From Thiothrix unzii (lineage in GTDB: Bacteria; Pseudomonadota; Gammaproteobacteria; Thiotrichales; Thiotrichaceae), in contig NZ_CP072793.1 of the NCBI RefSeq assembly GCF_017901175.1, positions 3,100,001-3,164,000 on the forward strand: a stretch of 64,000 nucleotides of DNA, given 5' to 3'. The number at the start of each line of letters is the position of its first letter. Within the stretch, counting starts at the first letter, position 1. Both the position numbers and the translations under genes were made by a program. The notes under the pieces were generated by a model. That model searched no databases. It saw only the letters and a list, made by a program, of their open reading frames with translations, and was not told where the DNA came from. Shown piece after piece: positions 1-64,000 of the stretch.

Positions 1-576
1 GGGTTGCTGCAATTCCTGCAACAACAACCGCTGGCAACGCTGGAAACCATGCTGGCGCGTGGCTTGAATTCGCCGTTAAGCAGTTCCTGCGGGCGACTGT
101 TTGATGCGGTAGCGGCAGCACTCGATTGCAGCCGCGCCAATATCAGCTACGAAGGGCAAGCCGCGATCGAACTCGAAGCTCTTGCCGCCGCTGCGCCCGA
201 TAGCGTTCAACCCTATCCGTTCGCCATTGCCAAAAACGCAGCGGACTGTTGGGAAATCGACCCCGCTCCGCTCTGGTACGCGCTGCTTCATGACCTGCAA
301 AACGGCACGCAACGCGCAACCATTGCGGCGCGTTTCCACCAAGGTTTGATCCGCGTGATTGTTGAGTTGGCGCAACGGTTGCGTGTGGAATATCCCGACA
401 TTCAAGCGGTCGCGTTATCGGGTGGGGTGTTTCAAAATACGTTGCTGTTTAACGGGATTAATCAGCAATTGACCGACGCAGGGGTGCGGGTCTTAACACA
501 CCAACACGTACCGACTAACGATGGCGGCATTGCGTTGGGGCAGGCGGTGATTGGCGCGGCGCGGGGTAAAGTCTGA
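1..576 (+). CDS. hypF: Carbamoyltransferase HypF, C-terminal part (5' end outside window)
   Basis: HypF makes the cyanide ligands of the [NiFe] active site: it carbamoylates the C-terminal cysteine of HypE using carbamoyl phosphate and ATP. Only the last 191 residues are present and the frame is open from base 1, so the acylphosphatase, zinc-finger and YrdC domains lie upstream. What is visible is the Kae1-like carbamoyltransferase end: SSCGRLFDAVAA near residues 27-38, SGGVFQN at 139-145, and PTNDGGIALGQ at 170-180, the usual HypF terminus. It lies 3.4 kb from a complete hydrogenase operon on the opposite strand, fitting a maturation role for that enzyme. A TIR-STAND gene and a toxin-antitoxin remnant separate the two, which looks like an insertion into a hydrogenase region. 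Confidence 0.93.
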   Translation, partial: GLLQFLQQQPLATLETMLARGLNSPLSSSCGRLFDAVAAALDCSRANISYEGQAAIELEALAAAAPDSVQPYPFAIAKNAADCWEIDPAPLWYALLHDLQNGTQRATIAARFHQGLIRVIVELAQRLRVEYPDIQAVALSGGVFQNTLLFNGINQQLTDAGVRVLTHQHVPTNDGGIALGQAVIGAARGKV

Positions 577-645
577 TTTTTCAGATTCATTCTCGGAATA
601 CAGATAGATCAACGCGTTGGAATCAAGGAAAAGCTTAGCGGGCAT
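493..645 (-). pseudogene. Truncated PIN-domain (VapC-like) toxin remnant
   Basis: Starting from an ATG at 645 that overlaps the end of the preceding antitoxin-like gene, the frame reads MPAKLFLDSNALIYLYS, the typical first beta strand and first acidic residue of a PIN-domain RNase toxin. After about 26 residues (near position 568) the frame runs into the antisense of hypF and the rest of the PIN fold, including the later acidic residues, is missing; the frame closes at 493. A full PIN domain is about 130 residues, so this cannot be an active nuclease. The remnant probably marks an old rearrangement next to hypF. The family call rests on a short N-terminal match. Confidence 0.6.
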
Positions 646-832
646 TGGCATCCTCACGGTCAAAGCGATAACCACGGGTTTTCAACTTAATCGCCAAGAA
701 ATTACGTTTGCCTTTAGCGGAGCGTTGAGCCTCTTCACGCATCATCTGCATGAATTTTTCCTCGCTCACCTCGGCAAGTTCATCTGGTGACAGATCTGCC
801 AAACGCTGTTGTAGGTCGTTCAGTGTGGTCAT
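635..832 (-). CDS. Antitoxin-like small protein, partner of the truncated PIN toxin
   Basis: A 65-residue charged, helical protein beginning MTTLNDLQQRLADLSPDEL. The ATG at 832 is preferred over an upstream frame extension because GGGAGG lies 8 bases before it. Its stop overlaps the start of the PIN remnant, the translational coupling usual for antitoxin-toxin pairs. By position it should have neutralised that toxin and perhaps bound its own promoter, but no classic AbrB, RHH or Phd motif is obvious, so the role is inferred from context. The antitoxin frame is intact while the toxin is broken. Confidence 0.6.
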   Translation of the reverse strand: MTTLNDLQQRLADLSPDELAEVSEEKFMQMMREEAQRSAKGKRNFLAIKLKTRGYRFDREDANAR

Positions 833-993
833 GCTTCGCGCCTCCCGTATCATGTGCTTAGAGTCTTGAATGTTGAATCATTATTGTCAATATCGCCACC
901 TTGAAGCGGTGATTAACTGTTCATAAAGCCGGACAAAATGGCGGATAAACGTTATGATTCATGGCGTAAACCCTTATCGCCACAAGGTTATCC

Positions 994-3930
994 ATGACTG
1001 CCAAACGCTTCCAAGTTGCCCTGTCCTTTCCCGGTGAATACCGTGATTATGTGTCACAAGTAGCGGCGATATTGGGGCAAAAGCTGGGGCAAGATACGGT
1101 GTTCTACGACCAATGGTACACAGCGGAATTAGCCCGTCCGAATATGGATACCCACTTGCAAGCCATTTACCATGACCATGCAGAACTGATTGTGCCATTT
1201 TTGTGTGCGGATTATGAGCGCAAACAATGGTGTGGGTTGGAATGGCGGGCAATCCGTGATTTGCTGAAAAAACGTCAAGATAATGACATCATGCCGCTAC
1301 GGTTTGATGATACTGACATTCCCGGTCTGTTCAGCATTGATGGCTACATTGACTTACGCAGGCATACGCCGGAACAAATTGCCGGATTCGTTCTTCAGCG
1401 GGTAAAACCCCGGCAGCAAACTAGTACGGTAACGACCATCCACTCCGACCGCCTCCCCACCGTCAAGGGCGGCTTTTTCGGGCGCACAGCCGAACTGCAA
1501 TTGCTGAACAACGCATGGTCTGGCGCAACACCCACCACCACCGTAGAGACGCAAAATCTTGCGTCTCTACCAACACCACCCACGCCCCCCACGACATCCA
1601 CCACCACCCGCATCATCCAGTTCATCGCCCCCGGCGGCACAGGCAAAACCAAATTGCTACGCCACTGGCTTGACCACACCGCCGACATCCCGGTGCTAAT
1701 CGCGTGGTCGTTCTATTCGCAAGGCTCATCTGAGGATAAGCAGACTTCCGCAACGCCGTTTTTCAGCCATGCGCTTGCCAAGCTGGGTTCGACCCGCGAG
1801 CGGTTTGCGTCGGAGGAGGACAAGGGCGACCACCTCGCCGAGTTGTTGCACGGCAAACGCTACGTGCTGGTGCTGGATGGGCTGGAGCCGCTGCAACACG
1901 GCGGCGCGGCAATGCGCGGCGAACTCAAGGACAAAGCCATCCGCCAGTTGTTGCGCCAGCTTGCCCGCCATCCGTGTGGTTTGTGCATTATCACCACGCG
2001 GATTACGCTGCATGAACTCAGTGATCGGGACGCGCCCACTGTCATCCGCCACGATTTGCAAAACCTGACAGCGGTGGATGGCATCCAGTTGCTGCAATCG
2101 CTGGGGGTGACGGGCAGTGCGGCGGAACTGGGCAAGGCAGTGGGTGAATACGGCGGTCACGCGCTGGCGTTGAGTTTGCTGGGAAATGCGGTACGGCGGT
2201 ATCTGGGGGGCGGCATCCTCAGGCGTGACACCATCCGCGAATTGAATGACGGTAGCGGGCAGCTAGAACATCATGCCTTCAAGGTGATGCGGGCGTATGA
2301 AACCTGGCTGGCGGGTACGGCGGAATTGAAAGTGTTGTACTTGTTGGGATTGTTCGACCACCCGATTGACCAGCCTGTCCTTGACGTATTGCTGCAAGCA
2401 CGCATCCCCGGCTTGACCGCAGCTCCCCAGCCCAAGCGCGGTTGGCTCAGCAAATGGTTTGGCAAATCCCAACCTGCCGCACTTAGCCAACAAGAACAGC
2501 GGGAATGGAATCAGGCAGTACTGGCTTTGCGCGAAGAACACCACCTGTTGTCGCAACATGACAGCGGCGGCGACCTCGACTGCCACCCGCTGATCCGCGA
2601 ATACTTCGGCGGGCAACTGCAAACCCAGCAGCCGCAAGCATGGCAGCAGGCGCATGAACGGCTGTACGAATACTACAAAGCCCTGCCCAAGAACCCATTA
2701 CCCGATACGCTGGAAGAAATGCAGCCGCTGTTCAGTGCGGTGGCGCATGGGTGTGCAGCGGGGTTGCATCAGCAGGCGTTGCTTGAGGTTTACTGGTCTC
2801 GTATCAATCGTGAGAGTGAGTCATTCCTTGAAAAGAAACTCGGTGCTTTCAGCGATAACCTCGCTACCATAGCGCATTTCTTCACGACCCCGTGGCATAC
2901 CCCCGCAGCGGGTTTGACGGAAGAGGTGAAACCGTTCGTGCTGAACTGGGCAGGTTTCCACTTACGCGCCTTGGGGCGGTTACATGAGGCACTAGAACCT
3001 TTACTGGTAAGTTTGAATGATTATGTCCAACAGGCAGATTGGCGACGTGCGTCAATGGCTGCCAGCAACCTCAGCGAACTGCAACTCACTCTCGGCGATG
3101 TGGCGCAAGCAGTGGAAAGCGGCGCACGCAGCAGCCGCTACGCCGACCAGTCCGGGGATATGTTCTGGCGCATAGGCGGCCGCACCACTCACGCCGATGC
3201 TCTGCATCAGGCAGGGGACACCGCCGCCGCCCTTGCCCTGTTCCGGGAAGCGGAGCAACTCCAGCAGGAAAGCCAGCCTTCGTCCCCACGCCTGTATTCG
3301 CTGCGAGGATTCCAATACTGCGACCTGCTACTGACGCAGGGCAGCACGGCGGAGGTGCTGGAGCGGGCGGAACAGACGCTGGAATGGGTAACTCGTGCAG
3401 GGCAGGATGTGCTGAGTGCAGCACTGGATCAACTCACCCTCGGACGCGCCCATCTGCAACAACTCTTGCTCCCCTCTACCTCTGGGGCGAAGCGCCGCGC
3501 TCAAGCGGCAGGGGTGCGGGCTGGGGGTGAGGGTCTTCACTGGCTAGATCAGGCTGTCGCTGGTTTGCGTGCAGCAGGAACATTGCATCGTTTGCCGTGG
3601 GGTCTACTCGCCCGCGCTGCACTGCACCGCCACACCCACGACTTCGCCCGCGCCCGGCAGGACTTGCAGGAAGTGTTCGACATCGCCGACGGCAGCGGGA
3701 TGCGGCTGCATTTGACGGATTATCATTTGGAGATGGCGCGGTTGTTGGTAGCGGAAGAGAAAGAGGGCGTATGCAATACGCCCCTACAGGGAACGGCAGA
3801 CGTAGGGGCGTATTGCATACGCCCTCTTCAATACCACATCGCGGAAGCCGAACGTTTGATCGCGGCAACCGGCTACCACCGCCGCGACAAGGAGCTGCTA
3901 GAATTGCAGCAAATCCTCGCCGCGCAGTGA
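994..3930 (+). CDS. TIR-STAND NTPase-TPR protein, probable anti-phage defence (bacterial NLR-like)
   Basis: A 978-residue three-part protein. Residues 4-135 form a TIR-like domain (RFQVALSFPGEYRDYV; QWCGLEWRAI with Glu83 as candidate NADase residue). Residues 157-440 form a STAND NTPase with P-loop APGGTGKTK at 212-220 and Walker B VLVLDGLE at 291-298. From about 560 to the end are helical TPR-like repeats suited to ligand sensing. In characterised bacterial TIR-STAND proteins, recognition of a phage product triggers oligomerisation and NAD+ destruction; that role is inferred here. The start is supported by AAGG ahead of the ATG. It stands alone, convergent with the hydrogenase large subunit gene (stop codons 3 bases apart). 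Three palindromic repeats lie in frame inside it (1543-1570, 3468-3540, 3763-3826), the last adding about 20 residues near the C-terminus. Confidence 0.85.
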   Translation: MTAKRFQVALSFPGEYRDYVSQVAAILGQKLGQDTVFYDQWYTAELARPNMDTHLQAIYHDHAELIVPFLCADYERKQWCGLEWRAIRDLLKKRQDNDIMPLRFDDTDIPGLFSIDGYIDLRRHTPEQIAGFVLQRVKPRQQTSTVTTIHSDRLPTVKGGFFGRTAELQLLNNAWSGATPTTTVETQNLASLPTPPTPPTTSTTTRIIQFIAPGGTGKTKLLRHWLDHTADIPVLIAWSFYSQGSSEDKQTSATPFFSHALAKLGSTRERFASEEDKGDHLAELLHGKRYVLVLDGLEPLQHGGAAMRGELKDKAIRQLLRQLARHPCGLCIITTRITLHELSDRDAPTVIRHDLQNLTAVDGIQLLQSLGVTGSAAELGKAVGEYGGHALALSLLGNAVRRYLGGGILRRDTIRELNDGSGQLEHHAFKVMRAYETWLAGTAELKVLYLLGLFDHPIDQPVLDVLLQARIPGLTAAPQPKRGWLSKWFGKSQPAALSQQEQREWNQAVLALREEHHLLSQHDSGGDLDCHPLIREYFGGQLQTQQPQAWQQAHERLYEYYKALPKNPLPDTLEEMQPLFSAVAHGCAAGLHQQALLEVYWSRINRESESFLEKKLGAFSDNLATIAHFFTTPWHTPAAGLTEEVKPFVLNWAGFHLRALGRLHEALEPLLVSLNDYVQQADWRRASMAASNLSELQLTLGDVAQAVESGARSSRYADQSGDMFWRIGGRTTHADALHQAGDTAAALALFREAEQLQQESQPSSPRLYSLRGFQYCDLLLTQGSTAEVLERAEQTLEWVTRAGQDVLSAALDQLTLGRAHLQQLLLPSTSGAKRRAQAAGVRAGGEGLHWLDQAVAGLRAAGTLHRLPWGLLARAALHRHTHDFARARQDLQEVFDIADGSGMRLHLTDYHLEMARLLVAEEKEGVCNTPLQGTADVGAYCIRPLQYHIAEAERLIAATGYHRRDKELLELQQILAAQ
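1543..1570. repeat. 28-bp perfect palindromic repeat inside the TIR-STAND gene
   Basis: Two 12-base arms, GTAGAGACGCAA and its exact complement, separated by AATC. It is read in frame (VETQNLASLP) in the low-complexity Thr/Pro linker between the TIR and NTPase domains. Palindromes of this GTAGAGACG...CGTCTCTAC type are dispersed repeats in several bacterial genomes; here it has entered a tolerant linker. Confidence 0.8.
3468..3540. repeat. GC-rich dispersed repeat inside the TIR-STAND gene
   Basis: A degenerate palindromic stretch that ends in GGGGGTGAGGGTCTTCAC (3523-3540). Nearly the same block follows the hairpin at 52193-52221 in the btuB leader, so both are copies of one repeat family. 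Here it is translated in frame as a Gly/Ala/Arg-rich insert between TPR helices. Confidence 0.65.
3763..3826. repeat. 64-bp inverted repeat with 25-bp perfect arms inside the TIR-STAND gene
   Basis: Left arm 3763-3787 and right arm 3802-3826 are exact reverse complements, with a 14-base loop. Within each arm GGGCGTAT-GCA-ATACGCCC is itself a palindrome. It is translated in frame (EGVCNTPL ... VGAYCIRPL) between two helices near the protein C-terminus. This looks like a transposed REP/MITE-like unit that kept the frame open. Confidence 0.85.
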
Positions 3931-3933
3931 CAC

Positions 3934-5655
3934 TTACCGTATCTGCACGTTCACCAGCTCTTCCCCATCCGGGTCAGTCACATGCACCGCGCAGGCAATG
4001 CACGGGTCAAAACTGTGGATGGTGCGCAAAATCTCCACCGGCTGCTTCGGATCATGCAACACATGCCCTTGCAACGACGCTTCATACGCCCCCGCCTGAT
4101 TCTGCACATCACGCGGCCCCGCATTCCAAGTACTCGGAACGACAGCCTGATAATTAGCAATCTTCTGATCCTTAATCACAATCCAATGCGCCAGCGCACC
4201 ACGCGGGGCTTCCATGTAGCCCACGCCTTGCGCTTTGGAAGGCCAGCTTGACGGTTCCCACAAGGTTTCGTTGAAGGTTTTGGTGTCGCCCGCCTTGATA
4301 TTGGCAATCAAATGGTCGAACCACGTTTGCATCTTGTCGGCAATGATCTTGGTTTCCAGCGTGCGGGCAGCGGTGCGCCCCAAGGTGGAATACAGCGCGT
4401 CCACCGGCACATCCAGATACTTCAGGGTGTAATCGACCAGCGATTTGGTGTGTTCGTGCCCGGTGGCATACAACATCAACACCCGCGCCAATGGCCCCAC
4501 TTCGACCGCCTGCCCTTTCCAACGCGGTGATTTCATCCACGAATACGACTGATCAACTTCCAGTTGCTTATATGGCGGTTTCGGCCCGGTGTAATTCAGC
4601 TCCGTTTCGCCCGCGTAAGGGTGCAAACCTTTGTCCTTGCCTTCGCTGTAGTCGTACCACGAGTGCGCCACGAATTCCTGAATCTGGTCTTCGGCATTCA
4701 AATCCACCGGATGGATTTTCGACAAATCGCGGTTGAGAATCACGCCGGAAGGAATCAGGAACGACGCGGGGTCATCCATGCCTTTTTCCGGGAAATCGCC
4801 GTAGGTCATGAAATTGCCCAAGCCTTCGCCCTGCTTGAACCAATCCTTGTAGAAACTGGCAATCGCCAACGTATCCGGCACGTAGACCTGATCGACGAAT
4901 ACCTGCATTTTCTTAATGATGTCCTGCACTTGCGACAGGCGTTTCATATTGAGCGCGGAATCGGAATTCAGGTCAATTGGGCAAGGCACACCGCCGACAA
5001 GGAAGTTGGGGTGCGGATTTTTACCACCGAAAATGGTGTGCAGTTTCACCACATCGCGTTGCCATGCAAGAGCTTCAAGGTAATGCGACACTGCCATCAA
5101 ATTGGCTTCAGGTGGCAGTTTGTAAGCCGGATGTCCCCAATATGCCTTGGCGAAAATACCCAACTGCCCCGCTTCGACAAACTTTTTCAGCTTGGCTTGC
5201 TGGTCGGCAAAATAACCGGCGGAGGAATTCGGCCAGCTTGGGGAAATCTTTTGCGCTAACTCAGACGTGGCTTTGGGATCGGCTTTGAGCGCGGATACCA
5301 CATCCACCCAGTCGAGCGCGTGCAAATGGTAGAAGTGCATTACGTGGTCATGCACGTATTGCGCCGCGATCATCAAGTTGCGGATCAGTTGCGCATTGGG
5401 TGGAATGCTGTAATTCAGCGCGTTTTCCACCGAGCGCACCGAGGCAATGCCATGCACCAGCGTACACACGCCGCAAATGCGTTGCGCATACGCCCACGCA
5501 TCACGCGGGTCGCGCCCACGCAGGATAATTTCAATACCGCGCACCATAGTCCCGGCGGAATACGCCTGTTCGATGGTGTTACCGTTCATTTGCGCTTCAA
5601 TGCGTAAGTGACCTTCGATGCGGGTGATAGGGTCGACAACGACACGTTCAGTCAT
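3934..5655 (-). CDS. hynL: [NiFe] hydrogenase large subunit (group 1e type)
   Basis: The 573-residue catalytic subunit oxidises H2 at the Ni-Fe(CN)2CO centre. The N-terminal nickel motif RICGVC is at 59-64 and the C-terminal motif DPCIAC at 550-555, giving the four cysteine ligands Cys61, Cys64, Cys552 and Cys555. His558 marks the usual cleavage site; the 15 residues after it are the tail that a maturation protease should remove, and such a protease is the first gene of this operon. The ATG follows GAGGATACTAAA. It is the last gene of the operon, separated from the small subunit by isp1, isp2 and an unknown gene, the hynS-isp1-isp2-hynL order of purple sulfur bacteria. Expected location is the periplasmic face of the membrane, co-exported with the Tat-signal small subunit. 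Confidence 0.95.
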   Translation of the reverse strand: MTERVVVDPITRIEGHLRIEAQMNGNTIEQAYSAGTMVRGIEIILRGRDPRDAWAYAQRICGVCTLVHGIASVRSVENALNYSIPPNAQLIRNLMIAAQYVHDHVMHFYHLHALDWVDVVSALKADPKATSELAQKISPSWPNSSAGYFADQQAKLKKFVEAGQLGIFAKAYWGHPAYKLPPEANLMAVSHYLEALAWQRDVVKLHTIFGGKNPHPNFLVGGVPCPIDLNSDSALNMKRLSQVQDIIKKMQVFVDQVYVPDTLAIASFYKDWFKQGEGLGNFMTYGDFPEKGMDDPASFLIPSGVILNRDLSKIHPVDLNAEDQIQEFVAHSWYDYSEGKDKGLHPYAGETELNYTGPKPPYKQLEVDQSYSWMKSPRWKGQAVEVGPLARVLMLYATGHEHTKSLVDYTLKYLDVPVDALYSTLGRTAARTLETKIIADKMQTWFDHLIANIKAGDTKTFNETLWEPSSWPSKAQGVGYMEAPRGALAHWIVIKDQKIANYQAVVPSTWNAGPRDVQNQAGAYEASLQGHVLHDPKQPVEILRTIHSFDPCIACAVHVTDPDGEELVNVQIR

Positions 5656-5665
5656 TTTAGTATCC

Positions 5666-6106
5666 TCAAATGTCGTTCAGAAATTGCTCAAGGAGGCGAT
5701 ACTGTGCTTCGCTTTCCTCGTGCATGGATTCGTCGGAGGCATCAATGTGCCCACAAGTGCGTGCCATCCGCGCATTGACTGCGGCTTCCCACGCGGGCGC
5801 TTTGGCCTGCTTGTCGGGGGCAACCAAGGCAGTGGCGGCACGGGCAACGAAATAACCTGCTTGCGCTTGCCAATCGCTGTCCGAACCGCACCGGGTATGG
5901 CTGTCGAGCGCGGCAGCTTTGGCCTGCTTGAATGCCACGGCGAGTTCATCGGCAGTGGTATCTTCGTTGGCAGCGGCATCCACCACTTTGGTTACGGCGG
6001 AATTGAGTGCCAGTACGTTGCGCACAAAAGCTGCACCAACGCGGCGTTGTTGCGCCAATCCCAACTTATCGAGTGCCTGTTTGAAATCGGTATCTTGGGT
6101 GATCAT
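5666..6106 (-). CDS. Unknown 146-residue protein between isp2 and hynL
   Basis: Not recognised. It is a soluble, mostly helical, Ala- and acid-rich protein with no signal peptide, no membrane segment and two cysteines (SHTRCGSD and ARTCGHID). Its ATG overlaps the stop of isp2 (ATGA) and is preceded by GGGAGG, so it is translated with the hydrogenase subunits; hynL starts 10 bases after its stop. The well-known group 1e operons have isp2 followed directly by hynL, so this is an extra member. Position suggests a chaperone or assembly factor for the large subunit or an electron-transfer partner, but nothing in the sequence decides this. Confidence 0.8.
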   Translation of the reverse strand: MITQDTDFKQALDKLGLAQQRRVGAAFVRNVLALNSAVTKVVDAAANEDTTADELAVAFKQAKAAALDSHTRCGSDSDWQAQAGYFVARAATALVAPDKQAKAPAWEAAVNARMARTCGHIDASDESMHEESEAQYRLLEQFLNDI

Positions 6107-7380
6107 GCTGCACCTCCCTTACGTTCGACCAAGTGTTCGGCAATCATTTCGGTCAAGCCCAACACGGGGATGTCCATCTGGTTGACTTCCATACCTTCTT
6201 CCAACTGAATGCGGCAGTTGGCGCACGCCGTCACCAGCGTATCCACATGCAGTTCGTCCAGTTGCTTTTTCTTGCGTTGGAAGGCTTTCATTTTCACTTC
6301 TTCAGCGTCTTCGTTGGCACTCACGCCACCGCCTGCACCGCAACACCAGTTGAGCGTGCCGTGATCCGCCATTTCCACGAAGTTTTTCGCCACCATATTC
6401 AGCAGATTGCGCGGCTGTTCGACCACGCCACCACGACGTACCAATTGGCAGGGGTCGTGGAAGGTGAGTTTAGATTCCTCGAAGCCTTCGGTTTGCAGCA
6501 AGCCTTCAGCACGTAATTCGTCCAGCACTTCAACGATGTGTTTGGCAGCAAAGGTGTAAGGGCGACCAATCAGATTCGGCCCTTCCCAACGCAATGCGGT
6601 GTAAGCGTGCCCGCATTCGGGGCTGATCACGGTTTTGACTTTGAGCTTTTCGGCAGCAGCCACGACACGGCTGACCAGTTCCCGCGCAATGTCGGACGAG
6701 CCGATTTGGATGCCGGAATTGGTAGCTTCAAAGCATTCACTGCTCAACGTCCAAGTTTTGCCTGCATTGGTGAGGATTTTGGCAACTGCCCCCAAGTATT
6801 CGGGGTAGTTCATGATTTCCATCGAGGACAGCATTAGCAGGTATTCCGCGCCTTCTTGGTCAAACGGCACGGTCAACCCACTGGATTTTTCCAGATGGCG
6901 GACTTGCGCTTGCAAGGCGGGGAGCTTGACCCCCATTGGGCTACCGATTTGTACCGCACGGGTGGATGCACCAATCAAGCCTTCGGGCGCGTGACCCGAT
7001 GCCACCATGCCTTCGCGCATCCGGCGAATCATGTAGGTAATGTCATTGCCGACCGGACAAATCAGGGTGCAACGTCCGCACAAGGAACAGTTGTTGTAAA
7101 CCAGCTCCTGCCATTCGGCGAGTTCCGCATCGGTGACAGGTTTGCTCAATCCCAGTTTGGCTTTGAGCTTGCCGATCAGGGTGTATTCCTGTTCCCACAC
7201 GCGCCGCAACGGTTCGAGTTTGTAAATCGGCGTATGGCGTGGGTCAGGGTTTTCGGTGTAGAACAGACAAGCATCGGCACACATCCCGCACGATACGCAG
7301 GAGCTGAAGAAACTTGCCATCGGTGCATCAATTTGCGCTTTGAAAGCGTTAATGCCGCGTTCGAGTGTCAACGTACTCAT
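6103..7380 (-). CDS. isp2: Isp2: HdrD-like iron-sulfur electron-transfer protein
   Basis: A 425-residue cytoplasmic partner of the hydrogenase. The N-terminal half has two [4Fe-4S] ferredoxin motifs (CVSCGMCADAC, with a C-terminal Cys-Pro-free variant, and CSLCGRCTLICP). The C-terminal half has cysteine-rich CCG-type segments (SPECGHAY, then WCCGAGGG and ACANCRIQLEEG) like the catalytic subunit HdrD of heterodisulfide reductase. In group 1e hydrogenases Isp1 and Isp2 link H2 oxidation across the membrane to cytoplasmic acceptors or sulfur metabolism. It overlaps isp1 by 4 bases and the following unknown gene by 4 bases, indicating tight coupling. Confidence 0.92.
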   Translation of the reverse strand: MSTLTLERGINAFKAQIDAPMASFFSSCVSCGMCADACLFYTENPDPRHTPIYKLEPLRRVWEQEYTLIGKLKAKLGLSKPVTDAELAEWQELVYNNCSLCGRCTLICPVGNDITYMIRRMREGMVASGHAPEGLIGASTRAVQIGSPMGVKLPALQAQVRHLEKSSGLTVPFDQEGAEYLLMLSSMEIMNYPEYLGAVAKILTNAGKTWTLSSECFEATNSGIQIGSSDIARELVSRVVAAAEKLKVKTVISPECGHAYTALRWEGPNLIGRPYTFAAKHIVEVLDELRAEGLLQTEGFEESKLTFHDPCQLVRRGGVVEQPRNLLNMVAKNFVEMADHGTLNWCCGAGGGVSANEDAEEVKMKAFQRKKKQLDELHVDTLVTACANCRIQLEEGMEVNQMDIPVLGLTEMIAEHLVERKGGAA

Positions 7381-8036
7381 GATTTCACCCCCCGCAAACC
7401 CATCGAAGCCCCGTTATACCAACGCGACAGGAACACCGTGAAAGTATGCATCAGCTTGGTGAACGGAAACACGATCAGCAAAATTTCCACGCTCAAAATA
7501 TGCAGCCCCAACATCATCTGCGGCGACAGCAATAAATGGTGGTAAGCCATGTAGCCGGTCAGCAACGGCACAAACGTCACCGCCCACGCCACATAATCGC
7601 CGGGGCTAGACAGGAAACGTTTCACCGGATGTTGCAAGCGATGAATCAACACCACCACCAACGCAATCATGGTGACAACCGCAAACGCATCCACCACGGG
7701 TGTGGACAAGTTAGGCCAGCCGAAGCCAATCACGCTTTTGAACACTTCCACATGCGCTGCCAGCAAAAAGATCACCACGAACAAGCCGATGTGGAACACA
7801 TAACCCGCCACAATGGTAATCATCGAACGCTGGAAAGTTGCCTTATCCGTCCCGAAACGGCGGAAAATTTCACGCAACCCGCCTTGCATCGGATCACCTT
7901 TCGGTACGGCGTAATTCACTTTCCTGCCCAACGACAGGATTTCAAACAGGCGCAGCACCAAACCCGCCACAAAGATAAACAGGGCAATGCTGAAAGCAGG
8001 GCCTTTGACCCATAGCAGGAAATCAACTTCGTTCAT
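7377..8036 (-). CDS. isp1: Isp1: membrane cytochrome b-like subunit
   Basis: A 219-residue membrane protein with about five hydrophobic segments (for example SIALFIFVAGLVLRLFEIL, VFHIGLFVVIFLLAAHV and LLTGYMAYHHLLL) and several histidines in or near them (HIGLF, AAHVEV, AYHHLL, GLHIL), as in NarI/DsrM-type b haem subunits. It would pass electrons between the periplasmic hydrogenase and Isp2. Both ends overlap neighbours by 4 bases, so the hynS-isp1-isp2 block is one translational unit. Confidence 0.9.
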   Translation of the reverse strand: MNEVDFLLWVKGPAFSIALFIFVAGLVLRLFEILSLGRKVNYAVPKGDPMQGGLREIFRRFGTDKATFQRSMITIVAGYVFHIGLFVVIFLLAAHVEVFKSVIGFGWPNLSTPVVDAFAVVTMIALVVVLIHRLQHPVKRFLSSPGDYVAWAVTFVPLLTGYMAYHHLLLSPQMMLGLHILSVEILLIVFPFTKLMHTFTVFLSRWYNGASMGLRGVKS

Positions 8037-9145
8037 GATCCTGACTCCTGATTCAATTCTTCGACAGTCACGGCTTTGTGTAAACTTGCCGCCTCCGCTT
8101 TGGATTTCTTGTTCATCGCACCGATGGCAACCCCGGCAGCAATACCGGCGGCAGCGGCATACACCACGTTCTGCCCTGATGCTCCCATCGGAATGGACAA
8201 TGCTTTATAAAAGCCGCCGAAATCCCAGAAGTTGGGTTCGGAACAACCGATACAGCCATGCCCAGACTCAATTGGGAAGCTCGTTCCGTCATTCCATTTG
8301 GTGGTGGCGCAAGCGTTGTAAGTTACAGGGCCCTTGCAACCGAGTTTGTACAAACACCAGCCCGCTTTTGCACCTTCATCATCAAAGGTTTCGGCAAACA
8401 AGCCGCGCTCGTAAAACGGACGGCGATAGCAACGGTCGTGGATGCTTTGCCCGTAAAAGGCTTTTGGACGCCCCAAGCTATCCAGTTCAGGCAACCCGAA
8501 GGTTAGAAAATGGGCAATCACGCCGGTAATCACCACCGGAATCGGCGGACAACCGGGAACATTAATGATTGGCTTGTCTTTGATAATGTCGGAAACAGAG
8601 ACTGCCCCTGTCGGATTCGGATCAGCTTTTGGCAAACCACCGTAGGCAGCGCATGTGCCGACCGCAATAATCGCCGCAGCCCCCGCCGCAGCCTCTTTCA
8701 ACATATCCAGATTGCTGATGCCCGCGATGGTGGAATAACCGGGGTTATCCAGCGGAATCGAGCCATCCACCACCAACACGTATTTGCCGTAATGTTCTTT
8801 CATCGCCTCTTCACGCGCGTGTTCGGCAGCGTCGCCCGAAGCAGCTTGCAAGGTGTGATGGTAATCCAGCGAAATCGCATCAAAGATCAGCCCTTCGAGA
8901 CTGGGGCTGTGCGAGCGGGTTAGGGATTCGGTGCAACCTGTGCATTCCTGAAAGGACAGCCAGATCACCGAAGGGCGTTTTGCCTGTTCAAGGGCAGCGG
9001 CGATTTTCGGAATCATCGCCGGAGCCAAGGCCATACTGGAAGCCAGCAAGCCGCAGAACTTCAGGAAACCCCGCCGCGAAATACCCTGCGAGCGCAGGTG
9101 TTCGCCTAGGGTTTGATCATAAGGACTAGGTGTTTGCATCCTCAT
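8033..9145 (-). CDS. hynS: [NiFe] hydrogenase small subunit with Tat signal
   Basis: A 370-residue subunit holding three iron-sulfur clusters. A twin-arginine signal SRRGFLK is at 23-29 followed by a hydrophobic stretch. The proximal cluster motif ECTGCTES has Cys68 and Cys71; downstream cysteines occur in PGCPPIP, DRCYRRPFY, GWCLYKLGCKGP and GHGCIGCSEPNFWD. A C-terminal hydrophobic helix near 325-343 should anchor it in the membrane. The start overlaps the end of the HupH-like gene by 20 bases and its stop overlaps isp1 by 4. Together with hynL it forms the exported catalytic heterodimer. Confidence 0.95.
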   Translation of the reverse strand: MRMQTPSPYDQTLGEHLRSQGISRRGFLKFCGLLASSMALAPAMIPKIAAALEQAKRPSVIWLSFQECTGCTESLTRSHSPSLEGLIFDAISLDYHHTLQAASGDAAEHAREEAMKEHYGKYVLVVDGSIPLDNPGYSTIAGISNLDMLKEAAAGAAAIIAVGTCAAYGGLPKADPNPTGAVSVSDIIKDKPIINVPGCPPIPVVITGVIAHFLTFGLPELDSLGRPKAFYGQSIHDRCYRRPFYERGLFAETFDDEGAKAGWCLYKLGCKGPVTYNACATTKWNDGTSFPIESGHGCIGCSEPNFWDFGGFYKALSIPMGASGQNVVYAAAAGIAAGVAIGAMNKKSKAEAASLHKAVTVEELNQESGS

Positions 9146-9551
9146 TATTGTCTTCCTCCATCGCCAGAATTGTGGTCATTGCCGCCAAGCCTTCCTTAAT
9201 GTCGTCGCATTGGGAACGCAGGATTTCCGGCACATGCCCTATTTCGATGAAATAACCGATACGTTTGTCGTTGCCGTCAAAGTGTTCAATACGCCAGATG
9301 CCCGCGTAACCGCTTTCGCGCAACCGGGTTTTGCCCAGCACATTGAGAGTAAGGTCGATCTCGCCTTCACCCAGAAATTCATCCAGAGCCGCGTATTCCT
9401 GTGGGGAGAACGGCAAGCTGTGCAAGTCGATCATGCCGTGCGTGCCGTGTACGATTAAGTCGCTGAGAGCTTGGCGGATTTCGTGCATGACGGGGCGCAA
9501 ATTGCCAGTAGCAACGGTTTCAGTGTGAACAGGAATAGCGTTTAAACTCAT
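9126..9551 (-). CDS. HupH/HyaF-family hydrogenase maturation protein
   Basis: A 141-residue protein matching the conserved C-terminal region of HupH/HyaF: LGEGEIDLTLNVLGKTRLRESGYAGIWRIEHFD in outline, then IGHVPEIL. HupH-type proteins are cytoplasmic and help the small subunit acquire its iron-sulfur clusters before Tat export. It is about half the length of typical HupH/HyaF, lacking the N-terminal repeat. Its position directly before hynS, with which it overlaps by 20 bases, agrees with a small-subunit chaperone role. It overlaps the preceding protease gene by 4 bases. Confidence 0.8.
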   Translation of the reverse strand: MSLNAIPVHTETVATGNLRPVMHEIRQALSDLIVHGTHGMIDLHSLPFSPQEYAALDEFLGEGEIDLTLNVLGKTRLRESGYAGIWRIEHFDGNDKRIGYFIEIGHVPEILRSQCDDIKEGLAAMTTILAMEEDNNEDANT

Positions 9552-10060
9552 GAAACTATCTCCAACTTAGGTGCGTGATGGGGGATGCAGGGTGGATGCG
9601 CTGCAAACTCCCACTTTTGTAAGATATTAGCAGCCAGACGACCTGCCAACGGGATATTGTGTTTGACCGCACGGGTCAATTGTTCACCCCAGCCGAAGGT
9701 TTGGTACTGAATACCGACGAGGGCACGATGCCGGGGCAGATGCCCGGTCAAACGCGCAATGTCCATCAAATCCAGCAAACCGACTTCGTGCGCACTGCGT
9801 TTGGCTGTGCCGAGAAAATGATCCATCGCCTCATTTTCGTAGCAACACAACGTGCCGGGTGTGGCGTGTAACTCAACCGCATCCAACACCAATAAGTGAT
9901 CATGCTCTTCAATATCGCTGGCAAGGGTGAAACTCAGGGTTCCACCATCCAAATACGTCACATCAGGAAAGGCAGGAAAGAACTTCTGCATAAAGTTTAG
10001 CAGATGAATACCGATGCCTTCGTCCTGCAACAGACTATTACCAATACCTAATACCAACAT
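9548..10060 (-). CDS. Hydrogenase maturation protease (HyaD/HupD/HynD family)
   Basis: This 170-residue peptidase removes the C-terminal tail of the large subunit after nickel insertion. It has the family opening MLVLGIGNSLLQDEGIG and three expected nickel-sensing ligands: Glu14 (LQDEGIG), Asp60 (LVLDAVE) and His91 (SAHEVGL). Its likely substrate is the 15-residue tail of HynL. It is the first gene of the hydrogenase operon; the promoter should lie in the 137 bases upstream that it shares with the divergent DctB-like gene. Known group 1e clusters often place this gene after hynL, so the leading position is a small difference in order. Confidence 0.92.
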   Translation of the reverse strand: MLVLGIGNSLLQDEGIGIHLLNFMQKFFPAFPDVTYLDGGTLSFTLASDIEEHDHLLVLDAVELHATPGTLCCYENEAMDHFLGTAKRSAHEVGLLDLMDIARLTGHLPRHRALVGIQYQTFGWGEQLTRAVKHNIPLAGRLAANILQKWEFAAHPPCIPHHAPKLEIVS

Positions 10061-10122
10061 AATGATTCACTTATCGTTTGATTTTCACTGTGAGTATTGT
10101 GGCGATTTTCTGAGAACCTCGC

Positions 10123-10136
10123 TTGACATTGATCAA
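10123..10136. promoter_or_regulatory. FNR/ANR-like box upstream of the hydrogenase operon
   Basis: TTGAC-ATTG-ATCAA differs from the FNR consensus TTGAT-N4-ATCAA at one base. It lies about 63 bases upstream of the protease start, in the divergent intergenic region. Oxygen-responsive control of an uptake hydrogenase would be sensible. It is a single-site motif match, so it remains a prediction. Confidence 0.5.
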
Positions 10137-10197
10137 TATGAATCCCTCTACCGGCAACAAGTTAGGTAAATCTTGATTTTAATTAGGAAAGCGCGGA

Positions 10198-12036
10198 TTG
10201 CTGAAGCGGCGTGGTATGCTTACCCCCATCCATACGTTATACCAACGAAGCGAGGTATCACTTCTGCGCTTGCTATTTTCACCAACGCGATTAACACATT
10301 ACCGGCTTGGCAAAGCACTGGTTGCGGGCTTGTTGGGGTTATTTAGCATCATTACGCTGCTGACGGTTTACCACACAGTGCGGAAAAATGCGGCGGAAAG
10401 TTTAGAGCGTGATGCCTACAATGCCCTGACACAATTACACAGCCAATTGTTGGGCGCACTGGAAAGTCATGCTTACCTGCCCGCGCTGTTAGCCAGCGGA
10501 CACGAAGTCCACGATTTTTTGGAACGCGCCCCCGCCACACAATCGGTTGAGGCGTTAAACCGCTATTTGGAACAAGCCAATCGCATTGCGGAAACTGCCG
10601 ATATTTACCTGATGCAGGCTGATGGTTTAACCATTGCCGCGAGTAACTGGCGTTCACCCGCTACCTTTATTGGCAGAAATTTCGCCTTCCGCCCGTATTT
10701 TCAGGAAGCAATGCAGGGCAAAATCAGCCGCTATTACGCCTTGGGAACCACCTCTGGGGAGCGCGGCTACTATTTTTCCGCCCCCGTCAAAGCAACCGAT
10801 GGCACGGTTAGTGGCGTGGTCGTGGTTAAAATCGCAGTTGATCCGTTAGAAAATCTCGCGAAACAACGCGGCATGAGTTTCATAGTGACCGACCCGGATG
10901 ACGTGGTGTTTATGTCCGACCGCAGTGCATGGCATTACCGCGCGGTGCAACCGTTAACCAGCGCGAAACTCACCGCATTGCGCGAAAGCCGCCGCTACGG
11001 GGATCGGCAAATTACCCCGCTCACCGAATTGAACCTGCAACCGGGTAAAAACGGGCAACACGCCAACGACCTTACCCGCAATTATCTGGTGCTTTACCAA
11101 GACATGCGCGAAACCGCTGGGTGGCAATTGTATCTGCTGGCTGATTGGGGGCGCGTTACCCGCACCGTGAGTGTCGCAGTCATTTTAGCCGGAGTGATGT
11201 TGCTATTAAGCATCCTGCTCATTTATTTACTGTGGAAAAACCAACGCCAACGCCGCGATTACGAGCAACGCACCCGCGAAGAATTAGCCGCCAAAGTCGA
11301 AGAGCGCACCCGCGAATTGCGCCATACCCAAGAAGAATTGGTGCAAGCCGCCAAGATGGCTGCACTGGGGCAACTTTCCGCCGGGATTAATCACGAACTC
11401 AATAACCCGCTCACCGCGATCCGGGCTTACGCGGATAATGCGGTGCAATTCTTGGACATCGGCAAACACGCGATTGCCCGTGAAAACTTGTGTGAAATCG
11501 TTGGCCTTACCGAACGCATGGCAACCATTACCCGCCAGCTCAAAACCTTTTCGCGCAAAAGCAGCGGGCAAATGGAAACCTGCGACTTACACCGCGCCCT
11601 TGATTCCGCATTAAGCATTGTGCAGCCGAAACTTTCCCAAAGCCGGGTGCGCTTGACCCAGCAACGCACCGATGACACCCGTTACGTGCAAGCCGACTTG
11701 GTGTGGCTGGAACAAATTCTGGTTAACCTCATCAGCAATGCGGTGGAAGCGGTGCAAGAACAACTCGATCAGCAAGTATGGATTACCCTGCAAACCACTG
11801 ACACGCACATTAGCGTTAGCGTGCGCGATAACGGTATGGGTATCAGCGAAGCCGCAATGCCGCACGTTTTTGAAGCCTTTTTCACCACCAAAACCATTGG
11901 AAAAGGGTTAGGATTAGGCTTGTCGATTTCCTACCGCCTCGCTAAAGACATGCACGGGCATTTAAGCGTGTGCAACTCACCCGAAGGTGGTGCGATTTTC
12001 ACCTTAAGTTTGCAGCCAGCCATCGCCGGAGCGTAA
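10198..12036 (+). CDS. DctB-like sensor histidine kinase
   Basis: A 612-residue membrane kinase. One membrane segment lies near 40-60, then a periplasmic double-Cache-type sensor (NRIAETADIYLMQADG, GRNFAFRPYFQEAM, GYYFSAPVK) very like the C4-dicarboxylate sensor DctB, then a second membrane segment near 322-345. The cytoplasmic part has a HisKA box with His399 (AGINHELNNPLTAIRAY), then an HATPase domain (NLISNAVEA, DNGMGI, GKGLGLGLSIS). The TTG at 198 is used because AGGAAAG lies before it; an ATG six codons on is possible. It is followed after 2 bases by a DctD-like regulator. No DctA or DctPQM gene is nearby; the next gene is a SulP transporter. Confidence 0.85.
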   Translation: MLKRRGMLTPIHTLYQRSEVSLLRLLFSPTRLTHYRLGKALVAGLLGLFSIITLLTVYHTVRKNAAESLERDAYNALTQLHSQLLGALESHAYLPALLASGHEVHDFLERAPATQSVEALNRYLEQANRIAETADIYLMQADGLTIAASNWRSPATFIGRNFAFRPYFQEAMQGKISRYYALGTTSGERGYYFSAPVKATDGTVSGVVVVKIAVDPLENLAKQRGMSFIVTDPDDVVFMSDRSAWHYRAVQPLTSAKLTALRESRRYGDRQITPLTELNLQPGKNGQHANDLTRNYLVLYQDMRETAGWQLYLLADWGRVTRTVSVAVILAGVMLLLSILLIYLLWKNQRQRRDYEQRTREELAAKVEERTRELRHTQEELVQAAKMAALGQLSAGINHELNNPLTAIRAYADNAVQFLDIGKHAIARENLCEIVGLTERMATITRQLKTFSRKSSGQMETCDLHRALDSALSIVQPKLSQSRVRLTQQRTDDTRYVQADLVWLEQILVNLISNAVEAVQEQLDQQVWITLQTTDTHISVSVRDNGMGISEAAMPHVFEAFFTTKTIGKGLGLGLSISYRLAKDMHGHLSVCNSPEGGAIFTLSLQPAIAGA

Positions 12037-12038
12037 CC

Positions 12039-13394
12039 ATGACACCCAGTTCCATCCTGTTGGTCGACGATGAAAAAGCCGTGCGTGATGCCACCGCGCA
12101 ATCGCTGTTGCTGGCGGGGTGCGAAGTGGAAACCTTTAGCAATGCCCCTGCTGCGTTGCTGAAAGTGACCCCGGAATTTGAAGGTGTGATTATTTCAGAC
12201 ATCCGAATGCCGGACATGGACGGTTTGGAATTTCTGGAACGGGTATTGAAAATTGACCGCGATTTGCCGGTGATTTTAATCAGCGGACACGCCGATGTAG
12301 CCACTGCTGTTGCCGCCATTCGTCAAGGGGCTTACGACTTACTGGAAAAACCGTTTAGCAATACCCAGTTGCTGGATGTGATTAAACGCGCCACTGAAAA
12401 ACGCCGCCTCACCCTTGAAAACCGCGCCCTCAAAGAAGCTCTCGAAAACCAAACCCGCCCGGGGCCACGCATTATCGGGCAAACGCCTTCGATTATGCAG
12501 CTCCGCAAAATGATTACCCGCATTGCCAATGTGAATGCCGATGTGTTGATCTGGGGGGAAACCGGCACGGGTAAGGAACTGGTGGCGCGTTCCCTGCACG
12601 AACAAAGCAAACGCCGCGATCACAATTACGTGGCTATTAATTGCGCAGCGATTCCCGCCAGTTTGCTCGACAGCGAATTATTCGGGCACGAAGCCGGAGC
12701 CTTTACCGGAGCCAAGGGCAAACGTATCGGCAAGTTTGAACACGCCAATGGCGGCACGCTGTTTTTAGATGAAATCGAAGGAATGCCGCTCTCCACCCAA
12801 GCCCCGTTATTACGGGTATTGCAGGAACGCAAGATTGAGCGACTCGGCTCCAATCACCTAATTCCGCTGGATATTCGCGTGGTTGCTGCCACCAAAGTGG
12901 ATTTAAAAGACGCGGCGGAACGCGCCGAATTCCGCAAAGATTTGTATTACCGCCTCAATGTAGTGACGCTGGAAGTGCCACCGTTGCGGGCGCGACGTGA
13001 AGACATTCCGTTATTATTTCAGCATTTCGTACTGGTTGCGGCGGCGCGTTGCGAAACCGAAGTACCACCACTCAACAGCAAAGCCCTGCACGTTTTATTG
13101 GGGCACGACTGGCCGGGTAATATCCGCGAATTGCGTAATATTGCCGAACGTTACGTGTTATTGGGCGAAACCTTTCACTTTGACCTTGCCATATTAATGA
13201 ATTCCGATGAGAAATTTGATGGCCTGTCACTGGCGCAACAAGTCGCGTGCTTTGAAAAAACCCTGATCGAACAAGCCCTCAACCGTCATAAAGGCAACAC
13301 CCGCGAAGTCATGGATGCACTGGATTTACCGCGCAAAACCCTTACCGATAAAATGAAAAAATACGGGCTGGAGCGCGGGCAGTTTCAGGAGTAA
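12039..13394 (+). CDS. DctD-like sigma54-dependent response regulator
   Basis: A 451-residue NtrC-family activator: receiver domain with phospho-acceptor Asp54 (SDIRMPDMDG), AAA+ domain with Walker A GETGTGKE and the sigma54-contact motif GAFTGA (AGAFTGAKGKRIG), and a Fis-type helix-turn-helix at the end (HKGNTREVMDALDLPRKTL). The ATG at 12039, two bases after the kinase stop, starts right at the receiver domain; an upstream in-frame extension inside the kinase gene is rejected. With the DctB-like kinase it should sense a dicarboxylate-like ligand and switch on sigma54 promoters. A target next door is not proven: no clean -24/-12 site was found before the SulP gene 110 bases downstream. Confidence 0.88.
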   Translation: MTPSSILLVDDEKAVRDATAQSLLLAGCEVETFSNAPAALLKVTPEFEGVIISDIRMPDMDGLEFLERVLKIDRDLPVILISGHADVATAVAAIRQGAYDLLEKPFSNTQLLDVIKRATEKRRLTLENRALKEALENQTRPGPRIIGQTPSIMQLRKMITRIANVNADVLIWGETGTGKELVARSLHEQSKRRDHNYVAINCAAIPASLLDSELFGHEAGAFTGAKGKRIGKFEHANGGTLFLDEIEGMPLSTQAPLLRVLQERKIERLGSNHLIPLDIRVVAATKVDLKDAAERAEFRKDLYYRLNVVTLEVPPLRARREDIPLLFQHFVLVAAARCETEVPPLNSKALHVLLGHDWPGNIRELRNIAERYVLLGETFHFDLAILMNSDEKFDGLSLAQQVACFEKTLIEQALNRHKGNTREVMDALDLPRKTLTDKMKKYGLERGQFQE

Positions 13395-13504
13395 TGTAAC
13401 TATTTTTGCCAAAAACGTATGCGTTTAAGGTAAGTTAATGCATTAGTAATCTCTGATGTTGTAATATACCCCGCCTTCATAGGGTAATTGGCAGGGCAGT
13501 TTGC

Positions 13505-15253
13505 ATGACACAGTTTTTCCTCCCGTTTCTCGCATGGTTTGGGTTAATCAATCGCCACACGCTCAAAGCTGACTTTTTCGCCGGTCTGACGGGTGCTGTA
13601 GTGGTGTTACCACAAGGCGTAGCTTTTGCCGCGATTGCGGGCTTACCCCCGGAATACGGTTTATACACAGCAATGATTACCCCTATTATCGCTGGTTTGT
13701 TCGGATCATCGCTCCATCTGGTATCGGGGCCGACTACTGCCATTTCCCTAGTGGTTTTTTCCACCATCAGCCGTTACGCCGAACCCGGCACTGAACCGTT
13801 CATTCAAATGGTACTCACGCTGACACTGCTTGCGGGCATTTACCAGTTAGCGTTTGGTTTAATGCGTCTTGGAATGCTGGTCAACTTTGTATCACATACC
13901 GTGGTCATTGGCTTTACCGCAGGCGCGGCGATTTTGATTGCTACCAGCCAGATGAAATATGTCACCGGCATTCCGATTCCGAAAGGGGAATCCTTCCTGC
14001 ACACTTGGATGGATGTCGGGCGCGACCTTGCTGCCACCAATTTTCATGTCCTCGCGGTTGCACTGTTTACCATGCTGTCTGCCCTGATGCTGAAACGGTA
14101 TTTGCCTAAATTGCCTCACTTACTGTTTGGTATGGTCATGGGCAGCCTCGCCAGCATAGCTCTTGGTGGCACAACACACGGGCTTACCTATGTCGGTGAA
14201 ATCACCGGGCAGTTACCACCATTTTCCATACCGGATTTTTCACTGGGTTCGTTAAAGCAATTGGCTTCGGGTGCATTCGCGGTAGCTTTACTGGGTTTGA
14301 TTGAAGCGGTATCAATTGCACGTTCCATCGCCACGAAATCACAGCAACGCTTAGACGGTAATCAGGAGTTTGTCGGACAAGGTTTATCCAATATTGTCGG
14401 CAGTTTTTTCTCCAGCTACGCTGGTTCAGGGTCATTCACACGTTCAGGCATTAACTACAGCGCAGGTGCGCAAACCCCGTTATCCGCTGTTTTTGCCGCC
14501 GTATTACTGGCGTTAATTGTGCTATTGGTCGCACCTTTAGCGGCGTATTTACCAGTGGCGGCAATGGGCGGGGTGATTATGTTGGTGGCCTATAACCTAA
14601 TCGACTTCCACCACATCAAACATATTTTACATAGCAGCAAAGCCGAAACCTCGATTTTAGCCACCACGTTTTTTGCAACCCTGTTCATGGAACTGGAATT
14701 CGCGATTTACATGGGGGTAATGCTGTCACTGATGATTTTCTTAATGCGTACCTCCATGCCTAATATCGTGGATTTAGCTCCTGATCCCAACGAACCGCGC
14801 CATAAGCTTGCAGAAGTAAATGATCATGCATTGCAGGAATGCCCGCAGTTAAAACTGGTGCGTGTTGATATGTCGATTTACTTCGGTTCACTCGATAAGG
14901 TGCAGCGTGAACTCGCGTGTATTGTGGAAAAACAACACATTAAACACGTGCTGATTCTGGGCGAAAGTATCAATTTCATCGACCTAGCCGGTGCGGAAAT
15001 GCTGGTGCAGGAAGCCAAACGCTTAAAGTCCCTCGGTGGCGGGCTTTATTTACAAGGCGCGAAAAACAAGGTGTACGATTTTATGGATCGTATTGATTTT
15101 ATGGATGACTTCGGCAATGGGAATATTTTCTCCAGCAAGGAGGCGGCGATTACGTCCATCACTAAACGTTTGGATCATACGATTTGCGCTACTTGCGATA
15201 AGCGCATTTTCCGCGAATGTGCGGGTTTACCGGGAGCAGCTTTAGTACGTTAA
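13505..15253 (+). CDS. SulP-family anion transporter with STAS domain (first copy)
   Basis: A 582-residue inner-membrane transporter: the SulP signature near the N-terminus (DFFAGLTGAVVVLPQGVAFA, in two halves), about 12-14 hydrophobic segments, a second signature (NQEFVGQGLSNI) and a cytoplasmic STAS domain after about 430. SulP proteins carry sulfate, bicarbonate (BicA) or C4-dicarboxylates (DauA); the DctBD-like pair just upstream would fit a dicarboxylate, while the autotrophic setting would fit bicarbonate. The tail has an unusual C-X2-C-X7-C motif (Cys561, Cys564, Cys572) shared with the paralogue at 19314. Its stop overlaps the convergent response regulator by 4 bases. Confidence 0.88.
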   Translation: MTQFFLPFLAWFGLINRHTLKADFFAGLTGAVVVLPQGVAFAAIAGLPPEYGLYTAMITPIIAGLFGSSLHLVSGPTTAISLVVFSTISRYAEPGTEPFIQMVLTLTLLAGIYQLAFGLMRLGMLVNFVSHTVVIGFTAGAAILIATSQMKYVTGIPIPKGESFLHTWMDVGRDLAATNFHVLAVALFTMLSALMLKRYLPKLPHLLFGMVMGSLASIALGGTTHGLTYVGEITGQLPPFSIPDFSLGSLKQLASGAFAVALLGLIEAVSIARSIATKSQQRLDGNQEFVGQGLSNIVGSFFSSYAGSGSFTRSGINYSAGAQTPLSAVFAAVLLALIVLLVAPLAAYLPVAAMGGVIMLVAYNLIDFHHIKHILHSSKAETSILATTFFATLFMELEFAIYMGVMLSLMIFLMRTSMPNIVDLAPDPNEPRHKLAEVNDHALQECPQLKLVRVDMSIYFGSLDKVQRELACIVEKQHIKHVLILGESINFIDLAGAEMLVQEAKRLKSLGGGLYLQGAKNKVYDFMDRIDFMDDFGNGNIFSSKEAAITSITKRLDHTICATCDKRIFRECAGLPGAALVR

Positions 15254-16614
15254 TCTTCCCCTTCCACCAAACCGTATTTTTTCAACTTACGCCACAACGA
15301 CACGCGGTCGATTCCCAGAATCTGCGCCGCCTTGGTGCGGTTGCCATCGCTGTGTTCCAGCACGTAGCGGATGTATTCCTCTTCGCGCTGCACCAGCGAC
15401 GGCAATTCCGTCGGGGCTTCCGGCAAGGCATGAATCGCTTGCGCCGCTAATGCTGCTGGCAATTCCGCTACAGTCAATTCATTGCCCCGCGCCAACGCCA
15501 CGCCGCGCTCAATCAGGTTTTCCAGCTCGCGCACATTGCCGGGGTAGTGATACCCCAACAACACCGACATAGCCGCCGGAGCAATATTTTCCACCTCGCG
15601 CCCCATGCGCAGCGCGTGTTTGCGCAAGAAAAAGAACGCCAGCAAGGGAATATCGTCGCGCCGTTCCACCAAACTCGGCAAATGCAGCCCCACCACGTCC
15701 AGCCGGAAATACAAATCCTGCCGGAAACGCCCTGCCGCCACTTCCGCGCGTAAATCGCGGTGGGTCGCGGTAATCAAGCGCACATCTACCGGTACGGCGG
15801 CTTGCGCCCCCAGCCGTTGCACTTCGCGCTCCTGCACCACGCGCAGCAATTTCACCTGCATTGCCAACGACATTTCGCCAATTTCATCCAGAAACAACGT
15901 GCCACCGTTAGCGGCTTCGATCAAACCTGCTCGTGCTTCACCCGCGCCGGTATACGCGCCTTTTTCATGCCCGAACAATTCGTTTGCCAGCAAATCTTCC
16001 TGCAATGCGCCGCAATTCACCCCGACGAATGCGCCTTGGCTGCGACGGCTGTGCTGGTGCAGGTAACGCGCCAGCAATTCCTTGCCCGTGCCGCTTTGCC
16101 CATTGATCAGCAAGGTAGTGTCGGTTGCCGCCACCTGTTGCGCCGTGTCCAGCAGGCGCAACATCGCGGGGTTTTGCGTCACCAATCCGGCATGGGTATG
16201 CAAACCGTTACTTACCTGCGCCCGCAAGCGGCGGTTTTCGCGCTTGAGCTGCACCAATTGCAGCGCGTTTGCCACAATGCTACGCACTTCATCCAAACGG
16301 AACGGTTTGGCAACGTAATGAAACGCCCCCGCTTTCATTGCTTCCACCGCCGAATCCAGCGTGCCGTGTGCGGTAATTAATATCACCGCCATGTCGGGTT
16401 CGGTTTCCAGCGCACGTTTGAGAATCGCCATGCCATCCACCCGTTCCATGCGCAAATCGGTCAGAATCAGCTCGAAGGTTTGGGTTTGCAAGGCTTCCAA
16501 ACCGCCCGTGCCGCTTTCGCGGGTGGTCACTTCGTAACCGTTTTTGCGCAAGGCATACGCCAGATTGCGCACTGCAATGGGTTCGTCGTCGATGATTAAA
16601 ATGCGTTCTTTCAC
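15250..16614 (-). CDS. NtrC-family sigma54-dependent response regulator
   Basis: A 454-residue activator: receiver with Asp53 (LTDLRMERVDG), AAA+ domain with Walker A GQSGTGKE and GAYTGA in place of GAFTGA (Tyr is a known active variant), and a Fis-type HTH (NRTKAAQILGIDRVSLWRKL). The GTG start at 16614 is chosen because it overlaps the kinase stop (GTGA) and is preceded by GGAGG; a longer frame begins inside the kinase gene. It pairs with the kinase upstream. Paired palindromes near the kinase promoter and between the carbonic anhydrase and SulP genes, plus a perfect sigma54 promoter there, make it the likely local regulator. Confidence 0.88.
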   Translation of the reverse strand: MKERILIIDDEPIAVRNLAYALRKNGYEVTTRESGTGGLEALQTQTFELILTDLRMERVDGMAILKRALETEPDMAVILITAHGTLDSAVEAMKAGAFHYVAKPFRLDEVRSIVANALQLVQLKRENRRLRAQVSNGLHTHAGLVTQNPAMLRLLDTAQQVAATDTTLLINGQSGTGKELLARYLHQHSRRSQGAFVGVNCGALQEDLLANELFGHEKGAYTGAGEARAGLIEAANGGTLFLDEIGEMSLAMQVKLLRVVQEREVQRLGAQAAVPVDVRLITATHRDLRAEVAAGRFRQDLYFRLDVVGLHLPSLVERRDDIPLLAFFFLRKHALRMGREVENIAPAAMSVLLGYHYPGNVRELENLIERGVALARGNELTVAELPAALAAQAIHALPEAPTELPSLVQREEEYIRYVLEHSDGNRTKAAQILGIDRVSLWRKLKKYGLVEGED

Positions 16615-18077
16615 GGGTAATGTCCTCCACATGGCAAGCGTAGCACCACCCACGTGCCTTGCCCCGGCTGGCTGGCAATGGCGATGCAACCGTCATGTTC
16701 CTGAATAATTTCCTGCACAATATACAGCCCCAGCCCCATGCCCTGACCGGGAGCGCGAGTGGTGTAAAATGGCTCAAATACCCGTGGCAATACTGCCGCC
16801 GAAATCCCCGCACCATTGTCTTCAATGCTGATTTCGATCATGGGTTGACGTTGGCGCACCTGACAACCGAGTTCCCCTACCACCGTGGCATTCGGTGGTA
16901 AGGGCGTACCCGACAAGCTGCATCCCTGTGCGCGAATATGCAGCGTCAGGTTCGTGCCGCTTTCCGCCGCATTGCGCAACAGGTTGATGAACACTTGCTG
17001 CAAACGTTGCGCATCAGCGGGCAGGGTTAAATCCAACGGCACATGGTTTTCGACCGTCGCTCCGGCTTTGCGCAAATGCCCGCGCAATAACAACAAAGTG
17101 CGTTCCAGCAAGTCGGCAAGGTTGACCGTTTCCAGATGCGGCTCTTGCCTGCGCCCGAAATCTTGCAGCGCATCGACAATGCGGCGGGCGCGTTCGGTTT
17201 CGCTGTCGATGGTGTGCGCCCATTCGCGCAAGGTATCTGGCTCGGCACTGTCGAGTTCTTCCAGCAACAATTGGCTGGATGAGGAAATATTGGAGAGCGG
17301 ATTGTTGAGTTCGTGTGCCACACCGGAGACCAACACCCCCAACGCTGCGAGTTTTTCGGACTGAATCAGGCGGCGACGACGGGCTTCAAGTTCGTCCAAT
17401 AAACGGTTAAAGGCTTGGCGCAAACTGACCATTTCGGTGCTGCGGGCGCGGACATCCAGCCGCTCGAAATGCCCTTCCGCAATCGGGGTTAGATCTGCCA
17501 TCAGACGTTTCATCGGGGTAATCACCGAACGATCCAACAACCAGGCAATCAGCACCAGCAGCGCGGACAAAATCCCCACCCCCAACACTTGCGCCCATTT
17601 CGCATCCGCAATGGCGGTATTTAACAAGCGGCGTTCTTGCAAGGTGAGTGATTCCGCCAATTGTGAAGCCAAATGGCCTTGCGCCCGAATGCTGCTTTCC
17701 AGCGTGCTATCAGCAGGCAAACGTTGCAAATGGTTGGCTAATAACTGGCGGTAGGTGTGTAAAATCGTCTGCAATTGCGAGATTTGCATCACATTACCCA
17801 CTTCTGCGAGTGTCTGTGGGGAAGTCTGCAAGGTTTGCAAGGCGGTCGCCGCAAAGGTATCCGCTGCCTGACCCGCACTCACGTCTTGGTAGAGGAACAG
17901 GTTTTTTTCCTCGCGACGCATGTCCTGTATCGCGGTTTCCAAGGTGGTGATGGTGATACCCTGCTCAACTTGACGTTCCAGAAACAGCAAATCCAGAAAC
18001 GCCAAAGCTGCCACCCCGACCACCAAGACAGCAAGGGAGGAGAACGCGAAAGTAATTTTACGGTGAATACTGATCAT
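16611..18077 (-). CDS. Membrane sensor histidine kinase
   Basis: A 488-residue kinase: membrane segment 9-31, a helical periplasmic domain of about 130 residues (coiled, four-helix-bundle-like), membrane segment 163-181, HAMP about 182-232, HisKA with His255 (VSGVAHELNNPLSNISSS) and an HATPase domain (NLLRNAAES, DNGAGI, GQGMGLGLYIV). The signal is unknown. It shares a 125-base divergent promoter region with the carbonic anhydrase; a pair of GTTKCA-N3-TGMAAC palindromes begins 6 bases upstream of its ATG, which suggests autoregulation by its partner. It overlaps the regulator gene by 4 bases. Confidence 0.87.
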   Translation of the reverse strand: MISIHRKITFAFSSLAVLVVGVAALAFLDLLFLERQVEQGITITTLETAIQDMRREEKNLFLYQDVSAGQAADTFAATALQTLQTSPQTLAEVGNVMQISQLQTILHTYRQLLANHLQRLPADSTLESSIRAQGHLASQLAESLTLQERRLLNTAIADAKWAQVLGVGILSALLVLIAWLLDRSVITPMKRLMADLTPIAEGHFERLDVRARSTEMVSLRQAFNRLLDELEARRRRLIQSEKLAALGVLVSGVAHELNNPLSNISSSSQLLLEELDSAEPDTLREWAHTIDSETERARRIVDALQDFGRRQEPHLETVNLADLLERTLLLLRGHLRKAGATVENHVPLDLTLPADAQRLQQVFINLLRNAAESGTNLTLHIRAQGCSLSGTPLPPNATVVGELGCQVRQRQPMIEISIEDNGAGISAAVLPRVFEPFYTTRAPGQGMGLGLYIVQEIIQEHDGCIAIASQPGQGTWVVLRLPCGGHYP

Positions 18078-18082
18078 GGCAC

Positions 18083-18119
18083 TATTTCAATCTGAAACGG
18101 GGTGTTGCATTGTGTAACA
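18083..18119. promoter_or_regulatory. Tandem palindromic regulator sites, pair A
   Basis: Two 17-base sites: TATTTCA-ATC-TGAAACG (18083-18099) and TGTTGCA-TTG-TGTAACA (18103-18119). Their centres are exactly 20 bases apart, about two helix turns, as for cooperative NtrC-type dimers. They lie between the divergent kinase gene and the carbonic anhydrase gene. Confidence 0.65.
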
Positions 18120-18202
18120 TGAAAGACTTCTGTCACGCAATCCTTTGAAAACCGGATGCGTACTCTTTACCATCAAACATTCGTGTTTTAGGAAGAACAA
18201 TC

Positions 18203-18838
18203 ATGCCAAATAAACAAAGCAACTTGAGCGGGGCGGAAGCACTCGCCCGTTTACAAGAAGGCAATCAACGTTTTGCCAACAATGTGCGCAGTCTGGATAC
18301 CTTATTGAGTCACACACAACGCGCCAGCCTGACCGAGGGGCAAAACCCGTTTGCGATTATTCTGGGCTGTTCGGATTCGCGGGTTCCGGCGGAATTGGTG
18401 TTCGACCAAGGTTTCGGCTCGCTGTTTGTGATTCGCGTCGCGGGGAATATTGTCGCGCCTTCACAAATCGGCAGCGTGGAATTCGCAGCGACGCAATACA
18501 ACACGCGGCTGGTGGTAGTGCTGGGGCATACGCAATGTGGCGCAGTTCATGCCACCATCGAGGAATTACGCCATAACCTGCAAAGCCCGTCCCGCAACCA
18601 ACGTTCCATCGTCGAACGCATTGCCCCCGCCGTTGCCACCTTAATGGAAACGCCGTTGCGCGATGATCCCGAAGCCCTGATGAAACACGCAGTACGTGCC
18701 AATATTCGTGCCGCGACCAGTCATTTGCGCCACGGTTCGGAGATTCTGGAAAACCTGATTGCTAACGAAGGGTTGTTGGTGGTGAGTGCCGAATATTCGT
18801 TGGAAAGTGGCAAAGTCGAGTTTTTTGACGTGCCGTAA
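18203..18838 (+). CDS. Beta-class carbonic anhydrase
   Basis: A 211-residue zinc enzyme interconverting CO2 and bicarbonate. Zinc ligands and the catalytic dyad are Cys56, Asp58 and Arg60 (GCSDSRVP) and His109 and Cys112 (GHTQCGAV). No signal peptide, so cytoplasmic. AGGAAGA precedes the ATG. It sits between a sigma54-type two-component system and a sigma54-driven SulP gene. In autotrophs SulP transporters plus carbonic anhydrase can supply inorganic carbon, and that is the favoured reading here; cyanate or pH-related roles are alternatives. Confidence 0.93.
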   Translation: MPNKQSNLSGAEALARLQEGNQRFANNVRSLDTLLSHTQRASLTEGQNPFAIILGCSDSRVPAELVFDQGFGSLFVIRVAGNIVAPSQIGSVEFAATQYNTRLVVVLGHTQCGAVHATIEELRHNLQSPSRNQRSIVERIAPAVATLMETPLRDDPEALMKHAVRANIRAATSHLRHGSEILENLIANEGLLVVSAEYSLESGKVEFFDVP

Positions 18839-18852
18839 TTCCCTTCCAACAC

Positions 18853-18889
18853 TGTTTCAGATTGAAACAAAACGTTTCATTCTGAAACA
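18853..18889. promoter_or_regulatory. Tandem palindromic regulator sites, pair B (enhancer-like)
   Basis: TGTTTCA-GAT-TGAAACA (18853-18869) is a perfect palindrome around a 3-base spacer; CGTTTCA-TTC-TGAAACA (18873-18889) follows with centres again 20 bases apart. They lie about 155-190 bases upstream of the sigma54 promoter at 19043, a typical distance for NtrC-family enhancer sites. Confidence 0.72.
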
Positions 18890-18950
18890 GTAACAACTTT
18901 GCGGAAAATAATCTTTAAATCTAATGACTTACGAAGTTCCATCAAAACTC

Positions 18951-18967
18951 CGTTGCAAACTGTAACA
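18951..18967. promoter_or_regulatory. Third copy of the regulator palindrome
   Basis: CGTTGCA-AAC-TGTAACA is a GTTNCA-N3-TGNAAC site of the same family as pairs A and B. It is closer to the sigma54 promoter, about 75 bases upstream of the -24 element, and may fine-tune activation. Confidence 0.55.
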
Positions 18968-19042
18968 GCAGACACTTCGACACCATTCAGCACACTTCAC
19001 TTTTATCTTTAAATAACAATCAGTTAATTGCCACCCGAATAC

Positions 19043-19058
19043 TGGCACGCCCCTTGCT
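19043..19058 (+). promoter_or_regulatory. Sigma54 (-24/-12) promoter
   Basis: TGGCACG-CCCC-TTGCT matches the RpoN consensus TGGCACG-N4-TTGCW at every fixed base with correct GG/GC spacing. The transcription start should be near 19069, about 33 bases before the ATG at 19102. The 263-base gap between the carbonic anhydrase and this gene holds little except this promoter and its enhancer-like palindromes. Confidence 0.88.
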
Positions 19059-19101
19059 ATAGAACTAACAAATACTATTCTTAACCAAGGAAATTCTTCT
19101 C

Positions 19102-19308
19102 ATGAACCATTTATCGGCTGCACTGAAAACCATCCTTAACGGGCTGGCGATGCAATACGAAGGCGAAATGCTGACGACCGAAGAGAAAACAGCCAATCTG
19201 CAACGGGTACTCACCGAAATTGAACGCGAAAAACAAGCTGTGCAAGCCACTGCCAACACCACAACAACTATTCTAACTCCCCCTAATATGGCCTTACACG
19301 CCAAGTGA
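19102..19308 (+). CDS. Unknown 68-residue protein leading the sigma54-driven operon
   Basis: Not recognised. The middle (MLTTEEKTANLQRVLTEIER) is a charged helix likely to form a coiled coil; the tail is Thr/Pro-rich. No signal peptide or membrane segment. AAGGAAA precedes the ATG and it is the first gene after the sigma54 promoter. Its stop overlaps a possible GTG start of the SulP gene, so the two are probably co-translated; a regulatory or accessory peptide for the transporter is possible. Confidence 0.7.
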   Translation: MNHLSAALKTILNGLAMQYEGEMLTTEEKTANLQRVLTEIEREKQAVQATANTTTTILTPPNMALHAK

Positions 19309-19313
19309 GCATC

Positions 19314-21071
19314 ATGAGCGTTCAAACACTTCCCACTTACTGGACATGGCTGCTGCCATTTCTCAACTGGATGCCCAAACTCAATGGACATGATTTACGG
19401 GCGGATTTTATTGCCGGTTTAACCGGGGCTGTCGTGGTGCTGCCGCAAGGCGTGGCGTTTGCGACTATCGCGGGGATGCCACCGCAATACGGTTTATACG
19501 CCGGGATGATCCCCGCGATTATTGCCGCGCTGTTTGGTTCGTCACGGCATTTGGTGTCAGGGCCAACTACGGCGGCTTCGGTGGTGTTGTTTTCGGCACT
19601 TTCCATCCATGCCGTACCGGGTAGCCCGGATTATGTCACGCTGGCTTTGACCCTGACGTTCATGGTGGGCTTGTTTGAACTGGTTCTGGGGCTGGCACGC
19701 ATGGGTGCGTTGGTCAATTTCATCTCGCACTCTGTCGTCGTCGGCTTCACTGCCGGTGCGGCTATTTTGATTGCAGCCAAGCAATTGAAGTATTTTTTCG
19801 GGGTGGACATGGATAACGGCGGGAATTTGACCGAACTGTTATTCCGGTTTACGCAACATCTGGACGGCATTAACGCCTATGCGGTATTGATTGCTGTCGT
19901 CACCTTACTCAGTGGCATAGCGACTAAACGTTGGTTGAAACGTGTGCCTTACATGGTGGTGGCCATTTTGGTTGGTAGCTTGCTCAGTGTCGGCTTAAAT
20001 GCATGGTTGGGCACAGATATTACGCATATCGCGACGGTCGGTGCTTTGCCGGATTCTTTCCCGCCTTTATCTTCCCCCGTGTTGACGCTGGAAAATATTA
20101 AAATGCTGGCTCCTGCTGCCTTGGCAGTCACGCTGTTTGCCTTGACCGAAGCGGTATCCATTGGGCGGGCAATGGCGGCACGCGGCGGCTATAACATCAA
20201 TGGCAATCAGGAATTTATTGGGCAAGGTTTATCCAATCTTGCCGGGTCATTTTTCTCCGGTTATGTCTCGACCGGCTCGTTTAACCGCACAGGTGTCAAC
20301 TACGAATCCGGCGCGAAAACCCCGATGGCGGCGGTATTTGCGGGATTATTGCTGATATTCGTGGTGGTGCTGGTTGCGCCTTACGCGGCGTATTTACCCA
20401 AAGCAGCCATGGCGGGCGTACTGTTTTTGGTGGCGTGGGGCTTGATCGACTGGCATGAAATCCGCGAGATTATCAGCTTCTCGAAACGCGAAACGGTGGT
20501 TTTAGCTGTCACGTTCTTTAGTGCGCTGTTCCTTGATTTGGAATTTGCGATTTTCCTCGGCGTGATGCTGTCCTTGGTGTTGTATCTGGAAAAAGTGTCC
20601 AAGCCGCGCATCCTGACCCGCACACCTGACAAGAATTTGCCGAACCATGCGTTTTCCACTAACCCGGATTTACCCCAATGCCAGCAATTGCGCTTCGTGG
20701 GTGTTGAAGGTTCGCTATTCTTCGGCTCGGTGAATCACATGGAAGAAAAGTTCGGCAAAATCCGTGCAGAACACCCGCAGCAAAAACACTTGGCAGTGAT
20801 TTGCGAAGGCATCAACTTCGCCGATTTGCAGGGCAGCCACGCGCTGTACAAAGAAGCCAAACAACGGCAGGCAGATGGCGGCAATTTGTACCTGATCAAT
20901 GTCAAGGAAGGTTTGTGGGATGCGTTAGAAGCGTGCGAATGTTTCGACAAGGAAGGTTCACGCAATGTGTTCCAGTCCAAGTCCGCCGCGATCCACGCCA
21001 TTTACCAAAAGCTGGATAAGAGCCTGTGTGAAGGTTGTACTGCGCGTTTGTTCAAAGAATGTAAGGTGTAA
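19314..21071 (+). CDS. SulP-family anion transporter with STAS domain (second copy)
   Basis: A 585-residue paralogue of the SulP at 13505, with the same N-terminal signature (ADFIAGLTGAVVVLPQ), a NQEFIGQGLSNLAGSFF motif and a C-terminal STAS domain. It ends in the same C-X2-C-X7-C motif (Cys572, Cys575, Cys583). The ATG at 19314 is used; a GTG at 19305 would give a 4-base overlap with the preceding gene. Substrate cannot be read from sequence; the adjacent carbonic anhydrase favours bicarbonate, sulfate is the alternative. Expression should depend on RpoN and the two-component system at 15.2-18.1 kb. Confidence 0.88.
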   Translation: MSVQTLPTYWTWLLPFLNWMPKLNGHDLRADFIAGLTGAVVVLPQGVAFATIAGMPPQYGLYAGMIPAIIAALFGSSRHLVSGPTTAASVVLFSALSIHAVPGSPDYVTLALTLTFMVGLFELVLGLARMGALVNFISHSVVVGFTAGAAILIAAKQLKYFFGVDMDNGGNLTELLFRFTQHLDGINAYAVLIAVVTLLSGIATKRWLKRVPYMVVAILVGSLLSVGLNAWLGTDITHIATVGALPDSFPPLSSPVLTLENIKMLAPAALAVTLFALTEAVSIGRAMAARGGYNINGNQEFIGQGLSNLAGSFFSGYVSTGSFNRTGVNYESGAKTPMAAVFAGLLLIFVVVLVAPYAAYLPKAAMAGVLFLVAWGLIDWHEIREIISFSKRETVVLAVTFFSALFLDLEFAIFLGVMLSLVLYLEKVSKPRILTRTPDKNLPNHAFSTNPDLPQCQQLRFVGVEGSLFFGSVNHMEEKFGKIRAEHPQQKHLAVICEGINFADLQGSHALYKEAKQRQADGGNLYLINVKEGLWDALEACECFDKEGSRNVFQSKSAAIHAIYQKLDKSLCEGCTARLFKECKV

Positions 21072-21084
21072 CACAGTACACTTT

Positions 21085-21438
21085 TTACACCAATACTTGG
21101 CGAGTTTCCGCCAAGTATTGCCAAACCCGACGTTCCGCCCGTGCCTCAATCATGATTTCGGGACGTTTACCGCGCGGGCAAACAAGGCGCGGCGTGGTTC
21201 CAAACAAGCGGCAAATCAACGGACGTTCCGCATACACCTGACACCCTTGCTCACCCAAATGCGGGCAACACCACTCAGCCAATGCTGCGGCGTGTTCTGC
21301 CGCGCTTTTAACGGGTAAACGCGCCATTTCCTCTGAAGAAGCAGTGACCGGCCCACAGCAATCATGGCAACCCGGCTCACAGGCAAAACCGGGAATAGCA
21401 CGGCGTAATAAGCGTAATTCTTGGTCGTTTATGATCAC
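21085..21438 (-). CDS. YkgJ-family cysteine-cluster protein
   Basis: A 117-residue soluble protein of the YkgJ type (putative Zn/Fe-chelating cluster): CEPGCHDCCGP near residues 20-30, WCCPHLGEQGCQVYAERPLICRLFG in outline at 57-80, and a later LVCPRG. Function of the family is largely unknown; metal or iron-sulfur binding is assumed from the cysteines. It converges on the SulP gene with 13 bases between stops. Confidence 0.85.
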   Translation of the reverse strand: MIINDQELRLLRRAIPGFACEPGCHDCCGPVTASSEEMARLPVKSAAEHAAALAEWCCPHLGEQGCQVYAERPLICRLFGTTPRLVCPRGKRPEIMIEARAERRVWQYLAETRQVLV

Positions 21439-21451
21439 TAATGCATCATTA

Positions 21452-22021
21452 TTATTGCTGGTGGTGCAACGCTTGCATCACTTTTTTATTACGGATCTCA
21501 ACCGTCACGTTACCCTTGCCTTTGTCTTGGACGATAACTTCATCACCTTGACGTAGCCATTGCACTTGTTGGGTGCTGGTTTCATCAGGTTTACCAAATA
21601 AATTGAGGATTTTTTTACCGTGCTTGTCGTATAGCGCAGTGTAATCACCAGACGTTTGAAGCTGGATAGTTAACTGACACAGTTGATTTTCCACGAACGT
21701 CGCCGATAGCGCAGTGAGCTTTTCATCCCAGAGTGTGCCGACTTGCCCATCAACTGCCTTGGCAGTGCAAGTTTCGGTCATATACGCCTTGCGCTGATCG
21801 CCCAGACCCGCCTTACCCGATTTACACTGCAACGGCTGTTTCAGTAAGGTTTGCAACTGCTTACCAGCTTCGGCACGTTTATCGCCCAACTTAACGCTAT
21901 CCAAGCCGTAACGCTGCAATTGATCATCGTCTGGTGCAGCTAACATGTCTTTTTCGAGGCGTTCGCAGCCAGCCAAGCCCATGACCAGCAATGCAGTGAG
22001 TAAATAATGTGTTGTTTTCAC
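21452..22021 (-). CDS. Putative lipoprotein of unknown function
   Basis: The GTG start at 22021 is chosen because GAGG lies 6 bases before it and it gives a compact lipoprotein signal MKTTHYLLTALLVMGLAGC, with the lipidated Cys at 19. Longer frames beginning at 22060 or 22033 lack a ribosome site. The mature part is about 170 residues with several Cys (LQCKSGKAG, TETCTAKA, NQLCQL) and a mixed alpha/beta pattern; no family recognised. Probably attached to the periplasmic face of a membrane. Confidence 0.72.
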   Translation of the reverse strand: MKTTHYLLTALLVMGLAGCERLEKDMLAAPDDDQLQRYGLDSVKLGDKRAEAGKQLQTLLKQPLQCKSGKAGLGDQRKAYMTETCTAKAVDGQVGTLWDEKLTALSATFVENQLCQLTIQLQTSGDYTALYDKHGKKILNLFGKPDETSTQQVQWLRQGDEVIVQDKGKGNVTVEIRNKKVMQALHHQQ

Positions 22022-22114
22022 AGCAGCCCTCATACCTGTGAGTAGAAAAATGCCTTTCATGGCGCAAGCATAACCCCTATACCCTTGGTTATGACATTGC
22101 TTTATAGAAAATGT

Positions 22115-23305
22115 TCATTCGCGAGGCAGATTAACTGTCGTGACCCGCCCCACCCACTCAAACACCTGCGTAAACGGCAATACCTCAAACGCGCTCCTCC
22201 GTTGCGCTTCCGTGCCACCATAAACCAGTGTCATGCTTGCAACACGTCCCTCTAATGCACGCTGCACTCGTGTTGCTGCCTGCATCGCGTCGCTGGCAAC
22301 CGTTTGCGCAGCTTTGATTTCCAGCAATTGTAATTTATCCCCGGTTTCCAGCAGCAAGTCCGCTTCATTGTGCTGGGAATCACGGTAAAAATAGACATTG
22401 GGTTTCACGCCAGCATTATGTAGGGTTTTCAATACTTCCAACACCACAAGATTTTCAAACAAATTTCCGCGCAGCGGGTGTGTTGGCAAATAAGCCGGTT
22501 GGGTAATGCCCATCAACCAAGCCGCAAGTCCCACGTCATAAAAATACAATTTCGGCGATTTGATCAGGCGTTTACTACCATTGCTAAACCAAGGCGGCAG
22601 GCGGAATACGATGTAAGAAGCTTCCAACAACGTTAACCATTCCTGCACGGTATGCCCGGAAACGCCCACATCAGCGGCAAGGCTTTGCATATTAACCAAT
22701 TGCCCAACACGCCCCGCTACCAATCGCACAAATTTTTCAAACAAATGTAAATTGCGCAATTGCACCAATTCACGCAAATCCCGCTGCACATAAGTTTCAA
22801 AATAGTCACCCAACGTTACCGCAGGATCTAGCTGTTGTGCATGGATACGTGGATAACCACCTTGATACAAAAAGCTGTCAGACGTTGGCCTATCCAGTAC
22901 CGGCAATAGTTCCGCTATCGACAACGGCAACAGCTTCAATAACGCGGTACGTCCTGCCAATGACTGCGAAATATGGCGGCTCAACTCAAATTGATGGCTA
23001 CCGGTGAGGATGAATTGCCCTGCTGTATTATTTTCATCTACCCGTACCTGAATCCATGACAACAACTCGGGGACGCGCTGAATTTCATCAATCACCGCAC
23101 CGTTGGGGAATTGGTTCAGGAAACCCTGCGGATCAAGACGGGCAAAATCGCGGGTATCAGGACGCTCTAAATTGCTGTAAGGCTTATCGGGGAAGGCTTC
23201 ACGGCACAATGTCGTTTTACCTGATTGGCGCGGCCCCGTTACAGTTACCACAGGCCATTGCACAGCACGCGCTAACAACGTTGGGAGCATATGACGTTGG
23301 ATCAT
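22115..23305 (-). CDS. AAA_14 / DUF4143 ATPase
   Basis: A 396-residue protein with P-loop GPRQSGKTTL near 24-33, a Walker B-like AVIDEIQRVPEL and sensor LTGSHQFEL, followed by a DUF4143 C-terminal domain (NLVVLEVLKTL, YFYRDSQHNEADLLLE, which resembles a nuclease-like fold). This family is common and mobile in bacteria and archaea; the role is not established. Stand-alone gene, divergent from feoA; moderately A+T-rich flanks suggest acquisition. Confidence 0.85.
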   Translation of the reverse strand: MIQRHMLPTLLARAVQWPVVTVTGPRQSGKTTLCREAFPDKPYSNLERPDTRDFARLDPQGFLNQFPNGAVIDEIQRVPELLSWIQVRVDENNTAGQFILTGSHQFELSRHISQSLAGRTALLKLLPLSIAELLPVLDRPTSDSFLYQGGYPRIHAQQLDPAVTLGDYFETYVQRDLRELVQLRNLHLFEKFVRLVAGRVGQLVNMQSLAADVGVSGHTVQEWLTLLEASYIVFRLPPWFSNGSKRLIKSPKLYFYDVGLAAWLMGITQPAYLPTHPLRGNLFENLVVLEVLKTLHNAGVKPNVYFYRDSQHNEADLLLETGDKLQLLEIKAAQTVASDAMQAATRVQRALEGRVASMTLVYGGTEAQRRSAFEVLPFTQVFEWVGRVTTVNLPRE

Positions 23306-23427
23306 ATTGAAACCATGTAAATATGAAGTACAACTTCAATTTTACAGATAAATACATCGTAAGCAATCGACAAAACCTTGGAAAATGTTCATTCGTACTT
23401 GAATATTAGCGTCATGTGACTTACATT

Positions 23428-23442
23428 TGATAATCATTTTCA
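23428..23442. promoter_or_regulatory. Fur box upstream of feoABC
   Basis: TGATAAT-C-ATTTTCA matches the 7-1-7 Fur consensus TGATAAT-N-ATTATCA except one base. It ends 19 bases before the feoA ATG, so iron-bound Fur would block transcription of the ferrous iron uptake operon. Confidence 0.75.
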
Positions 23443-23461
23443 TGTTTAGGTAGCCAGTGCC

Positions 23462-23701
23462 ATGAACGCAGCCAACCCTCAAACACTTTCCCAATTGGCA
23501 GAACATGCCTTTGCGCACGTTCACGCGGTGCATACCGACAATGCCCTGCGCATCCGCTTACTCGGCATGGGGATAGGCACGGGAACGCGGATTGAAGTGT
23601 TGCGCAATCGTAACGGTGACATTGTGCTGGGCAATGGCAATAACCGCATCAGCCTTGGGCGCAGCATTACCGATAAAATCAGCGTTCACGTACAGGAGTA
23701 A
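23462..23701 (+). CDS. feoA: Ferrous iron transport protein A
   Basis: A 79-residue SH3-like small protein, FeoA, that modulates the FeoB transporter. It shows the family pattern RIRLLGMGIGTGTRIEVLRN and a closing GNGNNRISLGRSITDKISV. It is first in the feoABC operon, 3 bases before feoB, and preceded by a Fur box. Confidence 0.92.
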   Translation: MNAANPQTLSQLAEHAFAHVHAVHTDNALRIRLLGMGIGTGTRIEVLRNRNGDIVLGNGNNRISLGRSITDKISVHVQE

Positions 23702-23704
23702 ACC

Positions 23705-26026
23705 ATGTCGAAGGAATGCTGTAACGCCACCGAACGACGTTGCCCCAAAGCCTTATTGCCACGCGAAATTGCCTTGCTGGGCAACCCGAATGCGGGCAAA
23801 ACCACCCTGTTCAATTTGCTGACGGGCGCACGCCAACGCACCGGCAATTGGCCGGGAGTCACGGTAGAACGCAAAGAAGGCCAGTGCCGGTTACTCAATG
23901 AAGACTTGCATGTGGTGGATTTACCCGGCACGTATTCGCTGGATTTCAGCGATGCCTCCACCGACGAACAAGTGGCGCGAATGTTCGTGCAACAACACCC
24001 GGATCATTTGTATTTAAACATTGTCGATGCCAGCACTTTGGAGCGCGGTTTATACCTGACGTTACAATTGCGCGAGCTAAACGTGCCAATGATCGTGCTG
24101 TTAAACATGATGGATGTGGCGCAACGACGCGGCATGAACATTAATATCGAGGCATTGCATGAACGCCTCGGTTGCCCAGTCATTCCGGTATCGCTGCGGC
24201 AGGATAAAGACCTCGCGCCGGTACATCACGCCATTTGCCATTACCAGCCCAGCACTTCCACGGTGCATTTTGATATTCCGTACCACGCCAGTGTCGAGCA
24301 AGCCATTACCCAATTGCAGGCAACCGATGCCAGCATTAGCCGGGGCGATGCCTTGTTCGCGCTGCAAACTTGCCAACAAGAGCCGGGAATTGCTGCAACA
24401 CACCGCACCATTGAAGCCGCCAGCGGCGAGGAATTAGACTTTTTATTAGCGGATGCACGCTTTGATTTAGCCACACGCATTGCCCAAAGTGTGGTGCAAG
24501 AGCGCGGTAAAGTCAGCCGCACAGTGTCGGATAAACTGGATCGCTGGGTATTGGGCAGTTGGACGGGCGTACCAATTTTTCTTGCCATTATGTATTTGCT
24601 GTTTTTGTTCAGCATAAATCTTGGCGGGGCATTCATCGACTTTTTTGACCTTGGGGTGCAAGCGATTGCGGTGGACGGGGTACGTCACCTGTTGACCCAG
24701 TGGGCATTCCCGGAATGGCTGATTACCTTGCTGGCGGAGGGCTTGGGCGGCGGCATTCAGGTGGTGGCGACGTTTATTCCGGTAATTGCGGCGTTGTATT
24801 TGTTTCTGACGTTATTGGAAGAATCCGGTTACATGGCGCGTGCCGCCTTTGTCATGGATCAGTTCATGCGCAAATTGGGGGTTTCTGGGAAAGCGTTTGT
24901 GCCGTTGATTGTGGGTTTTGGCTGCAATGTTCCGGCAATTATGGCAGCTCGCACACTGGATAGTCAGCGCGAACGCATTTTAACGGTGTTAATGGCTCCG
25001 TTTATGTCGTGCGGGGCGCGATTGGCGGTTTACGCGCTGTTTGCTTCGGCTTTTTTCCAGCAAGGCGGGCAAAACATCGTGTTTTTGCTGTATCTGGTCG
25101 GGATTGCTTTCGCCATTTTGACCGGGTTAATCATGCGTAAGACCTTGCTGCAAGGTGGCGCGGATCATTTCGTGATGGAAATGCCGACCTACCAATTGCC
25201 CAGTATCTACAACATTCTGCTGAATACTTGGGGTAAGCTGAAGGGCTTTATCGTGGGGGCGGGTAAAATCATTGTGCTGGTGGTGATGGTGATTAATATT
25301 GCCAACAGTCTCGGTACGGATGGCAGTTTTGGTAATCAAAATACCGAAAAATCGCTGCTGAGTGCCACGGCTAAAACCGTAACGCCGGTATTCGCGCCAA
25401 TGGGGATTACCCAGGAAAACTGGCCTGCAACGGTGGGTATTGTCAGCGGTTTACTGGCTAAAGAGGTCGTCGTCGGTACATTAGATGCACTTTACGGACA
25501 GATGGAAACGACTGGCGGCGCAACACAGAGCGAACCTGCAACAGATACCGCGTTTGATTTAGTGGCGGGTCTACAAGCGGCTGTGGCGACCATTCCCGTC
25601 AATGTCAGTGATGCGCTGGGTAGTTTGAGTGATCCGCTGGGGTTTGGGACAGTGAATGAAACGCAGGAAGTGAACAGTGCCACGTTTAGCGCGATGCAAC
25701 AGCGGTTTGATGGCAAAATCGGGGCATTTGCTTACTTGCTGTTTATTTTGATGTATTTCCCGTGCGTAGCGGCGACCGGCGCGATGTATCGCGAAGTCGG
25801 GGCGCGTTGGGCAATGCTGGGGGTGGCGTGGAGTACCGGCCTGGGTTACGCCGCAGCGGTATTGTTTTACCAAATGGCAACGCTCGCGCAACATCCGCTG
25901 GCTTCGCTATTGTGGGCAACGGGTATCTTTGGAACCCTAAGTGGCGTGGTTTACGCTTTTTATCGGGCGGGGAGGCAACAGCATGTTATTGGGGGAAATC
26001 CGCAATTACTTGCAACAACGCGGTAG
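23705..26026 (+). CDS. feoB: Ferrous iron transporter FeoB
   Basis: A 773-residue Fe2+ transporter in the inner membrane. The N-terminal G domain has G1 GNPNAGKT (26-33), G2 around GNWPGVTV, G3 DLPGTYSL (72-79) and G4 NMMD (134-137). Following are the GDI helical linker and two Gate repeats with many membrane segments, each with conserved cysteines (GFGCNVPAI; MSCGARLAVY; YFPCVAATGA). The length is normal. feoC overlaps its last 44 bases in another frame. Confidence 0.95.
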   Translation: MSKECCNATERRCPKALLPREIALLGNPNAGKTTLFNLLTGARQRTGNWPGVTVERKEGQCRLLNEDLHVVDLPGTYSLDFSDASTDEQVARMFVQQHPDHLYLNIVDASTLERGLYLTLQLRELNVPMIVLLNMMDVAQRRGMNINIEALHERLGCPVIPVSLRQDKDLAPVHHAICHYQPSTSTVHFDIPYHASVEQAITQLQATDASISRGDALFALQTCQQEPGIAATHRTIEAASGEELDFLLADARFDLATRIAQSVVQERGKVSRTVSDKLDRWVLGSWTGVPIFLAIMYLLFLFSINLGGAFIDFFDLGVQAIAVDGVRHLLTQWAFPEWLITLLAEGLGGGIQVVATFIPVIAALYLFLTLLEESGYMARAAFVMDQFMRKLGVSGKAFVPLIVGFGCNVPAIMAARTLDSQRERILTVLMAPFMSCGARLAVYALFASAFFQQGGQNIVFLLYLVGIAFAILTGLIMRKTLLQGGADHFVMEMPTYQLPSIYNILLNTWGKLKGFIVGAGKIIVLVVMVINIANSLGTDGSFGNQNTEKSLLSATAKTVTPVFAPMGITQENWPATVGIVSGLLAKEVVVGTLDALYGQMETTGGATQSEPATDTAFDLVAGLQAAVATIPVNVSDALGSLSDPLGFGTVNETQEVNSATFSAMQQRFDGKIGAFAYLLFILMYFPCVAATGAMYREVGARWAMLGVAWSTGLGYAAAVLFYQMATLAQHPLASLLWATGIFGTLSGVVYAFYRAGRQQHVIGGNPQLLATTR

Positions 26027-26252
26027 TGCCAGTCTCAGCGATGTCGCAACCCATTTCGACATTGCCCCGGATACCGCACGTTTCGCGCTGGATTACTGGC
26101 AACAACGCGGCAAAGTGCGGGCAGTAAACGCCGCCTGCGGTTCAGGCGGTTGCGGGGGGAAAAGCTGTGGCGGCGGTGATGGCACGCACTACGAATGGCG
26201 GGCGCGAGACATACCGCTGCAATTTACACCTTTTTCACAAACTCGGACTTGA
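25983..26252 (+). CDS. feoC: FeoC-like winged-helix protein with cysteine cluster
   Basis: An 89-residue protein: winged-helix [20 protein letters not shown] through [14 protein letters not shown], then a Gly/Cys-rich loop with Cys52, Cys57 and Cys62 ([14 protein letters not shown]), the oxygen-sensitive iron-sulfur site of FeoC. FeoC binds FeoB and protects or regulates it. The ATG at 25983 follows GGGAGG; it lies within the end of feoB. Only three Cys are visible where many FeoC have four. Its 3' end overlaps the convergent phnA-like gene by 29 bases. Confidence 0.87.
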
Positions 26253-26562
26253 GGCTCATCGCGCCGATACCGTCAATTTTGCAATCAATGTCGTGATCGC
26301 CGTCAACTAAACGGATGTTTTTCACCTTCGTTCCGACCTTGACCACCAGTGACGAACCTTTCAATTTCAGGTCTTTAATCACCGTCACGGTATCGCCGTC
26401 CTGCAACACATTACCGTTGGAATCCTTAATCACGCGCTCATCGTCGGTGCTTGTTGCCGCCGTTTTTGACCACTCGTAGGCGCATTCCGGGCAAACGTAC
26501 ATCTCACCGTCTTCGTAGGTGTAAGTCGAACCGCATTGGGGGCAGGCTGGTAAATCGCTCAT
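26224..26562 (-). CDS. PhnA/YjdM family zinc-ribbon protein
   Basis: A 112-residue protein with an N-terminal zinc ribbon (Cys7, Cys10, Cys24, Cys27: CPQC and CPEC) and the conserved PhnA C-terminal domain ([39 protein letters not shown]). Despite the name, the family is not the phosphonoacetate hydrolase and its exact role is unclear. Single gene with a ribosome site AAGGAATTCC before the ATG. Confidence 0.9.
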
Positions 26563-26629
26563 GGAATTCCTTTAAGGTAGGCGCGTAAGACGGGCAAGCC
26601 TACTGACTGCACCGCGGGTAGTCAACCAT

Positions 26630-27337
26630 CTACAGTGCCGCCAATTCACCTGTGTAAATAATTTTCCCCTGCGGTATGTCGCGTGCTGGCTGATCCATCG
26701 GTTCTAAACTGATTGCAAACGCATCAATATCCGCTAAGTCTTTCCACGCTTTCTTATCAATCGGCATTCGCATTGCCCCGCCTGCTGTCAACGTTCCCAT
26801 GCGCATCGGAGGCATCGCTTTATTTTTAGGAATACACCAAAAGGTCGGCATCATCCCACTATCAGCGGGTAATGCTCCGACTGGCATGTCGAAAGCGATT
26901 TCCATGGTTTCATGGTAAACCATTGCCACCATCATTTTGTCGTGTTGCACCGGGGATTTCATACTCGCCATGTACGCATTAGGCTGATTGCCGGTATTTA
27001 ACAGCAACACCGTCACAGCGGATGCGGCAATTGAGGCAAACGCAGCGACGGGTAAATAATGCCACAAACCGGTCAGCCAACTTTTTTGCGGAGAAGCGGC
27101 TTTGCCTAAGTTCAGCTCTTTACTGATCGCATTCCACACCCGTGCTGGTGGCTGTTGTTCTGGTAATAAAGTGACTAGAGGTGCGAACTGTTGCTGGTAA
27201 GCGTCGGTCACTGCCCGCAAATAGCGGTGTTTACTCATGAGCGTTTCAAAGCGCAGGCGTGCCTTGCCCTGCAATGTGCCTAGCGCGTAAGACATCGCCA
27301 AATATTCAAAAATGTCCGGGTTTTGGTAACGCTTCAT
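26630..27337 (-). CDS. Anti-sigma factor (RskA/ChrR-like, membrane)
   Basis: A 235-residue protein with an N-terminal helical sigma-binding region (DIFEYLAMSYALGTLQGKA), one membrane helix near 93-112 (YLPVAAFASIAASAVTVLLL) and a periplasmic C-terminal domain with the RskA pattern (PVGALPADSGMMPTFWCIP, FAISLEPMDQP). The ATG at 27337 overlaps the sigma gene stop (ATGA) and is preceded by AAGGGG; a longer upstream frame is rejected. It should hold the upstream ECF sigma factor inactive. Confidence 0.88.
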   Translation of the reverse strand: MKRYQNPDIFEYLAMSYALGTLQGKARLRFETLMSKHRYLRAVTDAYQQQFAPLVTLLPEQQPPARVWNAISKELNLGKAASPQKSWLTGLWHYLPVAAFASIAASAVTVLLLNTGNQPNAYMASMKSPVQHDKMMVAMVYHETMEIAFDMPVGALPADSGMMPTFWCIPKNKAMPPMRMGTLTAGGAMRMPIDKKAWKDLADIDAFAISLEPMDQPARDIPQGKIIYTGELAAL

Positions 27338-27876
27338 TGTAAGCACCCCTTCAATTGTTCCAATCCACGACGTATCCATGCTTTCACTGTCCCTAACGGC
27401 TTTGCCAGTGTCTGCGCAAGCTCCTCATGCGTTTGCCCGTGATAAAAGGCTTGCAGGATACATTCACGTTGCTCCGGTTTGAGCCGCCCGATGCAAAACA
27501 TCAAACGCTGAGCATCTTCGCCCATTTGCTGCAACGCATCCGGTTGCGGTTCGAGTGAAACAAACGCTAGGGTTTCGTAGTCCAGATCATCAACCACTTG
27601 GGGTCGGCTTTGCGCTTGACGGAGTTTGTCGAGTGCCTGATTGCGCACAATGGTGGTCATCCAGGTCATCGCACTGGCTTTGCTGGCGGCAAATTGCCCC
27701 GCATGATTCCAGATTTTGACAAATCCTTCCTGCAAGACATCTTCAGCGAGAGCTTCGTCACGCAACAAACGTTTACACAAGGCAAACAGACGCGGGGACG
27801 CGGCTTGGTAAAGTTGCCGGAATGCGGCAGCATCGCGTTGACCGCTATGAATCAGCAATTCGTTGAGTGGTTCCAT
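27334..27876 (-). CDS. ECF sigma-70 family factor
   Basis: A 180-residue group IV sigma factor: region 2 (YQAASPRLFALCKRLLRDEALAEDVLQEGFVKIW in outline) and region 4 (LKPEQRECILQAFYHGQTHEELAQ, GTVKAWIRRGLEQLKG). Co-transcribed with its anti-sigma, with a 4-base overlap. Likely an envelope or oxidative stress regulator; targets are not visible. Its gene starts about 70 bases from the edge of the integrative element. Confidence 0.92.
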   Translation of the reverse strand: MEPLNELLIHSGQRDAAAFRQLYQAASPRLFALCKRLLRDEALAEDVLQEGFVKIWNHAGQFAASKASAMTWMTTIVRNQALDKLRQAQSRPQVVDDLDYETLAFVSLEPQPDALQQMGEDAQRLMFCIGRLKPEQRECILQAFYHGQTHEELAQTLAKPLGTVKAWIRRGLEQLKGCLQ

Positions 27877-27947
27877 GATGCTCCTTTACGTGTTTATACG
27901 TTACTCAGCGATTGTTGGATGCACGCCAACAGCAGGAAACCCAGAAA

Positions 27948-27983
27948 CAAAAAAGGGCTACATCCGTTTGAATGTAACCCTTT
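27948..27983 (-). terminator. Rho-independent terminator of the original tRNA-Lys gene (left copy)
   Basis: In the minus direction a 12-base stem AAAGGGTTACAT / ATGTAGCCCTTT (one G-U pair) is followed by a T-run. A near-identical copy exists at 41765-41802, so the duplicated junction extends past the tRNA into its terminator. Confidence 0.75.
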
Positions 27984-27990
27984 CATTTGT

Positions 27991-28037
27991 ATGGTGGGAC
28001 ATGTGCGACTCGAACGCACGACCACCTAATTAAAAGT
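27991..28037. repeat. Left attachment site (47-bp direct repeat, 3' part of tRNA-Lys)
   Basis: Identical to 41812-41858. It covers the tRNA 3' end (CCA, acceptor 3' strand, T arm, variable loop, part of the anticodon arm) but stops before the 5' half, so this copy is not a functional tRNA. Similarity continues leftwards through the terminator with a few differences. Confidence 0.9.
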
Positions 28038-28060
28038 TACCTTCACACCTGTTTTAGCGA

Positions 28061-28080
28061 AAATCACCAAATATCACCAA
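28061..28080. repeat. Tandem AATATCACCAA-like decamers near the left junction
   Basis: AAATCACCAA followed directly by ATATCACCAA, 24 bases inside the left attachment repeat. Position fits binding sites for an integrase arm domain or an excisionase, but no protein is tied to them by sequence. Confidence 0.4.
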
Positions 28081-28154
28081 CCCTTTGCCCTGCTTAGTGT
28101 CTGGCCTGTCCTTGTCGCATACTGTTCTAGTCTGTAGCATGGTTTATCATGCAA

Positions 28155-28178
28155 AAAGGACACCTGAAAGGACACCTG
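28155..28178 (+). repeat. Tandem 12-bp repeat (two AAAGGACACCTG), left copy
   Basis: Two exact units end at the integrase ATG, so the second GGA also acts as its ribosome site. The same pair of units, also followed by ATG, is found at 41729-41752 next to the right junction and nowhere else noticed. This is the layout of integrase arm-type sites. Confidence 0.65.
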
Positions 28179-29426
28179 ATGAACACCTACACCAACCACA
28201 AAGGCATTAAATCCGCGCTAAGCATACCACCCTTGCATTCGCACGTAGAAGTTAAGGATTCAACGTGCCAAGGGCTTTACTTACGCATCCAACCCACGGG
28301 AAACGCTACATTCATACACCGCTACAAAATCAACGGCGTGAGGCGCGTTTATACCTTCGAGAATATTACCCTCTCAAAATCCAACACTGAACGGCAAATC
28401 AGCGAAGCTTTAGCCAATGCACGCGCAATATGTGCAACCCAACGGGCAGAAATGAAGGCGGGCACTGATCCTGCAATAGAACGTGACCTGAAAACGCACC
28501 ATATCGCCACCATGCCCACGGTTTCAGAGTTTGCCGACACCTTCATAAGTCGTCACATGAAGGGTAAGAAAAGCGGCACGGAATACAAACGTATCCTGAA
28601 TGTGGATGTGTTGCCGATAGTGGGGAATATGCCGCTCGACAAGGTGGAGCGTAAACACATCATTGGTTTACTTGACCGCAAACAGGACGCGGGGGTAATG
28701 GTTGCCCGAAACATGGTAATAGCCGTGCTTTCCAAGATGTTTAACTTTGCCATAGAGCGGGCATTACTCGAATATAACCCCGTGACCGGCATCAAGAAGA
28801 CCAAGACCAAAGACAGGGAACGGGTTCTTAGTGAACGTGAAATCAGATTGCTATGGGAATACACCAACTCGACCACCAGTCGGCTTGACCCGTCTACGCG
28901 CCTTGCATTGCGTCTTATCCTTGTCACTGGGCAACGACCGGGCGAAATATGCCAAATGAAGGAAAAGCAGATAACCGGCAATATCTGGCACATACCCGAC
29001 ACCAAGACCGACAAATCACACGATGTATTCCTCACCCCAATGGCGTTACAGATCATCGAAGAAGCGCGGATGTTTGGGCGCAAAGGTTATCTGTTCATTG
29101 ATAGCAGCGGCAAAATGAAGGACAACAAGACCCTAGCGCAAAGTATCGGGAAATGGTCAGTTCAATGGGATGACAACCCAGAGGGCAGGCCAACCCCGCA
29201 CGACCTACGGCGGACGTTCACCACCGGGTTAGGCGCGTTGGGGTTCAGCCGATTCATTCAAAACCTTGTTACCAATCACGCAGACAGCAGCATAGGCGGC
29301 ATTTATGACCGCCATTCTTACGCTAAGGAACGCCAACAAGCACAAGAGGCATGGGAACGGCGGTTAACTGAGATCGTGACCGGCGAACTATTGGGAAATG
29401 TAGTGGAGTTCAGGCGGGCAGAATAG
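28179..29426 (+). CDS. int: Tyrosine recombinase integrase (P4-like)
   Basis: About 415 residues. N-terminal DUF4102-like arm-binding part (GLYLRIQPTGNATFIHRY), a SAM-like core-binding domain (TVSEFADTFISRHMKGKK, DVLPIVGNMPLDKVERKHI) and a catalytic domain with LILVTGQRPGEICQMK (first Arg), TPHDLRRTFTT (His and second Arg) and the nucleophile Tyr in GGIYDRHSY. The ATG at 28179 follows GGACACCTG; an ATG 10 codons upstream lies within the tandem repeats and is less likely. It should carry out integration and excision at the tRNA-Lys site. Confidence 0.93.
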   Translation: MNTYTNHKGIKSALSIPPLHSHVEVKDSTCQGLYLRIQPTGNATFIHRYKINGVRRVYTFENITLSKSNTERQISEALANARAICATQRAEMKAGTDPAIERDLKTHHIATMPTVSEFADTFISRHMKGKKSGTEYKRILNVDVLPIVGNMPLDKVERKHIIGLLDRKQDAGVMVARNMVIAVLSKMFNFAIERALLEYNPVTGIKKTKTKDRERVLSEREIRLLWEYTNSTTSRLDPSTRLALRLILVTGQRPGEICQMKEKQITGNIWHIPDTKTDKSHDVFLTPMALQIIEEARMFGRKGYLFIDSSGKMKDNKTLAQSIGKWSVQWDDNPEGRPTPHDLRRTFTTGLGALGFSRFIQNLVTNHADSSIGGIYDRHSYAKERQQAQEAWERRLTEIVTGELLGNVVEFRRAE

Positions 29427-29445
29427 CCACCACCACACCACCAAG

Positions 29446-29468
29446 GCCGCACCCGTTGCGGCTTTTTT
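29446..29468 (+). terminator. Terminator after the integrase
   Basis: Stem GCCGCA / TGCGGC with a 5-base loop, followed by six T. It sits 20 bases after the integrase stop. Very similar stems end the toxin-antitoxin operon (30483) and the right-end operon (41414). Confidence 0.8.
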
Positions 29469-29491
29469 GTGCCTCACCGTTGGGGGTTGGA

Positions 29492-29749
29492 TAACTTGCT
29501 ATTTTTGCCCGTGTTGCTACTGCTGACACCCTGCATACTTTGCTATTTCTCCTCTGATTTTTTGCTATTCCTGCTATTCTTGCTATTTTTGGCCTAATTC
29601 TTAATCAATATTGAAAAAGAAGAATAGATTAATAATTAATCATTATTATATAAATCAATTATTTATATATCTTACTAACCCTTCATTTTCATGTAGCAGC
29701 GTTTGCTACTGCTATTCTTGCTATTCCTGCTATTTTTAGATTGGTTTTT
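29492..29749. repeat. Iteron cluster with A+T-rich centre, candidate replication origin
   Basis: At least nine TGCTATT (or TGCTACT) units occur in two groups, 29496-29589 and 29703-29737, flanking an A+T-rich stretch at about 29590-29695. The 31 bases at 29719-29749 occur exactly, in inverse orientation, at 40890-40920. This gene-free stretch (29427-29838) holds only this and the terminator. Iterons plus a melting region fit an origin for the element's primase and DUF3987 proteins. Confidence 0.65.
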
Positions 29750-29838
29750 AAGCAACACACAAAGCAGGCATTCAACACCCCAATGGATTGATAGCATGTG
29801 TATTTGCGCATTTGTAGCCTAAGAGCTACACTGAGTCG

Positions 29839-30156
29839 ATGGAAATAACCAAGTACCAAACCCCACAAGGGAACATACCGCTGGATGATTGGCTTTCAAG
29901 TGTTCGTGACAGTCGGGCGCGGGCGCGTATTCAAATACGCATCGACCGCTTGACGTTGGGATTGTTTGGAGACTGGAAGCCCGTGGGTGATGGTGTGTGT
30001 GAATTGCGTGTTGATGTTGGCGCAGGCTATCGCATCTACTACGGACGGAACGGGCAGGAGCTTGTTATTCTCCTTTGTGGTGGTGACAAGGGCAGCCAGC
30101 AAGCCGACATCAAACAAGCCATTAAATATTGGAAGGATTACAAGGTGGAAAAATGA
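29839..30156 (+). CDS. HigB/RelE-family toxin
   Basis: A 105-residue RelE/ParE-superfamily toxin of the phage-type killer subfamily: MEITKYQTPQGNIPLDDWL, ARARIQIRIDRLTLGLFGDW, VCELRVDVGAGYRIYYGR, LLCGGDKGSQQADIKQA. Such toxins usually cut mRNA at the ribosome. It precedes its antitoxin, the higBA order, with a 4-base overlap. It probably stabilises the element in the host; defence against competing phages is an alternative. Confidence 0.88.
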   Translation: MEITKYQTPQGNIPLDDWLSSVRDSRARARIQIRIDRLTLGLFGDWKPVGDGVCELRVDVGAGYRIYYGRNGQELVILLCGGDKGSQQADIKQAIKYWKDYKVEK

Positions 30157-30458
30157 CAACAGTTCCTTACAGTAGCAGTGACTACCTGAAAACCGATGAA
30201 GACATTATCGAATACCTGAATGCAGCCGTTGAAGATGGAGACAATAGCGTCCTGCTGCTGGCAATGCGTAATGTCGCGATGGCTAAAGGCGGTATAGCGA
30301 AACTCGCAGATATTACAGGGCTGAACCGTGAAAGCTTATATAAAACGCTATCAGAACAGGGCAACCCGCATTACGACACACTATCTCTGATAATGCGCGG
30401 CCTTGGATTCCGCTTTACTGTCACGCCAAATTCTGAGCGCAGCAGCTTAACCGCTTAG
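30153..30458 (+). CDS. HigA-type antitoxin, helix-turn-helix
   Basis: A 101-residue antidote: HTH region GGIAKLADITGLNRESLYKTLSEQG and ending in NPHYDTLSLIMRGLGFRFTV, typical of the addiction-module antidote family paired with the toxin before it. The ATG at 30153 overlaps the toxin stop (ATGA). It should neutralise the toxin and repress the operon promoter, which lies beside the left iteron cluster. Confidence 0.88.
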   Translation: MTTVPYSSSDYLKTDEDIIEYLNAAVEDGDNSVLLLAMRNVAMAKGGIAKLADITGLNRESLYKTLSEQGNPHYDTLSLIMRGLGFRFTVTPNSERSSLTA

Positions 30459-30482
30459 GCGCGAAAATGAACGACAAAAAGA

Positions 30483-30505
30483 GCCGCACACGTTGCGGCT
30501 TTTTT
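30483..30505 (+). terminator. Terminator after the toxin-antitoxin operon
   Basis: Stem GCCGCA / TGCGGC, 5-base loop, six T. It separates the toxin-antitoxin genes from the capsid operon. Confidence 0.8.
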
Positions 30506-30669
30506 GTGCCTCACAACCTGAACGCCAGATAAACGCCTTTTTGCTTGATCTGTGGATAAGTCATGTAAAAAACATTCCAGTTTTTTAACGAATTTGAACA
30601 TCTGAACGCACCATCACACCCGCCAAACCTTATACACCGCGCCACTTGCAGCGATTCCAGATCATAAAA

Positions 30670-30765
30670 AATGCCTCGTAATTTTAGGGCGGTTATTTTT
30701 TGCAGCCCCACCGCCCTTGGACGCAACTTCTAAGGCATTCATCCAGCCGCGCCTCTAGCTGGATG
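30670..30765. other. Structured non-coding region before the capsid genes
   Basis: In the 372-base gap 30459-30830, two nested stems are visible: AATGCCT (30670-30676) with AGGCATT (30733-30739) enclosing AGGGCGG (30686-30692) with CCGCCCT (30711-30717); then CATCCAGC (30740-30747) with GCTGGATG (30758-30765). No open frame is convincing here. It could be a leader RNA or a packaging (cos-like) signal for the neighbouring GpM-type terminase; nothing more can be read. Confidence 0.45.
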
Positions 30766-30830
30766 CCCTACGGTGTCCTATCGGTACAAAAAAGCTAATG
30801 ATGAACCTTTACAAAAGAGGACGAATCGTC

Positions 30831-31577
30831 ATGTTTGAAACAGATTGGATTATTGCCGCCGTTGAAGGCGAAACCGCAGACGGGCGGGGTATCAGCAAAG
30901 AACAAGTGCAGCAAATGGCGGACAGCTACAACCCGCAAGTTTACGCTGCAAAAATCTGGCTGGAACATTTGCGCGGAACACTACCTGATAGTGTTTTCAA
31001 AGCATTGGGAACTGTTAGCGGGGTGAAGGCTGACACGATCAAGAGCGGCGAATTAAAAGGAAAGCTGGCTTTATTCGTGAAACTCACCCCGTCACCCGAA
31101 CTCATTGCAATGGTACGCAATGGGCAAAAGACCCACCTTTCTATCGAAATGCACCCGGAATTCCCGACCACTGGCGGCGCGTATCTTATGGGCTTAGGTG
31201 TAACGGATTCTCCCGCCTCGATCGGTACTGGAATTATGAAATTCAGCACCACCAACCGCCCTGAAAATGTGTTTTCCGCGCCGTTGGTGTGTGAGTTTGG
31301 AAACTGCGAAAACCAACAAGATGACTTAACCGCCATCCGCTCTATGCTGGAAAAGCTCACTGCCAACCCCGACCCGTGGAAAGGTAAGACCGAACCCGAC
31401 CCAACCAACCCGCCGCACCAATTCGCAGCACATTCTGATCTGGACAAGCTCAGAAACGACTTTGCAGAACTCACCGCCAAATTCCAAAAATTTGAGGACT
31501 TCATGGCAGAAGACGTAACACCAGTCCGCCGCGAATTGGGCGGTCGTTCACTCGAAAACAACCGTATCGGCTACTAA
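30831..31577 (+). CDS. P2 GpO-like capsid scaffold and protease
   Basis: A 248-residue protein of the GpO family, which scaffolds P2-type procapsids and then cleaves capsid proteins. The catalytic triad is conserved: Asp17 (TADGRG), His46 (LEHLRG) and Ser104 (HLSIEM). Surrounding motifs LPDSVFKALG, LKGKLALFVK and YLMGLGVTDSPASIGT fit the family. The C-terminal third has a coiled coil (LDKLRNDFAELTAKFQKF) as in scaffold tails. The ATG at 30831 follows AGAGGA; an earlier ATG is rejected. Slightly shorter than P2 GpO (about 284). First of a three-gene capsid block, yet no portal or large terminase gene precedes it. Confidence 0.9.
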   Translation: MFETDWIIAAVEGETADGRGISKEQVQQMADSYNPQVYAAKIWLEHLRGTLPDSVFKALGTVSGVKADTIKSGELKGKLALFVKLTPSPELIAMVRNGQKTHLSIEMHPEFPTTGGAYLMGLGVTDSPASIGTGIMKFSTTNRPENVFSAPLVCEFGNCENQQDDLTAIRSMLEKLTANPDPWKGKTEPDPTNPPHQFAAHSDLDKLRNDFAELTAKFQKFEDFMAEDVTPVRRELGGRSLENNRIGY

Positions 31578-31598
31578 ACAACTCTTAGGAACAATCTC

Positions 31599-32642
31599 AT
31601 GAAAAAACAAACCCGCGAAAAATTCAATCAACTGAAATTAGATGCAGCACAGACCAATGGTGTCATGGACGTAACCGAAAAGTTCACTGTCACCCCAGCC
31701 GTTGAACAACGCCTTGTTGATCAAATGGGCGAAAGTTCTGATTTTCTGAAAAGCATCAATATCATCGGTGTCACGGAGCAAAAAGGCCAAAAGCTCGGTT
31801 TAGGGGTAGGCTCACCAATTGGCAGCCGCACCAACACCGACACCAAAGAGCGCGAAACCGCCTACGTTGGCTCGTTAGTTCCCGACCCTTACGAAGCCAT
31901 GCAAACCAATTTCGACACTCACCTCAGTTACCGCATGATGGACGCATGGGCAGCGTTTGCGGACTTTAACAAGCGTTATCGTAAGCACGTCATGAAGCGC
32001 ATGGCATTAGACCGCATCTTAATTGGCTGGAACGGCACAAGTGCAGCCGCTGAAACCGACCGCGCGACAAGTCCGCTGCTGCAAGACGTGAACATTGGAT
32101 GGTTAGAAAAAGTCCGCCGCAATGCCCCAGCACGCATGATGGGTTACGACTCAACCGGGCAAGAAACCACCGACACCTACAACGTTGGTGAAGGTGGACA
32201 ATACCCAACGCTGGACGCGCTCGTGTTTGACATGATGAGCAACTTACTCGACCCGTGGAATACGGGAAGTGATGACCTCGTATTAATTTTGGGGCGTGAA
32301 CTGTGGGTAAAACACGGTTTAGAACTTTACGCAGAAAACCGACCTGCTACCGAACGCAACGCCCTACAAGTCTGGTTTGCACGCCAAGCCGTTGCAGGAT
32401 TGCCAACCATCACCGTCCCGTTTTTCCCTGAGCGCGGTGCGGTCGTCACCAGTTACGACAATTTGAGTATTTACTTTCAATCAGGTGCAGTCCGCCGCGC
32501 CATCATCGACAACCCCAAGCGCGACCGTGTGGAAGAATACCTATCCAGTAACGACGCTTATGTGGTGGAAGATTATGGCAAGTTTGGCGGCATCCGTGCC
32601 GGTGCGGTCAAGCTCAAAAACGCCGCTGGTAATTGGGTGTAA
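31599..32642 (+). CDS. P2 GpN-like major capsid protein
   Basis: A 347-residue capsid protein of the GpN family (HK97-type fold). Typical motifs: VTPAVEQRLVDQMGESSDFL, GVGSPIGSRT, PLLQDVNIGWLEKVR, NAPARMMGYDS, YPTLDALVFDMMSNL, VLILGRELW and the ending VVEDYGKFGGI. The length matches P2 GpN, so the protein appears intact. AGGAACA lies before the ATG. GpN is processed by GpO in P2 and forms the icosahedral shell; the same is expected here. Finding this gene in an element without tail or portal genes is the unusual part. Confidence 0.92.
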   Translation: MKKQTREKFNQLKLDAAQTNGVMDVTEKFTVTPAVEQRLVDQMGESSDFLKSINIIGVTEQKGQKLGLGVGSPIGSRTNTDTKERETAYVGSLVPDPYEAMQTNFDTHLSYRMMDAWAAFADFNKRYRKHVMKRMALDRILIGWNGTSAAAETDRATSPLLQDVNIGWLEKVRRNAPARMMGYDSTGQETTDTYNVGEGGQYPTLDALVFDMMSNLLDPWNTGSDDLVLILGRELWVKHGLELYAENRPATERNALQVWFARQAVAGLPTITVPFFPERGAVVTSYDNLSIYFQSGAVRRAIIDNPKRDRVEEYLSSNDAYVVEDYGKFGGIRAGAVKLKNAAGNWV

Positions 32643-32644
32643 CC

Positions 32645-33352
32645 ATGTTGTCACCCGCCGCGCAACACCGCCAACAACATGACGTGCAACTGCAAGTGCA
32701 GCGTGAGCAAGCCACTCACGATGCGCCCATTGTTGCAGCTGTTAGTGCGGAACACGCGGCGGGTAATGACTACCGCCTAATGCATATCCGGCTAGACGAC
32801 GATGTAAGGCGGCTTGCCAGCATCCGCAGCCGTGACCGTGCCAACCAGATGAAACACAGCATCCTCCCGCATTACTGGGGTTACTGTAGTGCGGTAATCA
32901 GCCGCAACACCACCAAGCCCGACAGTATTATCACGCGGGTTTGTATCTGGTGTTTCGACATTGGGGAAATCAGCAACGGGTTGTTGTTGGCTGAATTTGC
33001 ATTAGGGCGTTATCTCCCCAAACCGGACGGCTACCGCCACACCCCAAGCCCCGCAGGATTCAAGCGCAACCTCGCTGAAACCTTGGCGGAAACGCTCGCC
33101 GATACGGTGTTAAAAAGCCAAACCCCACACAACGCAGCCAACCACTTATTGCACTTGATGGAATTAGTGAAGCAACACGACATCACCGACCACATCAACG
33201 CCAAACTTCACCGCGCCTATGCAATGGCAGTTGCCAGCACTGACAGCGACACCGCTATTCAACACTACACCGAATCCAACCGATTAAGACCGCTTGCCAG
33301 TATCCGCAAGGCGATAGAACGACTTGAAAAGCAAAGAGGACAACAACGATGA
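32645..33352 (+). CDS. P2 GpM-like terminase small subunit
   Basis: A 235-residue protein matching GpM: MLSPAAQHRQQ at the start, WGYCSAVISR, VCIWCFDIGEISNGLLLAEFAL and, at the end, a region like AIQHYTESNRLRPLASIRKAIERL. GpM recognises cos DNA and recruits the large terminase GpP. The ATG at 32645 is 2 bases after the capsid stop. With no large terminase in the element, this protein would have to direct a helper phage's motor to the element's DNA. Confidence 0.85.
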   Translation: MLSPAAQHRQQHDVQLQVQREQATHDAPIVAAVSAEHAAGNDYRLMHIRLDDDVRRLASIRSRDRANQMKHSILPHYWGYCSAVISRNTTKPDSIITRVCIWCFDIGEISNGLLLAEFALGRYLPKPDGYRHTPSPAGFKRNLAETLAETLADTVLKSQTPHNAANHLLHLMELVKQHDITDHINAKLHRAYAMAVASTDSDTAIQHYTESNRLRPLASIRKAIERLEKQRGQQR

Positions 33353-33597
33353 ATGCAGATAATGCAGTATCAGGAAAAGTGAACTACAGCGAGACCGCCG
33401 CCGCACGGTATTTAGGGGTATCTAAACGCACCATTAGGGATTTACCCATACCACGGCTTGAAATTTTGCGCGACGACACCCCGAACAAAGATGGATACGT
33501 CAGAAAACGCCGTTTTATTCGTTACGAAAAAGCCAATCTTGACAAGTTCAAAGAAGATCACGTCACCACTCCCGTTGGTTGGTGCGTATCAAGTTAA
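33349..33597 (+). CDS. Small helix-turn-helix protein (excisionase-like)
   Basis: An 82-residue protein with a MerR/HTH_17-like fold: YSETAAARYLGVSKRTIRDLPI, then RRFIRYEKANLDKFKEDH. This is the shape of excisionases and small phage regulators. Its ATG overlaps the GpM stop by 4 bases, so it is the fourth gene of the capsid operon. It may regulate excision or the capsid genes. Confidence 0.75.
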   Translation: MNADNAVSGKVNYSETAAARYLGVSKRTIRDLPIPRLEILRDDTPNKDGYVRKRRFIRYEKANLDKFKEDHVTTPVGWCVSS

Positions 33598-33615
33598 ATC
33601 AGTAACTGAGTTTTA

Positions 33616-33717
33616 GGGTGTCCCACACTGAATACTAAACAGCCGTTTTACTTGCGATCTGTGATTACCGCCAACACGTAGCATAAAGCCGCTTTAAAAC
33701 AGTGTGTTAGGACACCC
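33616..33717. repeat. Long-range inverted repeat after the capsid operon
   Basis: GGGTGTCC-CACACTG (33616-33630) is complementary to CAGTGTG-TTA-GGACACCC (33700-33717), 15 pairs with a 3-base bulge and a 69-base loop. No T-run follows, so it is not a simple terminator. It could be a small RNA, a protein-binding site, or a packaging signal. Confidence 0.6.
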
Positions 33718-33759
33718 GCCTTATATTTTTCAGATAGATTAATTAAATCAGACAACCCC

Positions 33760-33921
33760 ATGAACCGAAACTTTAAACAATTCTGGATAAAAACCTACGC
33801 AACCATGAAGCAACACAGACCCCGTATCGAACAGCGGGCGCGATTGTCACCCGGTTACTATCGGTCAAGCCTAGCGCATGAGTGGTGTTTATTTTTGGTT
33901 AATGATGCAGGGCTTACATGA
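33760..33921 (+). CDS. Possible small protein of 53 residues
   Basis: Begins MNRNFKQFWIKTYATMKQHR and is basic in the first half; no known family. There is no clear ribosome site (ACAACCCC before ATG). It fills the gap between the inverted repeat and the convergent Arc-type gene. Coding status uncertain. Confidence 0.35.
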   Translation: MNRNFKQFWIKTYATMKQHRPRIEQRARLSPGYYRSSLAHEWCLFLVNDAGLT

Positions 33922-33946
33922 ATAGCAACGCTTTGCCTAAAAACCC

Positions 33947-34225
33947 CTACTTACCCGCTTTGGTGAGTTCTTCCCGAACCACTTCAAGAGCAACGCGGCG
34001 CATATCTTCTTTTAATACTTCCAGCACACCGGGCGGCACATCCTCAAAGTACCAAAACTTATTACCAGCTTGCGTGGTGTTCTCTGTCAGCAAAGAAGCC
34101 TCAAGCCGTATCGAAATTTCAGCATGGAGTGAACGACCGTTAGCCTTAGCTATGGCTTCTAACTTTGCGCGTAAGTCTGGATCAAGCCGCATCGAGTACG
34201 GCGGTGGTCGATTATCTGTATTCAT
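33947..34225 (-). CDS. Arc-family ribbon-helix-helix repressor (minus strand)
   Basis: A 92-residue protein with an Arc-like RHH core: YSMRLDPDLRAKLEAIAKANGRSLHAEISIRLEASL, then a helical tail. The ATG at 34225 is preferred to a TTG 9 bases upstream. It is divergent from a second RHH gene at 34342, with AGTAC half-sites between them, as in the immI region of P22 (Arc/Mnt). It probably acts as one arm of the element's lysogeny switch. Confidence 0.85.
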   Translation of the reverse strand: MNTDNRPPPYSMRLDPDLRAKLEAIAKANGRSLHAEISIRLEASLLTENTTQAGNKFWYFEDVPPGVLEVLKEDMRRVALEVVREELTKAGK

Positions 34226-34341
34226 AGTTTCCAATCTTCCAATGGTAGTACAAAGTATTCAAGTAATCGTTTGGAGTACATTGTATTACCATTTATCGTA
34301 TGCTATGTTTGGTACTACAAAAAATTACCTAGGAGTACAAA
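34226..34341. promoter_or_regulatory. Divergent promoter region with AGTAC half-sites
   Basis: The 116 bases between two RHH genes contain four AGTAC or GTACT half-sites (near 34247, 34275, 34311, 34334). RHH repressors bind such short repeated half-sites, so both proteins may compete here. Confidence 0.5.
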
Positions 34342-34509
34342 ATGAGTTTGGAACAGAAAAGACAAGCACCGCGTTCAGTACGTCTTGACCCAGAAATAGA
34401 GGCATGGGTTAAGAGCCAAGCAAAAGCGGGCGACAGGTCACTAAATGCGGAAATTAACCGTGTACTGAGGAAAGCAAAGGAGGCAGAAGAACAGAAACAG
34501 GCGGCGTAA
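34342..34509 (+). CDS. Small Arc-family ribbon-helix-helix protein (plus strand)
   Basis: A 55-residue protein: MSLEQKRQAPRSVRLDPEIE, then AWVKSQAKAGDRSLNAEINRVL, the full RHH fold with little else, about the size of Arc itself. AGGAG sits 7 bases before the ATG. It leads the long early-type operon that runs to 41391. A hairpin (CCCCGC / GCGGGG at about 34525-34542) follows the stop. Confidence 0.82.
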   Translation: MSLEQKRQAPRSVRLDPEIEAWVKSQAKAGDRSLNAEINRVLRKAKEAEEQKQAA

Positions 34510-34614
34510 GCCATAACGAACAAACCCCGCATGAAGCGGGGCTTATCCGGGCTGCAAGGTGCAACTAACACCCAAACAGCCCATTTACTGAACGAAGTTA
34601 AGAGAACTCAGCAA

Positions 34615-34857
34615 ATGAAAGCTAATGTTATCACAACGCCTAACGGCACAAACAAGACCTATGAATCTGACATCTTGATTACTGTTACAGGTATCAAACC
34701 CGGTGCGGATAGCGCGATTCTCGGCGAACATCTGGCGAACTTCCTGCACTGCCAAGGCTTGCAAGTTGAAATTGCAGGCCATGCCGTCCAACACGGGAAC
34801 CACTACCCGCAAGCCGTCACCATTCGCACCGCTACCCGCGTGGGAGGTGCAGCATGA
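34615..34857 (+). CDS. Unknown 80-residue protein of the element
   Basis: Not recognised. MKANVITTPNGTNKTYESDI start; predicted alpha/beta with no membrane segment. The ATG at 34615 follows AGAGAACTCAGCAA; an earlier in-frame ATG is less likely. Its stop overlaps the next start by 4 bases, opening a chain of tightly packed small genes. Confidence 0.65.
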   Translation: MKANVITTPNGTNKTYESDILITVTGIKPGADSAILGEHLANFLHCQGLQVEIAGHAVQHGNHYPQAVTIRTATRVGGAA

Positions 34858-35222
34858 GCGCGAAACAATACCCACCATGCCACCACCGCGACGCGGAACA
34901 CTTGCGCGAAGAACTGGAAGCCATTCACAACCTGTTACGGGTTTGTGTCGATTCCATGCAGTTAGTAAACGCGCTTGAGTTGGTTCATACCACCAACGTA
35001 CTGGATTCACTGTCAGAACGCACATGGGAAGCCATAGCACCGGCTAAAGCACTGGAAACTGTTCTTTACGAAGAATGGTTAACCAAAATCGAAGCCCAAA
35101 AAGCAATGGAGGAAATCGAAGCCCGGAAAGAATGGCGCAAAAACTTACCACCCGGCGCAATCGAAGCGTTTCAACAAGTTAATGCGGTTTTCCGCGCAAA
35201 TTCAAAGGGGGAAGAGGCATGA
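34854..35222 (+). CDS. Unknown 122-residue helical protein of the element
   Basis: Not recognised. Rich in Glu and Ala with long helices (DAEHLREELEAIHNLLRVCV; AQKAMEEIEARKEWRKNL). No signal or membrane segment. Overlaps both neighbours by 4 bases (ATGA). Confidence 0.7.
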   Translation: MSAKQYPPCHHRDAEHLREELEAIHNLLRVCVDSMQLVNALELVHTTNVLDSLSERTWEAIAPAKALETVLYEEWLTKIEAQKAMEEIEARKEWRKNLPPGAIEAFQQVNAVFRANSKGEEA

Positions 35223-35398
35223 TCACCAACACCCTACCCTTTGAACAACGTCTGAAAATGGCACAAGCCGTTATTGACGCTCACCTGCAACGTGCCAAGC
35301 CTGCACACCGTCAAATCCTCCTAAACAGCATGTGGGCGCGTTGGATTAACCGCACGGTGTTCAACCACAAGCCGACATTGCGCGAGGTGAAGCCATGA
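35219..35398 (+). CDS. Unknown 59-residue basic protein of the element
   Basis: Begins MITNTLPFEQRLKMAQAVID and ends in NHKPTLREVKP. Basic and helical, no known family. GGGGAAGAGGC precedes the ATG and both ends overlap neighbours (ATGA), which supports a real gene despite the length. Confidence 0.65.
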   Translation: MITNTLPFEQRLKMAQAVIDAHLQRAKPAHRQILLNSMWARWINRTVFNHKPTLREVKP

Positions 35399-35613
35399 GC
35401 CGCGAACTTGATCAAATCGACCTCTTTGCAGGCACACCGGATACAACCGTATCCACCCCACCGGCTGAGTTGAAATCTGTAACAGAAATCAAACCGACCG
35501 CTTGCCCACCGCGCACAATTTACAGCGTGGAGCGTTTGCCCAACGGTTACACCCGCATTACCCAACACGGGCGCGTGACCTTTAATGGGTTAATCGGGAG
35601 GGCTTCAGCATGA
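35395..35613 (+). CDS. Unknown 72-residue protein of the element
   Basis: Not recognised. Acidic N-terminus (MSRELDQIDLFAG), Pro/Thr-rich middle, and a beta-like end (IYSVERLPNGYTRITQHGRV). ATGA overlaps at both ends; GAGGTGAAGCC precedes the ATG. Confidence 0.65.
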   Translation: MSRELDQIDLFAGTPDTTVSTPPAELKSVTEIKPTACPPRTIYSVERLPNGYTRITQHGRVTFNGLIGRASA

Positions 35614-35894
35614 AACCTCTTTACACCGAAGCCGAACAACGCGCCATTCTCGCTGTAATGCGTGACGCTCTCGCACTCAGTACCGAATCAATCATGGTAT
35701 GGGTGAGTATCGCACCCCATGTCCGTGGAGTATCCGCTTATGGATACCTTGACGGCTGGAACGACCACACGTGCAAACACAAAACCCGTGACTTCAATCT
35801 GAATGTGTACCTCGCAGACGATGAAGCCGAATCGCTTACACAATTAGCCGTCATGTCGTGTGATTTGCGTGAAGCCGTTGGGGGTAAGTCATGA
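35610..35894 (+). CDS. Unknown 94-residue protein of the element
   Basis: Not recognised. Pattern EAEQRAILAVMRDALALSTE, then a beta-rich section (MVWVSIAPHVRGVSAYGYLD; FNLNVYLADDEAESL). No membrane segment. GGGAGG precedes the ATG, and it overlaps both neighbours by 4 bases. Confidence 0.68.
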   Translation: MKPLYTEAEQRAILAVMRDALALSTESIMVWVSIAPHVRGVSAYGYLDGWNDHTCKHKTRDFNLNVYLADDEAESLTQLAVMSCDLREAVGGKS

Positions 35895-36145
35895 ACCACC
35901 CCTTCATCATCGCCCTAACAAGGCAAGGCGCATACGGCCTGTTAGCACTGGGAATTATCGCCGCGTGTGCTATTGCGCACCTCTTCAACGCCATTAGCAG
36001 CGCGTCATTGTTCACCGCAGTAATGCCCGTGTTCGGCTTTACCGCGTGTCTGGCGTATGGCTTTTTGTGTTTCGCGACCCGCAAAAACAGCCTGCTAAAG
36101 GTGTTGTTTGTGGTTGGTGCGTTTTCAACATTTTGGATTCAATAG
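35891..36145 (+). CDS. Unknown small membrane protein
   Basis: An 84-residue protein with three hydrophobic segments (GLLALGIIAACAIAHLF; LFTAVMPVFGFTACLAYGFL; VLFVVGAFSTFWI). Translationally coupled to its neighbours. It precedes the 559-residue membrane protein by 10 bases and may work with it. Confidence 0.7.
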   Translation: MNHPFIIALTRQGAYGLLALGIIAACAIAHLFNAISSASLFTAVMPVFGFTACLAYGFLCFATRKNSLLKVLFVVGAFSTFWIQ

Positions 36146-36155
36146 GGGGTGTGCT

Positions 36156-37835
36156 ATGTCTGACAACAAAATGACAAACGCTTATGCCCTGCATTCAGAA
36201 ATGACGGATTTGCAGCGCAGCGCACACGATGAACGCCAAGCCCTGAAAGTGACCCACTGGGCGCAGCAGTTCTTTACCGTTTCAACTTGGATAATTTACC
36301 TAATGTTTGCGGCGGCAATGTACGGAGCACCCTTGTGGGTGTTGCAAGCATTCTTCGGTGCGAATGCCGGTAATTACGTTGCGATTATTGTTATCGGTTT
36401 GTTTCTGGTGGCACTGCCCACGGCTTTAGCAATGGGCAAGCACTCTGGTTACAAGGCACTCAGTAAACGCGGGATTGATCCGCGTTGGATGGGCGCAATC
36501 ATCGCGTTCTTTATCGCATCGGGCATTTATTTTGAAATGACCAGCGCGACAAGCCAGCAACAGGAAAAAGCCCACCAAGCGGTAGAAAACTCGAATGCAG
36601 GTAAGGCGATCATGGGGACAACGGTTAGCACCGACACAAGTGCCTACGCTTCCCTACTCGCTGATGCTGAATTCAAGCTGGTAGCCTGCCAACGCAAACT
36701 AAGCGAGGGCAAGGTGAAGGATTGCGCCAACAGCACCGCCAAGGTGAACAGCCTGAAAGAGCAATCCGCAGCCGACCGGCAAGCCGCGATTACTGCCAAC
36801 ACCGCCGCCATTACCGCCAAGCAATCCGCGCTCGACAAGGAACGTGAAGCCCACGCACTGCCCATTGCTAAATCGTTTGCTGAACTGTTCGGCTCGACCA
36901 TTGCCACTGGTGCGGTAATCGCCGCGCTTATCGCCGCCTTGATCTTTGAGATTAGCCATTCTTTGACGATTTACAACGAGTGGCGATTGAAGCAAGAGAT
37001 TGACCGGCTAGAGGGTAATTTCAAGCGGCTGAAAGTCGATTACTTCCACCAGACCGGCAAACAGTTTGAAGCGACCGACTTCAAGGAAGGTGAAATTATC
37101 GACCTAATGGAAATGCGCGAAAGTGGCAAGATTGAGCATTTCAAAGACCGCCTACAGGACGCGTTTCAACCAGAACCGGAACCCGAAAAGAAAGGTGGAG
37201 ACTTCGGATTCATTCGGCACGGACAAACCGCGCAATCCAGCGCACGGCTGGACGCTGAAAACCGCCGCAAGTATCCGCAGGAAATTCTATACCCCACCGG
37301 CAAAGGCAAGACGGCGGACGACTACGCATTGATTCCGCGTGAGGACTTCAAGCGCACTAATCCAGCCGTACCGGGCCACACTTACCGCGATGAATTGCGC
37401 ACCGGTTCCAGCGATTACCGGGATATGCCGCTAGATGCAACCACTACCCCACCGGCTGAAAAACCACGTGTAGAACCATCTGAGCAACCAGCCGAAAAAC
37501 CACGTGTAGAACCACGTGCACGCGGTTTGGAAAAAGCAGATGAAAACCACGTGCACGCGGTTTCTGATGCACCCAAAGCGCACACCACCACCGAAACACT
37601 TTATCCGGCATGGATAGCAGCAGTGAAGGCGGGCGAGTGTCGTGCTTCGGTCAATGAGTCACGGGCATGGATTCAAAAGCACATCGCGCCAGTGATGACC
37701 GGCAGCAAGACCAACGACCTAAAACGTATCGACCAAATGCGCAAAGGGTTCTTTAGTCGTGCGATCCGGGAAGGGCTAATGCAGATCAACACGACCTACC
37801 GTAACGGCGGCAAAAAATACAACTGGATTGGTTAA
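36156..37835 (+). CDS. Large unknown membrane/coiled-coil protein of the element
   Basis: A 559-residue protein. Three membrane helices near 43-66, 73-93 and 111-127, a Lys/Ala-rich coiled coil about 165-235, a fourth membrane helix 247-265, then a long cytoplasmic part with two EKPRVEP repeats and a conserved-looking C-terminal helical domain (LYPAWIAAVKAGE, RAWIQKHIAP, RKGFFSRAIREGLM). The ATG at 36156 follows GGGGGT; an upstream in-frame ATG is rejected. It is the largest gene of the element apart from the replication gene. Function unknown: superinfection exclusion, membrane anchoring of replication, or plasmid-like maintenance are all possible. Confidence 0.75.
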   Translation: MSDNKMTNAYALHSEMTDLQRSAHDERQALKVTHWAQQFFTVSTWIIYLMFAAAMYGAPLWVLQAFFGANAGNYVAIIVIGLFLVALPTALAMGKHSGYKALSKRGIDPRWMGAIIAFFIASGIYFEMTSATSQQQEKAHQAVENSNAGKAIMGTTVSTDTSAYASLLADAEFKLVACQRKLSEGKVKDCANSTAKVNSLKEQSAADRQAAITANTAAITAKQSALDKEREAHALPIAKSFAELFGSTIATGAVIAALIAALIFEISHSLTIYNEWRLKQEIDRLEGNFKRLKVDYFHQTGKQFEATDFKEGEIIDLMEMRESGKIEHFKDRLQDAFQPEPEPEKKGGDFGFIRHGQTAQSSARLDAENRRKYPQEILYPTGKGKTADDYALIPREDFKRTNPAVPGHTYRDELRTGSSDYRDMPLDATTTPPAEKPRVEPSEQPAEKPRVEPRARGLEKADENHVHAVSDAPKAHTTTETLYPAWIAAVKAGECRASVNESRAWIQKHIAPVMTGSKTNDLKRIDQMRKGFFSRAIREGLMQINTTYRNGGKKYNWIG

Positions 37836-37848
37836 GAGGAACCTACAC

Positions 37849-38046
37849 ATGACCATAGAAAACACATCCGAACCAATAAAGCCCATTTATTACTGGCTTG
37901 ATGGGTACTGGATAACCGACAAGGAAGAGGCCGATTTAATGGACGAAATAAACGCTTTTGGCAGCACGCACGGCACGGCATTTTTCCCGTCTGATGCTTC
38001 ACCCGAATTGATTGATTCGGAAATCGCCGCGCTCTTGGCGGCATAA
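37849..38046 (+). CDS. Unknown 65-residue acidic protein of the element
   Basis: MTIENTSEPIKPIYYWLDGY start, acidic, no membrane segment. AGAGGAA precedes the ATG at 37849. It is followed by AlpA after 56 bases. Confidence 0.65.
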   Translation: MTIENTSEPIKPIYYWLDGYWITDKEEADLMDEINAFGSTHGTAFFPSDASPELIDSEIAALLAA

Positions 38047-38102
38047 CCCCCACCGGGCAGGGCGCAAGCCTTGCCCACTTTACACAAGCGAGAATCAAAC
38101 CG

Positions 38103-38363
38103 ATGAATGAAATTGAACAAATGCTGACAGATAGAGAAGTGGCACAAGTGCTGAAAATGTCCCGCTCTTCTATTTGGAGGCTTGCCAGATTGGGAAAACT
38201 TCCCAACCCCGTGAAAGTCGGGCTGACTGCCTCACGTTGGAAACAATCAGAACTGAAGACGTGGATTGAATCAACATCCCCAAAATGCGAAAGCCCCACC
38301 GGGCGGAATCCGGCAGGGCTTCAAAATGGCGATACCAGCGAGGAATCGACAGATGAATTATAG
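38103..38363 (+). CDS. AlpA-family transcriptional regulator
   Basis: An 86-residue winged-helix protein: MLTDREVAQVLKMSRSSIWRLARLGKLPNPVKVG, then SRWKQSELKTWIES. AlpA proteins activate integrase/excision or early genes in P4-like and PICI-type satellites and prophages. Its location right before the primase-like gene is the usual satellite order. The last 11 bases overlap the next gene. Confidence 0.87.
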   Translation: MNEIEQMLTDREVAQVLKMSRSSIWRLARLGKLPNPVKVGLTASRWKQSELKTWIESTSPKCESPTGRNPAGLQNGDTSEESTDEL

Positions 38364-39246
38364 CAACTTGCAGGAAGCCATGCTGCAAAATATTGGCTAT
38401 TCGTTCGACAACCTGAAGGAGGATGGACAGTGGCACGACGGCGGCGAAGTCCCCAACACGGGCAAGTGCCGTTACATCGTTATCCAGCACGTTAAGGGTG
38501 TGATTGTCCGTTACCACGACCACCGCCAAGGTGAAGAGTATTTCACTTGGAAATCATGGGGAACGGATAACACCCGACTTTCACCCGAAGAATACGCGCA
38601 ACGTAAAGCCGAAATTGACGCACACAACGCACGCCAGCAAGCGGCGGCGGCATTGGCAAGGGCGCAACGTATCGCCAAACAGCGGAAAACGTGGGCAGCC
38701 TCACAGCCTGCTAATCCAGACCACCCGTATTTAGTCCGTAAGCAGGTAGGCGCGTTCGGTATCCGCCAACACAACACCGCCTTGCTTGTGCCTATCCGTG
38801 ACGTATCCGGGCAACTGCAAGCCCTGCAATACATCTACCCGGCAAAGGTGGAAACCGCAGACGGCGGGAAAACTGACAAGATTATCCTTGGCAGTAAGCG
38901 CGGCGGTTTCCACCACATCGGCAAGCCCGAAACCCCAACGGATACGGTTTATGTGTGCGAAGGCTACGCAACCGGCGCAACGTTGCACCAGCTCACCGGG
39001 CAATGTGTCGTTATTGCGTTCGATGCGGGCAACCTAACCCCAGTGGGGCAGGCGATACGCACCCGTTACCCTGAATCTGAATTAGTGTTTGCTGCTGACA
39101 ATGACGTAGGCGTTAAGGCGGGCAACATTGAAAACCCCGGCGTTCACTACGCCAGACAAGCCGCGTTTGCCTGTAACGGCTATGTGCTAACCCCGAACAC
39201 CACCAACAAGGCCGACTTTAACGACCTGATTAATGAGGCCGCATAA
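38353..39246 (+). CDS. TOPRIM-domain primase-like protein
   Basis: A 297-residue protein: N-terminal region (YRYIVIQHVKGVIVRYHDHR in outline), a central segment like phage/plasmid primases (NPDHPYLVRKQVGAFGIR, LLVPIRDVSGQLQALQYIY) and a TOPRIM core (VYVCEGYATGATLH, IAFDAGNL, FAADNDVG). The ATG at 38353 follows GAGGAATCG. With the next gene it forms the replication module: primer synthesis plus a helicase-type partner. Confidence 0.85.
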   Translation: MNYSNLQEAMLQNIGYSFDNLKEDGQWHDGGEVPNTGKCRYIVIQHVKGVIVRYHDHRQGEEYFTWKSWGTDNTRLSPEEYAQRKAEIDAHNARQQAAAALARAQRIAKQRKTWAASQPANPDHPYLVRKQVGAFGIRQHNTALLVPIRDVSGQLQALQYIYPAKVETADGGKTDKIILGSKRGGFHHIGKPETPTDTVYVCEGYATGATLHQLTGQCVVIAFDAGNLTPVGQAIRTRYPESELVFAADNDVGVKAGNIENPGVHYARQAAFACNGYVLTPNTTNKADFNDLINEAA

Positions 39247-39247
39247 C

Positions 39248-40822
39248 ATGGCAGTACCAGCGAAAATCCTACAAATGGCAACCATTGAAAAACCCGCTTA
39301 TCAGTGGGATACACCCGAACCGCTCACCCAACAAACCAGCGCAGCACCTTACCCGCTTGACGCGCTACCGGGCATTATTGGCGATGCAGTGCGTGAGGTT
39401 GTGCAAATCGTCAAATGTCCGGCAGCCATCGCTGCAAACTCGGCATTGTCCGTACTGGCGACAGCGTGCCAAGGTGTTGCCAATATCAAACCTAACCCAC
39501 GATTAAAAAAGCCGTCACCACTTAGCTTGATTATGGTCACAATTGGCGACCCCAACGAACGGAAAAGCGCGGCTGACGACTTCTTTTCTGAGGAAATCGG
39601 CGAATGGTGCGACAGCAAGGAAATGGAGCTTGAACCAGAACTGAAAGCATACAAAGCAGAGCTTGCAAGCTGGAACGCCCAAAAACGCGGACTTGAAAAA
39701 GCGATTGAATCAGCAGCATCAAAAGGCGACCCGATAAGCCTACAAAAAGGCCAAGAGGCGCGGGAAAAACTTATCTGGCTGGAACAGAACGAACCCGAAA
39801 AAGTGTATATCCCAAAGATGACCACCAAGGATGCAACACCCGAAGGCATAGCTAAACATCTTATGAATAAATGGCCTAGTCTTTGCAATATGGCAGCAGA
39901 AGCGGGCGCGGTTTTTGGTGGACACGGCATGGCAAAAGATAAAGCGATGCGCAATTTTTCCCGCATTAATGAATTGTGGGAAGCTGGCAAAGTGGAAGTA
40001 ACCAGAAGCGGCGATGATGATAGCTTTACCATAGCTGGCGGACGTTTTTCTATGGGGCTTGCTATTCAACCCGACCTTATCCGGGAGTTTTTCGAGACGA
40101 ACGGAAGGGGCGCAACTGGTTCAGGTTTCTTTGCACGTTGGCTGTTGTCATTCCCAGAAACAACGCAAGGTACACGCATTGAAGACGTTGAAACCCTGTT
40201 AACTGAGGCGCAAACACCAAGCATTGAAGCATTCCGTAAGCAATTGCATGGAATACTTGAACAGCAATACACCAACGGAAAGGGCGGCAAGTTCGACAAT
40301 TTGCCAACGCTCAAACTATCCCGTGAAGCACTGGGAATATGGGTTAATTATCTGAATTCTGTTGAACGCGAACTTGTTTCAGGCGGCGATTTTGAAGGTG
40401 AAGGCAAGATAGCGGGCAAGAACCCCAACAACGCGGCACGTTTAGCGGGATTATTTCACCTGTTCAACGGCGGTGATGTGCTGGACGCAATCAGCGGCGA
40501 AACCATGAGAGCGGCTTGTCGTTTAGCAAGCTGGCACTTGTACGAAGCGCGGCGGTTTTTTGGTGAGATTGCCTTACCTAAAGATGACCTTGAAGCGGTT
40601 AAGCTGGATTCGTGGTTAATAGCTGAATGCAAGGCAAGCGGGGAAGCCATCGTTAGCAAAAATCGTGTATTGCAGCGCGTCACCCCTGCCAGTTTACGCA
40701 AGGCCGACAAGCTGAATAAGGCACTTGATACGCTGGAACGTGCAAACCGCATTCGCCAGACCAAAGAGGGTAAAACCGCAGTGATTGAAGTGAATCCGGC
40801 ATTGCTGGAAGAGGTGAAATAA
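39248..40822 (+). CDS. DUF3987 replication protein
   Basis: A 524-residue protein of the DUF3987 family, found beside TOPRIM primases in phage and plasmid replicons. Visible signature: LPGIIGDAVREVVQIVKCPA, AANSALSVLATACQG and MVTIGDPNERKSAADDFF, the last a modified P-loop-like segment where NERKS replaces GxGKS. A helicase-like ATPase role is inferred. It overlaps the preceding gene's end closely and shares an A (TAATG) with the next. Confidence 0.82.
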   Translation: MAVPAKILQMATIEKPAYQWDTPEPLTQQTSAAPYPLDALPGIIGDAVREVVQIVKCPAAIAANSALSVLATACQGVANIKPNPRLKKPSPLSLIMVTIGDPNERKSAADDFFSEEIGEWCDSKEMELEPELKAYKAELASWNAQKRGLEKAIESAASKGDPISLQKGQEAREKLIWLEQNEPEKVYIPKMTTKDATPEGIAKHLMNKWPSLCNMAAEAGAVFGGHGMAKDKAMRNFSRINELWEAGKVEVTRSGDDDSFTIAGGRFSMGLAIQPDLIREFFETNGRGATGSGFFARWLLSFPETTQGTRIEDVETLLTEAQTPSIEAFRKQLHGILEQQYTNGKGGKFDNLPTLKLSREALGIWVNYLNSVERELVSGGDFEGEGKIAGKNPNNAARLAGLFHLFNGGDVLDAISGETMRAACRLASWHLYEARRFFGEIALPKDDLEAVKLDSWLIAECKASGEAIVSKNRVLQRVTPASLRKADKLNKALDTLERANRIRQTKEGKTAVIEVNPALLEEVK

Positions 40823-41391
40823 TGGCTTTACGCGACTGGCTAAACCCCGATTTTGACCCACTTGCTACTGAAAAACCTGCTATTTGTTCAAAAACCAATC
40901 TAAAAATAGCAGGAATAGCAACTGTAGCAACAGGAATAGCAAAATCTGCTATTCTCCAAGCCATTGATTCTAAAGGAGAACTATTTAGGAATAGCAAGAA
41001 TAGCAGGAATAGCAATAGCAACGCGCCAGAACTGAAAAAACAGGGTATCGCCAGGTTAGAAGCGGCGGCGGCGGGATTGCCTGTTACTCTTGAAGAATTG
41101 GCGGTTTTTTTCGCTGATGACTTGCAAGAGTTCGGGCAGGGATTAGTAAAACAAGCAGGTATTGTTCAGGCCGTGCGCTGGTACGCTTACCAATACAAAG
41201 GCATGGAAGAACCAAGACTTGAAGAAATACCAGCGGGAATGGTGCGTTGCATTGATTGCCTGCAAAATCGTTGTACTTACCGACAGGTTACGCCCTACGG
41301 TAATGTGGTGATGCAGAGTTCACCAGCATGGCGGTGGTGTGATGATTACACGGCACGGGTTCATAATCTGGACGACTACCGCAGACGATAG
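40822..41391 (+). CDS. Iteron-carrying unknown protein at the end of the replication operon
   Basis: A 189-residue protein. The first part (residues 20-72) is the translation of GGAATAGCA-type iterons, giving AGIATVATGIAKSAI and RNSKNSRNSNSN. The second half looks like a folded domain with four cysteines (MVRCIDCLQNRCTYRQV; WRWCDDYTARVH), perhaps zinc-binding. Start is coupled (TAATG) to the DUF3987 stop. The DNA repeats may be more important than the peptide they encode. Confidence 0.6.
   Translation: MALRDWLNPDFDPLATEKPAICSKTNLKIAGIATVATGIAKSAILQAIDSKGELFRNSKNSRNSNSNAPELKKQGIARLEAAAAGLPVTLEELAVFFADDLQEFGQGLVKQAGIVQAVRWYAYQYKGMEEPRLEEIPAGMVRCIDCLQNRCTYRQVTPYGNVVMQSSPAWRWCDDYTARVHNLDDYRRR
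40861..41015. repeat. Iteron cluster B (inside the last gene)
   Basis: About ten AATAGCA / GTAGCAA units, often as GGAATAGCA. The block 40890-40920 is an exact inverse copy of 29719-29749. It lies in a coding region, so the repeats are constrained both as protein and as DNA. Resembles the separation of ori and crr in satellite P4. Confidence 0.65.
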
Positions 41392-41413
41392 CCAAAACAC
41401 CCAACCCCTAAGA

Positions 41414-41437
41414 GCCGCACCTGATGCGGTTTTTTTA
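41414..41437 (+). terminator. Terminator after the replication operon
   Basis: Stem CCGCA / TGCGG with a 5-base loop followed by eight T, 23 bases after the stop at 41391. Confidence 0.75.
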
Positions 41438-41441
41438 CGTA

Positions 41442-41720
41442 TGGAAACTGCAAAACTTGCTATTCGTGCAAAAAATAATCTAAAAATAGCAGGAATAGCA
41501 ACTGTAGCAACAGGAATAGCAAAATCTGCTATTCATCAAACCATTGATTATAAAGGCCAATCATCTAGGAATAGCAAGAATAGCAGGAATAGCAATAGCA
41601 ACGTGCCAAAACTGAAAAAACAGGGTATCGCTAGGTTAGAAACGGCGGCGGGATTGCCTATTACTCTTCTGGCGTTACGTCACGCCAAAGCATTAGAAAA
41701 TGGGGTGTTTGAGGGAGTCA
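41442..41720 (+). pseudogene. Partial duplicate of the iteron gene; iteron cluster C
   Basis: From 41442 the sequence repeats about 250 bases of the 40822 gene (METAKLAIRAKNNLKIAGIA, then RNSKNSRNSNSN and KKQGIARLETAAGLPIT), with point differences, then loses similarity near 41675. The Cys-containing half is missing. The frame runs on through the att site, so it is unlikely to make a useful protein, but it keeps a third iteron cluster (41453-41615). Confidence 0.65.
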
Positions 41721-41728
41721 AAACAGCA

Positions 41729-41752
41729 AAAGGACACCTGAAAGGACACCTG
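41729..41752 (+). repeat. Tandem 12-bp repeat (two AAAGGACACCTG), right copy
   Basis: Exact copies of the units at 28155-28178, again followed by ATG, 60 bases inside the right attachment repeat. Likely arm-type integrase sites. Confidence 0.65.
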
Positions 41753-41764
41753 ATGGGGATTACA

Positions 41765-41802
41765 AAGAAAAAAGGGCTACATCCGTTTGAATGTAACCCT
41801 TT
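41765..41802 (-). terminator. Terminator of the reconstituted tRNA-Lys gene (right copy)
   Basis: Same 12-base stem as at 27948-27983, read in the minus direction with a T-run. The element therefore supplies both the tRNA 3' half and its terminator. Confidence 0.75.
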
Positions 41803-41811
41803 GATTCGTAT

Positions 41812-41858
41812 ATGGTGGGACATGTGCGACTCGAACGCACGACCACCTAATTAAAAGT
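41812..41858. repeat. Right attachment site (47-bp direct repeat)
   Basis: Identical to 27991-28037. It forms the 3' half of the intact tRNA-Lys gene. Recombination between the two copies would excise 13,821 bp and leave one complete tRNA gene. Confidence 0.9.
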
Positions 41859-41888
41859 CAGATGCTCTACCGACTGAGCTAATGTCCC
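41813..41888 (-). tRNA. tRNA-Lys (anticodon UUU)
   Basis: A complete cloverleaf on the minus strand with encoded CCA: acceptor GGGACAT / ATGTCCC, D loop AGCTCAGTCGGTAGAGC, anticodon loop CTTTTAA (UUU), T arm with GTTCGAGTC. 76 bases. The element's integration has regenerated the gene rather than destroying it. Confidence 0.95.
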
Positions 41889-41901
41889 TGAGAAGAGCGG
41901 T

Positions 41902-41929
41902 ATTATACGCAAACACTTTCCGCTTTCAA
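41902..41929 (-). promoter_or_regulatory. Sigma70 promoter of tRNA-Lys
   Basis: TTGAAA (41924-41929) and a perfect TATAAT (41902-41907), 16 bases apart, reading toward the tRNA 14 bases away. Confidence 0.8.
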
Positions 41930-41947
41930 GTTTTTTTTAAGCTTCGG

Positions 41948-43216
41948 TTAAACTTTTTCAAGTTTGCGTAAAGACTCTGGCAACAACTTCAAATCGACCA
42001 AACCTGTGATCAAAGCTTTAGCAAAAGAAGCTTCTTCTTCGTACATCATTTGATAGAACTGCACTTTCATGGTTAACGCGCTGCCCAATACAATGCCTGC
42101 AAACGCAATGAACGAGCCAATCGCCAAGGTGGAAACCCCAGTAATTGCCTGCCCAACGGTGCAACCCATCGCCAATACGCCACCGATACCCATTAAACCC
42201 GCGCCAATGACGTGACTGGTAAAATCTGCCCATGAAGCGAACCATTCGATTCTGAAAGTACGACTTACTAAAGCCCATGCCAGCGAACCTGCGGCTACCC
42301 CGAAAAAGGCCATTAAACCAAAGGTTAACAAACCGCTATTAAAACCACCTGCCGCATAGCCAACCGCTTGCCCCATCGGATTGATGAAGGTGAACGATTG
42401 TGGTGCTAATGCCGCACCGAGTGCCGGTTTACCTGCTTCGGATTCTGCGAGCATGTCCCATTCGCTGTAATATTGGCTCAAGCTGTACGGTTGATCGTCA
42501 ATGTTAACGCTGATATTGCTGGTGACATACCACGCCGCCAACACACACAAACCCACCACGATACCGCCCACCGCAAAATCGCTGCTGCTGCGGAAGTCTT
42601 TGGATTTAAACGCCAACCATGCCAACGCCAGACCCAACACGCCACCAATGACCAGACGGGCAATTTTCGCATTATCCGCGCCAGCCAATAGCGTGCCTAA
42701 GTCTTGCGAATCGCCCAGATTAATCGCTAACGGATTCATCCAAGGGTAAAACAACACGGAATACAAGGTTTTATCAGAGCCGGGGAACGGGTTCAGCATG
42801 AAATACGCCACCAAACCGATAATCAAAAACACCAAAATGGATTTCAGGTTGCCAGCACCGATACGTACTAAACACTTGTTGCCGCAGCCGCCCGCAATCG
42901 TCATACCGATGCCGAATAAAATGCCGCCAATCAGGTTTTCCACCCAGATCAATTGCCCGTTACGGTACGGTGGGTAAGAGCCATCAGCCGTTACCATACC
43001 CAACATTTCCAACACCACTACGCCCAGCAGCGCAACGCCAATGGCTAAACCCCACGCACGGAAACGCCCCGTGTCCCCCATATTAACCCAGTCAGAAACC
43101 GCGCCCATGGTGCAAAAATGGGTTTTGTTCACCACCGCCCCCATAATGAAGGCAATCACAAAACCCGCTATCAGTAAAAACGACTGTGCCGATGCAAAAT
43201 CTTCAAACGTCATCAT
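41948..43216 (-). CDS. YeeE/YedE family sulfur-compound transporter (TsuA-like)
   Basis: A 422-residue inner-membrane protein with 10 or more hydrophobic segments. The YeeE family cysteine motifs are present: THFCTMGAVSDW, IAGGCGNKCLVRIG and AMGCTVGQAITGVSTLA. In TsuA such cysteines relay thiosulfate across the membrane; sulfur-trafficking roles are common in sulfur oxidisers. There is a long central insertion (about 220-290) between the two repeats. Monocistronic, about 60 bases from the tRNA. Confidence 0.88.
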   Translation of the reverse strand: MMTFEDFASAQSFLLIAGFVIAFIMGAVVNKTHFCTMGAVSDWVNMGDTGRFRAWGLAIGVALLGVVVLEMLGMVTADGSYPPYRNGQLIWVENLIGGILFGIGMTIAGGCGNKCLVRIGAGNLKSILVFLIIGLVAYFMLNPFPGSDKTLYSVLFYPWMNPLAINLGDSQDLGTLLAGADNAKIARLVIGGVLGLALAWLAFKSKDFRSSSDFAVGGIVVGLCVLAAWYVTSNISVNIDDQPYSLSQYYSEWDMLAESEAGKPALGAALAPQSFTFINPMGQAVGYAAGGFNSGLLTFGLMAFFGVAAGSLAWALVSRTFRIEWFASWADFTSHVIGAGLMGIGGVLAMGCTVGQAITGVSTLAIGSFIAFAGIVLGSALTMKVQFYQMMYEEEASFAKALITGLVDLKLLPESLRKLEKV

Positions 43217-43279
43217 CTTATCCTCTCATTAACTGTGTGCGAGGCCGATTATAGTTTGAGAAATGTCAAAGAATAAACC

Positions 43280-45148
43280 CTAAGCGTGCAAATCCGCGCT
43301 GGCTTGCGGACAATGAATCACTCGAGCAAAATCAACACCCTCCGGCACGGTTTGCGCAGTTAACCACACCTGACTCACCGCCGACTGACTCACTGTCTGC
43401 AAACTCTGCAAGGTACTCAGACTGCGTTCTGGGTCAAAAAACGCCAATGGCTCATCCAAAAACAACACTTGATGGGTGGTATGGGTGTTATCCGCCAAGG
43501 CATTTGCCACCGCAACCCGCATCGCTAACGCAATTTGCCGTTGAGTTCCCGCTGAGGTTTCAATGAAATCCAGATACGCGCCTTTTTGTTCAGACAACAC
43601 TTTCAGGCTGAAATCGGGCATTAATTGAATAGTTTCGTAGTGACCATTGGTAAAACGTTGCAGCAATTCCGTACAACGCTGTTGCACCAGTTGGTTAAAA
43701 CGCGCCACCGATTGACTACCGCTACGTTGCAATAAATCCAGTGCGGTATCAAACACCACCCGGTCACGCCGGATGTGTTCCAAAGCCATTTCCTGCTGAT
43801 CCAGTTGCGCTTGGTACTGTTCACGTTGGTTGAGCGCGGCGTGTTGCTGGGCTTTGTCGCCGTTTAATACCTGTAAATAACGACCGAATTCGCGGTTGCG
43901 GGCTTCCATACTAACGTTTAATGCATCCGCTGCACCCTGCAAATTATTCATGTTTAATTCGTAACGCCGCACCGATTCCGCCCATTCCGGCAATACGGCA
44001 ATATCGGGGTGATCACTACTAACAGCCGGAATATCGGCTTGGGTTTGCAAGATATAACGCGCTGCGTCATGGGTTAGCGGCTCATTATCCTGAGTTAATT
44101 GCTGATCCGCCGGGGTATTGGTGACATCAAAACCTTCCATCAAGGTATCCGCCAGCCGATTCGCCTGTAACCGCAATGGGCGCAACTGGCGCATTTCCAC
44201 AAACCAACCGTAAATTAACAACGCAGCCCCGGCTAAAGCGGTTAATGCCGCCACGCGAATCGTTGCTTTGCCCAGCATTTCACGCAAATCACCACTCATC
44301 CCGGATAGCCATTGCGGCGGGGAAACCAATAAAAACAAGCCGGTTAACAGCATCAGAACGAACACCATCAGGGTGGTACGTGTCCAAAAACTTAGCTTTT
44401 CACTTTTCTGTTTCAGCCCTGAAAACTGCTCACGATTACTGGGGTAAACTTCTGTTTCTTTATCAATGCGTTGTGCTAATTGCAAAAATGACTGCTGGCG
44501 ATGTTCGAGCACCGTGCCAATACTTTCCAGTTGCGGCAACCGCGCTTCGTCAATTTGTAACCCGTTTAAATTCGCCTGAAGCTGTTTACGGGCATCATTC
44601 ATTTGCGCAATGGTTTGAATACGCTCACGATTTTCGTTTTGCAATTGCCCGCTGAGATTCGCGTACTCCTTCAAACCGGCTAATGCCAGCAATTGCTCAT
44701 TATCGCCTTGTGGCAGTTGGGCGGTTTGCTGGCTCCAGTAAAACGCTTGGGCAAACGCTTTATGGTTGTAACCCAGTAAGGCTTTGAGCTGATGTTCCAC
44801 CGTTTCGGGAGTATCCGCGAGGGTTAGCCCCTCTTCGGTCGAAAACAGCGTTGCCATCGTGTCACCGGCTTGGTTCACCGAACGAATCAGGTGATAAGCA
44901 TGACCACGGTGCTGTAAATGCAAGGTCACAGTAGTTTGTTCAGTACCCCAGCGAATCAGTTTATTCACTTGGGTTTCATCCAGTTGCGCGGTGCAACCAA
45001 ACAAACCGAACTGAATCGCATCGCCGATACTGCTTTTGCCGGATTCATTGCAACCAATCACTGCAATCAGACCGCGTTCAGGCAGTTGGGTTAAATGCAG
45101 GTCAGCGTATTTGCGAAAATCGCTGGCTTTAAGTGCCGTAATAATCAT
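43280..45148 (-). CDS. YhaN/SbcC-like AAA ATPase with membrane segment
   Basis: A 622-residue SMC-like ATPase: Walker A GCNESGKSS near 33-41 after MIITALKASDFRKYADL, long coiled coils in the middle interrupted by two hydrophobic helices near 250-310 (VFVLMLLTGLFLLV; VAALTALAGAALLIYGW), and a C-terminal half with the ABC signature-like TSAGTQRQIALAMR and Walker B VLFLDEPLAFFD. Such proteins normally pair with an SbcD/YhaO metallophosphoesterase, but the only upstream partner is a 69-residue gene, with which it overlaps by 4 bases. A DNA repair or end-processing role is a guess. Confidence 0.85.
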   Translation of the reverse strand: MIITALKASDFRKYADLHLTQLPERGLIAVIGCNESGKSSIGDAIQFGLFGCTAQLDETQVNKLIRWGTEQTTVTLHLQHRGHAYHLIRSVNQAGDTMATLFSTEEGLTLADTPETVEHQLKALLGYNHKAFAQAFYWSQQTAQLPQGDNEQLLALAGLKEYANLSGQLQNENRERIQTIAQMNDARKQLQANLNGLQIDEARLPQLESIGTVLEHRQQSFLQLAQRIDKETEVYPSNREQFSGLKQKSEKLSFWTRTTLMVFVLMLLTGLFLLVSPPQWLSGMSGDLREMLGKATIRVAALTALAGAALLIYGWFVEMRQLRPLRLQANRLADTLMEGFDVTNTPADQQLTQDNEPLTHDAARYILQTQADIPAVSSDHPDIAVLPEWAESVRRYELNMNNLQGAADALNVSMEARNREFGRYLQVLNGDKAQQHAALNQREQYQAQLDQQEMALEHIRRDRVVFDTALDLLQRSGSQSVARFNQLVQQRCTELLQRFTNGHYETIQLMPDFSLKVLSEQKGAYLDFIETSAGTQRQIALAMRVAVANALADNTHTTHQVLFLDEPLAFFDPERSLSTLQSLQTVSQSAVSQVWLTAQTVPEGVDFARVIHCPQASADLHA

Positions 45149-45354
45149 GCGAGAGTATCCGAATAACGTGTCGCTTCAAGGCGGGCAACCACTAAACTGG
45201 CGGCATCGGCATAAACGTGTGGTTCAAAACCGTCGGTTTTTTGACGGTCGGGAAAATCTTGCAGGCAAAAATCTGCGAAACGACGGGCTGCTGCCGTTTT
45301 TAATTGCTCAGGCTGTAACTGTTGCAGGAAATCTGGGGTTACTTGAGATGACAT
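45145..45354 (-). CDS. Unknown 69-residue partner of the YhaN-like ATPase
   Basis: MSSQVTPDFLQQLQPEQLKT start, helical, then DGFEPHVYADAASLVVARLE. The ATG at 45354 follows AGGAGAG; a longer frame is rejected. Four-base overlap with the ATPase shows co-translation. Too short to be a nuclease; no family recognised. Confidence 0.7.
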   Translation of the reverse strand: MSSQVTPDFLQQLQPEQLKTAAARRFADFCLQDFPDRQKTDGFEPHVYADAASLVVARLEATRYSDTLA

Positions 45355-45571
45355 TATCACTCTCCTAGAAAAGACACCCCACAACTATATGCGAAGACGT
45401 GATTTTTTGCAGAATATTCCAACCAGAAAATACGTTTCAAGACAAATATTAAGCATCCATTAACACCCCTAGCCTTAAACCTTATAAGCGACAGTTTATC
45501 GTATCATTGACACAGCGAGGCGATATGCTTCTACAATAGCCGTTAGGTAAGACTGCGCGAGGAGAACGCTT

Positions 45572-46267
45572 ATTTCTGCCCCAAATCCTTATAACACCAT
45601 CAAGGCATACACCCTAATCGCACTGGCACTCTCGGCAGCGTTAGTCGGCTTGTTTGCTTGGTGGTTTCAAGCCCCTTGGTGGCTGCTGGGTATTTATACG
45701 GTAGCGGCGGTTTTAATCGCGCTCAGCGTGCCGCTATTGTACCGCCTGTTCGGTTACAAAATGCAGGACGAAGCCTTGTGGCTAAACGAACGCAACCTGC
45801 GCGAACACGCCACCCTAATGCAACGCCTAGACAATGTCCGCGAATCCTTAACCGAATTAAACATTACTGCCGGTGTAAAACAAGCCAATATCCTCACCGA
45901 CATTCTCGATGATTACCGTTCAGTGGTGGAAACCCGCTTTATCGGCAAACAATTCGCGCCGATTACCTACCTGAATGCCGCTCGTAGTGTGCAGGAACAC
46001 GTCGTGCAAAATCTCACCGACATGGTGGCGGTTGGGCACAGCCTTGCCGGATTAAACCGCCAAGCTGCGCAATCAGATTTGCATCAGGAACAACAACAAC
46101 GCATCACCACGTTACTCGCCGAAAACGATAAATTCTTCACTGCCTTAAACGAAACCGCCGTGGAAGTCGCCAATATTCGTTCAGTCAGCCAATTTGAGCG
46201 ACTCGACACCTTGGCGCGTTTAGTCAGTTTGGCGCAAACCGCCAGCCACACAGGAACCCAGTCATGA
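45572..46267 (+). CDS. Membrane protein of the VWA operon, probable ATT start
   Basis: About 231 residues when read from ATT at 45572, with GGAG 7-8 bases before it. The N-terminus then reads (M)SAPNPYNTIKAYTLIALAL, giving two full membrane helices (about 11-27 and 35-57). The first conventional start in frame, TTG at 45650, would cut away the first helix and lacks a ribosome site. The rest is a helical cytoplasmic domain (LRDNVRESLTELN in outline; coiled coil). Its stop overlaps the VWA gene by 4 bases. Function unknown. Confidence 0.65.
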   Translation: MSAPNPYNTIKAYTLIALALSAALVGLFAWWFQAPWWLLGIYTVAAVLIALSVPLLYRLFGYKMQDEALWLNERNLREHATLMQRLDNVRESLTELNITAGVKQANILTDILDDYRSVVETRFIGKQFAPITYLNAARSVQEHVVQNLTDMVAVGHSLAGLNRQAAQSDLHQEQQQRITTLLAENDKFFTALNETAVEVANIRSVSQFERLDTLARLVSLAQTASHTGTQS

Positions 46268-47937
46268 ATATGCGCAACACACTTACTTTCACCGCCCTCG
46301 CCTGGTTAATCGCCACCACGCTAAGCGGTTGCGGCGAAACCCTCGACACCAAAGAAAAAGCCGAAGTCAAAGTCGCCGAATTGGTACAAACCGACATTCA
46401 ACCCACCCAACGCGAAAACCAGTACCGCGCCAATATCCAACTGACCCGCACCAATTTGCTGGCAATGTTGCCGGATTTAGCCGAATACCCGCTGTTGCTG
46501 GACGTAACCGACAGTAATGACACCGAAGTCGCAGAAATTTTCACCTCTGCCGACAAAGCAGGCAAAGGCTTAGATGGCGTGTATCTGGAATTAGCCGAAA
46601 ATTTCAACCAACAACGCCAAACCCTGAGCAACGGCAAAAAAGCCGCGATTACCATCCGCAAGCTCGATTCCGGGTTAGGGGCGCAATTCATTATGACCGG
46701 GCAGTACATTGCCGAAGCGTATTCCCCCGCGAATGCCTTGTGGGGAAGTTTAGTGAATAGCAGTAGCAATAAACTTACCACGATTGCCGACGTAACCGCG
46801 TCCAGCGTCGGCGGCGTGATTGCACGGAAAACCAAACTCGACCTGATTACCACCGATGGCAAGCTCGACGTTGCTAAATTACTCACCAACGTCAGCAGCG
46901 GCGAATTTGCAATGGGTTACACCAACCCTTACCAATCCGCCACCGGGTTAAACTTCTTAATCACGGTGCTGGATGCGTTTGCCAAAGGTGATCACAGCCA
47001 AATGTTGTCGCCGGATGTTGCCAGCGCGTTTGAAGCCTTCCAACTCGGTGTGCCGTTTGTGGCGCAAAACACCCTGCAAATGCGTGATGCCGCCATGGGC
47101 AGCGGCGTATTGGATGGTTTTGTCGGCAGCGAACAAACCTGGTTAAGTGCCACCGGCATGGATGATTACCAATTCGTGCCGTTCGGGGTGCGCCACGACA
47201 ACCCGCTGTACGCCACCAGCGAAGCTGACCCGGCGGAGTTGGAAACCTTGAAGCTATTTGCTAAATACATTGCCACCCAAAAATCGGTACTAACCAAGTA
47301 CGGCTTTGAAACCAGCCCCGATTTCCGCGATGCCTACAAAATTCCCGATGGCAACACCCTTGCCCAAGCGCAAAAACTCTGGAAGCAGAAAAAGTCCGGC
47401 GGCAAACCCGTTGCGGCAGTGTTTGTTACCGATATTTCCGGCTCAATGGAAGGCGAGCGCATTAAAAACCTGAAAAAAGCCCTGATCGAATCCTCCGACC
47501 TGATCAGTGCCAATAACGCGATTGGTTTGGTGTCGTACAACGATACCGTGAACGTGGATTTACCGATTAACCCGTTCAACGTGCAGCAAAAATCCTTATT
47601 TAACGGCGCGGTGGAACAGCTTTCGGTGGGCGGCAAAACCGCAACTTACAGTGCTACTTTGGTTGCGGCGAATTTACTGAGCGAATTCAAAAAGACCCAC
47701 CCGGATTACAAAACCGTGATCTTCGTGCTATCCGATGGCGAAACCAATATGGGCGTGGATTTCGAGCAAACCAAAACCTTGCTGGAACTGGTCGGCATCC
47801 CGATTCACACGATTGCTTACGAACTGAGTTCGCCCGAACTCAAGGAAATGGCGAGTCTGGCAGAAGGCGCGTATACCGAATCGAGTGCGGGTTCCGCCTC
47901 CTTCCGTATCGGTAACTTGCTGAATTCGGAAATGTAA
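46264..47937 (+). CDS. VWA-domain lipoprotein with solute-binding-like N-terminal domain
   Basis: A 557-residue lipoprotein (lipobox TTLSGC, Cys23). Residues 60-340 resemble a periplasmic substrate-binding protein fold (AQFIMTGQYIAEAY; GYTNPYQSATGLNFL). Residues 383-555 form a von Willebrand A domain with an intact MIDAS: DISGS (DISGSMEGERIKN), then VGGKTATYSATLV and LSDGETNMG. Such proteins act in metal-dependent protein binding at the cell surface. It is the middle gene of a three-gene operon. Confidence 0.88.
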   Translation: MNMRNTLTFTALAWLIATTLSGCGETLDTKEKAEVKVAELVQTDIQPTQRENQYRANIQLTRTNLLAMLPDLAEYPLLLDVTDSNDTEVAEIFTSADKAGKGLDGVYLELAENFNQQRQTLSNGKKAAITIRKLDSGLGAQFIMTGQYIAEAYSPANALWGSLVNSSSNKLTTIADVTASSVGGVIARKTKLDLITTDGKLDVAKLLTNVSSGEFAMGYTNPYQSATGLNFLITVLDAFAKGDHSQMLSPDVASAFEAFQLGVPFVAQNTLQMRDAAMGSGVLDGFVGSEQTWLSATGMDDYQFVPFGVRHDNPLYATSEADPAELETLKLFAKYIATQKSVLTKYGFETSPDFRDAYKIPDGNTLAQAQKLWKQKKSGGKPVAAVFVTDISGSMEGERIKNLKKALIESSDLISANNAIGLVSYNDTVNVDLPINPFNVQQKSLFNGAVEQLSVGGKTATYSATLVAANLLSEFKKTHPDYKTVIFVLSDGETNMGVDFEQTKTLLELVGIPIHTIAYELSSPELKEMASLAEGAYTESSAGSASFRIGNLLNSEM

Positions 47938-47954
47938 GCCAAGGGAGGCAGCGC

Positions 47955-48344
47955 GTGAAAGGCTTGAAAATCTTTGGTTTGTTTCTAGTGCTGCACGTCG
48001 CTGCTTGGGCGGGTACGCACGTTTACCTAAGCCAACACCAGCCGGATGTGCTGATTGTGGTCGATACATCGTATGCGTTGAAACCGCAATTCGCGGCAAT
48101 GGAACGCTGGATTTCGGCGCGGGAAGCGAGTACCCGTTACAAAAAGATTGTGGTGGGAACGGATAAAGCATTACTGGGGGAGCTTACCTCCCTGAAATCC
48201 AGAGAGGCCATTTTCCGCACCGCATTTGGGCGGATGAGCGAAGACAATTTGCAGCGTTACGCGCAAACGTCGGCGGTGGAGAAAATCTTGTTATCCGATG
48301 GCACGATTAATCCGACGGGGTGGACGGTGGTTAAGTTTCCGTAA
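47955..48344 (+). CDS. Unknown small exported or membrane protein of the VWA operon
   Basis: A 129-residue protein with an N-terminal hydrophobic segment (GLKIFGLFLVLHVAAWAGTHVYL) and a folded alpha/beta remainder (DVLIVVDTSYALKP is like the first strand of a VWA domain). The GTG start follows GGGAGG. Its last 88 bases overlap the convergent HD-GYP gene. Confidence 0.75.
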   Translation: MKGLKIFGLFLVLHVAAWAGTHVYLSQHQPDVLIVVDTSYALKPQFAAMERWISAREASTRYKKIVVGTDKALLGELTSLKSREAIFRTAFGRMSEDNLQRYAQTSAVEKILLSDGTINPTGWTVVKFP

Positions 48345-49576
48345 CCCAAGTTATCACGCTCTTGGGAACAGGTTTCGCGCAACGCCACAATCGCCGGGAT
48401 AATTTCCAGAAAATACCCCACCAATACCGGATCAAAATGCCGTCCGGCTTCTTCGCGTATGAATGCTACCGCGCGGGCATCACTCCATGCCGATTTATAC
48501 GGGCGTTGCGAAGTCAGCGCATCAAATACATCACAAATCGCGGTAATCCGCCCTTCCAAAGGAATTTCTGTACCCGCTAAACCGTAGGGATAACCCATGC
48601 CATCCCAGCGTTCATGGTGGGTTTCCGCAATGCGGCTCGCCATTTGCATGATTTCGCAACTATGCCCATCGAGAATGTTTTTCCCGATTAACACATGGGT
48701 TTGCATTACGGCTCTTTCTGCCTCACTTAATTTACCGGGTTTCAGCAAAATATGATCCGCAATGCCGATTTTACCCACGTCGTGCATCGGGCTGGCGTAC
48801 AACATTTTATCCGCAAAGGTTTGCCCTAGACCGGCCTGCAATGCCAATAACTGACAACTTTTACTCATGCGCTGAATATGCTCGCCAGTTTCGCTATCGC
48901 GGTATTCACCGGCACGCCCCAAACGCAGCAAGATTTCCCGCTGGGTGGCGAGAATTTCCTGATTCTTATCGTGCAAGGTTTGCACCGAACTGCTCAGGCT
49001 GTGTGCCGCCATGAAGGTGTAAAACACATAAATCAACGCCGCCAACGCCATTGCATTGTAAAGTGGGTCACTATTCAGCAATAACCATACCGCTACCGGT
49101 AACACCATCGGCAACACAAACAGCAAATACAGCGAGAAAATAGAACCCAAGGTCACAACGGCTGACCCTGCCAGTACAAAAATACCCGATACCAATACCG
49201 CGTGATACGCTGGTTCATCAGAAAAATTCAATAGAAAAACACTCGCGCCCCACGTCAAACCGCTGAGGAAAACTCCCACCAGATAGGAAAATCCCCAACG
49301 ATACGGGCACAATTGCGTCTCCACTTGGCGCAAGTGCAAATGCTGTTGCGCTTCGCGATAAGATTGCAACCCCATAAAGCGCAACCCCAATACCAAGCCC
49401 TGCGCCGCACCCCACATCACAATGGTTATCAGCGGAGCTTGCCCCACCGAAATAGCACACAGCAGCATTGCACCCAAAAAATGCCCCAGCAACTCCAGCG
49501 TCGCCGAATCATAAACACGGTAAACCTGCCGCCCCAAGGGAAATAACCACGCCCTGCACCGCATTTTTTGTATCAT
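48257..49576 (-). CDS. HD-GYP domain cyclic-di-GMP phosphodiesterase, membrane
   Basis: A 439-residue protein: N-terminal membrane sensor of about six helices (to about 190), a short coiled linker, and an HD-GYP domain with HDVGKIGI, HHERWDGMGYPYGL (the GYP), and VFDALTSQRPYKSAW. These hydrolyse c-di-GMP and signal motility/biofilm decisions. The C-terminal 29 residues or so are beyond the usual domain end and overlap the VWA operon antisense (48257-48344). Start is uncertain between two nearby ATGs, neither with a good ribosome site. Confidence 0.88.
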   Translation of the reverse strand: MIQKMRCRAWLFPLGRQVYRVYDSATLELLGHFLGAMLLCAISVGQAPLITIVMWGAAQGLVLGLRFMGLQSYREAQQHLHLRQVETQLCPYRWGFSYLVGVFLSGLTWGASVFLLNFSDEPAYHAVLVSGIFVLAGSAVVTLGSIFSLYLLFVLPMVLPVAVWLLLNSDPLYNAMALAALIYVFYTFMAAHSLSSSVQTLHDKNQEILATQREILLRLGRAGEYRDSETGEHIQRMSKSCQLLALQAGLGQTFADKMLYASPMHDVGKIGIADHILLKPGKLSEAERAVMQTHVLIGKNILDGHSCEIMQMASRIAETHHERWDGMGYPYGLAGTEIPLEGRITAICDVFDALTSQRPYKSAWSDARAVAFIREEAGRHFDPVLVGYFLEIIPAIVALRETCSQERDNLGYGNLTTVHPVGLIVPSDNKIFSTADVCA

Positions 49577-49702
49577 GTTTATTCACTCATACACCAACTA
49601 CACTGATCAATATTATTACACAGTAAATAGATATTTGTTATGAGAAATTCACACAAGTAAAAAAGCCAATCCGCACTCTTTACCTGTATTTAACACGACC
49701 AT

Positions 49703-50263
49703 TTAAACGGTGGTATTCACCTGCTTAATTTGACGCACTGCAATATGCAACAACGCAGCCGTACTCAGATACAAGCTCATAATGTACAAACCGTGCGGGG
49801 AGTACTTCAGCAATTGTGCTCCAAACTCACTCCACGTCACCTCAGCAAACGTCCCGGAAAGAGCGTAAAAACTACCGCTGGAAATCACTTCTGATACCGC
49901 GAAACCCGCTATGACCGCGATGATCAACTTGCCCAACGACGCAAAGGTTTCACCTTGGTATTGCCCAGCAAACCAACGCCCAGACACAAACAACGCACCG
50001 TAAGCCGGAACCAATGCCCAATAAGCGGGTGACAGACAGAAATCACTAACCCCAAATTGGTTGACAGCAACGTAGTCAATCGCCATCGCTGTCGCCATAA
50101 ACACCCCGAAACTCACGGCGTTACGCAAATAAAAACCCGCCAAGAAAAAGACTGCCCACGATGCATCCAGCAAGTGATCGCTGACATGAACGCGCGTCGC
50201 CAGCATCACCAACAGCAAAATGCCGCCGACCAGCCATTGGTTTTTATGAGAAAGTTCAAACAT
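49703..50263 (-). CDS. BtuM-like cobalamin transporter
   Basis: A 186-residue protein with about six hydrophobic segments. Family-like features: VSDHLLDASWAVFFLAGFYLR in outline and a Cys at 76 (SDFCLSPAYWAL) at the place where BtuM of Thiobacillus has its essential cobalamin-coordinating cysteine. BtuM is an ECF S-component-like protein that works without an ECF module. Downstream of and probably co-transcribed with btuB under a cobalamin riboswitch, which strongly supports this role. Confidence 0.75.
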   Translation of the reverse strand: MFELSHKNQWLVGGILLLVMLATRVHVSDHLLDASWAVFFLAGFYLRNAVSFGVFMATAMAIDYVAVNQFGVSDFCLSPAYWALVPAYGALFVSGRWFAGQYQGETFASLGKLIIAVIAGFAVSEVISSGSFYALSGTFAEVTWSEFGAQLLKYSPHGLYIMSLYLSTAALLHIAVRQIKQVNTTV

Positions 50264-50283
50264 ACATATCTCCTTAACAAGTT

Positions 50284-52131
50284 CTACTTCGGTGCGTATT
50301 TCAGCGTCACCAAACCATTAATACCGTCTTGATTATACCCAGAGTTGGTCTGGTAATCCTTGTCCAACACGTTGCCGATTTTCGCCCCCACTGTCCAGTC
50401 TTTTGCAAGCCGGTAATCAGCGCGGAGATCAACGGTGGCGTAGCCGGGAAGCTTTCGACTATCGGTATTTGCTGCATTACCATGACGCGCATCTTCTGCA
50501 TGTAGGGTAGCCCCTACAGAAACCGCACCTAGTTTACGATCAACATCAACATTAAATATTTGCTTTGGCGTGTTAACCATCTGTTGATTAGCAAAAGGCC
50601 CGGAGCGTTTTTTTGGATTTTGTAACGTTAATGTGGACGCGACATCCCATTCACCCAACTTACCAGCAACACGAGCTTCCACGCCCTTGATCGTCGGTTG
50701 CACATTACTCACAGTCCAATTACCCACTGCATCTTCTTCCCATTCGATATAGTCGGTAATTTTATTCTGAAAGACTGCTGCATCCCAGGTAAATCCCTGC
50801 CCGCGCCCTGACAATCCCAGTTCAATATTTTGACTGGTTTCAGGTTTCAAATTTGGATCACCACCCCACGGGGAATATAAGGCATTAAATGTCGGTGCTT
50901 TAAATGCTGTACCGTAGGATGCCTTGATACGCATTGCATCACCGATCTCATGTCCAATGGCAATTGCACCCGTGCTATGTTTATCGAATTGTTGGTTGTC
51001 ATCGCGACGTGCGGACACCTCCACATCCGTTTTACCAAAATCGTGCTGGTAGCTGGCAAACACACCGTCATTCTCGCGGGAGATCACGGTATACACACTA
51101 TCACTTATGATTTTATCTTTTTGCCTGTCGACCCCAATAGTCAATGCACCGTTTGCACTCGTTACAACATCCGCTTGCAAGCTGGCTGTTTCACGGCGGG
51201 TATCAAATTGCCGACTGGCAAAAGGATTAAGATTGCCACCGTTAAAATAGTTATAGGTTTCATCAAGAGACTGTCCAATCTGAGCCGATACTTTTACCCG
51301 CTCACCGAATGCATGTTTCACTTTTCCTGAGATACTTTCTTGCACAAAATCATTTGAATTGCCTGAAAGATCACTACCATCAAAAGCATTGTCACCCTGA
51401 GTATGCAACAACGCGGCTTCTACTTCCGTGCCATTAGTAAAACGATGCCCAGCACGCAATGAAGCAGACTCACGGCGATAACCATCATTATCAGGCTCTT
51501 GTTGATTGCTAGTGGTGTCTATACCGTCTGTTTTTTCTGTGCCAGCATTCACATTGAACCATGTATCGGCATCTCCGCCTGCCAAGTTTACATTCAATTT
51601 TTGAGCGTTATGACTACCGATGCTGGCAATGATTTCTGGCTGAAAGCCCTTTCCGCCTTTACGGGTAAAAATCTGAACAACACCACCGATAGCTTCCGAA
51701 CCATACAAGCTGGAACGTGGGCCACGTACTACCTCAATACGCTCGACCTGATCCAACGACAAATGCTCAAAAGACACAGAACCCAAGGTGGCAGAACCTA
51801 TTTGTACGCCGTCAATTAAGACTAAAAGGTGATTTGCTGCTGTACCACGCAACCGAACTGAAGTCACTTTACCCATTCCGCCATTATTGGTGATGCTAAT
51901 CCCCGGCACGCGACGCAACACTTCCGCAACATCCGTGGCCTGATACTTCTCAATATCTTTACGGGTAATAACAGTGACGGGCGTAAGTGTTTCATCCACC
52001 GTCCGCGCTTTGCGGTCAGCAGTTACCACGACCTCTTCGAGTTGAGTAGATTCTTCCGCCAACACGTTGGGGGAAACAGACAGGCAAATAAAAGCAGTAC
52101 CGCACGCAGCGGCAAAAGGGAATAATTTCAT
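50284..52131 (-). CDS. btuB: TonB-dependent cobalamin receptor BtuB
   Basis: A 615-residue outer-membrane receptor: signal peptide MKLFPFAAACGTAFICLS, TonB box EEVVVTADR, plug domain (VAEVLRRVPGISITNNGG; RLRGTAANHLLVLIDG; VERIEVVRGPRSSLYGSEAIGG) and a 22-strand beta-barrel ending in aromatic-type residues (ITLKYAPK in outline). The ATG at 52131 follows GGAAAACC; an upstream in-frame ATG is rejected. It is preceded by a cobalamin riboswitch, so it is repressed by cobalamin. Confidence 0.92.
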   Translation of the reverse strand: MKLFPFAAACGTAFICLSVSPNVLAEESTQLEEVVVTADRKARTVDETLTPVTVITRKDIEKYQATDVAEVLRRVPGISITNNGGMGKVTSVRLRGTAANHLLVLIDGVQIGSATLGSVSFEHLSLDQVERIEVVRGPRSSLYGSEAIGGVVQIFTRKGGKGFQPEIIASIGSHNAQKLNVNLAGGDADTWFNVNAGTEKTDGIDTTSNQQEPDNDGYRRESASLRAGHRFTNGTEVEAALLHTQGDNAFDGSDLSGNSNDFVQESISGKVKHAFGERVKVSAQIGQSLDETYNYFNGGNLNPFASRQFDTRRETASLQADVVTSANGALTIGVDRQKDKIISDSVYTVISRENDGVFASYQHDFGKTDVEVSARRDDNQQFDKHSTGAIAIGHEIGDAMRIKASYGTAFKAPTFNALYSPWGGDPNLKPETSQNIELGLSGRGQGFTWDAAVFQNKITDYIEWEEDAVGNWTVSNVQPTIKGVEARVAGKLGEWDVASTLTLQNPKKRSGPFANQQMVNTPKQIFNVDVDRKLGAVSVGATLHAEDARHGNAANTDSRKLPGYATVDLRADYRLAKDWTVGAKIGNVLDKDYQTNSGYNQDGINGLVTLKYAPK

Positions 52132-52192
52132 GGTATTTGGTTTTCCGTATTGTGCGCCCATCGCGCACCATGACTGGAACGGGGAATCTCTT

Positions 52193-52221
52193 CCCCCTCT
52201 CCTGCTAAGCGGGAGAGGGGG
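52193..52221. repeat. GC-rich hairpin repeat in the btuB leader
   Basis: CCCCCTCTCC (52193-52202) pairs with GGAGAGGGGG (52212-52221); it is followed by the GGTGAGGGTCTTC block also found at 3523-3540. It lies between the riboswitch aptamer and the btuB start, where the expression platform should be. Confidence 0.75.
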
Positions 52222-52242
52222 GGTGAGGGTCTTCCACCGCGC

Positions 52243-52354
52243 GTTGTCAGGCCGGTGTCGGGCTTGCGTGAATACGTTTACCGTTGCGAGGGCAGCACTG
52301 GTGTTACACCAGTTTCCCGTTTAACTTCAGTGATTAAACCGAAGCACCTGAACA
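52243..52354 (-). promoter_or_regulatory. Cobalamin riboswitch
   Basis: Read on the minus strand it has GGTGCTTCGG, then CGGGAAACTGGTG, then AGTGCTGCCCTCGCAACGGT and finally AAGCCCGACACCGGCC, the order of the B12-box aptamer. It is 112 bases upstream of the btuB ATG. The rest of the 308-base gap to hemC (52132-52439) holds the hairpin repeat and the hemC promoter region. Confidence 0.9.
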
Positions 52355-52439
52355 GCGCGGCAAGGTACGGGATTGCGCTTAGGGTGTCAAACATTTAAAG
52401 TGCAGGGGTTTCATTGAATCAGGGGCATCCGCAAAAATT

Positions 52440-53369
52440 ATGGCTGACACCATCCGTATCGCAACCCGCACCAGTCCTCTCGCCCTTTGGCAGGCCGAAC
52501 ACGTCGCCCGCCGCTTACAGGAGCTTCACCCCGGTCTGCACATCGAAATGGTGGGCATGGTAACGCGCGGTGATAAAATCCTCGACAGCCCACTGTCCAA
52601 AATCGGTGGTAAAGGCTTGTTTGTGAAAGAACTGGAAGTCGGTATGCTGGAAGGCAGCGCGGATATTGCGGTGCATTCCATGAAAGACGTGCCGATGGAA
52701 TTCCCGGACGGTTTGCACCTACCCATTATTATGGAGCGTGAAGACCCGCGCGATGCGTTTGTTTCCAACGAATACGCCAACCTGGATGCGTTACCGGAAG
52801 GTGCTATCGTCGGCACATCCAGCCTGCGTCGCCAAACCCAAATTCGCGCCCGTTACCCACACTTACAGATTCGGGATTTACGGGGCAACGTCAATACGCG
52901 CTTATCCAAGCTGGATAACGGCGAATACGCCGCAATTATTTTAGCTTCCGCCGGTTTGATTCGTCTGGAATTCCAGCAGCGGATTACCGCCTACCTGTCT
53001 ACCGAACAAAGTTTACCCGCCATCGGTCAAGGTGCTATCGGCATTGAGTGCCGCCGCAACGACCCACGGGTAGAAAATTTATTGACACCATTACGCCATC
53101 CGCAAACCACGGTTTGTGTGCGTGCCGAACGTGCCATGAATAAACGTTTAAACGGTGGTTGCCAGATTCCTGTGGCAGGTTTTGCGGAACTCGAAGAAGG
53201 CGCGTTACGGATGCGCGGCTTGATCGGTTTCCCGGATGGTTCCGAGGTGTATACCTGTGAACTGCGCGGCTGTGTGGTTGACCCGGAAGACCTTGGGGTA
53301 TTGGTTGCCGAAAATCTGTTGGCGCAAGGTGGCGGTAAAGTGCTGGCGTCGTTAGGCATTCATGCCTGA
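52440..53369 (+). CDS. hemC: Hydroxymethylbilane synthase (porphobilinogen deaminase)
   Basis: A 309-residue cytoplasmic enzyme joining four porphobilinogens. Cofactor-binding Cys241 is in [10 protein letters not shown]; other motifs: [55 protein letters not shown]. It leads hemC-hemD-hemX-hemY; overlap with hemD is 8 bases. Divergent from the btuB riboswitch. Confidence 0.96.
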
Positions 53370-54144
53370 CAACAGCTTGCAGGGGCTGGGTGTCGTAGTC
53401 ACGCGCCCTGCGCATCAGGCAACGGCGTTCCAGCAGCAATTGATTCAGCGGGGAGCGCGAGTGTTGGCGTTTCCGGTGATTGCGGTGCAAGCTTGCGAAG
53501 ATTTACAGCAGGCAACAGCGCGGTTAGCGCATTTAGCGGATTACGACGCAGCTATTTTCATCAGCAGCAATGCGGTGCAATTTGGCCTTGCATTGCTCAA
53601 TGCGTCACAACGCACACAGTTACAACAGTTAACCTTGGGCGCGATTGGTAGTAAAACTGCCCGTAGCTTACAAGCAGCGGGGTTACAGCCGGTTTGGGTT
53701 CCAGCAATGGGCTTTACCAGCGAAGATTTTCTAGCGATGCCAGCGGTGCAACAACTGGCAAACCGGCGTATTGTGATTTTTCGGGGTGAGGGAGGCCGCG
53801 AATTATTAGCCGATACGCTACGCCAACGCGGGGCGGTCGTGGATTATGTGGACGTTTATCAGCGCATTTGTCCGAAAAATGACATTAGCGTATTGAAACA
53901 CCACCACGATAGCCAGCAGCTTGGTATAATTGCCATCACCAGCAGCGAGGGATTACTCAACTTACTGACGTTGCTGGGTAATCCTGAATGGATAAAGACG
54001 GTTCCGTTATTGGTGGGTAGTCAACGCATGGCAACCACCGCCCGGCAAGCCGGTTTTACGGGACAGATGGTCATTGCAGACAACCCCGGTGATGAGGCAA
54101 TGTTAGCTGCACTCAGCCAATGGGCACAGGAATTCTCACGATGA
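53362..54144 (+). CDS. hemD: Uroporphyrinogen-III synthase
   Basis: A 260-residue enzyme closing hydroxymethylbilane to uroporphyrinogen III, the branch point to haem and cobalamin. HemD family patterns: [53 protein letters not shown]. Overlaps hemC by 8 bases and hemX by 4. Confidence 0.93.
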
Positions 54145-55382
54145 TCGACAAAACAGCACACGAAGCTGATAGCAACCCTAGCGCAAATGACGTGGAAACA
54201 CTGGACATTTACGACAACAGCAAACCTGCCAAGCGTGGCTCTGCGAGCGCACGTTTCGCGTTATTTATTGCCATCCTCGCCTTATTTTTTACGGTAGTGG
54301 GCATTGCCGCAGGCTATAAGCATTGGCAGCGAATGCACGACAAGGTGCGCAACAATGTGTCAGAACTCGCGGCTATTAAACAGCAGTTAACCCAAGCACC
54401 CGACGACAGTGCGATTCAAGCCTTACGTAAAGAACTCACCGACAAGGCCAACCAATCGCAAGCCAACCACACGGAAGCCTTGCAGGAAATGGCGCGGATG
54501 CAAAACCAAACCCGCCAATTTGCCGATACCGTGGCTTCGCAAGTCGAGCAAGTGACCTTCTTGCAGGCACGAATGCAGCAAAGCGCGGCTCCAGCAACCA
54601 CCAAAGAGTGGCAAGTCGCCGAAGTCGCCTTCCTGTTACAAATGGCTAATCGCGAATTGCACCTCGTCAATAACCCGCAAACCGCAAAAGCCAGCCTGAA
54701 AGAGGCTGATGCGCTATTGGCAACACTGGGTTCGGTCAATTACTTGCCGGTACGTCAGCAAATCGCGCGTGATATTTCCGCACTAGAAGCCGCACCTGCG
54801 CCGGACATTACCGGCGCGTCGCAACAAATTCACGCCATGATGCTGGAACTTAAACCACTGCCCGCCCTGAGTGAGGTCGCCGCAAGCGATGCCGCCACAA
54901 CGGACATTGCCGCCAGCGATAGCATCGAGGGCAATTCCTTGTGGGCAGATTACAAACGCAAGGCGGGTGAAATGCTCAATGATGCTGTGGTGGTGCGGCG
55001 TTTTGACCAGCCATTGCAAAGTGCGTTAGATGCCGATGCACGTCAGCATTTATTCCAGCTACTACATCTGCGCCTAGAAACCTTACGCCTACTGGTACTG
55101 CAACGTGATAACAGCGGATTCCATGCGCAAATAGCATTGCTGCGCGAAACCCTGAAAAGCTATTACCCAGAAGCGCAAGCCAAACCTCTCCAAGAGAACT
55201 TGGATAAACTCGATAAACTCGATTTGCAGCCTGTATTACCAGATATTTCCGCAAGCCTGAAACAGTTGGAAAGTGCCCGCCAAGCCGACAACGCCAAACC
55301 GCCCTTACCGGCTGCTGATGACAAGGCAACGACGACTAAGCCGCCAGCCAAAGACACCAGTAAAGGAGGCAAAAGCGAATGA
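54141..55382 (+). CDS. hemX: HemX-like membrane-anchored protein
   Basis: A 413-residue protein: cytoplasmic N-terminus, one membrane helix about 36-58 (FALFIAILALFFTVVGIAAGY), then a long coiled coil (KDVRNNVSELAAIKQQL in outline) and a periplasmic helical domain, with a Pro/Lys-rich tail. The name uroporphyrinogen methyltransferase is used for this family but there is no methyltransferase domain; role in haem synthesis is indirect. The ATG at 54141 overlaps the hemD stop. Confidence 0.85.
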   Translation: MIDKTAHEADSNPSANDVETLDIYDNSKPAKRGSASARFALFIAILALFFTVVGIAAGYKHWQRMHDKVRNNVSELAAIKQQLTQAPDDSAIQALRKELTDKANQSQANHTEALQEMARMQNQTRQFADTVASQVEQVTFLQARMQQSAAPATTKEWQVAEVAFLLQMANRELHLVNNPQTAKASLKEADALLATLGSVNYLPVRQQIARDISALEAAPAPDITGASQQIHAMMLELKPLPALSEVAASDAATTDIAASDSIEGNSLWADYKRKAGEMLNDAVVVRRFDQPLQSALDADARQHLFQLLHLRLETLRLLVLQRDNSGFHAQIALLRETLKSYYPEAQAKPLQENLDKLDKLDLQPVLPDISASLKQLESARQADNAKPPLPAADDKATTTKPPAKDTSKGGKSE

Positions 55383-56656
55383 TCCTTTACCTTATCGTTC
55401 TGCTGATTTTAGCCGCTGGTATTTTCTGGCTGGGGCAAACCGTACTCGCCAATCCCGGCATCACCACGATTACGTGGGGTGTCTGGAGCTTGGAAATGAA
55501 AACCGCCACCCTGGTCGCGTTGGTGCTGCTAACCTGCATTGTGTTTTACATCGGGATTGCGCTGTTACGCCACGTGCTAGGGCTGCGCCGTAATTTCAGC
55601 CGTTACCGCGAAGCCCGCCTTGGCAGCAAGGCCAGCCGCGCCCTCAGCCAAGGTTTGATTCAATTGACCGAAGGCCATTGGGAAAAGGCAGAAAAATTAC
55701 TCACTGAACACGCACCACACAGCGATACTCCGCTGCTGAACTACCTTGCCGCCGCGCGTGCCGCACACATGCAGGAAGCCTACACCCGCCGCGATGAATT
55801 GCTTAAACAGGCGATTGAAAGTGACAGCAAAGCCAATATTGCCGTGGGTGTTTCGCAAGCCGATATGCAAATGACCAGCGGGCAACTTGAGCAAGCGCAC
55901 GCAACCCTGACGCGCTTACGCGAACTTTCGCCCAAACACCCTTACGTATTAAAGCTCCTCGCCAAAGTTTTGTACCGTCAGGAACACTGGGATACTTTAC
56001 TGGAATTACTCCCAGAACTGGTTAAGCAAAACCTGTTGAAAAACGACGATATGGGCAAGGTACAAGGTGCAACTTTAGCCGCGATGTTCCAGCAACACGC
56101 CAAAGCTAAACACGCCGATAAACTGCAAGCCTTGTGGAAAAAATTACCGTCAGTCATCCGCGAAAATCCTGAAGCGATTTTGCTGTACGCGCGTGCATTA
56201 CACACCGCAGGGGATGATTTGAGCTGTGCCAGCCTGATTAGCAATAATCTTAACAAGCGTTGGGATGACGGTTTGGCGGATTTGTACGGGCGCATTCAGC
56301 ACCACAGTTTAGGCAATGCGATTCAACAAGCGGAAAAATGGCAACTCAGCCGCCCGGATAATAACCCGGCGTTACTGCTGCTGTTAGCGCGTTTATACAA
56401 TCAGCAAAAACTCTGGGGCATGGCGAAAAGCTATTACGAATCCAGCCTCAATCAAACCCCCAACACCCAAGCGTACTTGGAGCTAGCGGAATTGCTGGAC
56501 ACTATGAAGGAACCAGAAAATGCGCAACGCTGCTACCGTTTAGGTTTGCGTTACTGCATTCGTGGTGAAGGGGAAAAACTGAGTTTAACCCCGACACAAC
56601 GCCCGCAGGCAACCCCGCAGGCGCAACCGGTATTAACGCCGTATAACGGCCTGTAA
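55379..56656 (+). CDS. hemY: HemY-like TPR protein
   Basis: A 425-residue inner-membrane protein with two N-terminal membrane helices (LYLIVLLILAAGIFWLGQ; ATLVALVLLTCIVFYIGIAL) and TPR repeats in the rest (LTEGHWEKAEKLL; LARLYNQQKLWGMAKSYYESSL). HemY of Proteobacteria is linked to protoporphyrin metabolism but the mechanism is unclear; it is not the oxygen-dependent oxidase of the same name. Overlaps hemX by 4 bases. Confidence 0.9.
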   Translation: MILYLIVLLILAAGIFWLGQTVLANPGITTITWGVWSLEMKTATLVALVLLTCIVFYIGIALLRHVLGLRRNFSRYREARLGSKASRALSQGLIQLTEGHWEKAEKLLTEHAPHSDTPLLNYLAAARAAHMQEAYTRRDELLKQAIESDSKANIAVGVSQADMQMTSGQLEQAHATLTRLRELSPKHPYVLKLLAKVLYRQEHWDTLLELLPELVKQNLLKNDDMGKVQGATLAAMFQQHAKAKHADKLQALWKKLPSVIRENPEAILLYARALHTAGDDLSCASLISNNLNKRWDDGLADLYGRIQHHSLGNAIQQAEKWQLSRPDNNPALLLLLARLYNQQKLWGMAKSYYESSLNQTPNTQAYLELAELLDTMKEPENAQRCYRLGLRYCIRGEGEKLSLTPTQRPQATPQAQPVLTPYNGL

Positions 56657-56668
56657 CCCGGTTATCAC

Positions 56669-57886
56669 TTAGAGGCGTGCGACACCACTGTCACGCGCCG
56701 CTTTGGACACTGCCGCAGGCACACGCTCACGCAAACGCAGATCAAACGGTTTGGGAATGATGTAGTCTTTCCCGAATTCCAGCGCATCCAAGCCGTAAGC
56801 ATCCAGCACGTCTTGCGGCACGGGTTCGCGGGCTAATTCCGCCAGCGTGTACACTGCCGCTTTGAGCATCTCGATATTGATGCAACGCGCCCGCACATCC
56901 AATGCACCCCGGAACAAGAACGGGAAGCCCAACACATTGTTGATTTGGTTAGGCTGATCACTGCGCCCCGTCGCCATAATCAAATCACTGCGTGCCGCTA
57001 ACGCCACTGCCGGATTGATTTCCGGGTCAGGATTCGACAACGCGAACACAATTGGGTTTGCCGCCATGCTATTGAGCATATCCACCGTCATAATGTCCGG
57101 GCCGGACAAGCCAATGAATACATCCGCACCTTGGCACGCATCCGCCAAGGTATGCTTGTCGGTTTCCACCGCGTAATCGCGTTTGAAAGCATTCAAATCG
57201 GTACGCCCGGTGTGCAATACGCCTTTGCTATCGACCATTAACAGCTTTTGCTTATCCGCACCCAATGCACCCAGCAGGTTCATTGAAGCAATTCCCGCCG
57301 CACCCGCGCCAACGCACACAATGTTCACGTCACCGATTTTTTTGCCCTGAATTTCCAGTGCATTCATCAAGCCGGAAGCGATAATCACCGCAGTGCCGTG
57401 TTGATCGTCATGGAATACCGGAATGTCGAGCATCGCTTGCAGGCGTTTTTCAATCTCGAAGCAACGCGGTGCAGAAATGTCTTCCAGATTAATCCCGCCG
57501 AACGTGCCTGCGATGTTCTTCACCACGGTGATGAACTCTTCCACGTCTTGGGTAGCAACTTCGATGTCAAACACGTCAATGTCCGCAAAGCGTTTGAATA
57601 GCAAACCTTTGCCTTCCATCACGGGTTTACCGGCGAGTGCGCCGACATTGCCCAAACCCAGCACGGCGGAACCGTCGGAAATGACCGCAACCAGATTGCC
57701 TTTGCCGGTGTACAGGTACGCCGCTTCCGGGTCTTTGTGGATTTCACGCACGGGTTCAGCAACCCCTGGTGAATATGCCAAAGCCAAATCACGTTGCGTC
57801 GCGGTTGGCTTAGTAATGTGAGTGGCAATTTTGCCGGGACGTGGTTCAGCGTGATATTTCAGCGCATCTTCTTTTAAATTGGACAT
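56669..57886 (-). CDS. Malic enzyme, short form
   Basis: A 405-residue enzyme oxidatively decarboxylating malate to pyruvate with NAD(P)+. Motifs: LALAYSPGVAEPVREIH, SDGSAVLGLGNVGALAGKPVMEGK, FHDDQHGTAVI and the Rossmann GAGAAGIA. It lacks the phosphotransacetylase-like C-terminal domain of long MaeB proteins. Converges on hemY, with 12 bases between stops. Could feed pyruvate or NADPH for biosynthesis. Confidence 0.92.
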   Translation of the reverse strand: MSNLKEDALKYHAEPRPGKIATHITKPTATQRDLALAYSPGVAEPVREIHKDPEAAYLYTGKGNLVAVISDGSAVLGLGNVGALAGKPVMEGKGLLFKRFADIDVFDIEVATQDVEEFITVVKNIAGTFGGINLEDISAPRCFEIEKRLQAMLDIPVFHDDQHGTAVIIASGLMNALEIQGKKIGDVNIVCVGAGAAGIASMNLLGALGADKQKLLMVDSKGVLHTGRTDLNAFKRDYAVETDKHTLADACQGADVFIGLSGPDIMTVDMLNSMAANPIVFALSNPDPEINPAVALAARSDLIMATGRSDQPNQINNVLGFPFLFRGALDVRARCINIEMLKAAVYTLAELAREPVPQDVLDAYGLDALEFGKDYIIPKPFDLRLRERVPAAVSKAARDSGVARL

Positions 57887-57944
57887 GGCTCCTCCGCCGT
57901 TTTGTTTGACTCAACAGGTTGACTAACTGTAGTGCACTGATTGC

Positions 57945-58928
57945 TTATTGTATCGTTTTTAGTAATTGACCGGGACGCGGTTCGCCGTTCGGAAACAAAC
58001 CGTTTAATACCCGTAAATGCATCGCCGCATTGTTGCGCAACCGACTGGATTGCGCCAAGCGTTCAAAATTATCACCGGGACGCGCTGTCAACAAGCGTAC
58101 CTGTACAGTTTGCCCATTACCTAAGGGTAAACGCAAACCTTCAATCTGGCGCAAAAACGTTTCATGCCCCGGATCACGTCGCCCACCACCGTACTGACGC
58201 GCTTGCGCAATTAACTGCTGCAACCGCTGGTCATTGCTAGGATGCGTAGACAGTAAATCGCGGTAAGGCTCAGAACCGCCACCGGTAAACTGATCATACG
58301 CTTGTAAGGTAGCAATCACATTCACCATGTACGCCGGATCATAACCTGCACGCGCTAAATATTCCGCCGCCAGACCATCCGCTTGTAATTCCTGATCTCG
58401 CCCGTATTGGCGTAAACCCAGCTCACCCAGCGTACTGATTAATTCAGGATTACCCAGTTTTTCGCTAAGGATTTTGGTGGCAATTTCCCCCACCGCGCCC
58501 CATGAGGCTTGGCTGACATTATGCCGCGCCGCCACATGCCCGATTTCGTGGGCTAATACCCCGGCTAATTCGGCTTCAGAATTCAGGTACGCCAACAAAC
58601 CGCTGGTAATGTAGATATACCCACCCGGCAAGGCGAAAGCATTTACCGCCGGATCATCCAGCACTGTAAACGTGTAGGGCAGGTGGTTGCGGTGGCTTTG
58701 TGCAGCCATCGTTTGACCAATACGGCTTACATACGCTTGCAAGGCGACATCGCGATAGGGAGGATTTTGCGCAAGGACATCGCGATGCGCTTGCTGCCCC
58801 GCATTGACCTCCTCACCTTCAGACATTAAAGCAAGCTGATTTTCACCGGACACTGGATTGACAGAACAACCCAACAACTGGGTTAGCCCGACCAGCACAA
58901 TGCCCATCACTACAGCAGCATAGCGCAT
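57945..58928 (-). CDS. M48-family metalloprotease lipoprotein
   Basis: A 327-residue protease with lipobox LLGC (Cys21) and the zinc motif HEIGH (His127, Glu128, His131) in ELAGVLAHEIGHVAARHN; a third ligand probably in the QELQADGLAAEYLARAGYDP helix. The C-terminal 60 residues are an uncharacterised domain. GAGGAG precedes the ATG at 58928, so a TTG start 15 bases upstream is rejected. Resembles BepA/LoiP-type outer-membrane quality-control proteases. Confidence 0.9.
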   Translation of the reverse strand: MRYAAVVMGIVLVGLTQLLGCSVNPVSGENQLALMSEGEEVNAGQQAHRDVLAQNPPYRDVALQAYVSRIGQTMAAQSHRNHLPYTFTVLDDPAVNAFALPGGYIYITSGLLAYLNSEAELAGVLAHEIGHVAARHNVSQASWGAVGEIATKILSEKLGNPELISTLGELGLRQYGRDQELQADGLAAEYLARAGYDPAYMVNVIATLQAYDQFTGGGSEPYRDLLSTHPSNDQRLQQLIAQARQYGGGRRDPGHETFLRQIEGLRLPLGNGQTVQVRLLTARPGDNFERLAQSSRLRNNAAMHLRVLNGLFPNGEPRPGQLLKTIQ

Positions 58929-58952
58929 CGTTGAACTCCTCAAACAACCAAC

Positions 58953-58981
58953 AAAAAAGGCATCCCGTAGGATGCCTTTTT
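58953..58981. terminator. Bidirectional terminator between L31 and the M48 protease genes
   Basis: Stem GGCATCC / GGATGCC with a 4-base loop, A-run on one side and T-run on the other. On the minus strand it ends the L31 transcript 34 bases after its stop. Confidence 0.8.
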
Positions 58982-59014
58982 ATCATGCCCGATTCAGCAA
59001 TCGTCTGCCAGCAA

Positions 59015-59263
59015 TCACTTGCCGCGAGCGTAACGATTCTTGAATTTTTCGACACGGCCAGCAGTGGTGTTAACTGCTTGCTTACCAGTGTAGAACGGGT
59101 GCGAATGGCTGGAAATTTCCACTTTAACCAGTGGATATTCTTTACCGTCTTCCCATGTCACGTTTTCTTTGGTGTTGATGGTGGAGCGGGTCAAGAACGT
59201 GAAGCCGCTAGTCATGTCTTGAAAGACGACTTCTCTGTAATTAGGGTGAATGCCGGGCTTCAT
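59015..59263 (-). CDS. rpmE2: 50S ribosomal protein L31 type B
   Basis: An 82-residue protein: [20 protein letters not shown] and [14 protein letters not shown], without the CxxC zinc ligands of type A. Type B proteins replace L31A when zinc is low and are often Zur-controlled; no clear Zur site was seen upstream, so it may be the sole L31. GAGGATTTCAAC precedes the ATG. Confidence 0.95.
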
Positions 59264-59314
59264 GTTGAAATCCTCAAATTATTCGGTATGTGCGAAAAGG
59301 CCGGTATCGTACAT

Positions 59315-60007
59315 TTAATTGATTGAAAGTTCAATCTCGGCTTGCACATTCACTTTCAGTTTCTGTTTACCGCTTTCCAGTGACGGTGGTGCGGGAGCTG
59401 CCATCGGTGCGGCATCCATCACTGCCATACGCATCATCGGTGGTTGAAAATCGTTTGCTGCTTGCACATCCAACCGCGCCACACGGTACTCTGCACGCCC
59501 CATGCTGGTTTTGATTTGTTCCGCGCGCTTCTTGAAATTAGCCAGTGCAGTATTAATCAACTCCTCTTCAGTGCTGCCTTGCACTTCGGGGGAAACGCTG
59601 TAATTGATGCCTTCGATGCGCAATTTTTCCTGCAATTTACCGAGTAAACCGCTCAAAACCTTGCTGTCTTTGCTTTTGAGCTGAATGCTTTGACGTACTT
59701 GCCAGCCGGTAATGCGCGAATCGGTGTACATCGGATTAGTGGTGTAATCGAGTGTGCGGGCTTCTACAGCGGTTTCTTGTTTAGCAACGCCCATCGCCCA
59801 AGTAATCGCCTGATTGACGCTATCCGCCATTGCTGCGGTATCCTGCCCCTGTTGCTCTGCGTACAACACGGCGGTCAACACATCGTTGGGGACTTCCTTT
59901 TCAGCACTGACGGTAAACGCAATGCGATCATAAACTGGAGTATCAGCCGCGTGGGTAACACCCCAAGCAGCCATGCCGAGCAATAAGGCAGCGAGTTGTT
60001 GTTTCAT
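59315..60007 (-). CDS. SIMPL-domain (DUF541) exported protein
   Basis: A 230-residue protein with signal peptide MKQQLAALLLGMAAWGVTHA and a SIMPL fold (RIAFTVSAEKEVPNDVL; ITGWQVRQSIQLKSKD; LINTALANFKKRAEQIKTSM). Periplasmic, family function poorly known (oxidative or envelope stress has been proposed for members such as YggE). Confidence 0.88.
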   Translation of the reverse strand: MKQQLAALLLGMAAWGVTHAADTPVYDRIAFTVSAEKEVPNDVLTAVLYAEQQGQDTAAMADSVNQAITWAMGVAKQETAVEARTLDYTTNPMYTDSRITGWQVRQSIQLKSKDSKVLSGLLGKLQEKLRIEGINYSVSPEVQGSTEEELINTALANFKKRAEQIKTSMGRAEYRVARLDVQAANDFQPPMMRMAVMDAAPMAAPAPPSLESGKQKLKVNVQAEIELSIN

Positions 60008-60100
60008 GGTATAGCTCCTGAAGCTGTATGGTGAAGAAAACTTCCTGCCGTTTTGAACCAGTCACCAGCAGGAAGTTCCTTTATCAGGAGTATAGGCCGT

Positions 60101-60616
60101 TTAGAAATTCGCAGTAGAGGTAAACAAACCTACCCGCAAGTCTTTCGCAGTATAAATTTCGCGCCCATCAACTTCCAAACTGCCATCAGCGATACCCATC
60201 ACCAATTTGCGGGTAATCACGCGCTTGAGTTCGAGTTTGTACGTCACCTTCTTTGCGGTGGGCAATACCTGACCAAAGAACTTAACTTCACCAACTCCCA
60301 ATGCACGACCATGACCCGGATTACCCAGCCATGCCAAATAAAAGCCCACCATCTGCCACATTGCATCCAAGCCCAAACAACCCGGCATTACCGGATCACC
60401 GGGGAAATGGCAATCGAAGAACCATAAATCCGGCGTGACATCCAATTCTGCCAAAATGTGACCTTTGCCGTGAGCACCGCCATCATCACTGATTTCAAGG
60501 ACGCGATCCATCATCAGCATATTCGGTACAGGCAGTTGCGCATTACCGGGGCCAAACATTTCGCCACGACCACATTGCAGGAGTTCTTCACGGTTAAAAC
60601 TGGATTGTCTAGACAT
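60101..60616 (-). CDS. fabA: 3-hydroxydecanoyl-[ACP] dehydratase/isomerase
   Basis: A 171-residue hot-dog enzyme that dehydrates and isomerises the C10 intermediate to start unsaturated fatty acids. Catalytic His70 ([12 protein letters not shown]) and Asp84 (LGLDAMWQM). Length is normal. No adjacent fabB, although they are often paired. Confidence 0.95.
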
Positions 60617-60666
60617 AATGCAAGCTCAAGAGTGTCATAAAACGACCGATTGTAACGGAATCTGCT

Positions 60667-61524
60667 TCATAAAGCATAATCGGCTGCCAAACCCACGAAA
60701 ACGCACATTCCCAGCCAATGATTGTTTAAAAATGCCTGCAAACTGGGTAACGGTTCACGCCGCCGAATCAACCACTGTTGGTATAGCGAAAAACCCACCG
60801 CTGCCGCCCAACCCAACCAATACCAGTTACCACGTGCGCTTAACCACCCCACCACTGCCAACAACACCAAGGTAAGCACCTGCAATACCCCAATGATCAC
60901 GCGGTCGTGTTGCCCAAATAAAATAGCGGTGGATTTCACCCCAATTTTCAGATCATCTTCACGGTCACACATCGCATACATGGTATCGTAAGCCGTCGTC
61001 CACAACACTGCTGCCGCGAACAGCAACCACGCCACCAACGGCGGCATTACCCCCGTGACTGCGGTAAACGCCATCGGAATCGCCCAAGCAAACGCCGCCC
61101 CCAAATGCACTTGCGGCAAATGATGAAAGCGTTTCATAAACGGGTAAGTTGCCGCGAGCAACACCGCCACCAACGACAGCACAATAGTCAGGCCATTGAG
61201 TAATAGTGCCAGTAAAAATGCCAGCAAACTCAGTACCGCAAATACCCCCAACGCTTCTTTCGGGGTAATCAAACCAGCGGCTAACGGGCGGGTTTTAGTA
61301 CGGGCGACATGCGGATCAACATCACGATCCGCGTAATCGTTAATCGCACAGCCCGCCGAGCGCATCAGCACCGCACCCGCCACAAACACCAATAAAATCG
61401 TAAAATCCGGCACACCTTCGGCAGCAAACCACAATGCCCACAGCGTCGGCCACAGCAACAAATAAATACCGATAGGGCGATCAAGCCGGACTAAGCGGGC
61501 GTAATGACGCAATTTTTCCATCAT
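60667..61524 (-). CDS. ubiA: 4-hydroxybenzoate polyprenyltransferase
   Basis: A 285-residue membrane enzyme adding the polyprenyl chain to 4-hydroxybenzoate in ubiquinone synthesis. Aspartate-rich motifs NDYADRDVD and DREDDLKIG, with seven to nine hydrophobic segments. Preceded by a ferredoxin-like gene 3 bases upstream, suggesting a shared transcript. Confidence 0.94.
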
Positions 61525-61527
61525 GAG

Positions 61528-61845
61528 TTACACAGGATCAAGCATCAAACGGGTAACGGGCTTGCCATTTTGCAGGTGGCTTTCAATGATTTCGTCAATA
61601 TCTTCGCGATCAACGTAGGTATACCAAATGCCTTCTGGATAAACGACCAGCACCGGGCCTTCCGCGCAACGGTTAAGGCAACCCGCCGTATTGATGCGCG
61701 ACTTGCCATCTTTGTGCAAACCGAGTTCTTTAGTACGTTGTTTGGCGTAATCGCGCAGAGCTTGCGCATCTAGGTTAGCGCAACAAGCCACACCGGGCTG
61801 ACGCTGATTGGTGCAAAAAAAGACGTGGTATTGATAGTAACTCAT
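61528..61845 (-). CDS. Thioredoxin-like [2Fe-2S] ferredoxin
   Basis: A 105-residue protein with a [2Fe-2S] cysteine set: Cys11 (FFCTNQ), Cys21/22 (VACCAN), Cys56 and Cys60 (AGCLNRCAEGP). This thioredoxin-fold type is used in soluble electron transfer. It is co-directional with and 3 bases from ubiA. Confidence 0.88.
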   Translation of the reverse strand: MSYYQYHVFFCTNQRQPGVACCANLDAQALRDYAKQRTKELGLHKDGKSRINTAGCLNRCAEGPVLVVYPEGIWYTYVDREDIDEIIESHLQNGKPVTRLMLDPV

Positions 61846-61900
61846 GGGAAGGGTCTACTTTAAGAAACATAAAGGGATTATGCCAGAGAGTGAGTTGACC

Positions 61901-61933
61901 CCAAAACAAAACAGGGCGGAAAAACCGCCCTGT
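61901..61933 (-). terminator. Terminator after the small lipoprotein gene
   Basis: On the minus strand: ACAGGGCGG, TTTTT loop, CCGCCCTGT, then TTTGTTTT. Confidence 0.8.
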
Positions 61934-61962
61934 CTAGTACTCATTAGCCTAACGGCTATTGA

Positions 61963-62124
61963 TCACTTTGGTGCAGCTGGAGCAGCAGGTGCAGCTGGAT
62001 CAGCAGCAGGTGCAGCTGGAGCAGCTTGTTCAGCAGCTTTAGGAGCATCAGCAGCTTTTTCACCACAAGCAGTCAGAGCGAAAGCAGCTAACAGAGCAGC
62101 GATCAGCAGACGATATTGAGTCAT
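61963..62124 (-). CDS. Small Ala/Pro-rich lipoprotein
   Basis: A 53-residue lipoprotein: MTQYRLLIAALLAAFALTAC lipobox (Cys20), then a low-complexity Ala/Pro/Lys-rich tail with repeats of AAPAAP. The ATG at 62124 follows GGAGATTATAAA. Of the type of small envelope lipoproteins; function unknown. Confidence 0.78.
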   Translation of the reverse strand: MTQYRLLIAALLAAFALTACGEKAADAPKAAEQAAPAAPAADPAAPAAPAAPK

Positions 62125-62330
62125 TTTATAATCTCCACAAAAATTCAAACAGAGAAGATAGGTAAGCTTTCACCAAGAAAACTTGCCTAGACCACCATCT
62201 GCAATCTTACGTTGCAGACTGTGTAACACGAGCGGAAGCACCATGAGTACAACCGCTACGGTTGTTAATCCTAGCATTCTTCCGCGTTTTTTGTATAAGT
62301 TTTTTAGCTAATCGTAATATAGGGGTAAAC

Positions 62331-62684
62331 TTAGTCAGCCGCACTCAAGCGAGTGAGCGTGCCATTCACGCTCGCCCCTTCCTCAATTTGCAGCTCAGTG
62401 TAGTGAATATTACCGACAACATTCGCGCTCGCTTTAAGCGAAATGTGGCGGGAAACAAACACATCGCCTGCAATTTTACCGGCAACGACAATCGTGGGCG
62501 CACGCAACTCACCGACAATTTCACTGCCTTCTTGTACGTATAACGTTGCGGTGGAATCCACCGGGGCTACCACATTACCGTTCACGCGCCCTTGCAGGTA
62601 AAGATTACCGTTGAACGAAATATCGCCAACGATTTCAACGCTATGCTCAAGCACTGAAGCGGAAGAAGAGTTTTTGCTGGACAT
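62331..62684 (-). CDS. Bactofilin (polymer-forming cytoskeletal protein)
   Basis: A 117-residue protein of beta-helix repeats: VEIVGDISFNGNLYLQGRVNG, VQEGSEIVGELRAPTIVVAG, ASANVVGNIHYTELQIEEGA. Bactofilins assemble into filaments involved in cell shape or pole organisation. The ATG at 62684 follows AAGG. A long untranslated leader region and no close partner. Confidence 0.88.
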   Translation of the reverse strand: MSSKNSSSASVLEHSVEIVGDISFNGNLYLQGRVNGNVVAPVDSTATLYVQEGSEIVGELRAPTIVVAGKIAGDVFVSRHISLKASANVVGNIHYTELQIEEGASVNGTLTRLSAAD

Positions 62685-62754
62685 GGTATACCTTGTTGGC
62701 AAGTCAGTAAGGATTCGTTTGTCTCAACGATAGTAGCAGGACTCCAACAAAACA

Positions 62755-63144
62755 TCATGCCTTGGAACGTAACAATAACAACTCTTGTTCTAACGCTGCC
62801 ACGGTATCATCACGTAACTGCAAATCTTCCATCAGTGCCTGCACTCGGATTTCGGCAGTTTCCAGACGTTCTTGCACGTCACCATCGGAGGTTTCCGCAT
62901 TCTCCAAACGGCCTTGCAGCTTTTCCACTTGCGCTTCCGCTTCTTTTAAATCACGGCGCAATGCGGAGTTATCACGATGGCATTGTTCCAAACGAAAACG
63001 GGCATCAAATGGGTCATCCGGTAAGGTTTTAGCCGACAAACGTCCGCCCGTTGGTAACAAACCACGCACCCACCAACCCACACCCAAGCCTGCCAGCACG
63101 GCAACGGCTAAAATCAACGCAATTTGAGAGACTAAGTAAAACAT
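62755..63144 (-). CDS. Unknown membrane protein with coiled coil
   Basis: A 129-residue protein: one hydrophobic helix (LVSQIALILAVAVLAGLGVGWWV) and a long charged coiled coil (LRRDLKEAEAQVEKLQGRLE; VQERLETAEIRVQALMEDLQ). The ATG at 63144 follows GGGAATT. Upstream of and codirectional with bactofilin; may be functionally linked. Confidence 0.75.
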   Translation of the reverse strand: MFYLVSQIALILAVAVLAGLGVGWWVRGLLPTGGRLSAKTLPDDPFDARFRLEQCHRDNSALRRDLKEAEAQVEKLQGRLENAETSDGDVQERLETAEIRVQALMEDLQLRDDTVAALEQELLLLRSKA

Positions 63145-63323
63145 CGGCAATTCCCTGCGCATTCTTACAACGTAATATTCTAGCAGTATCAGGCAACTAG
63201 GGTGCGATACCTTTCATCCGAAAAAGATTTTCCGCACTTATTTATAGACTATGATCAAAAAAACTTCTGTTAGACACAGAAAATTCGGCTATAAAGAACG
63301 AGTACTTTTTACGGTTCCGAACT

Positions 63324-64000
63324 ATGCTTGAAAAGTTGCTACGCGGGGGAAACACACAAGCTCCTCCTGAATTACCACTGGTATTCACCTTGGCCAATGA
63401 AAAAGGGTTAAGGCTTGATCAATACGGCACGCCGGAACGCGCGTGGGGATTTTTATCGCACCACATTCGGCGTTACCCACAAGATTTGCGAGCGCATACG
63501 CAACGCATCTTGCTGGCACAAGGTGAGTCGTTACAAGACCGCCTAGCGGGAAGCCTACAAGATATTTTTATCGCGCTGGGTAATGCAGGGCAGCAATTAC
63601 GTGCGCACCTATTAGAACTCACCAAAAGTCAACTTAACGCCGACGATACCAACTTTTTCAGCGCATGGCTGGAACAAGGTAGCGCATTCGCGGGTGAGAC
63701 GATGAAATGGCGCATGGGATCGTTGTTAGCCTCCGGTCAGGAAGCACCGACAGCAAGCCTGTTGCACATTGAACGTAGTCAGGAAACGGCGCAATATACT
63801 GATGTCATGGCAGAAGTGGTGGCATGTCTTGAATACGGGCAAATTGATACGGCACGCGAATTACTGGAAGCCGAAATACAGTCAGGGAATACAGACGAGG
63901 CAATGGAGCAGGAGTTGGTGAGTATTTATCAATACACCCGTGATAAGGAAAGATTAGATGCCATGATCAAGCATCTACAGGAAGCAGGACGCGACCTCTC
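63324..64000 (+). CDS. Unrecognised protein, 3' end outside window
   Basis: 225 codons are visible from an ATG at 63324 and the frame stays open to the window end. No signal peptide. Helical with repeats like TARELLEAEIQSGNTDEAMEQEL, reminiscent of the C-terminal TPR-like segments of FimV-type proteins, but not enough for a name. Confidence 0.6.
   Translation, partial: MLEKLLRGGNTQAPPELPLVFTLANEKGLRLDQYGTPERAWGFLSHHIRRYPQDLRAHTQRILLAQGESLQDRLAGSLQDIFIALGNAGQQLRAHLLELTKSQLNADDTNFFSAWLEQGSAFAGETMKWRMGSLLASGQEAPTASLLHIERSQETAQYTDVMAEVVACLEYGQIDTARELLEAEIQSGNTDEAMEQELVSIYQYTRDKERLDAMIKHLQEAGRDL

Follow-up and report, generated by a model that had tools for sequence, protein, structure and literature searches.

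To our knowledge, known satellites either remodel the capsids of their helpers (P4 and SaPIs) or encode a complete set of head and packaging proteins (cf-PICI). In the P2 record (AF063097), cos occupies nt 1-19 at the left end, past Q, and is followed by tQ, Q, P, and then O-N-M. A cos site of the P2 type is expected to be cut in a staggered manner, with cohesive ends of 19 nt. In the available portions of PMC8628076 and PMC9122126, P4 is described as containing int, a defence hotspot, cos, and capsid-modifying genes in that order and as needing a P2-type helper, and a core cos next to the defence hotspots is common to P2 and P4. According to the available text of PMC10690885, cf-PICIs carry the portal, connectors, both terminase subunits, and HNH. 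EcCICFT073, a Gram-negative PICI, has a cosN like that of its helper beside a different cosB region in the available sections of PMC6092414.

The window, namely the whole stretch of Thiothrix unzii DNA analysed here (64,000 nucleotides), contains an element of ~13.9 kb at tRNA-Lys, which is bounded by two attachment repeats, one starting at 27945 and the other in the tRNA-Lys and ending at 41858. Judged from sequence comparison, 30505-30765 is probably (at about 0.72) the cos-type packaging region of a P2-type satellite that encodes its capsid but has neither portal nor large terminase. The features of the element were as follows (window coordinates):

27945-28037: left attachment repeat, duplicating part of tRNA-Lys (direct repeat of 95 bases with 94.7% identity to 41764-41858)
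28149-29426, + strand: tyrosine integrase (Pfam PF00589, 6.4e-17)
29839-30458, + strand: toxin-antitoxin-like cargo pair, between int and the gap
29839-30156, + strand: Gp49-like toxin (Pfam PF05973, 2e-5)
30153-30458, + strand: HI1420-type antidote (Pfam PF21716, 8.5e-25)
30482-30505, + strand: hairpin and T-run ending the cargo operon, a pattern common to the family
30515-30528, + strand: exact 14-mer AACCTGAACGCCAG, left marker of the putative packaging region
30551-30588, + strand: conserved block TGTGGATAA...TAAAAAAC/GTTTTTTA, consisting of a nonamer (at 30551) that we take to be DnaA-box-like and an AT-rich dyad
30662-30699, + strand: conserved left half of the core, TCATAAAAAATGCCTCGTAATTTTA...TTATTTT
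30670-30676 and 30733-30739: outer stem, AATGCCT/AGGCATT, 7 bp
30686-30693 and 30710-30717: inner stem, AGGGCGGT/ACCGCCCT, 8 bp
30700-30739, + strand: divergent island, holding the right arms of the inner and outer stems
30702-30724, + strand: candidate cut core GCAGCCCCACCGCCCTTGGACGC, within the divergent island
30740-30747 and 30758-30765, + strand: third hairpin, CATCCAGC/GCTGGATG, 8 bp with an N10 loop
30831-31577, + strand: GpO capsid scaffold/protease (Pfam PF05929, 1.2e-57)
31599-32642, + strand: GpN, P2-type major capsid protein (Pfam PF05125, 5e-115)
32645-33352, + strand: GpM, small terminase (Pfam PF05944, 7.9e-22)
33349-33597, + strand: small HTH-like protein, last in the capsid operon (weak HTH_17 match, below cut-off)
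41764-41858: right attachment repeat, overlapping tRNA-Lys(ttt)

The element further codes for an Arc/TraY-type regulator, AlpA, a Toprim primase, and a DUF3987 helicase. Neither a P2-type portal (Q) nor a large terminase (P) was detected anywhere in the element by tblastn with Q and P from P2 and from a prophage of the same bacterial family (L229; see below), and Pfam Phage_portal had no match in the window's own genome; for large terminases of non-P2 types, the profile search covered only the scanned ORFs of the window. PF06056 (a 58-position terminase domain), used as a helper finder, matched weakly 13 times, in 10 of the 57 genomes, and no helper phage for the element was found. Two other repeats were noted: an inverted repeat, GGGTGTCC..CACACTG / CAGTGTG..GGACACCC, at ~33615-33720, 3' of the HTH gene (by eye), and short repeated AAGAATAGCAGGAATAGCAA-like units at 41482-41595, close to the element's right end.

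The outer and inner stems and the third hairpin had been described in the initial annotation as filling a gene-free gap of 372 bases before GpO. All three were present at their coordinates, and the stems are real and above chance: 30506-30830 (325 bp) contained 3 perfect stems that were 8 bp or longer and had loops of up to 20 (shuffled mean of 0.07, with 0 of 200 reaching 3), and 5 stems of at least 7 bp with loops of up to 60 (shuffled mean of 0.99, P 0.01). A further perfect 8-bp stem, absent from that annotation, was formed by TAAAAAAC/GTTTTTTA at 30566-30587. The gap was also as described, with 372 bases between the antitoxin stop (30458) and the GpO start (30831, chosen where conservation against the viral contig L196 sets in); the stems, on the other hand, take up 96 of these 372 bases and do not fill it. 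A 71-aa antisense ORF at 30511-30726 was rejected as a gene, since differences between the window and L196 by codon position were 12/8/3, the fewest being at the third (189 aligned bases). The gap sequence occurs once in the window's 3.72-Mb genome.

GpN matches were found in 11 other genomes among the 57 searched and in viral contigs; in the named phage collection, 353 records matched, all at <60% identity. We compared 18 satellite loci: the window (W), L014-L016, L094, L096-L098, L174-L180, L196, L230, and L231. Five of these (L094, L096-L098, and L196) are viral contigs of 7-12 kb and possibly incomplete, and L181 (G005), with partial GpO and GpN, was excluded. By tblastn, none of the 18 stretches contained a P2-type portal or large terminase, both of which were found in two phages, L229 and L232. 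In the GpN tree, the 18 satellites were on one side of a branch versus 32 phages (L229, L232, and 30 picked from 152 P2-like loci), with support of 100/99. The capsid genes are ordered O-N-M or N-M-O, and GpO was found in 16 of the 18 (missing from L179 and L231); in L178 (G010:C2), it is apparently split into parts separated by minus-strand ORFs (289 and 98 aa). L196, the only viral contig found with a GpM like that of the window, has GpN, GpO, and GpM 100, 95.7, and 91% identical to those of the window and an integrase only 24% identical, while L096 (integrase at L096:1-1245) shows 99% identity in integrase and 66% in GpN, and therefore modules have been exchanged. A literature search found no account of satellites in Thiothrix, nor of P2-type satellites that encode GpO-GpN-GpM themselves.

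The cargo slot varies: YefM-YoeB in L196, the Gp49-like toxin in W and L098, and a RelE-like and HTH pair in L097. A ProQ/FinO-family gene was located directly after the integrase at L196:1273-1806, L094:1198-1779, L176:6329-6889, and L098:1572-2291 (Pfam, all four tested), ProQ/FinO-like proteins were recognized by eye in L015, L016, L097, L175, L177, and L180, and in the window, the interval from int to the toxin gene had no ORF of at least 60 aa. Proteins of the FinO type bind to hairpins with U after them, and the conserved hairpin-plus-T terminator closes the same cargo stretch that holds the ProQ/FinO gene.

In many members, the order before the first capsid gene is cargo-ending terminator, repeats, GC-rich core, hairpin, and capsid gene. 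The terminator was detected within 450 bp in 11 of the 18 gaps, and L196 has one further upstream; that of the window was flagged by the motif scanner on the minus strand only and was read on the plus strand by eye. Among the 6 pairs of the terminator hairpin, 4 are invariant and 1 changes on both sides; both-sided changes were found in 4 of 72 cells (0 of 500 shuffles had as many), but when counted by pairs, 439 of 500 shuffles did as well. This hairpin is constant while the cargo differs, and may be a fixed border for cargo exchange. TGCAC/GTGCA repeats were present in 8 members at 3-8 copies per 450 bp, versus 0.7-1.3 expected from the rest of each locus. Other units were ACATGTAA in L094 and L174 (one copy in L097) and GTCACA in L179; L015, L178, and L231 had no nameable repeat, and no recurrent 6- or 7-mers or repeats above shuffles were found in the window gap. 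A GTCGTGAWGAC hairpin was seen, by pattern, ~40-46 bp before GpN in the N-first loci L098, L176-L179, and L230, a variant of it was seen by eye in L180, and the prophage L229 has such a hairpin ~40-55 bp before GpO.

Similarity to the window gap was highest in L196 (z 61.8) and L175 (11.0), and the scores of L014 (4.5) and L174 (3.4) were weak because one control piece reached 4.05. The 14-mer AACCTGAACGCCAG was exact in 5 of the 18 satellites (W, L014, L094, L174, and L196), 260-343 bp before GpO, and was absent from window shuffles; the similarity of L014 and L174 gains from its presence at the same place. The landmarks of the window gap also follow the same order. For the window itself, the packaging reading depends on synteny and this shared 14-mer. 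The block at 30551-30588 was identical to L196 in 38 of 38 bases (29/38 were the same in W, L196, and L175), and 30662-30699 in 33 of 38 (23/38 in the three). By bins, 30520-30699 matched L196 at 16-20/20 except for 30600-30619 (11/20), and GpO matched at 19-20/20 from 30840.

The conserved block could also be read as part of a replication origin, in which iteron-like repeats, the nonamer, and the AT-rich dyad serve the Toprim primase and DUF3987 helicase coded by the element; TGTGGATAA is kept in L196 and L175, and iteron-style repeats are present in many satellite gaps. However, the exact nonamer was not found in the other 15 satellite gaps (450 bp each), the replication genes begin ~7 kb from the gap, and the repeat-and-core arrangement is also located past the portal gene of the P2-type prophage L229, in the position of cos. 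It is, therefore, distinctly unlikely that this stretch is mainly an origin.

The similarity to L196 breaks off at the island 30700-30739, in which only 8 of 40 bases were the same (17/40 in a gapped pairwise alignment); 30760-30799 was also divergent (12/20 and 10/20). Since the outer and inner stems need this island, they are private to the window in this set, and both were absent from L196 despite identical GpN. The block shared by L196 and L175 ends in GCGAGAGCGGGAGTGAAAGCGC and GCGTAAGCGGGTGTGAAAGCGC, which resemble GGCGAGGCGGGGAAAGCAC of P2 (4/300 and 15/300 shuffles, respectively, were as good), and that end is replaced in the window; in the whole L196 element, a better match to P2 cos was located elsewhere (11.0 vs 10.2). 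Allowing up to 3 mismatches, a search of 63 genomes for the window core gave a single match elsewhere, located in G005, and a backward control likewise hit once there, and its exact 18-mer was in no viral contig. The packaging region of the window may have decayed, its core having been lost by recombination and replaced by the inverted repeats: the divergent island is exactly where the P2-like core sits in L196 and L175, and the only match of the window core elsewhere has 3 mismatches. On the other hand, the O, N, M, int, AlpA, and replication ORFs are all open, and the capsid operon appears to be under selection because identity between W and L196 reaches 93.9% over 2.8 kb and their GpN proteins are the same. 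We regard decay as unlikely.

The third hairpin was present in W and L175 and twice in L196, with 19 of 26 bases the same in the three, and begins ~90-100 bp before GpO; the second copy in L196 directly follows its HTH gene, and L174 has a looser hairpin, TCCAGC-N(6-12)-GCTGGA, at the same place. In 57 genomes, it was found only in G000 and G009, with one 1-mismatch match in G043. Searches of viral contigs with GTCCCCCCGCCCYGACACG, AGCGGGWGTGAAAGCGC, GCCCCACCGCCCTTGGAC, and the third hairpin gave, beyond the known satellites, no match, matches inside ORFs, or contigs with no satellite or Q/P protein; the last applied to five other contigs matching the third hairpin. Its retention alone would not indicate a packaging role. 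It may instead be a DNA dyad for a regulator (a late activator of the helper or the HTH protein at the operon end) that switches on the capsid operon, the rest being spacer: besides its conserved position and the copy after the HTH gene of L196, hairpins precede the first capsid gene in other members, and an activator is plausible because no sigma-70-type promoter was found in 30440-30860. The motif of the P2-type activator is TGT-N12-ACA. In 16 of the 18 gaps, including that of the window, the final 250 bp did not contain this motif, and such a dyad leaves the repeats and the phage homology unexplained. A regulator dyad is a tentative possibility, compatible with an adjoining cos and not exclusive of it.

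The initial annotation had also suggested a leader RNA, in which case the stems would form a structured leader of the capsid operon. The 96-mer alone, folded as plus-strand RNA, had a z of -2.26 (better than 195 of 200 shuffles, with 5 as good), the third hairpin is conserved, and DNA folding gave -3.06 (0/200 as good). In the 141-nt context, however, z was -0.79 (35/200 as good) and the outer stem was missing from the predicted fold, while no Rfam match was obtained in the gap up to E 1. Covariation among relatives, proposed as a test, was not borne out, with the outer and inner stems missing in L196 and 1 of 9 pairs of the third hairpin changed on both sides; since 231 of 500 shuffles matched this value, the third hairpin is not callable as RNA on this evidence. 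A leader RNA is highly improbable.

We then return to the packaging reading and the P2-type cos site. The P2-like set comprised 152 loci, 131 with Q and 122 with usable Q flanks, some phages being included twice (genome and viral contig). In a forward-strand scan with a matrix of 42 P2-like phages, built from the same set as was scanned, 42 of the 122 Q flanks had a P2-type cos core scoring >24, and the other 80 scored <=3.4. A P2-type Q was detected in 1 of 115 genomes searched, namely in the prophage L229 (Q, P, O, N, and M). Past its Q are TGCAC repeats and the core GCGTGCCCCCCGCCCCGCACACG, and the core CCCCCCGCCCC in this flank was the best P2-cos match in its 18 kb on 2 of 3 matrix widths. 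Among the 18 satellite gaps, five are homologous to this flank: z was 9.4 for L098, 12.1 for L176, 14.1 for L177, 15.6 for L180, and 8.5 for L230 (0/100 shuffles each), versus <=2.4 for the remaining 13 and a maximum of 2.05 for 53 control pieces. Repeats, spacing, and core were all in register in the alignment. The flank of a second phage, L232, has GTCACAA repeats and was matched by L179 in the opposite orientation (z 4.7, 0/100 shuffles); the next best satellite was L097 (z 2.9), with controls of up to 2.93. These results suggested that the flank past Q in the prophage is a functional cos, lying beside the portal gene in the phage, and beside the cargo slot and capsid module in the satellite. 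The prophage and these five satellites can be paired by such a site.

The window's own gap, on the other hand, was not significantly similar to either flank (27/100 shuffles as good for L229 and 14/100 for L232) or to the 19-mer cos of P2 (47/300). The idea of a packaging signal, originally attached to the nested stems, is supported for the gap as a whole by its position in the family and by the homology of the five other gaps; the nested stems are not the conserved signal, as the outer and inner are absent from L196. The P2-type matrix favoured satellite gaps on 1 of 3 widths (Fisher 1e-4, 0.064, and 0.66), with ranks of 3, 13, and 57 for the window gap, rank 3 falling in the third hairpin. 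The best short match in this gap was the minus strand of the third hairpin (GAGGCGCGGCTGGA, 7.3, p 0.06), and the C-rich core scored 5.7. Because the hairpin outscored the core, either the third hairpin or the diverged C-rich core could still be the cut site. As read from the sequences, the core is G-rich on the plus strand in P2, L196, L175, L174, L094, L096, and L016, and C-rich in L229, W, L098, L176, L177, L180, and L230, an apparent switch of strand.

Repeat classes, assigned from repeat counts and by eye (3 of 20 rows without a class), clustered on the GpM tree with 5 changes versus a shuffled mean of 7.4 (as low in 3/200). It is plausible that the element's own GpM reads the site. However, the GpMs of the phages L229 and L232 are sisters (59% identical), yet their repeats differ, and the repeats of L229 recur in satellites with a GpM only 25-29% identical; by the two phages, repeat type would not follow GpM.

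Based on these comparisons, packaging may proceed as follows. Entry or induction of a P2-type helper phage would come first. The satellite would then produce GpO, GpN, and GpM as a scaffold, shell, and small terminase of its own, and a small terminase, either this one or that of the helper, would mark the left part of the gap. The large terminase (GpP) and portal (GpQ) of the helper would then cut at the GC-rich core, and the 13.9-kb element would be loaded into the satellite shell, to which helper tails would be added. As a speculation that we consider rather doubtful, the family, with its own P2-type shell and small terminase and a borrowed portal and motor, might change helpers by exchanging a short cassette with the cut site (here 30700-30739), even in inverted form, while its capsid operon and all other parts of the packaging region are kept. 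A clade with this gene content would make it directly testable which motor parts set helper choice.

The site differed in several respects from known systems. Like P2 cos, it adjoins head genes beside a variable cargo slot, and the core in L196 and L175 is like GGCGAGGCGGGGAAAGCAC; in contrast, P2 cos is past Q, whereas the satellite gap abuts GpO with Q and P absent, and the window core, C-rich on the plus strand, is not significantly similar. The order of int, cargo hotspot, cos, and capsid-related genes is the same as that outlined for P4 in the available sources, and the element has both integrase and AlpA, as expected of P4-like satellites. P4, however, constricts helper capsids with Psu and Sid (PMC8628076, available portion), whereas this element codes for its own shell, scaffold, and small terminase. 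Psu, delta, and Sid were not among the Pfam matches of the 18 scanned window ORFs (a search with Pfam profiles that took in part of the small ORFs, Sid having a custom profile of its own), and as far as tested by these three proteins, the family is not P4-like. It resembles cf-PICI in being a satellite with its own major capsid protein, but none of the 18 elements had a P2-type portal or large terminase (tblastn), and since cf-PICIs carry the portal, connectors, and both terminase subunits in the available text of PMC10690885, the family is not cf-PICI by that definition. EcCICFT073, in the available sections of PMC6092414, differs in having no small terminase homologue and in hijacking phage proteins for transfer, and is similar in that a helper-like cosN is next to a differing cosB region. 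With shell, scaffold, and small terminase but without portal and large terminase, this clade would be intermediate between the known satellite types.
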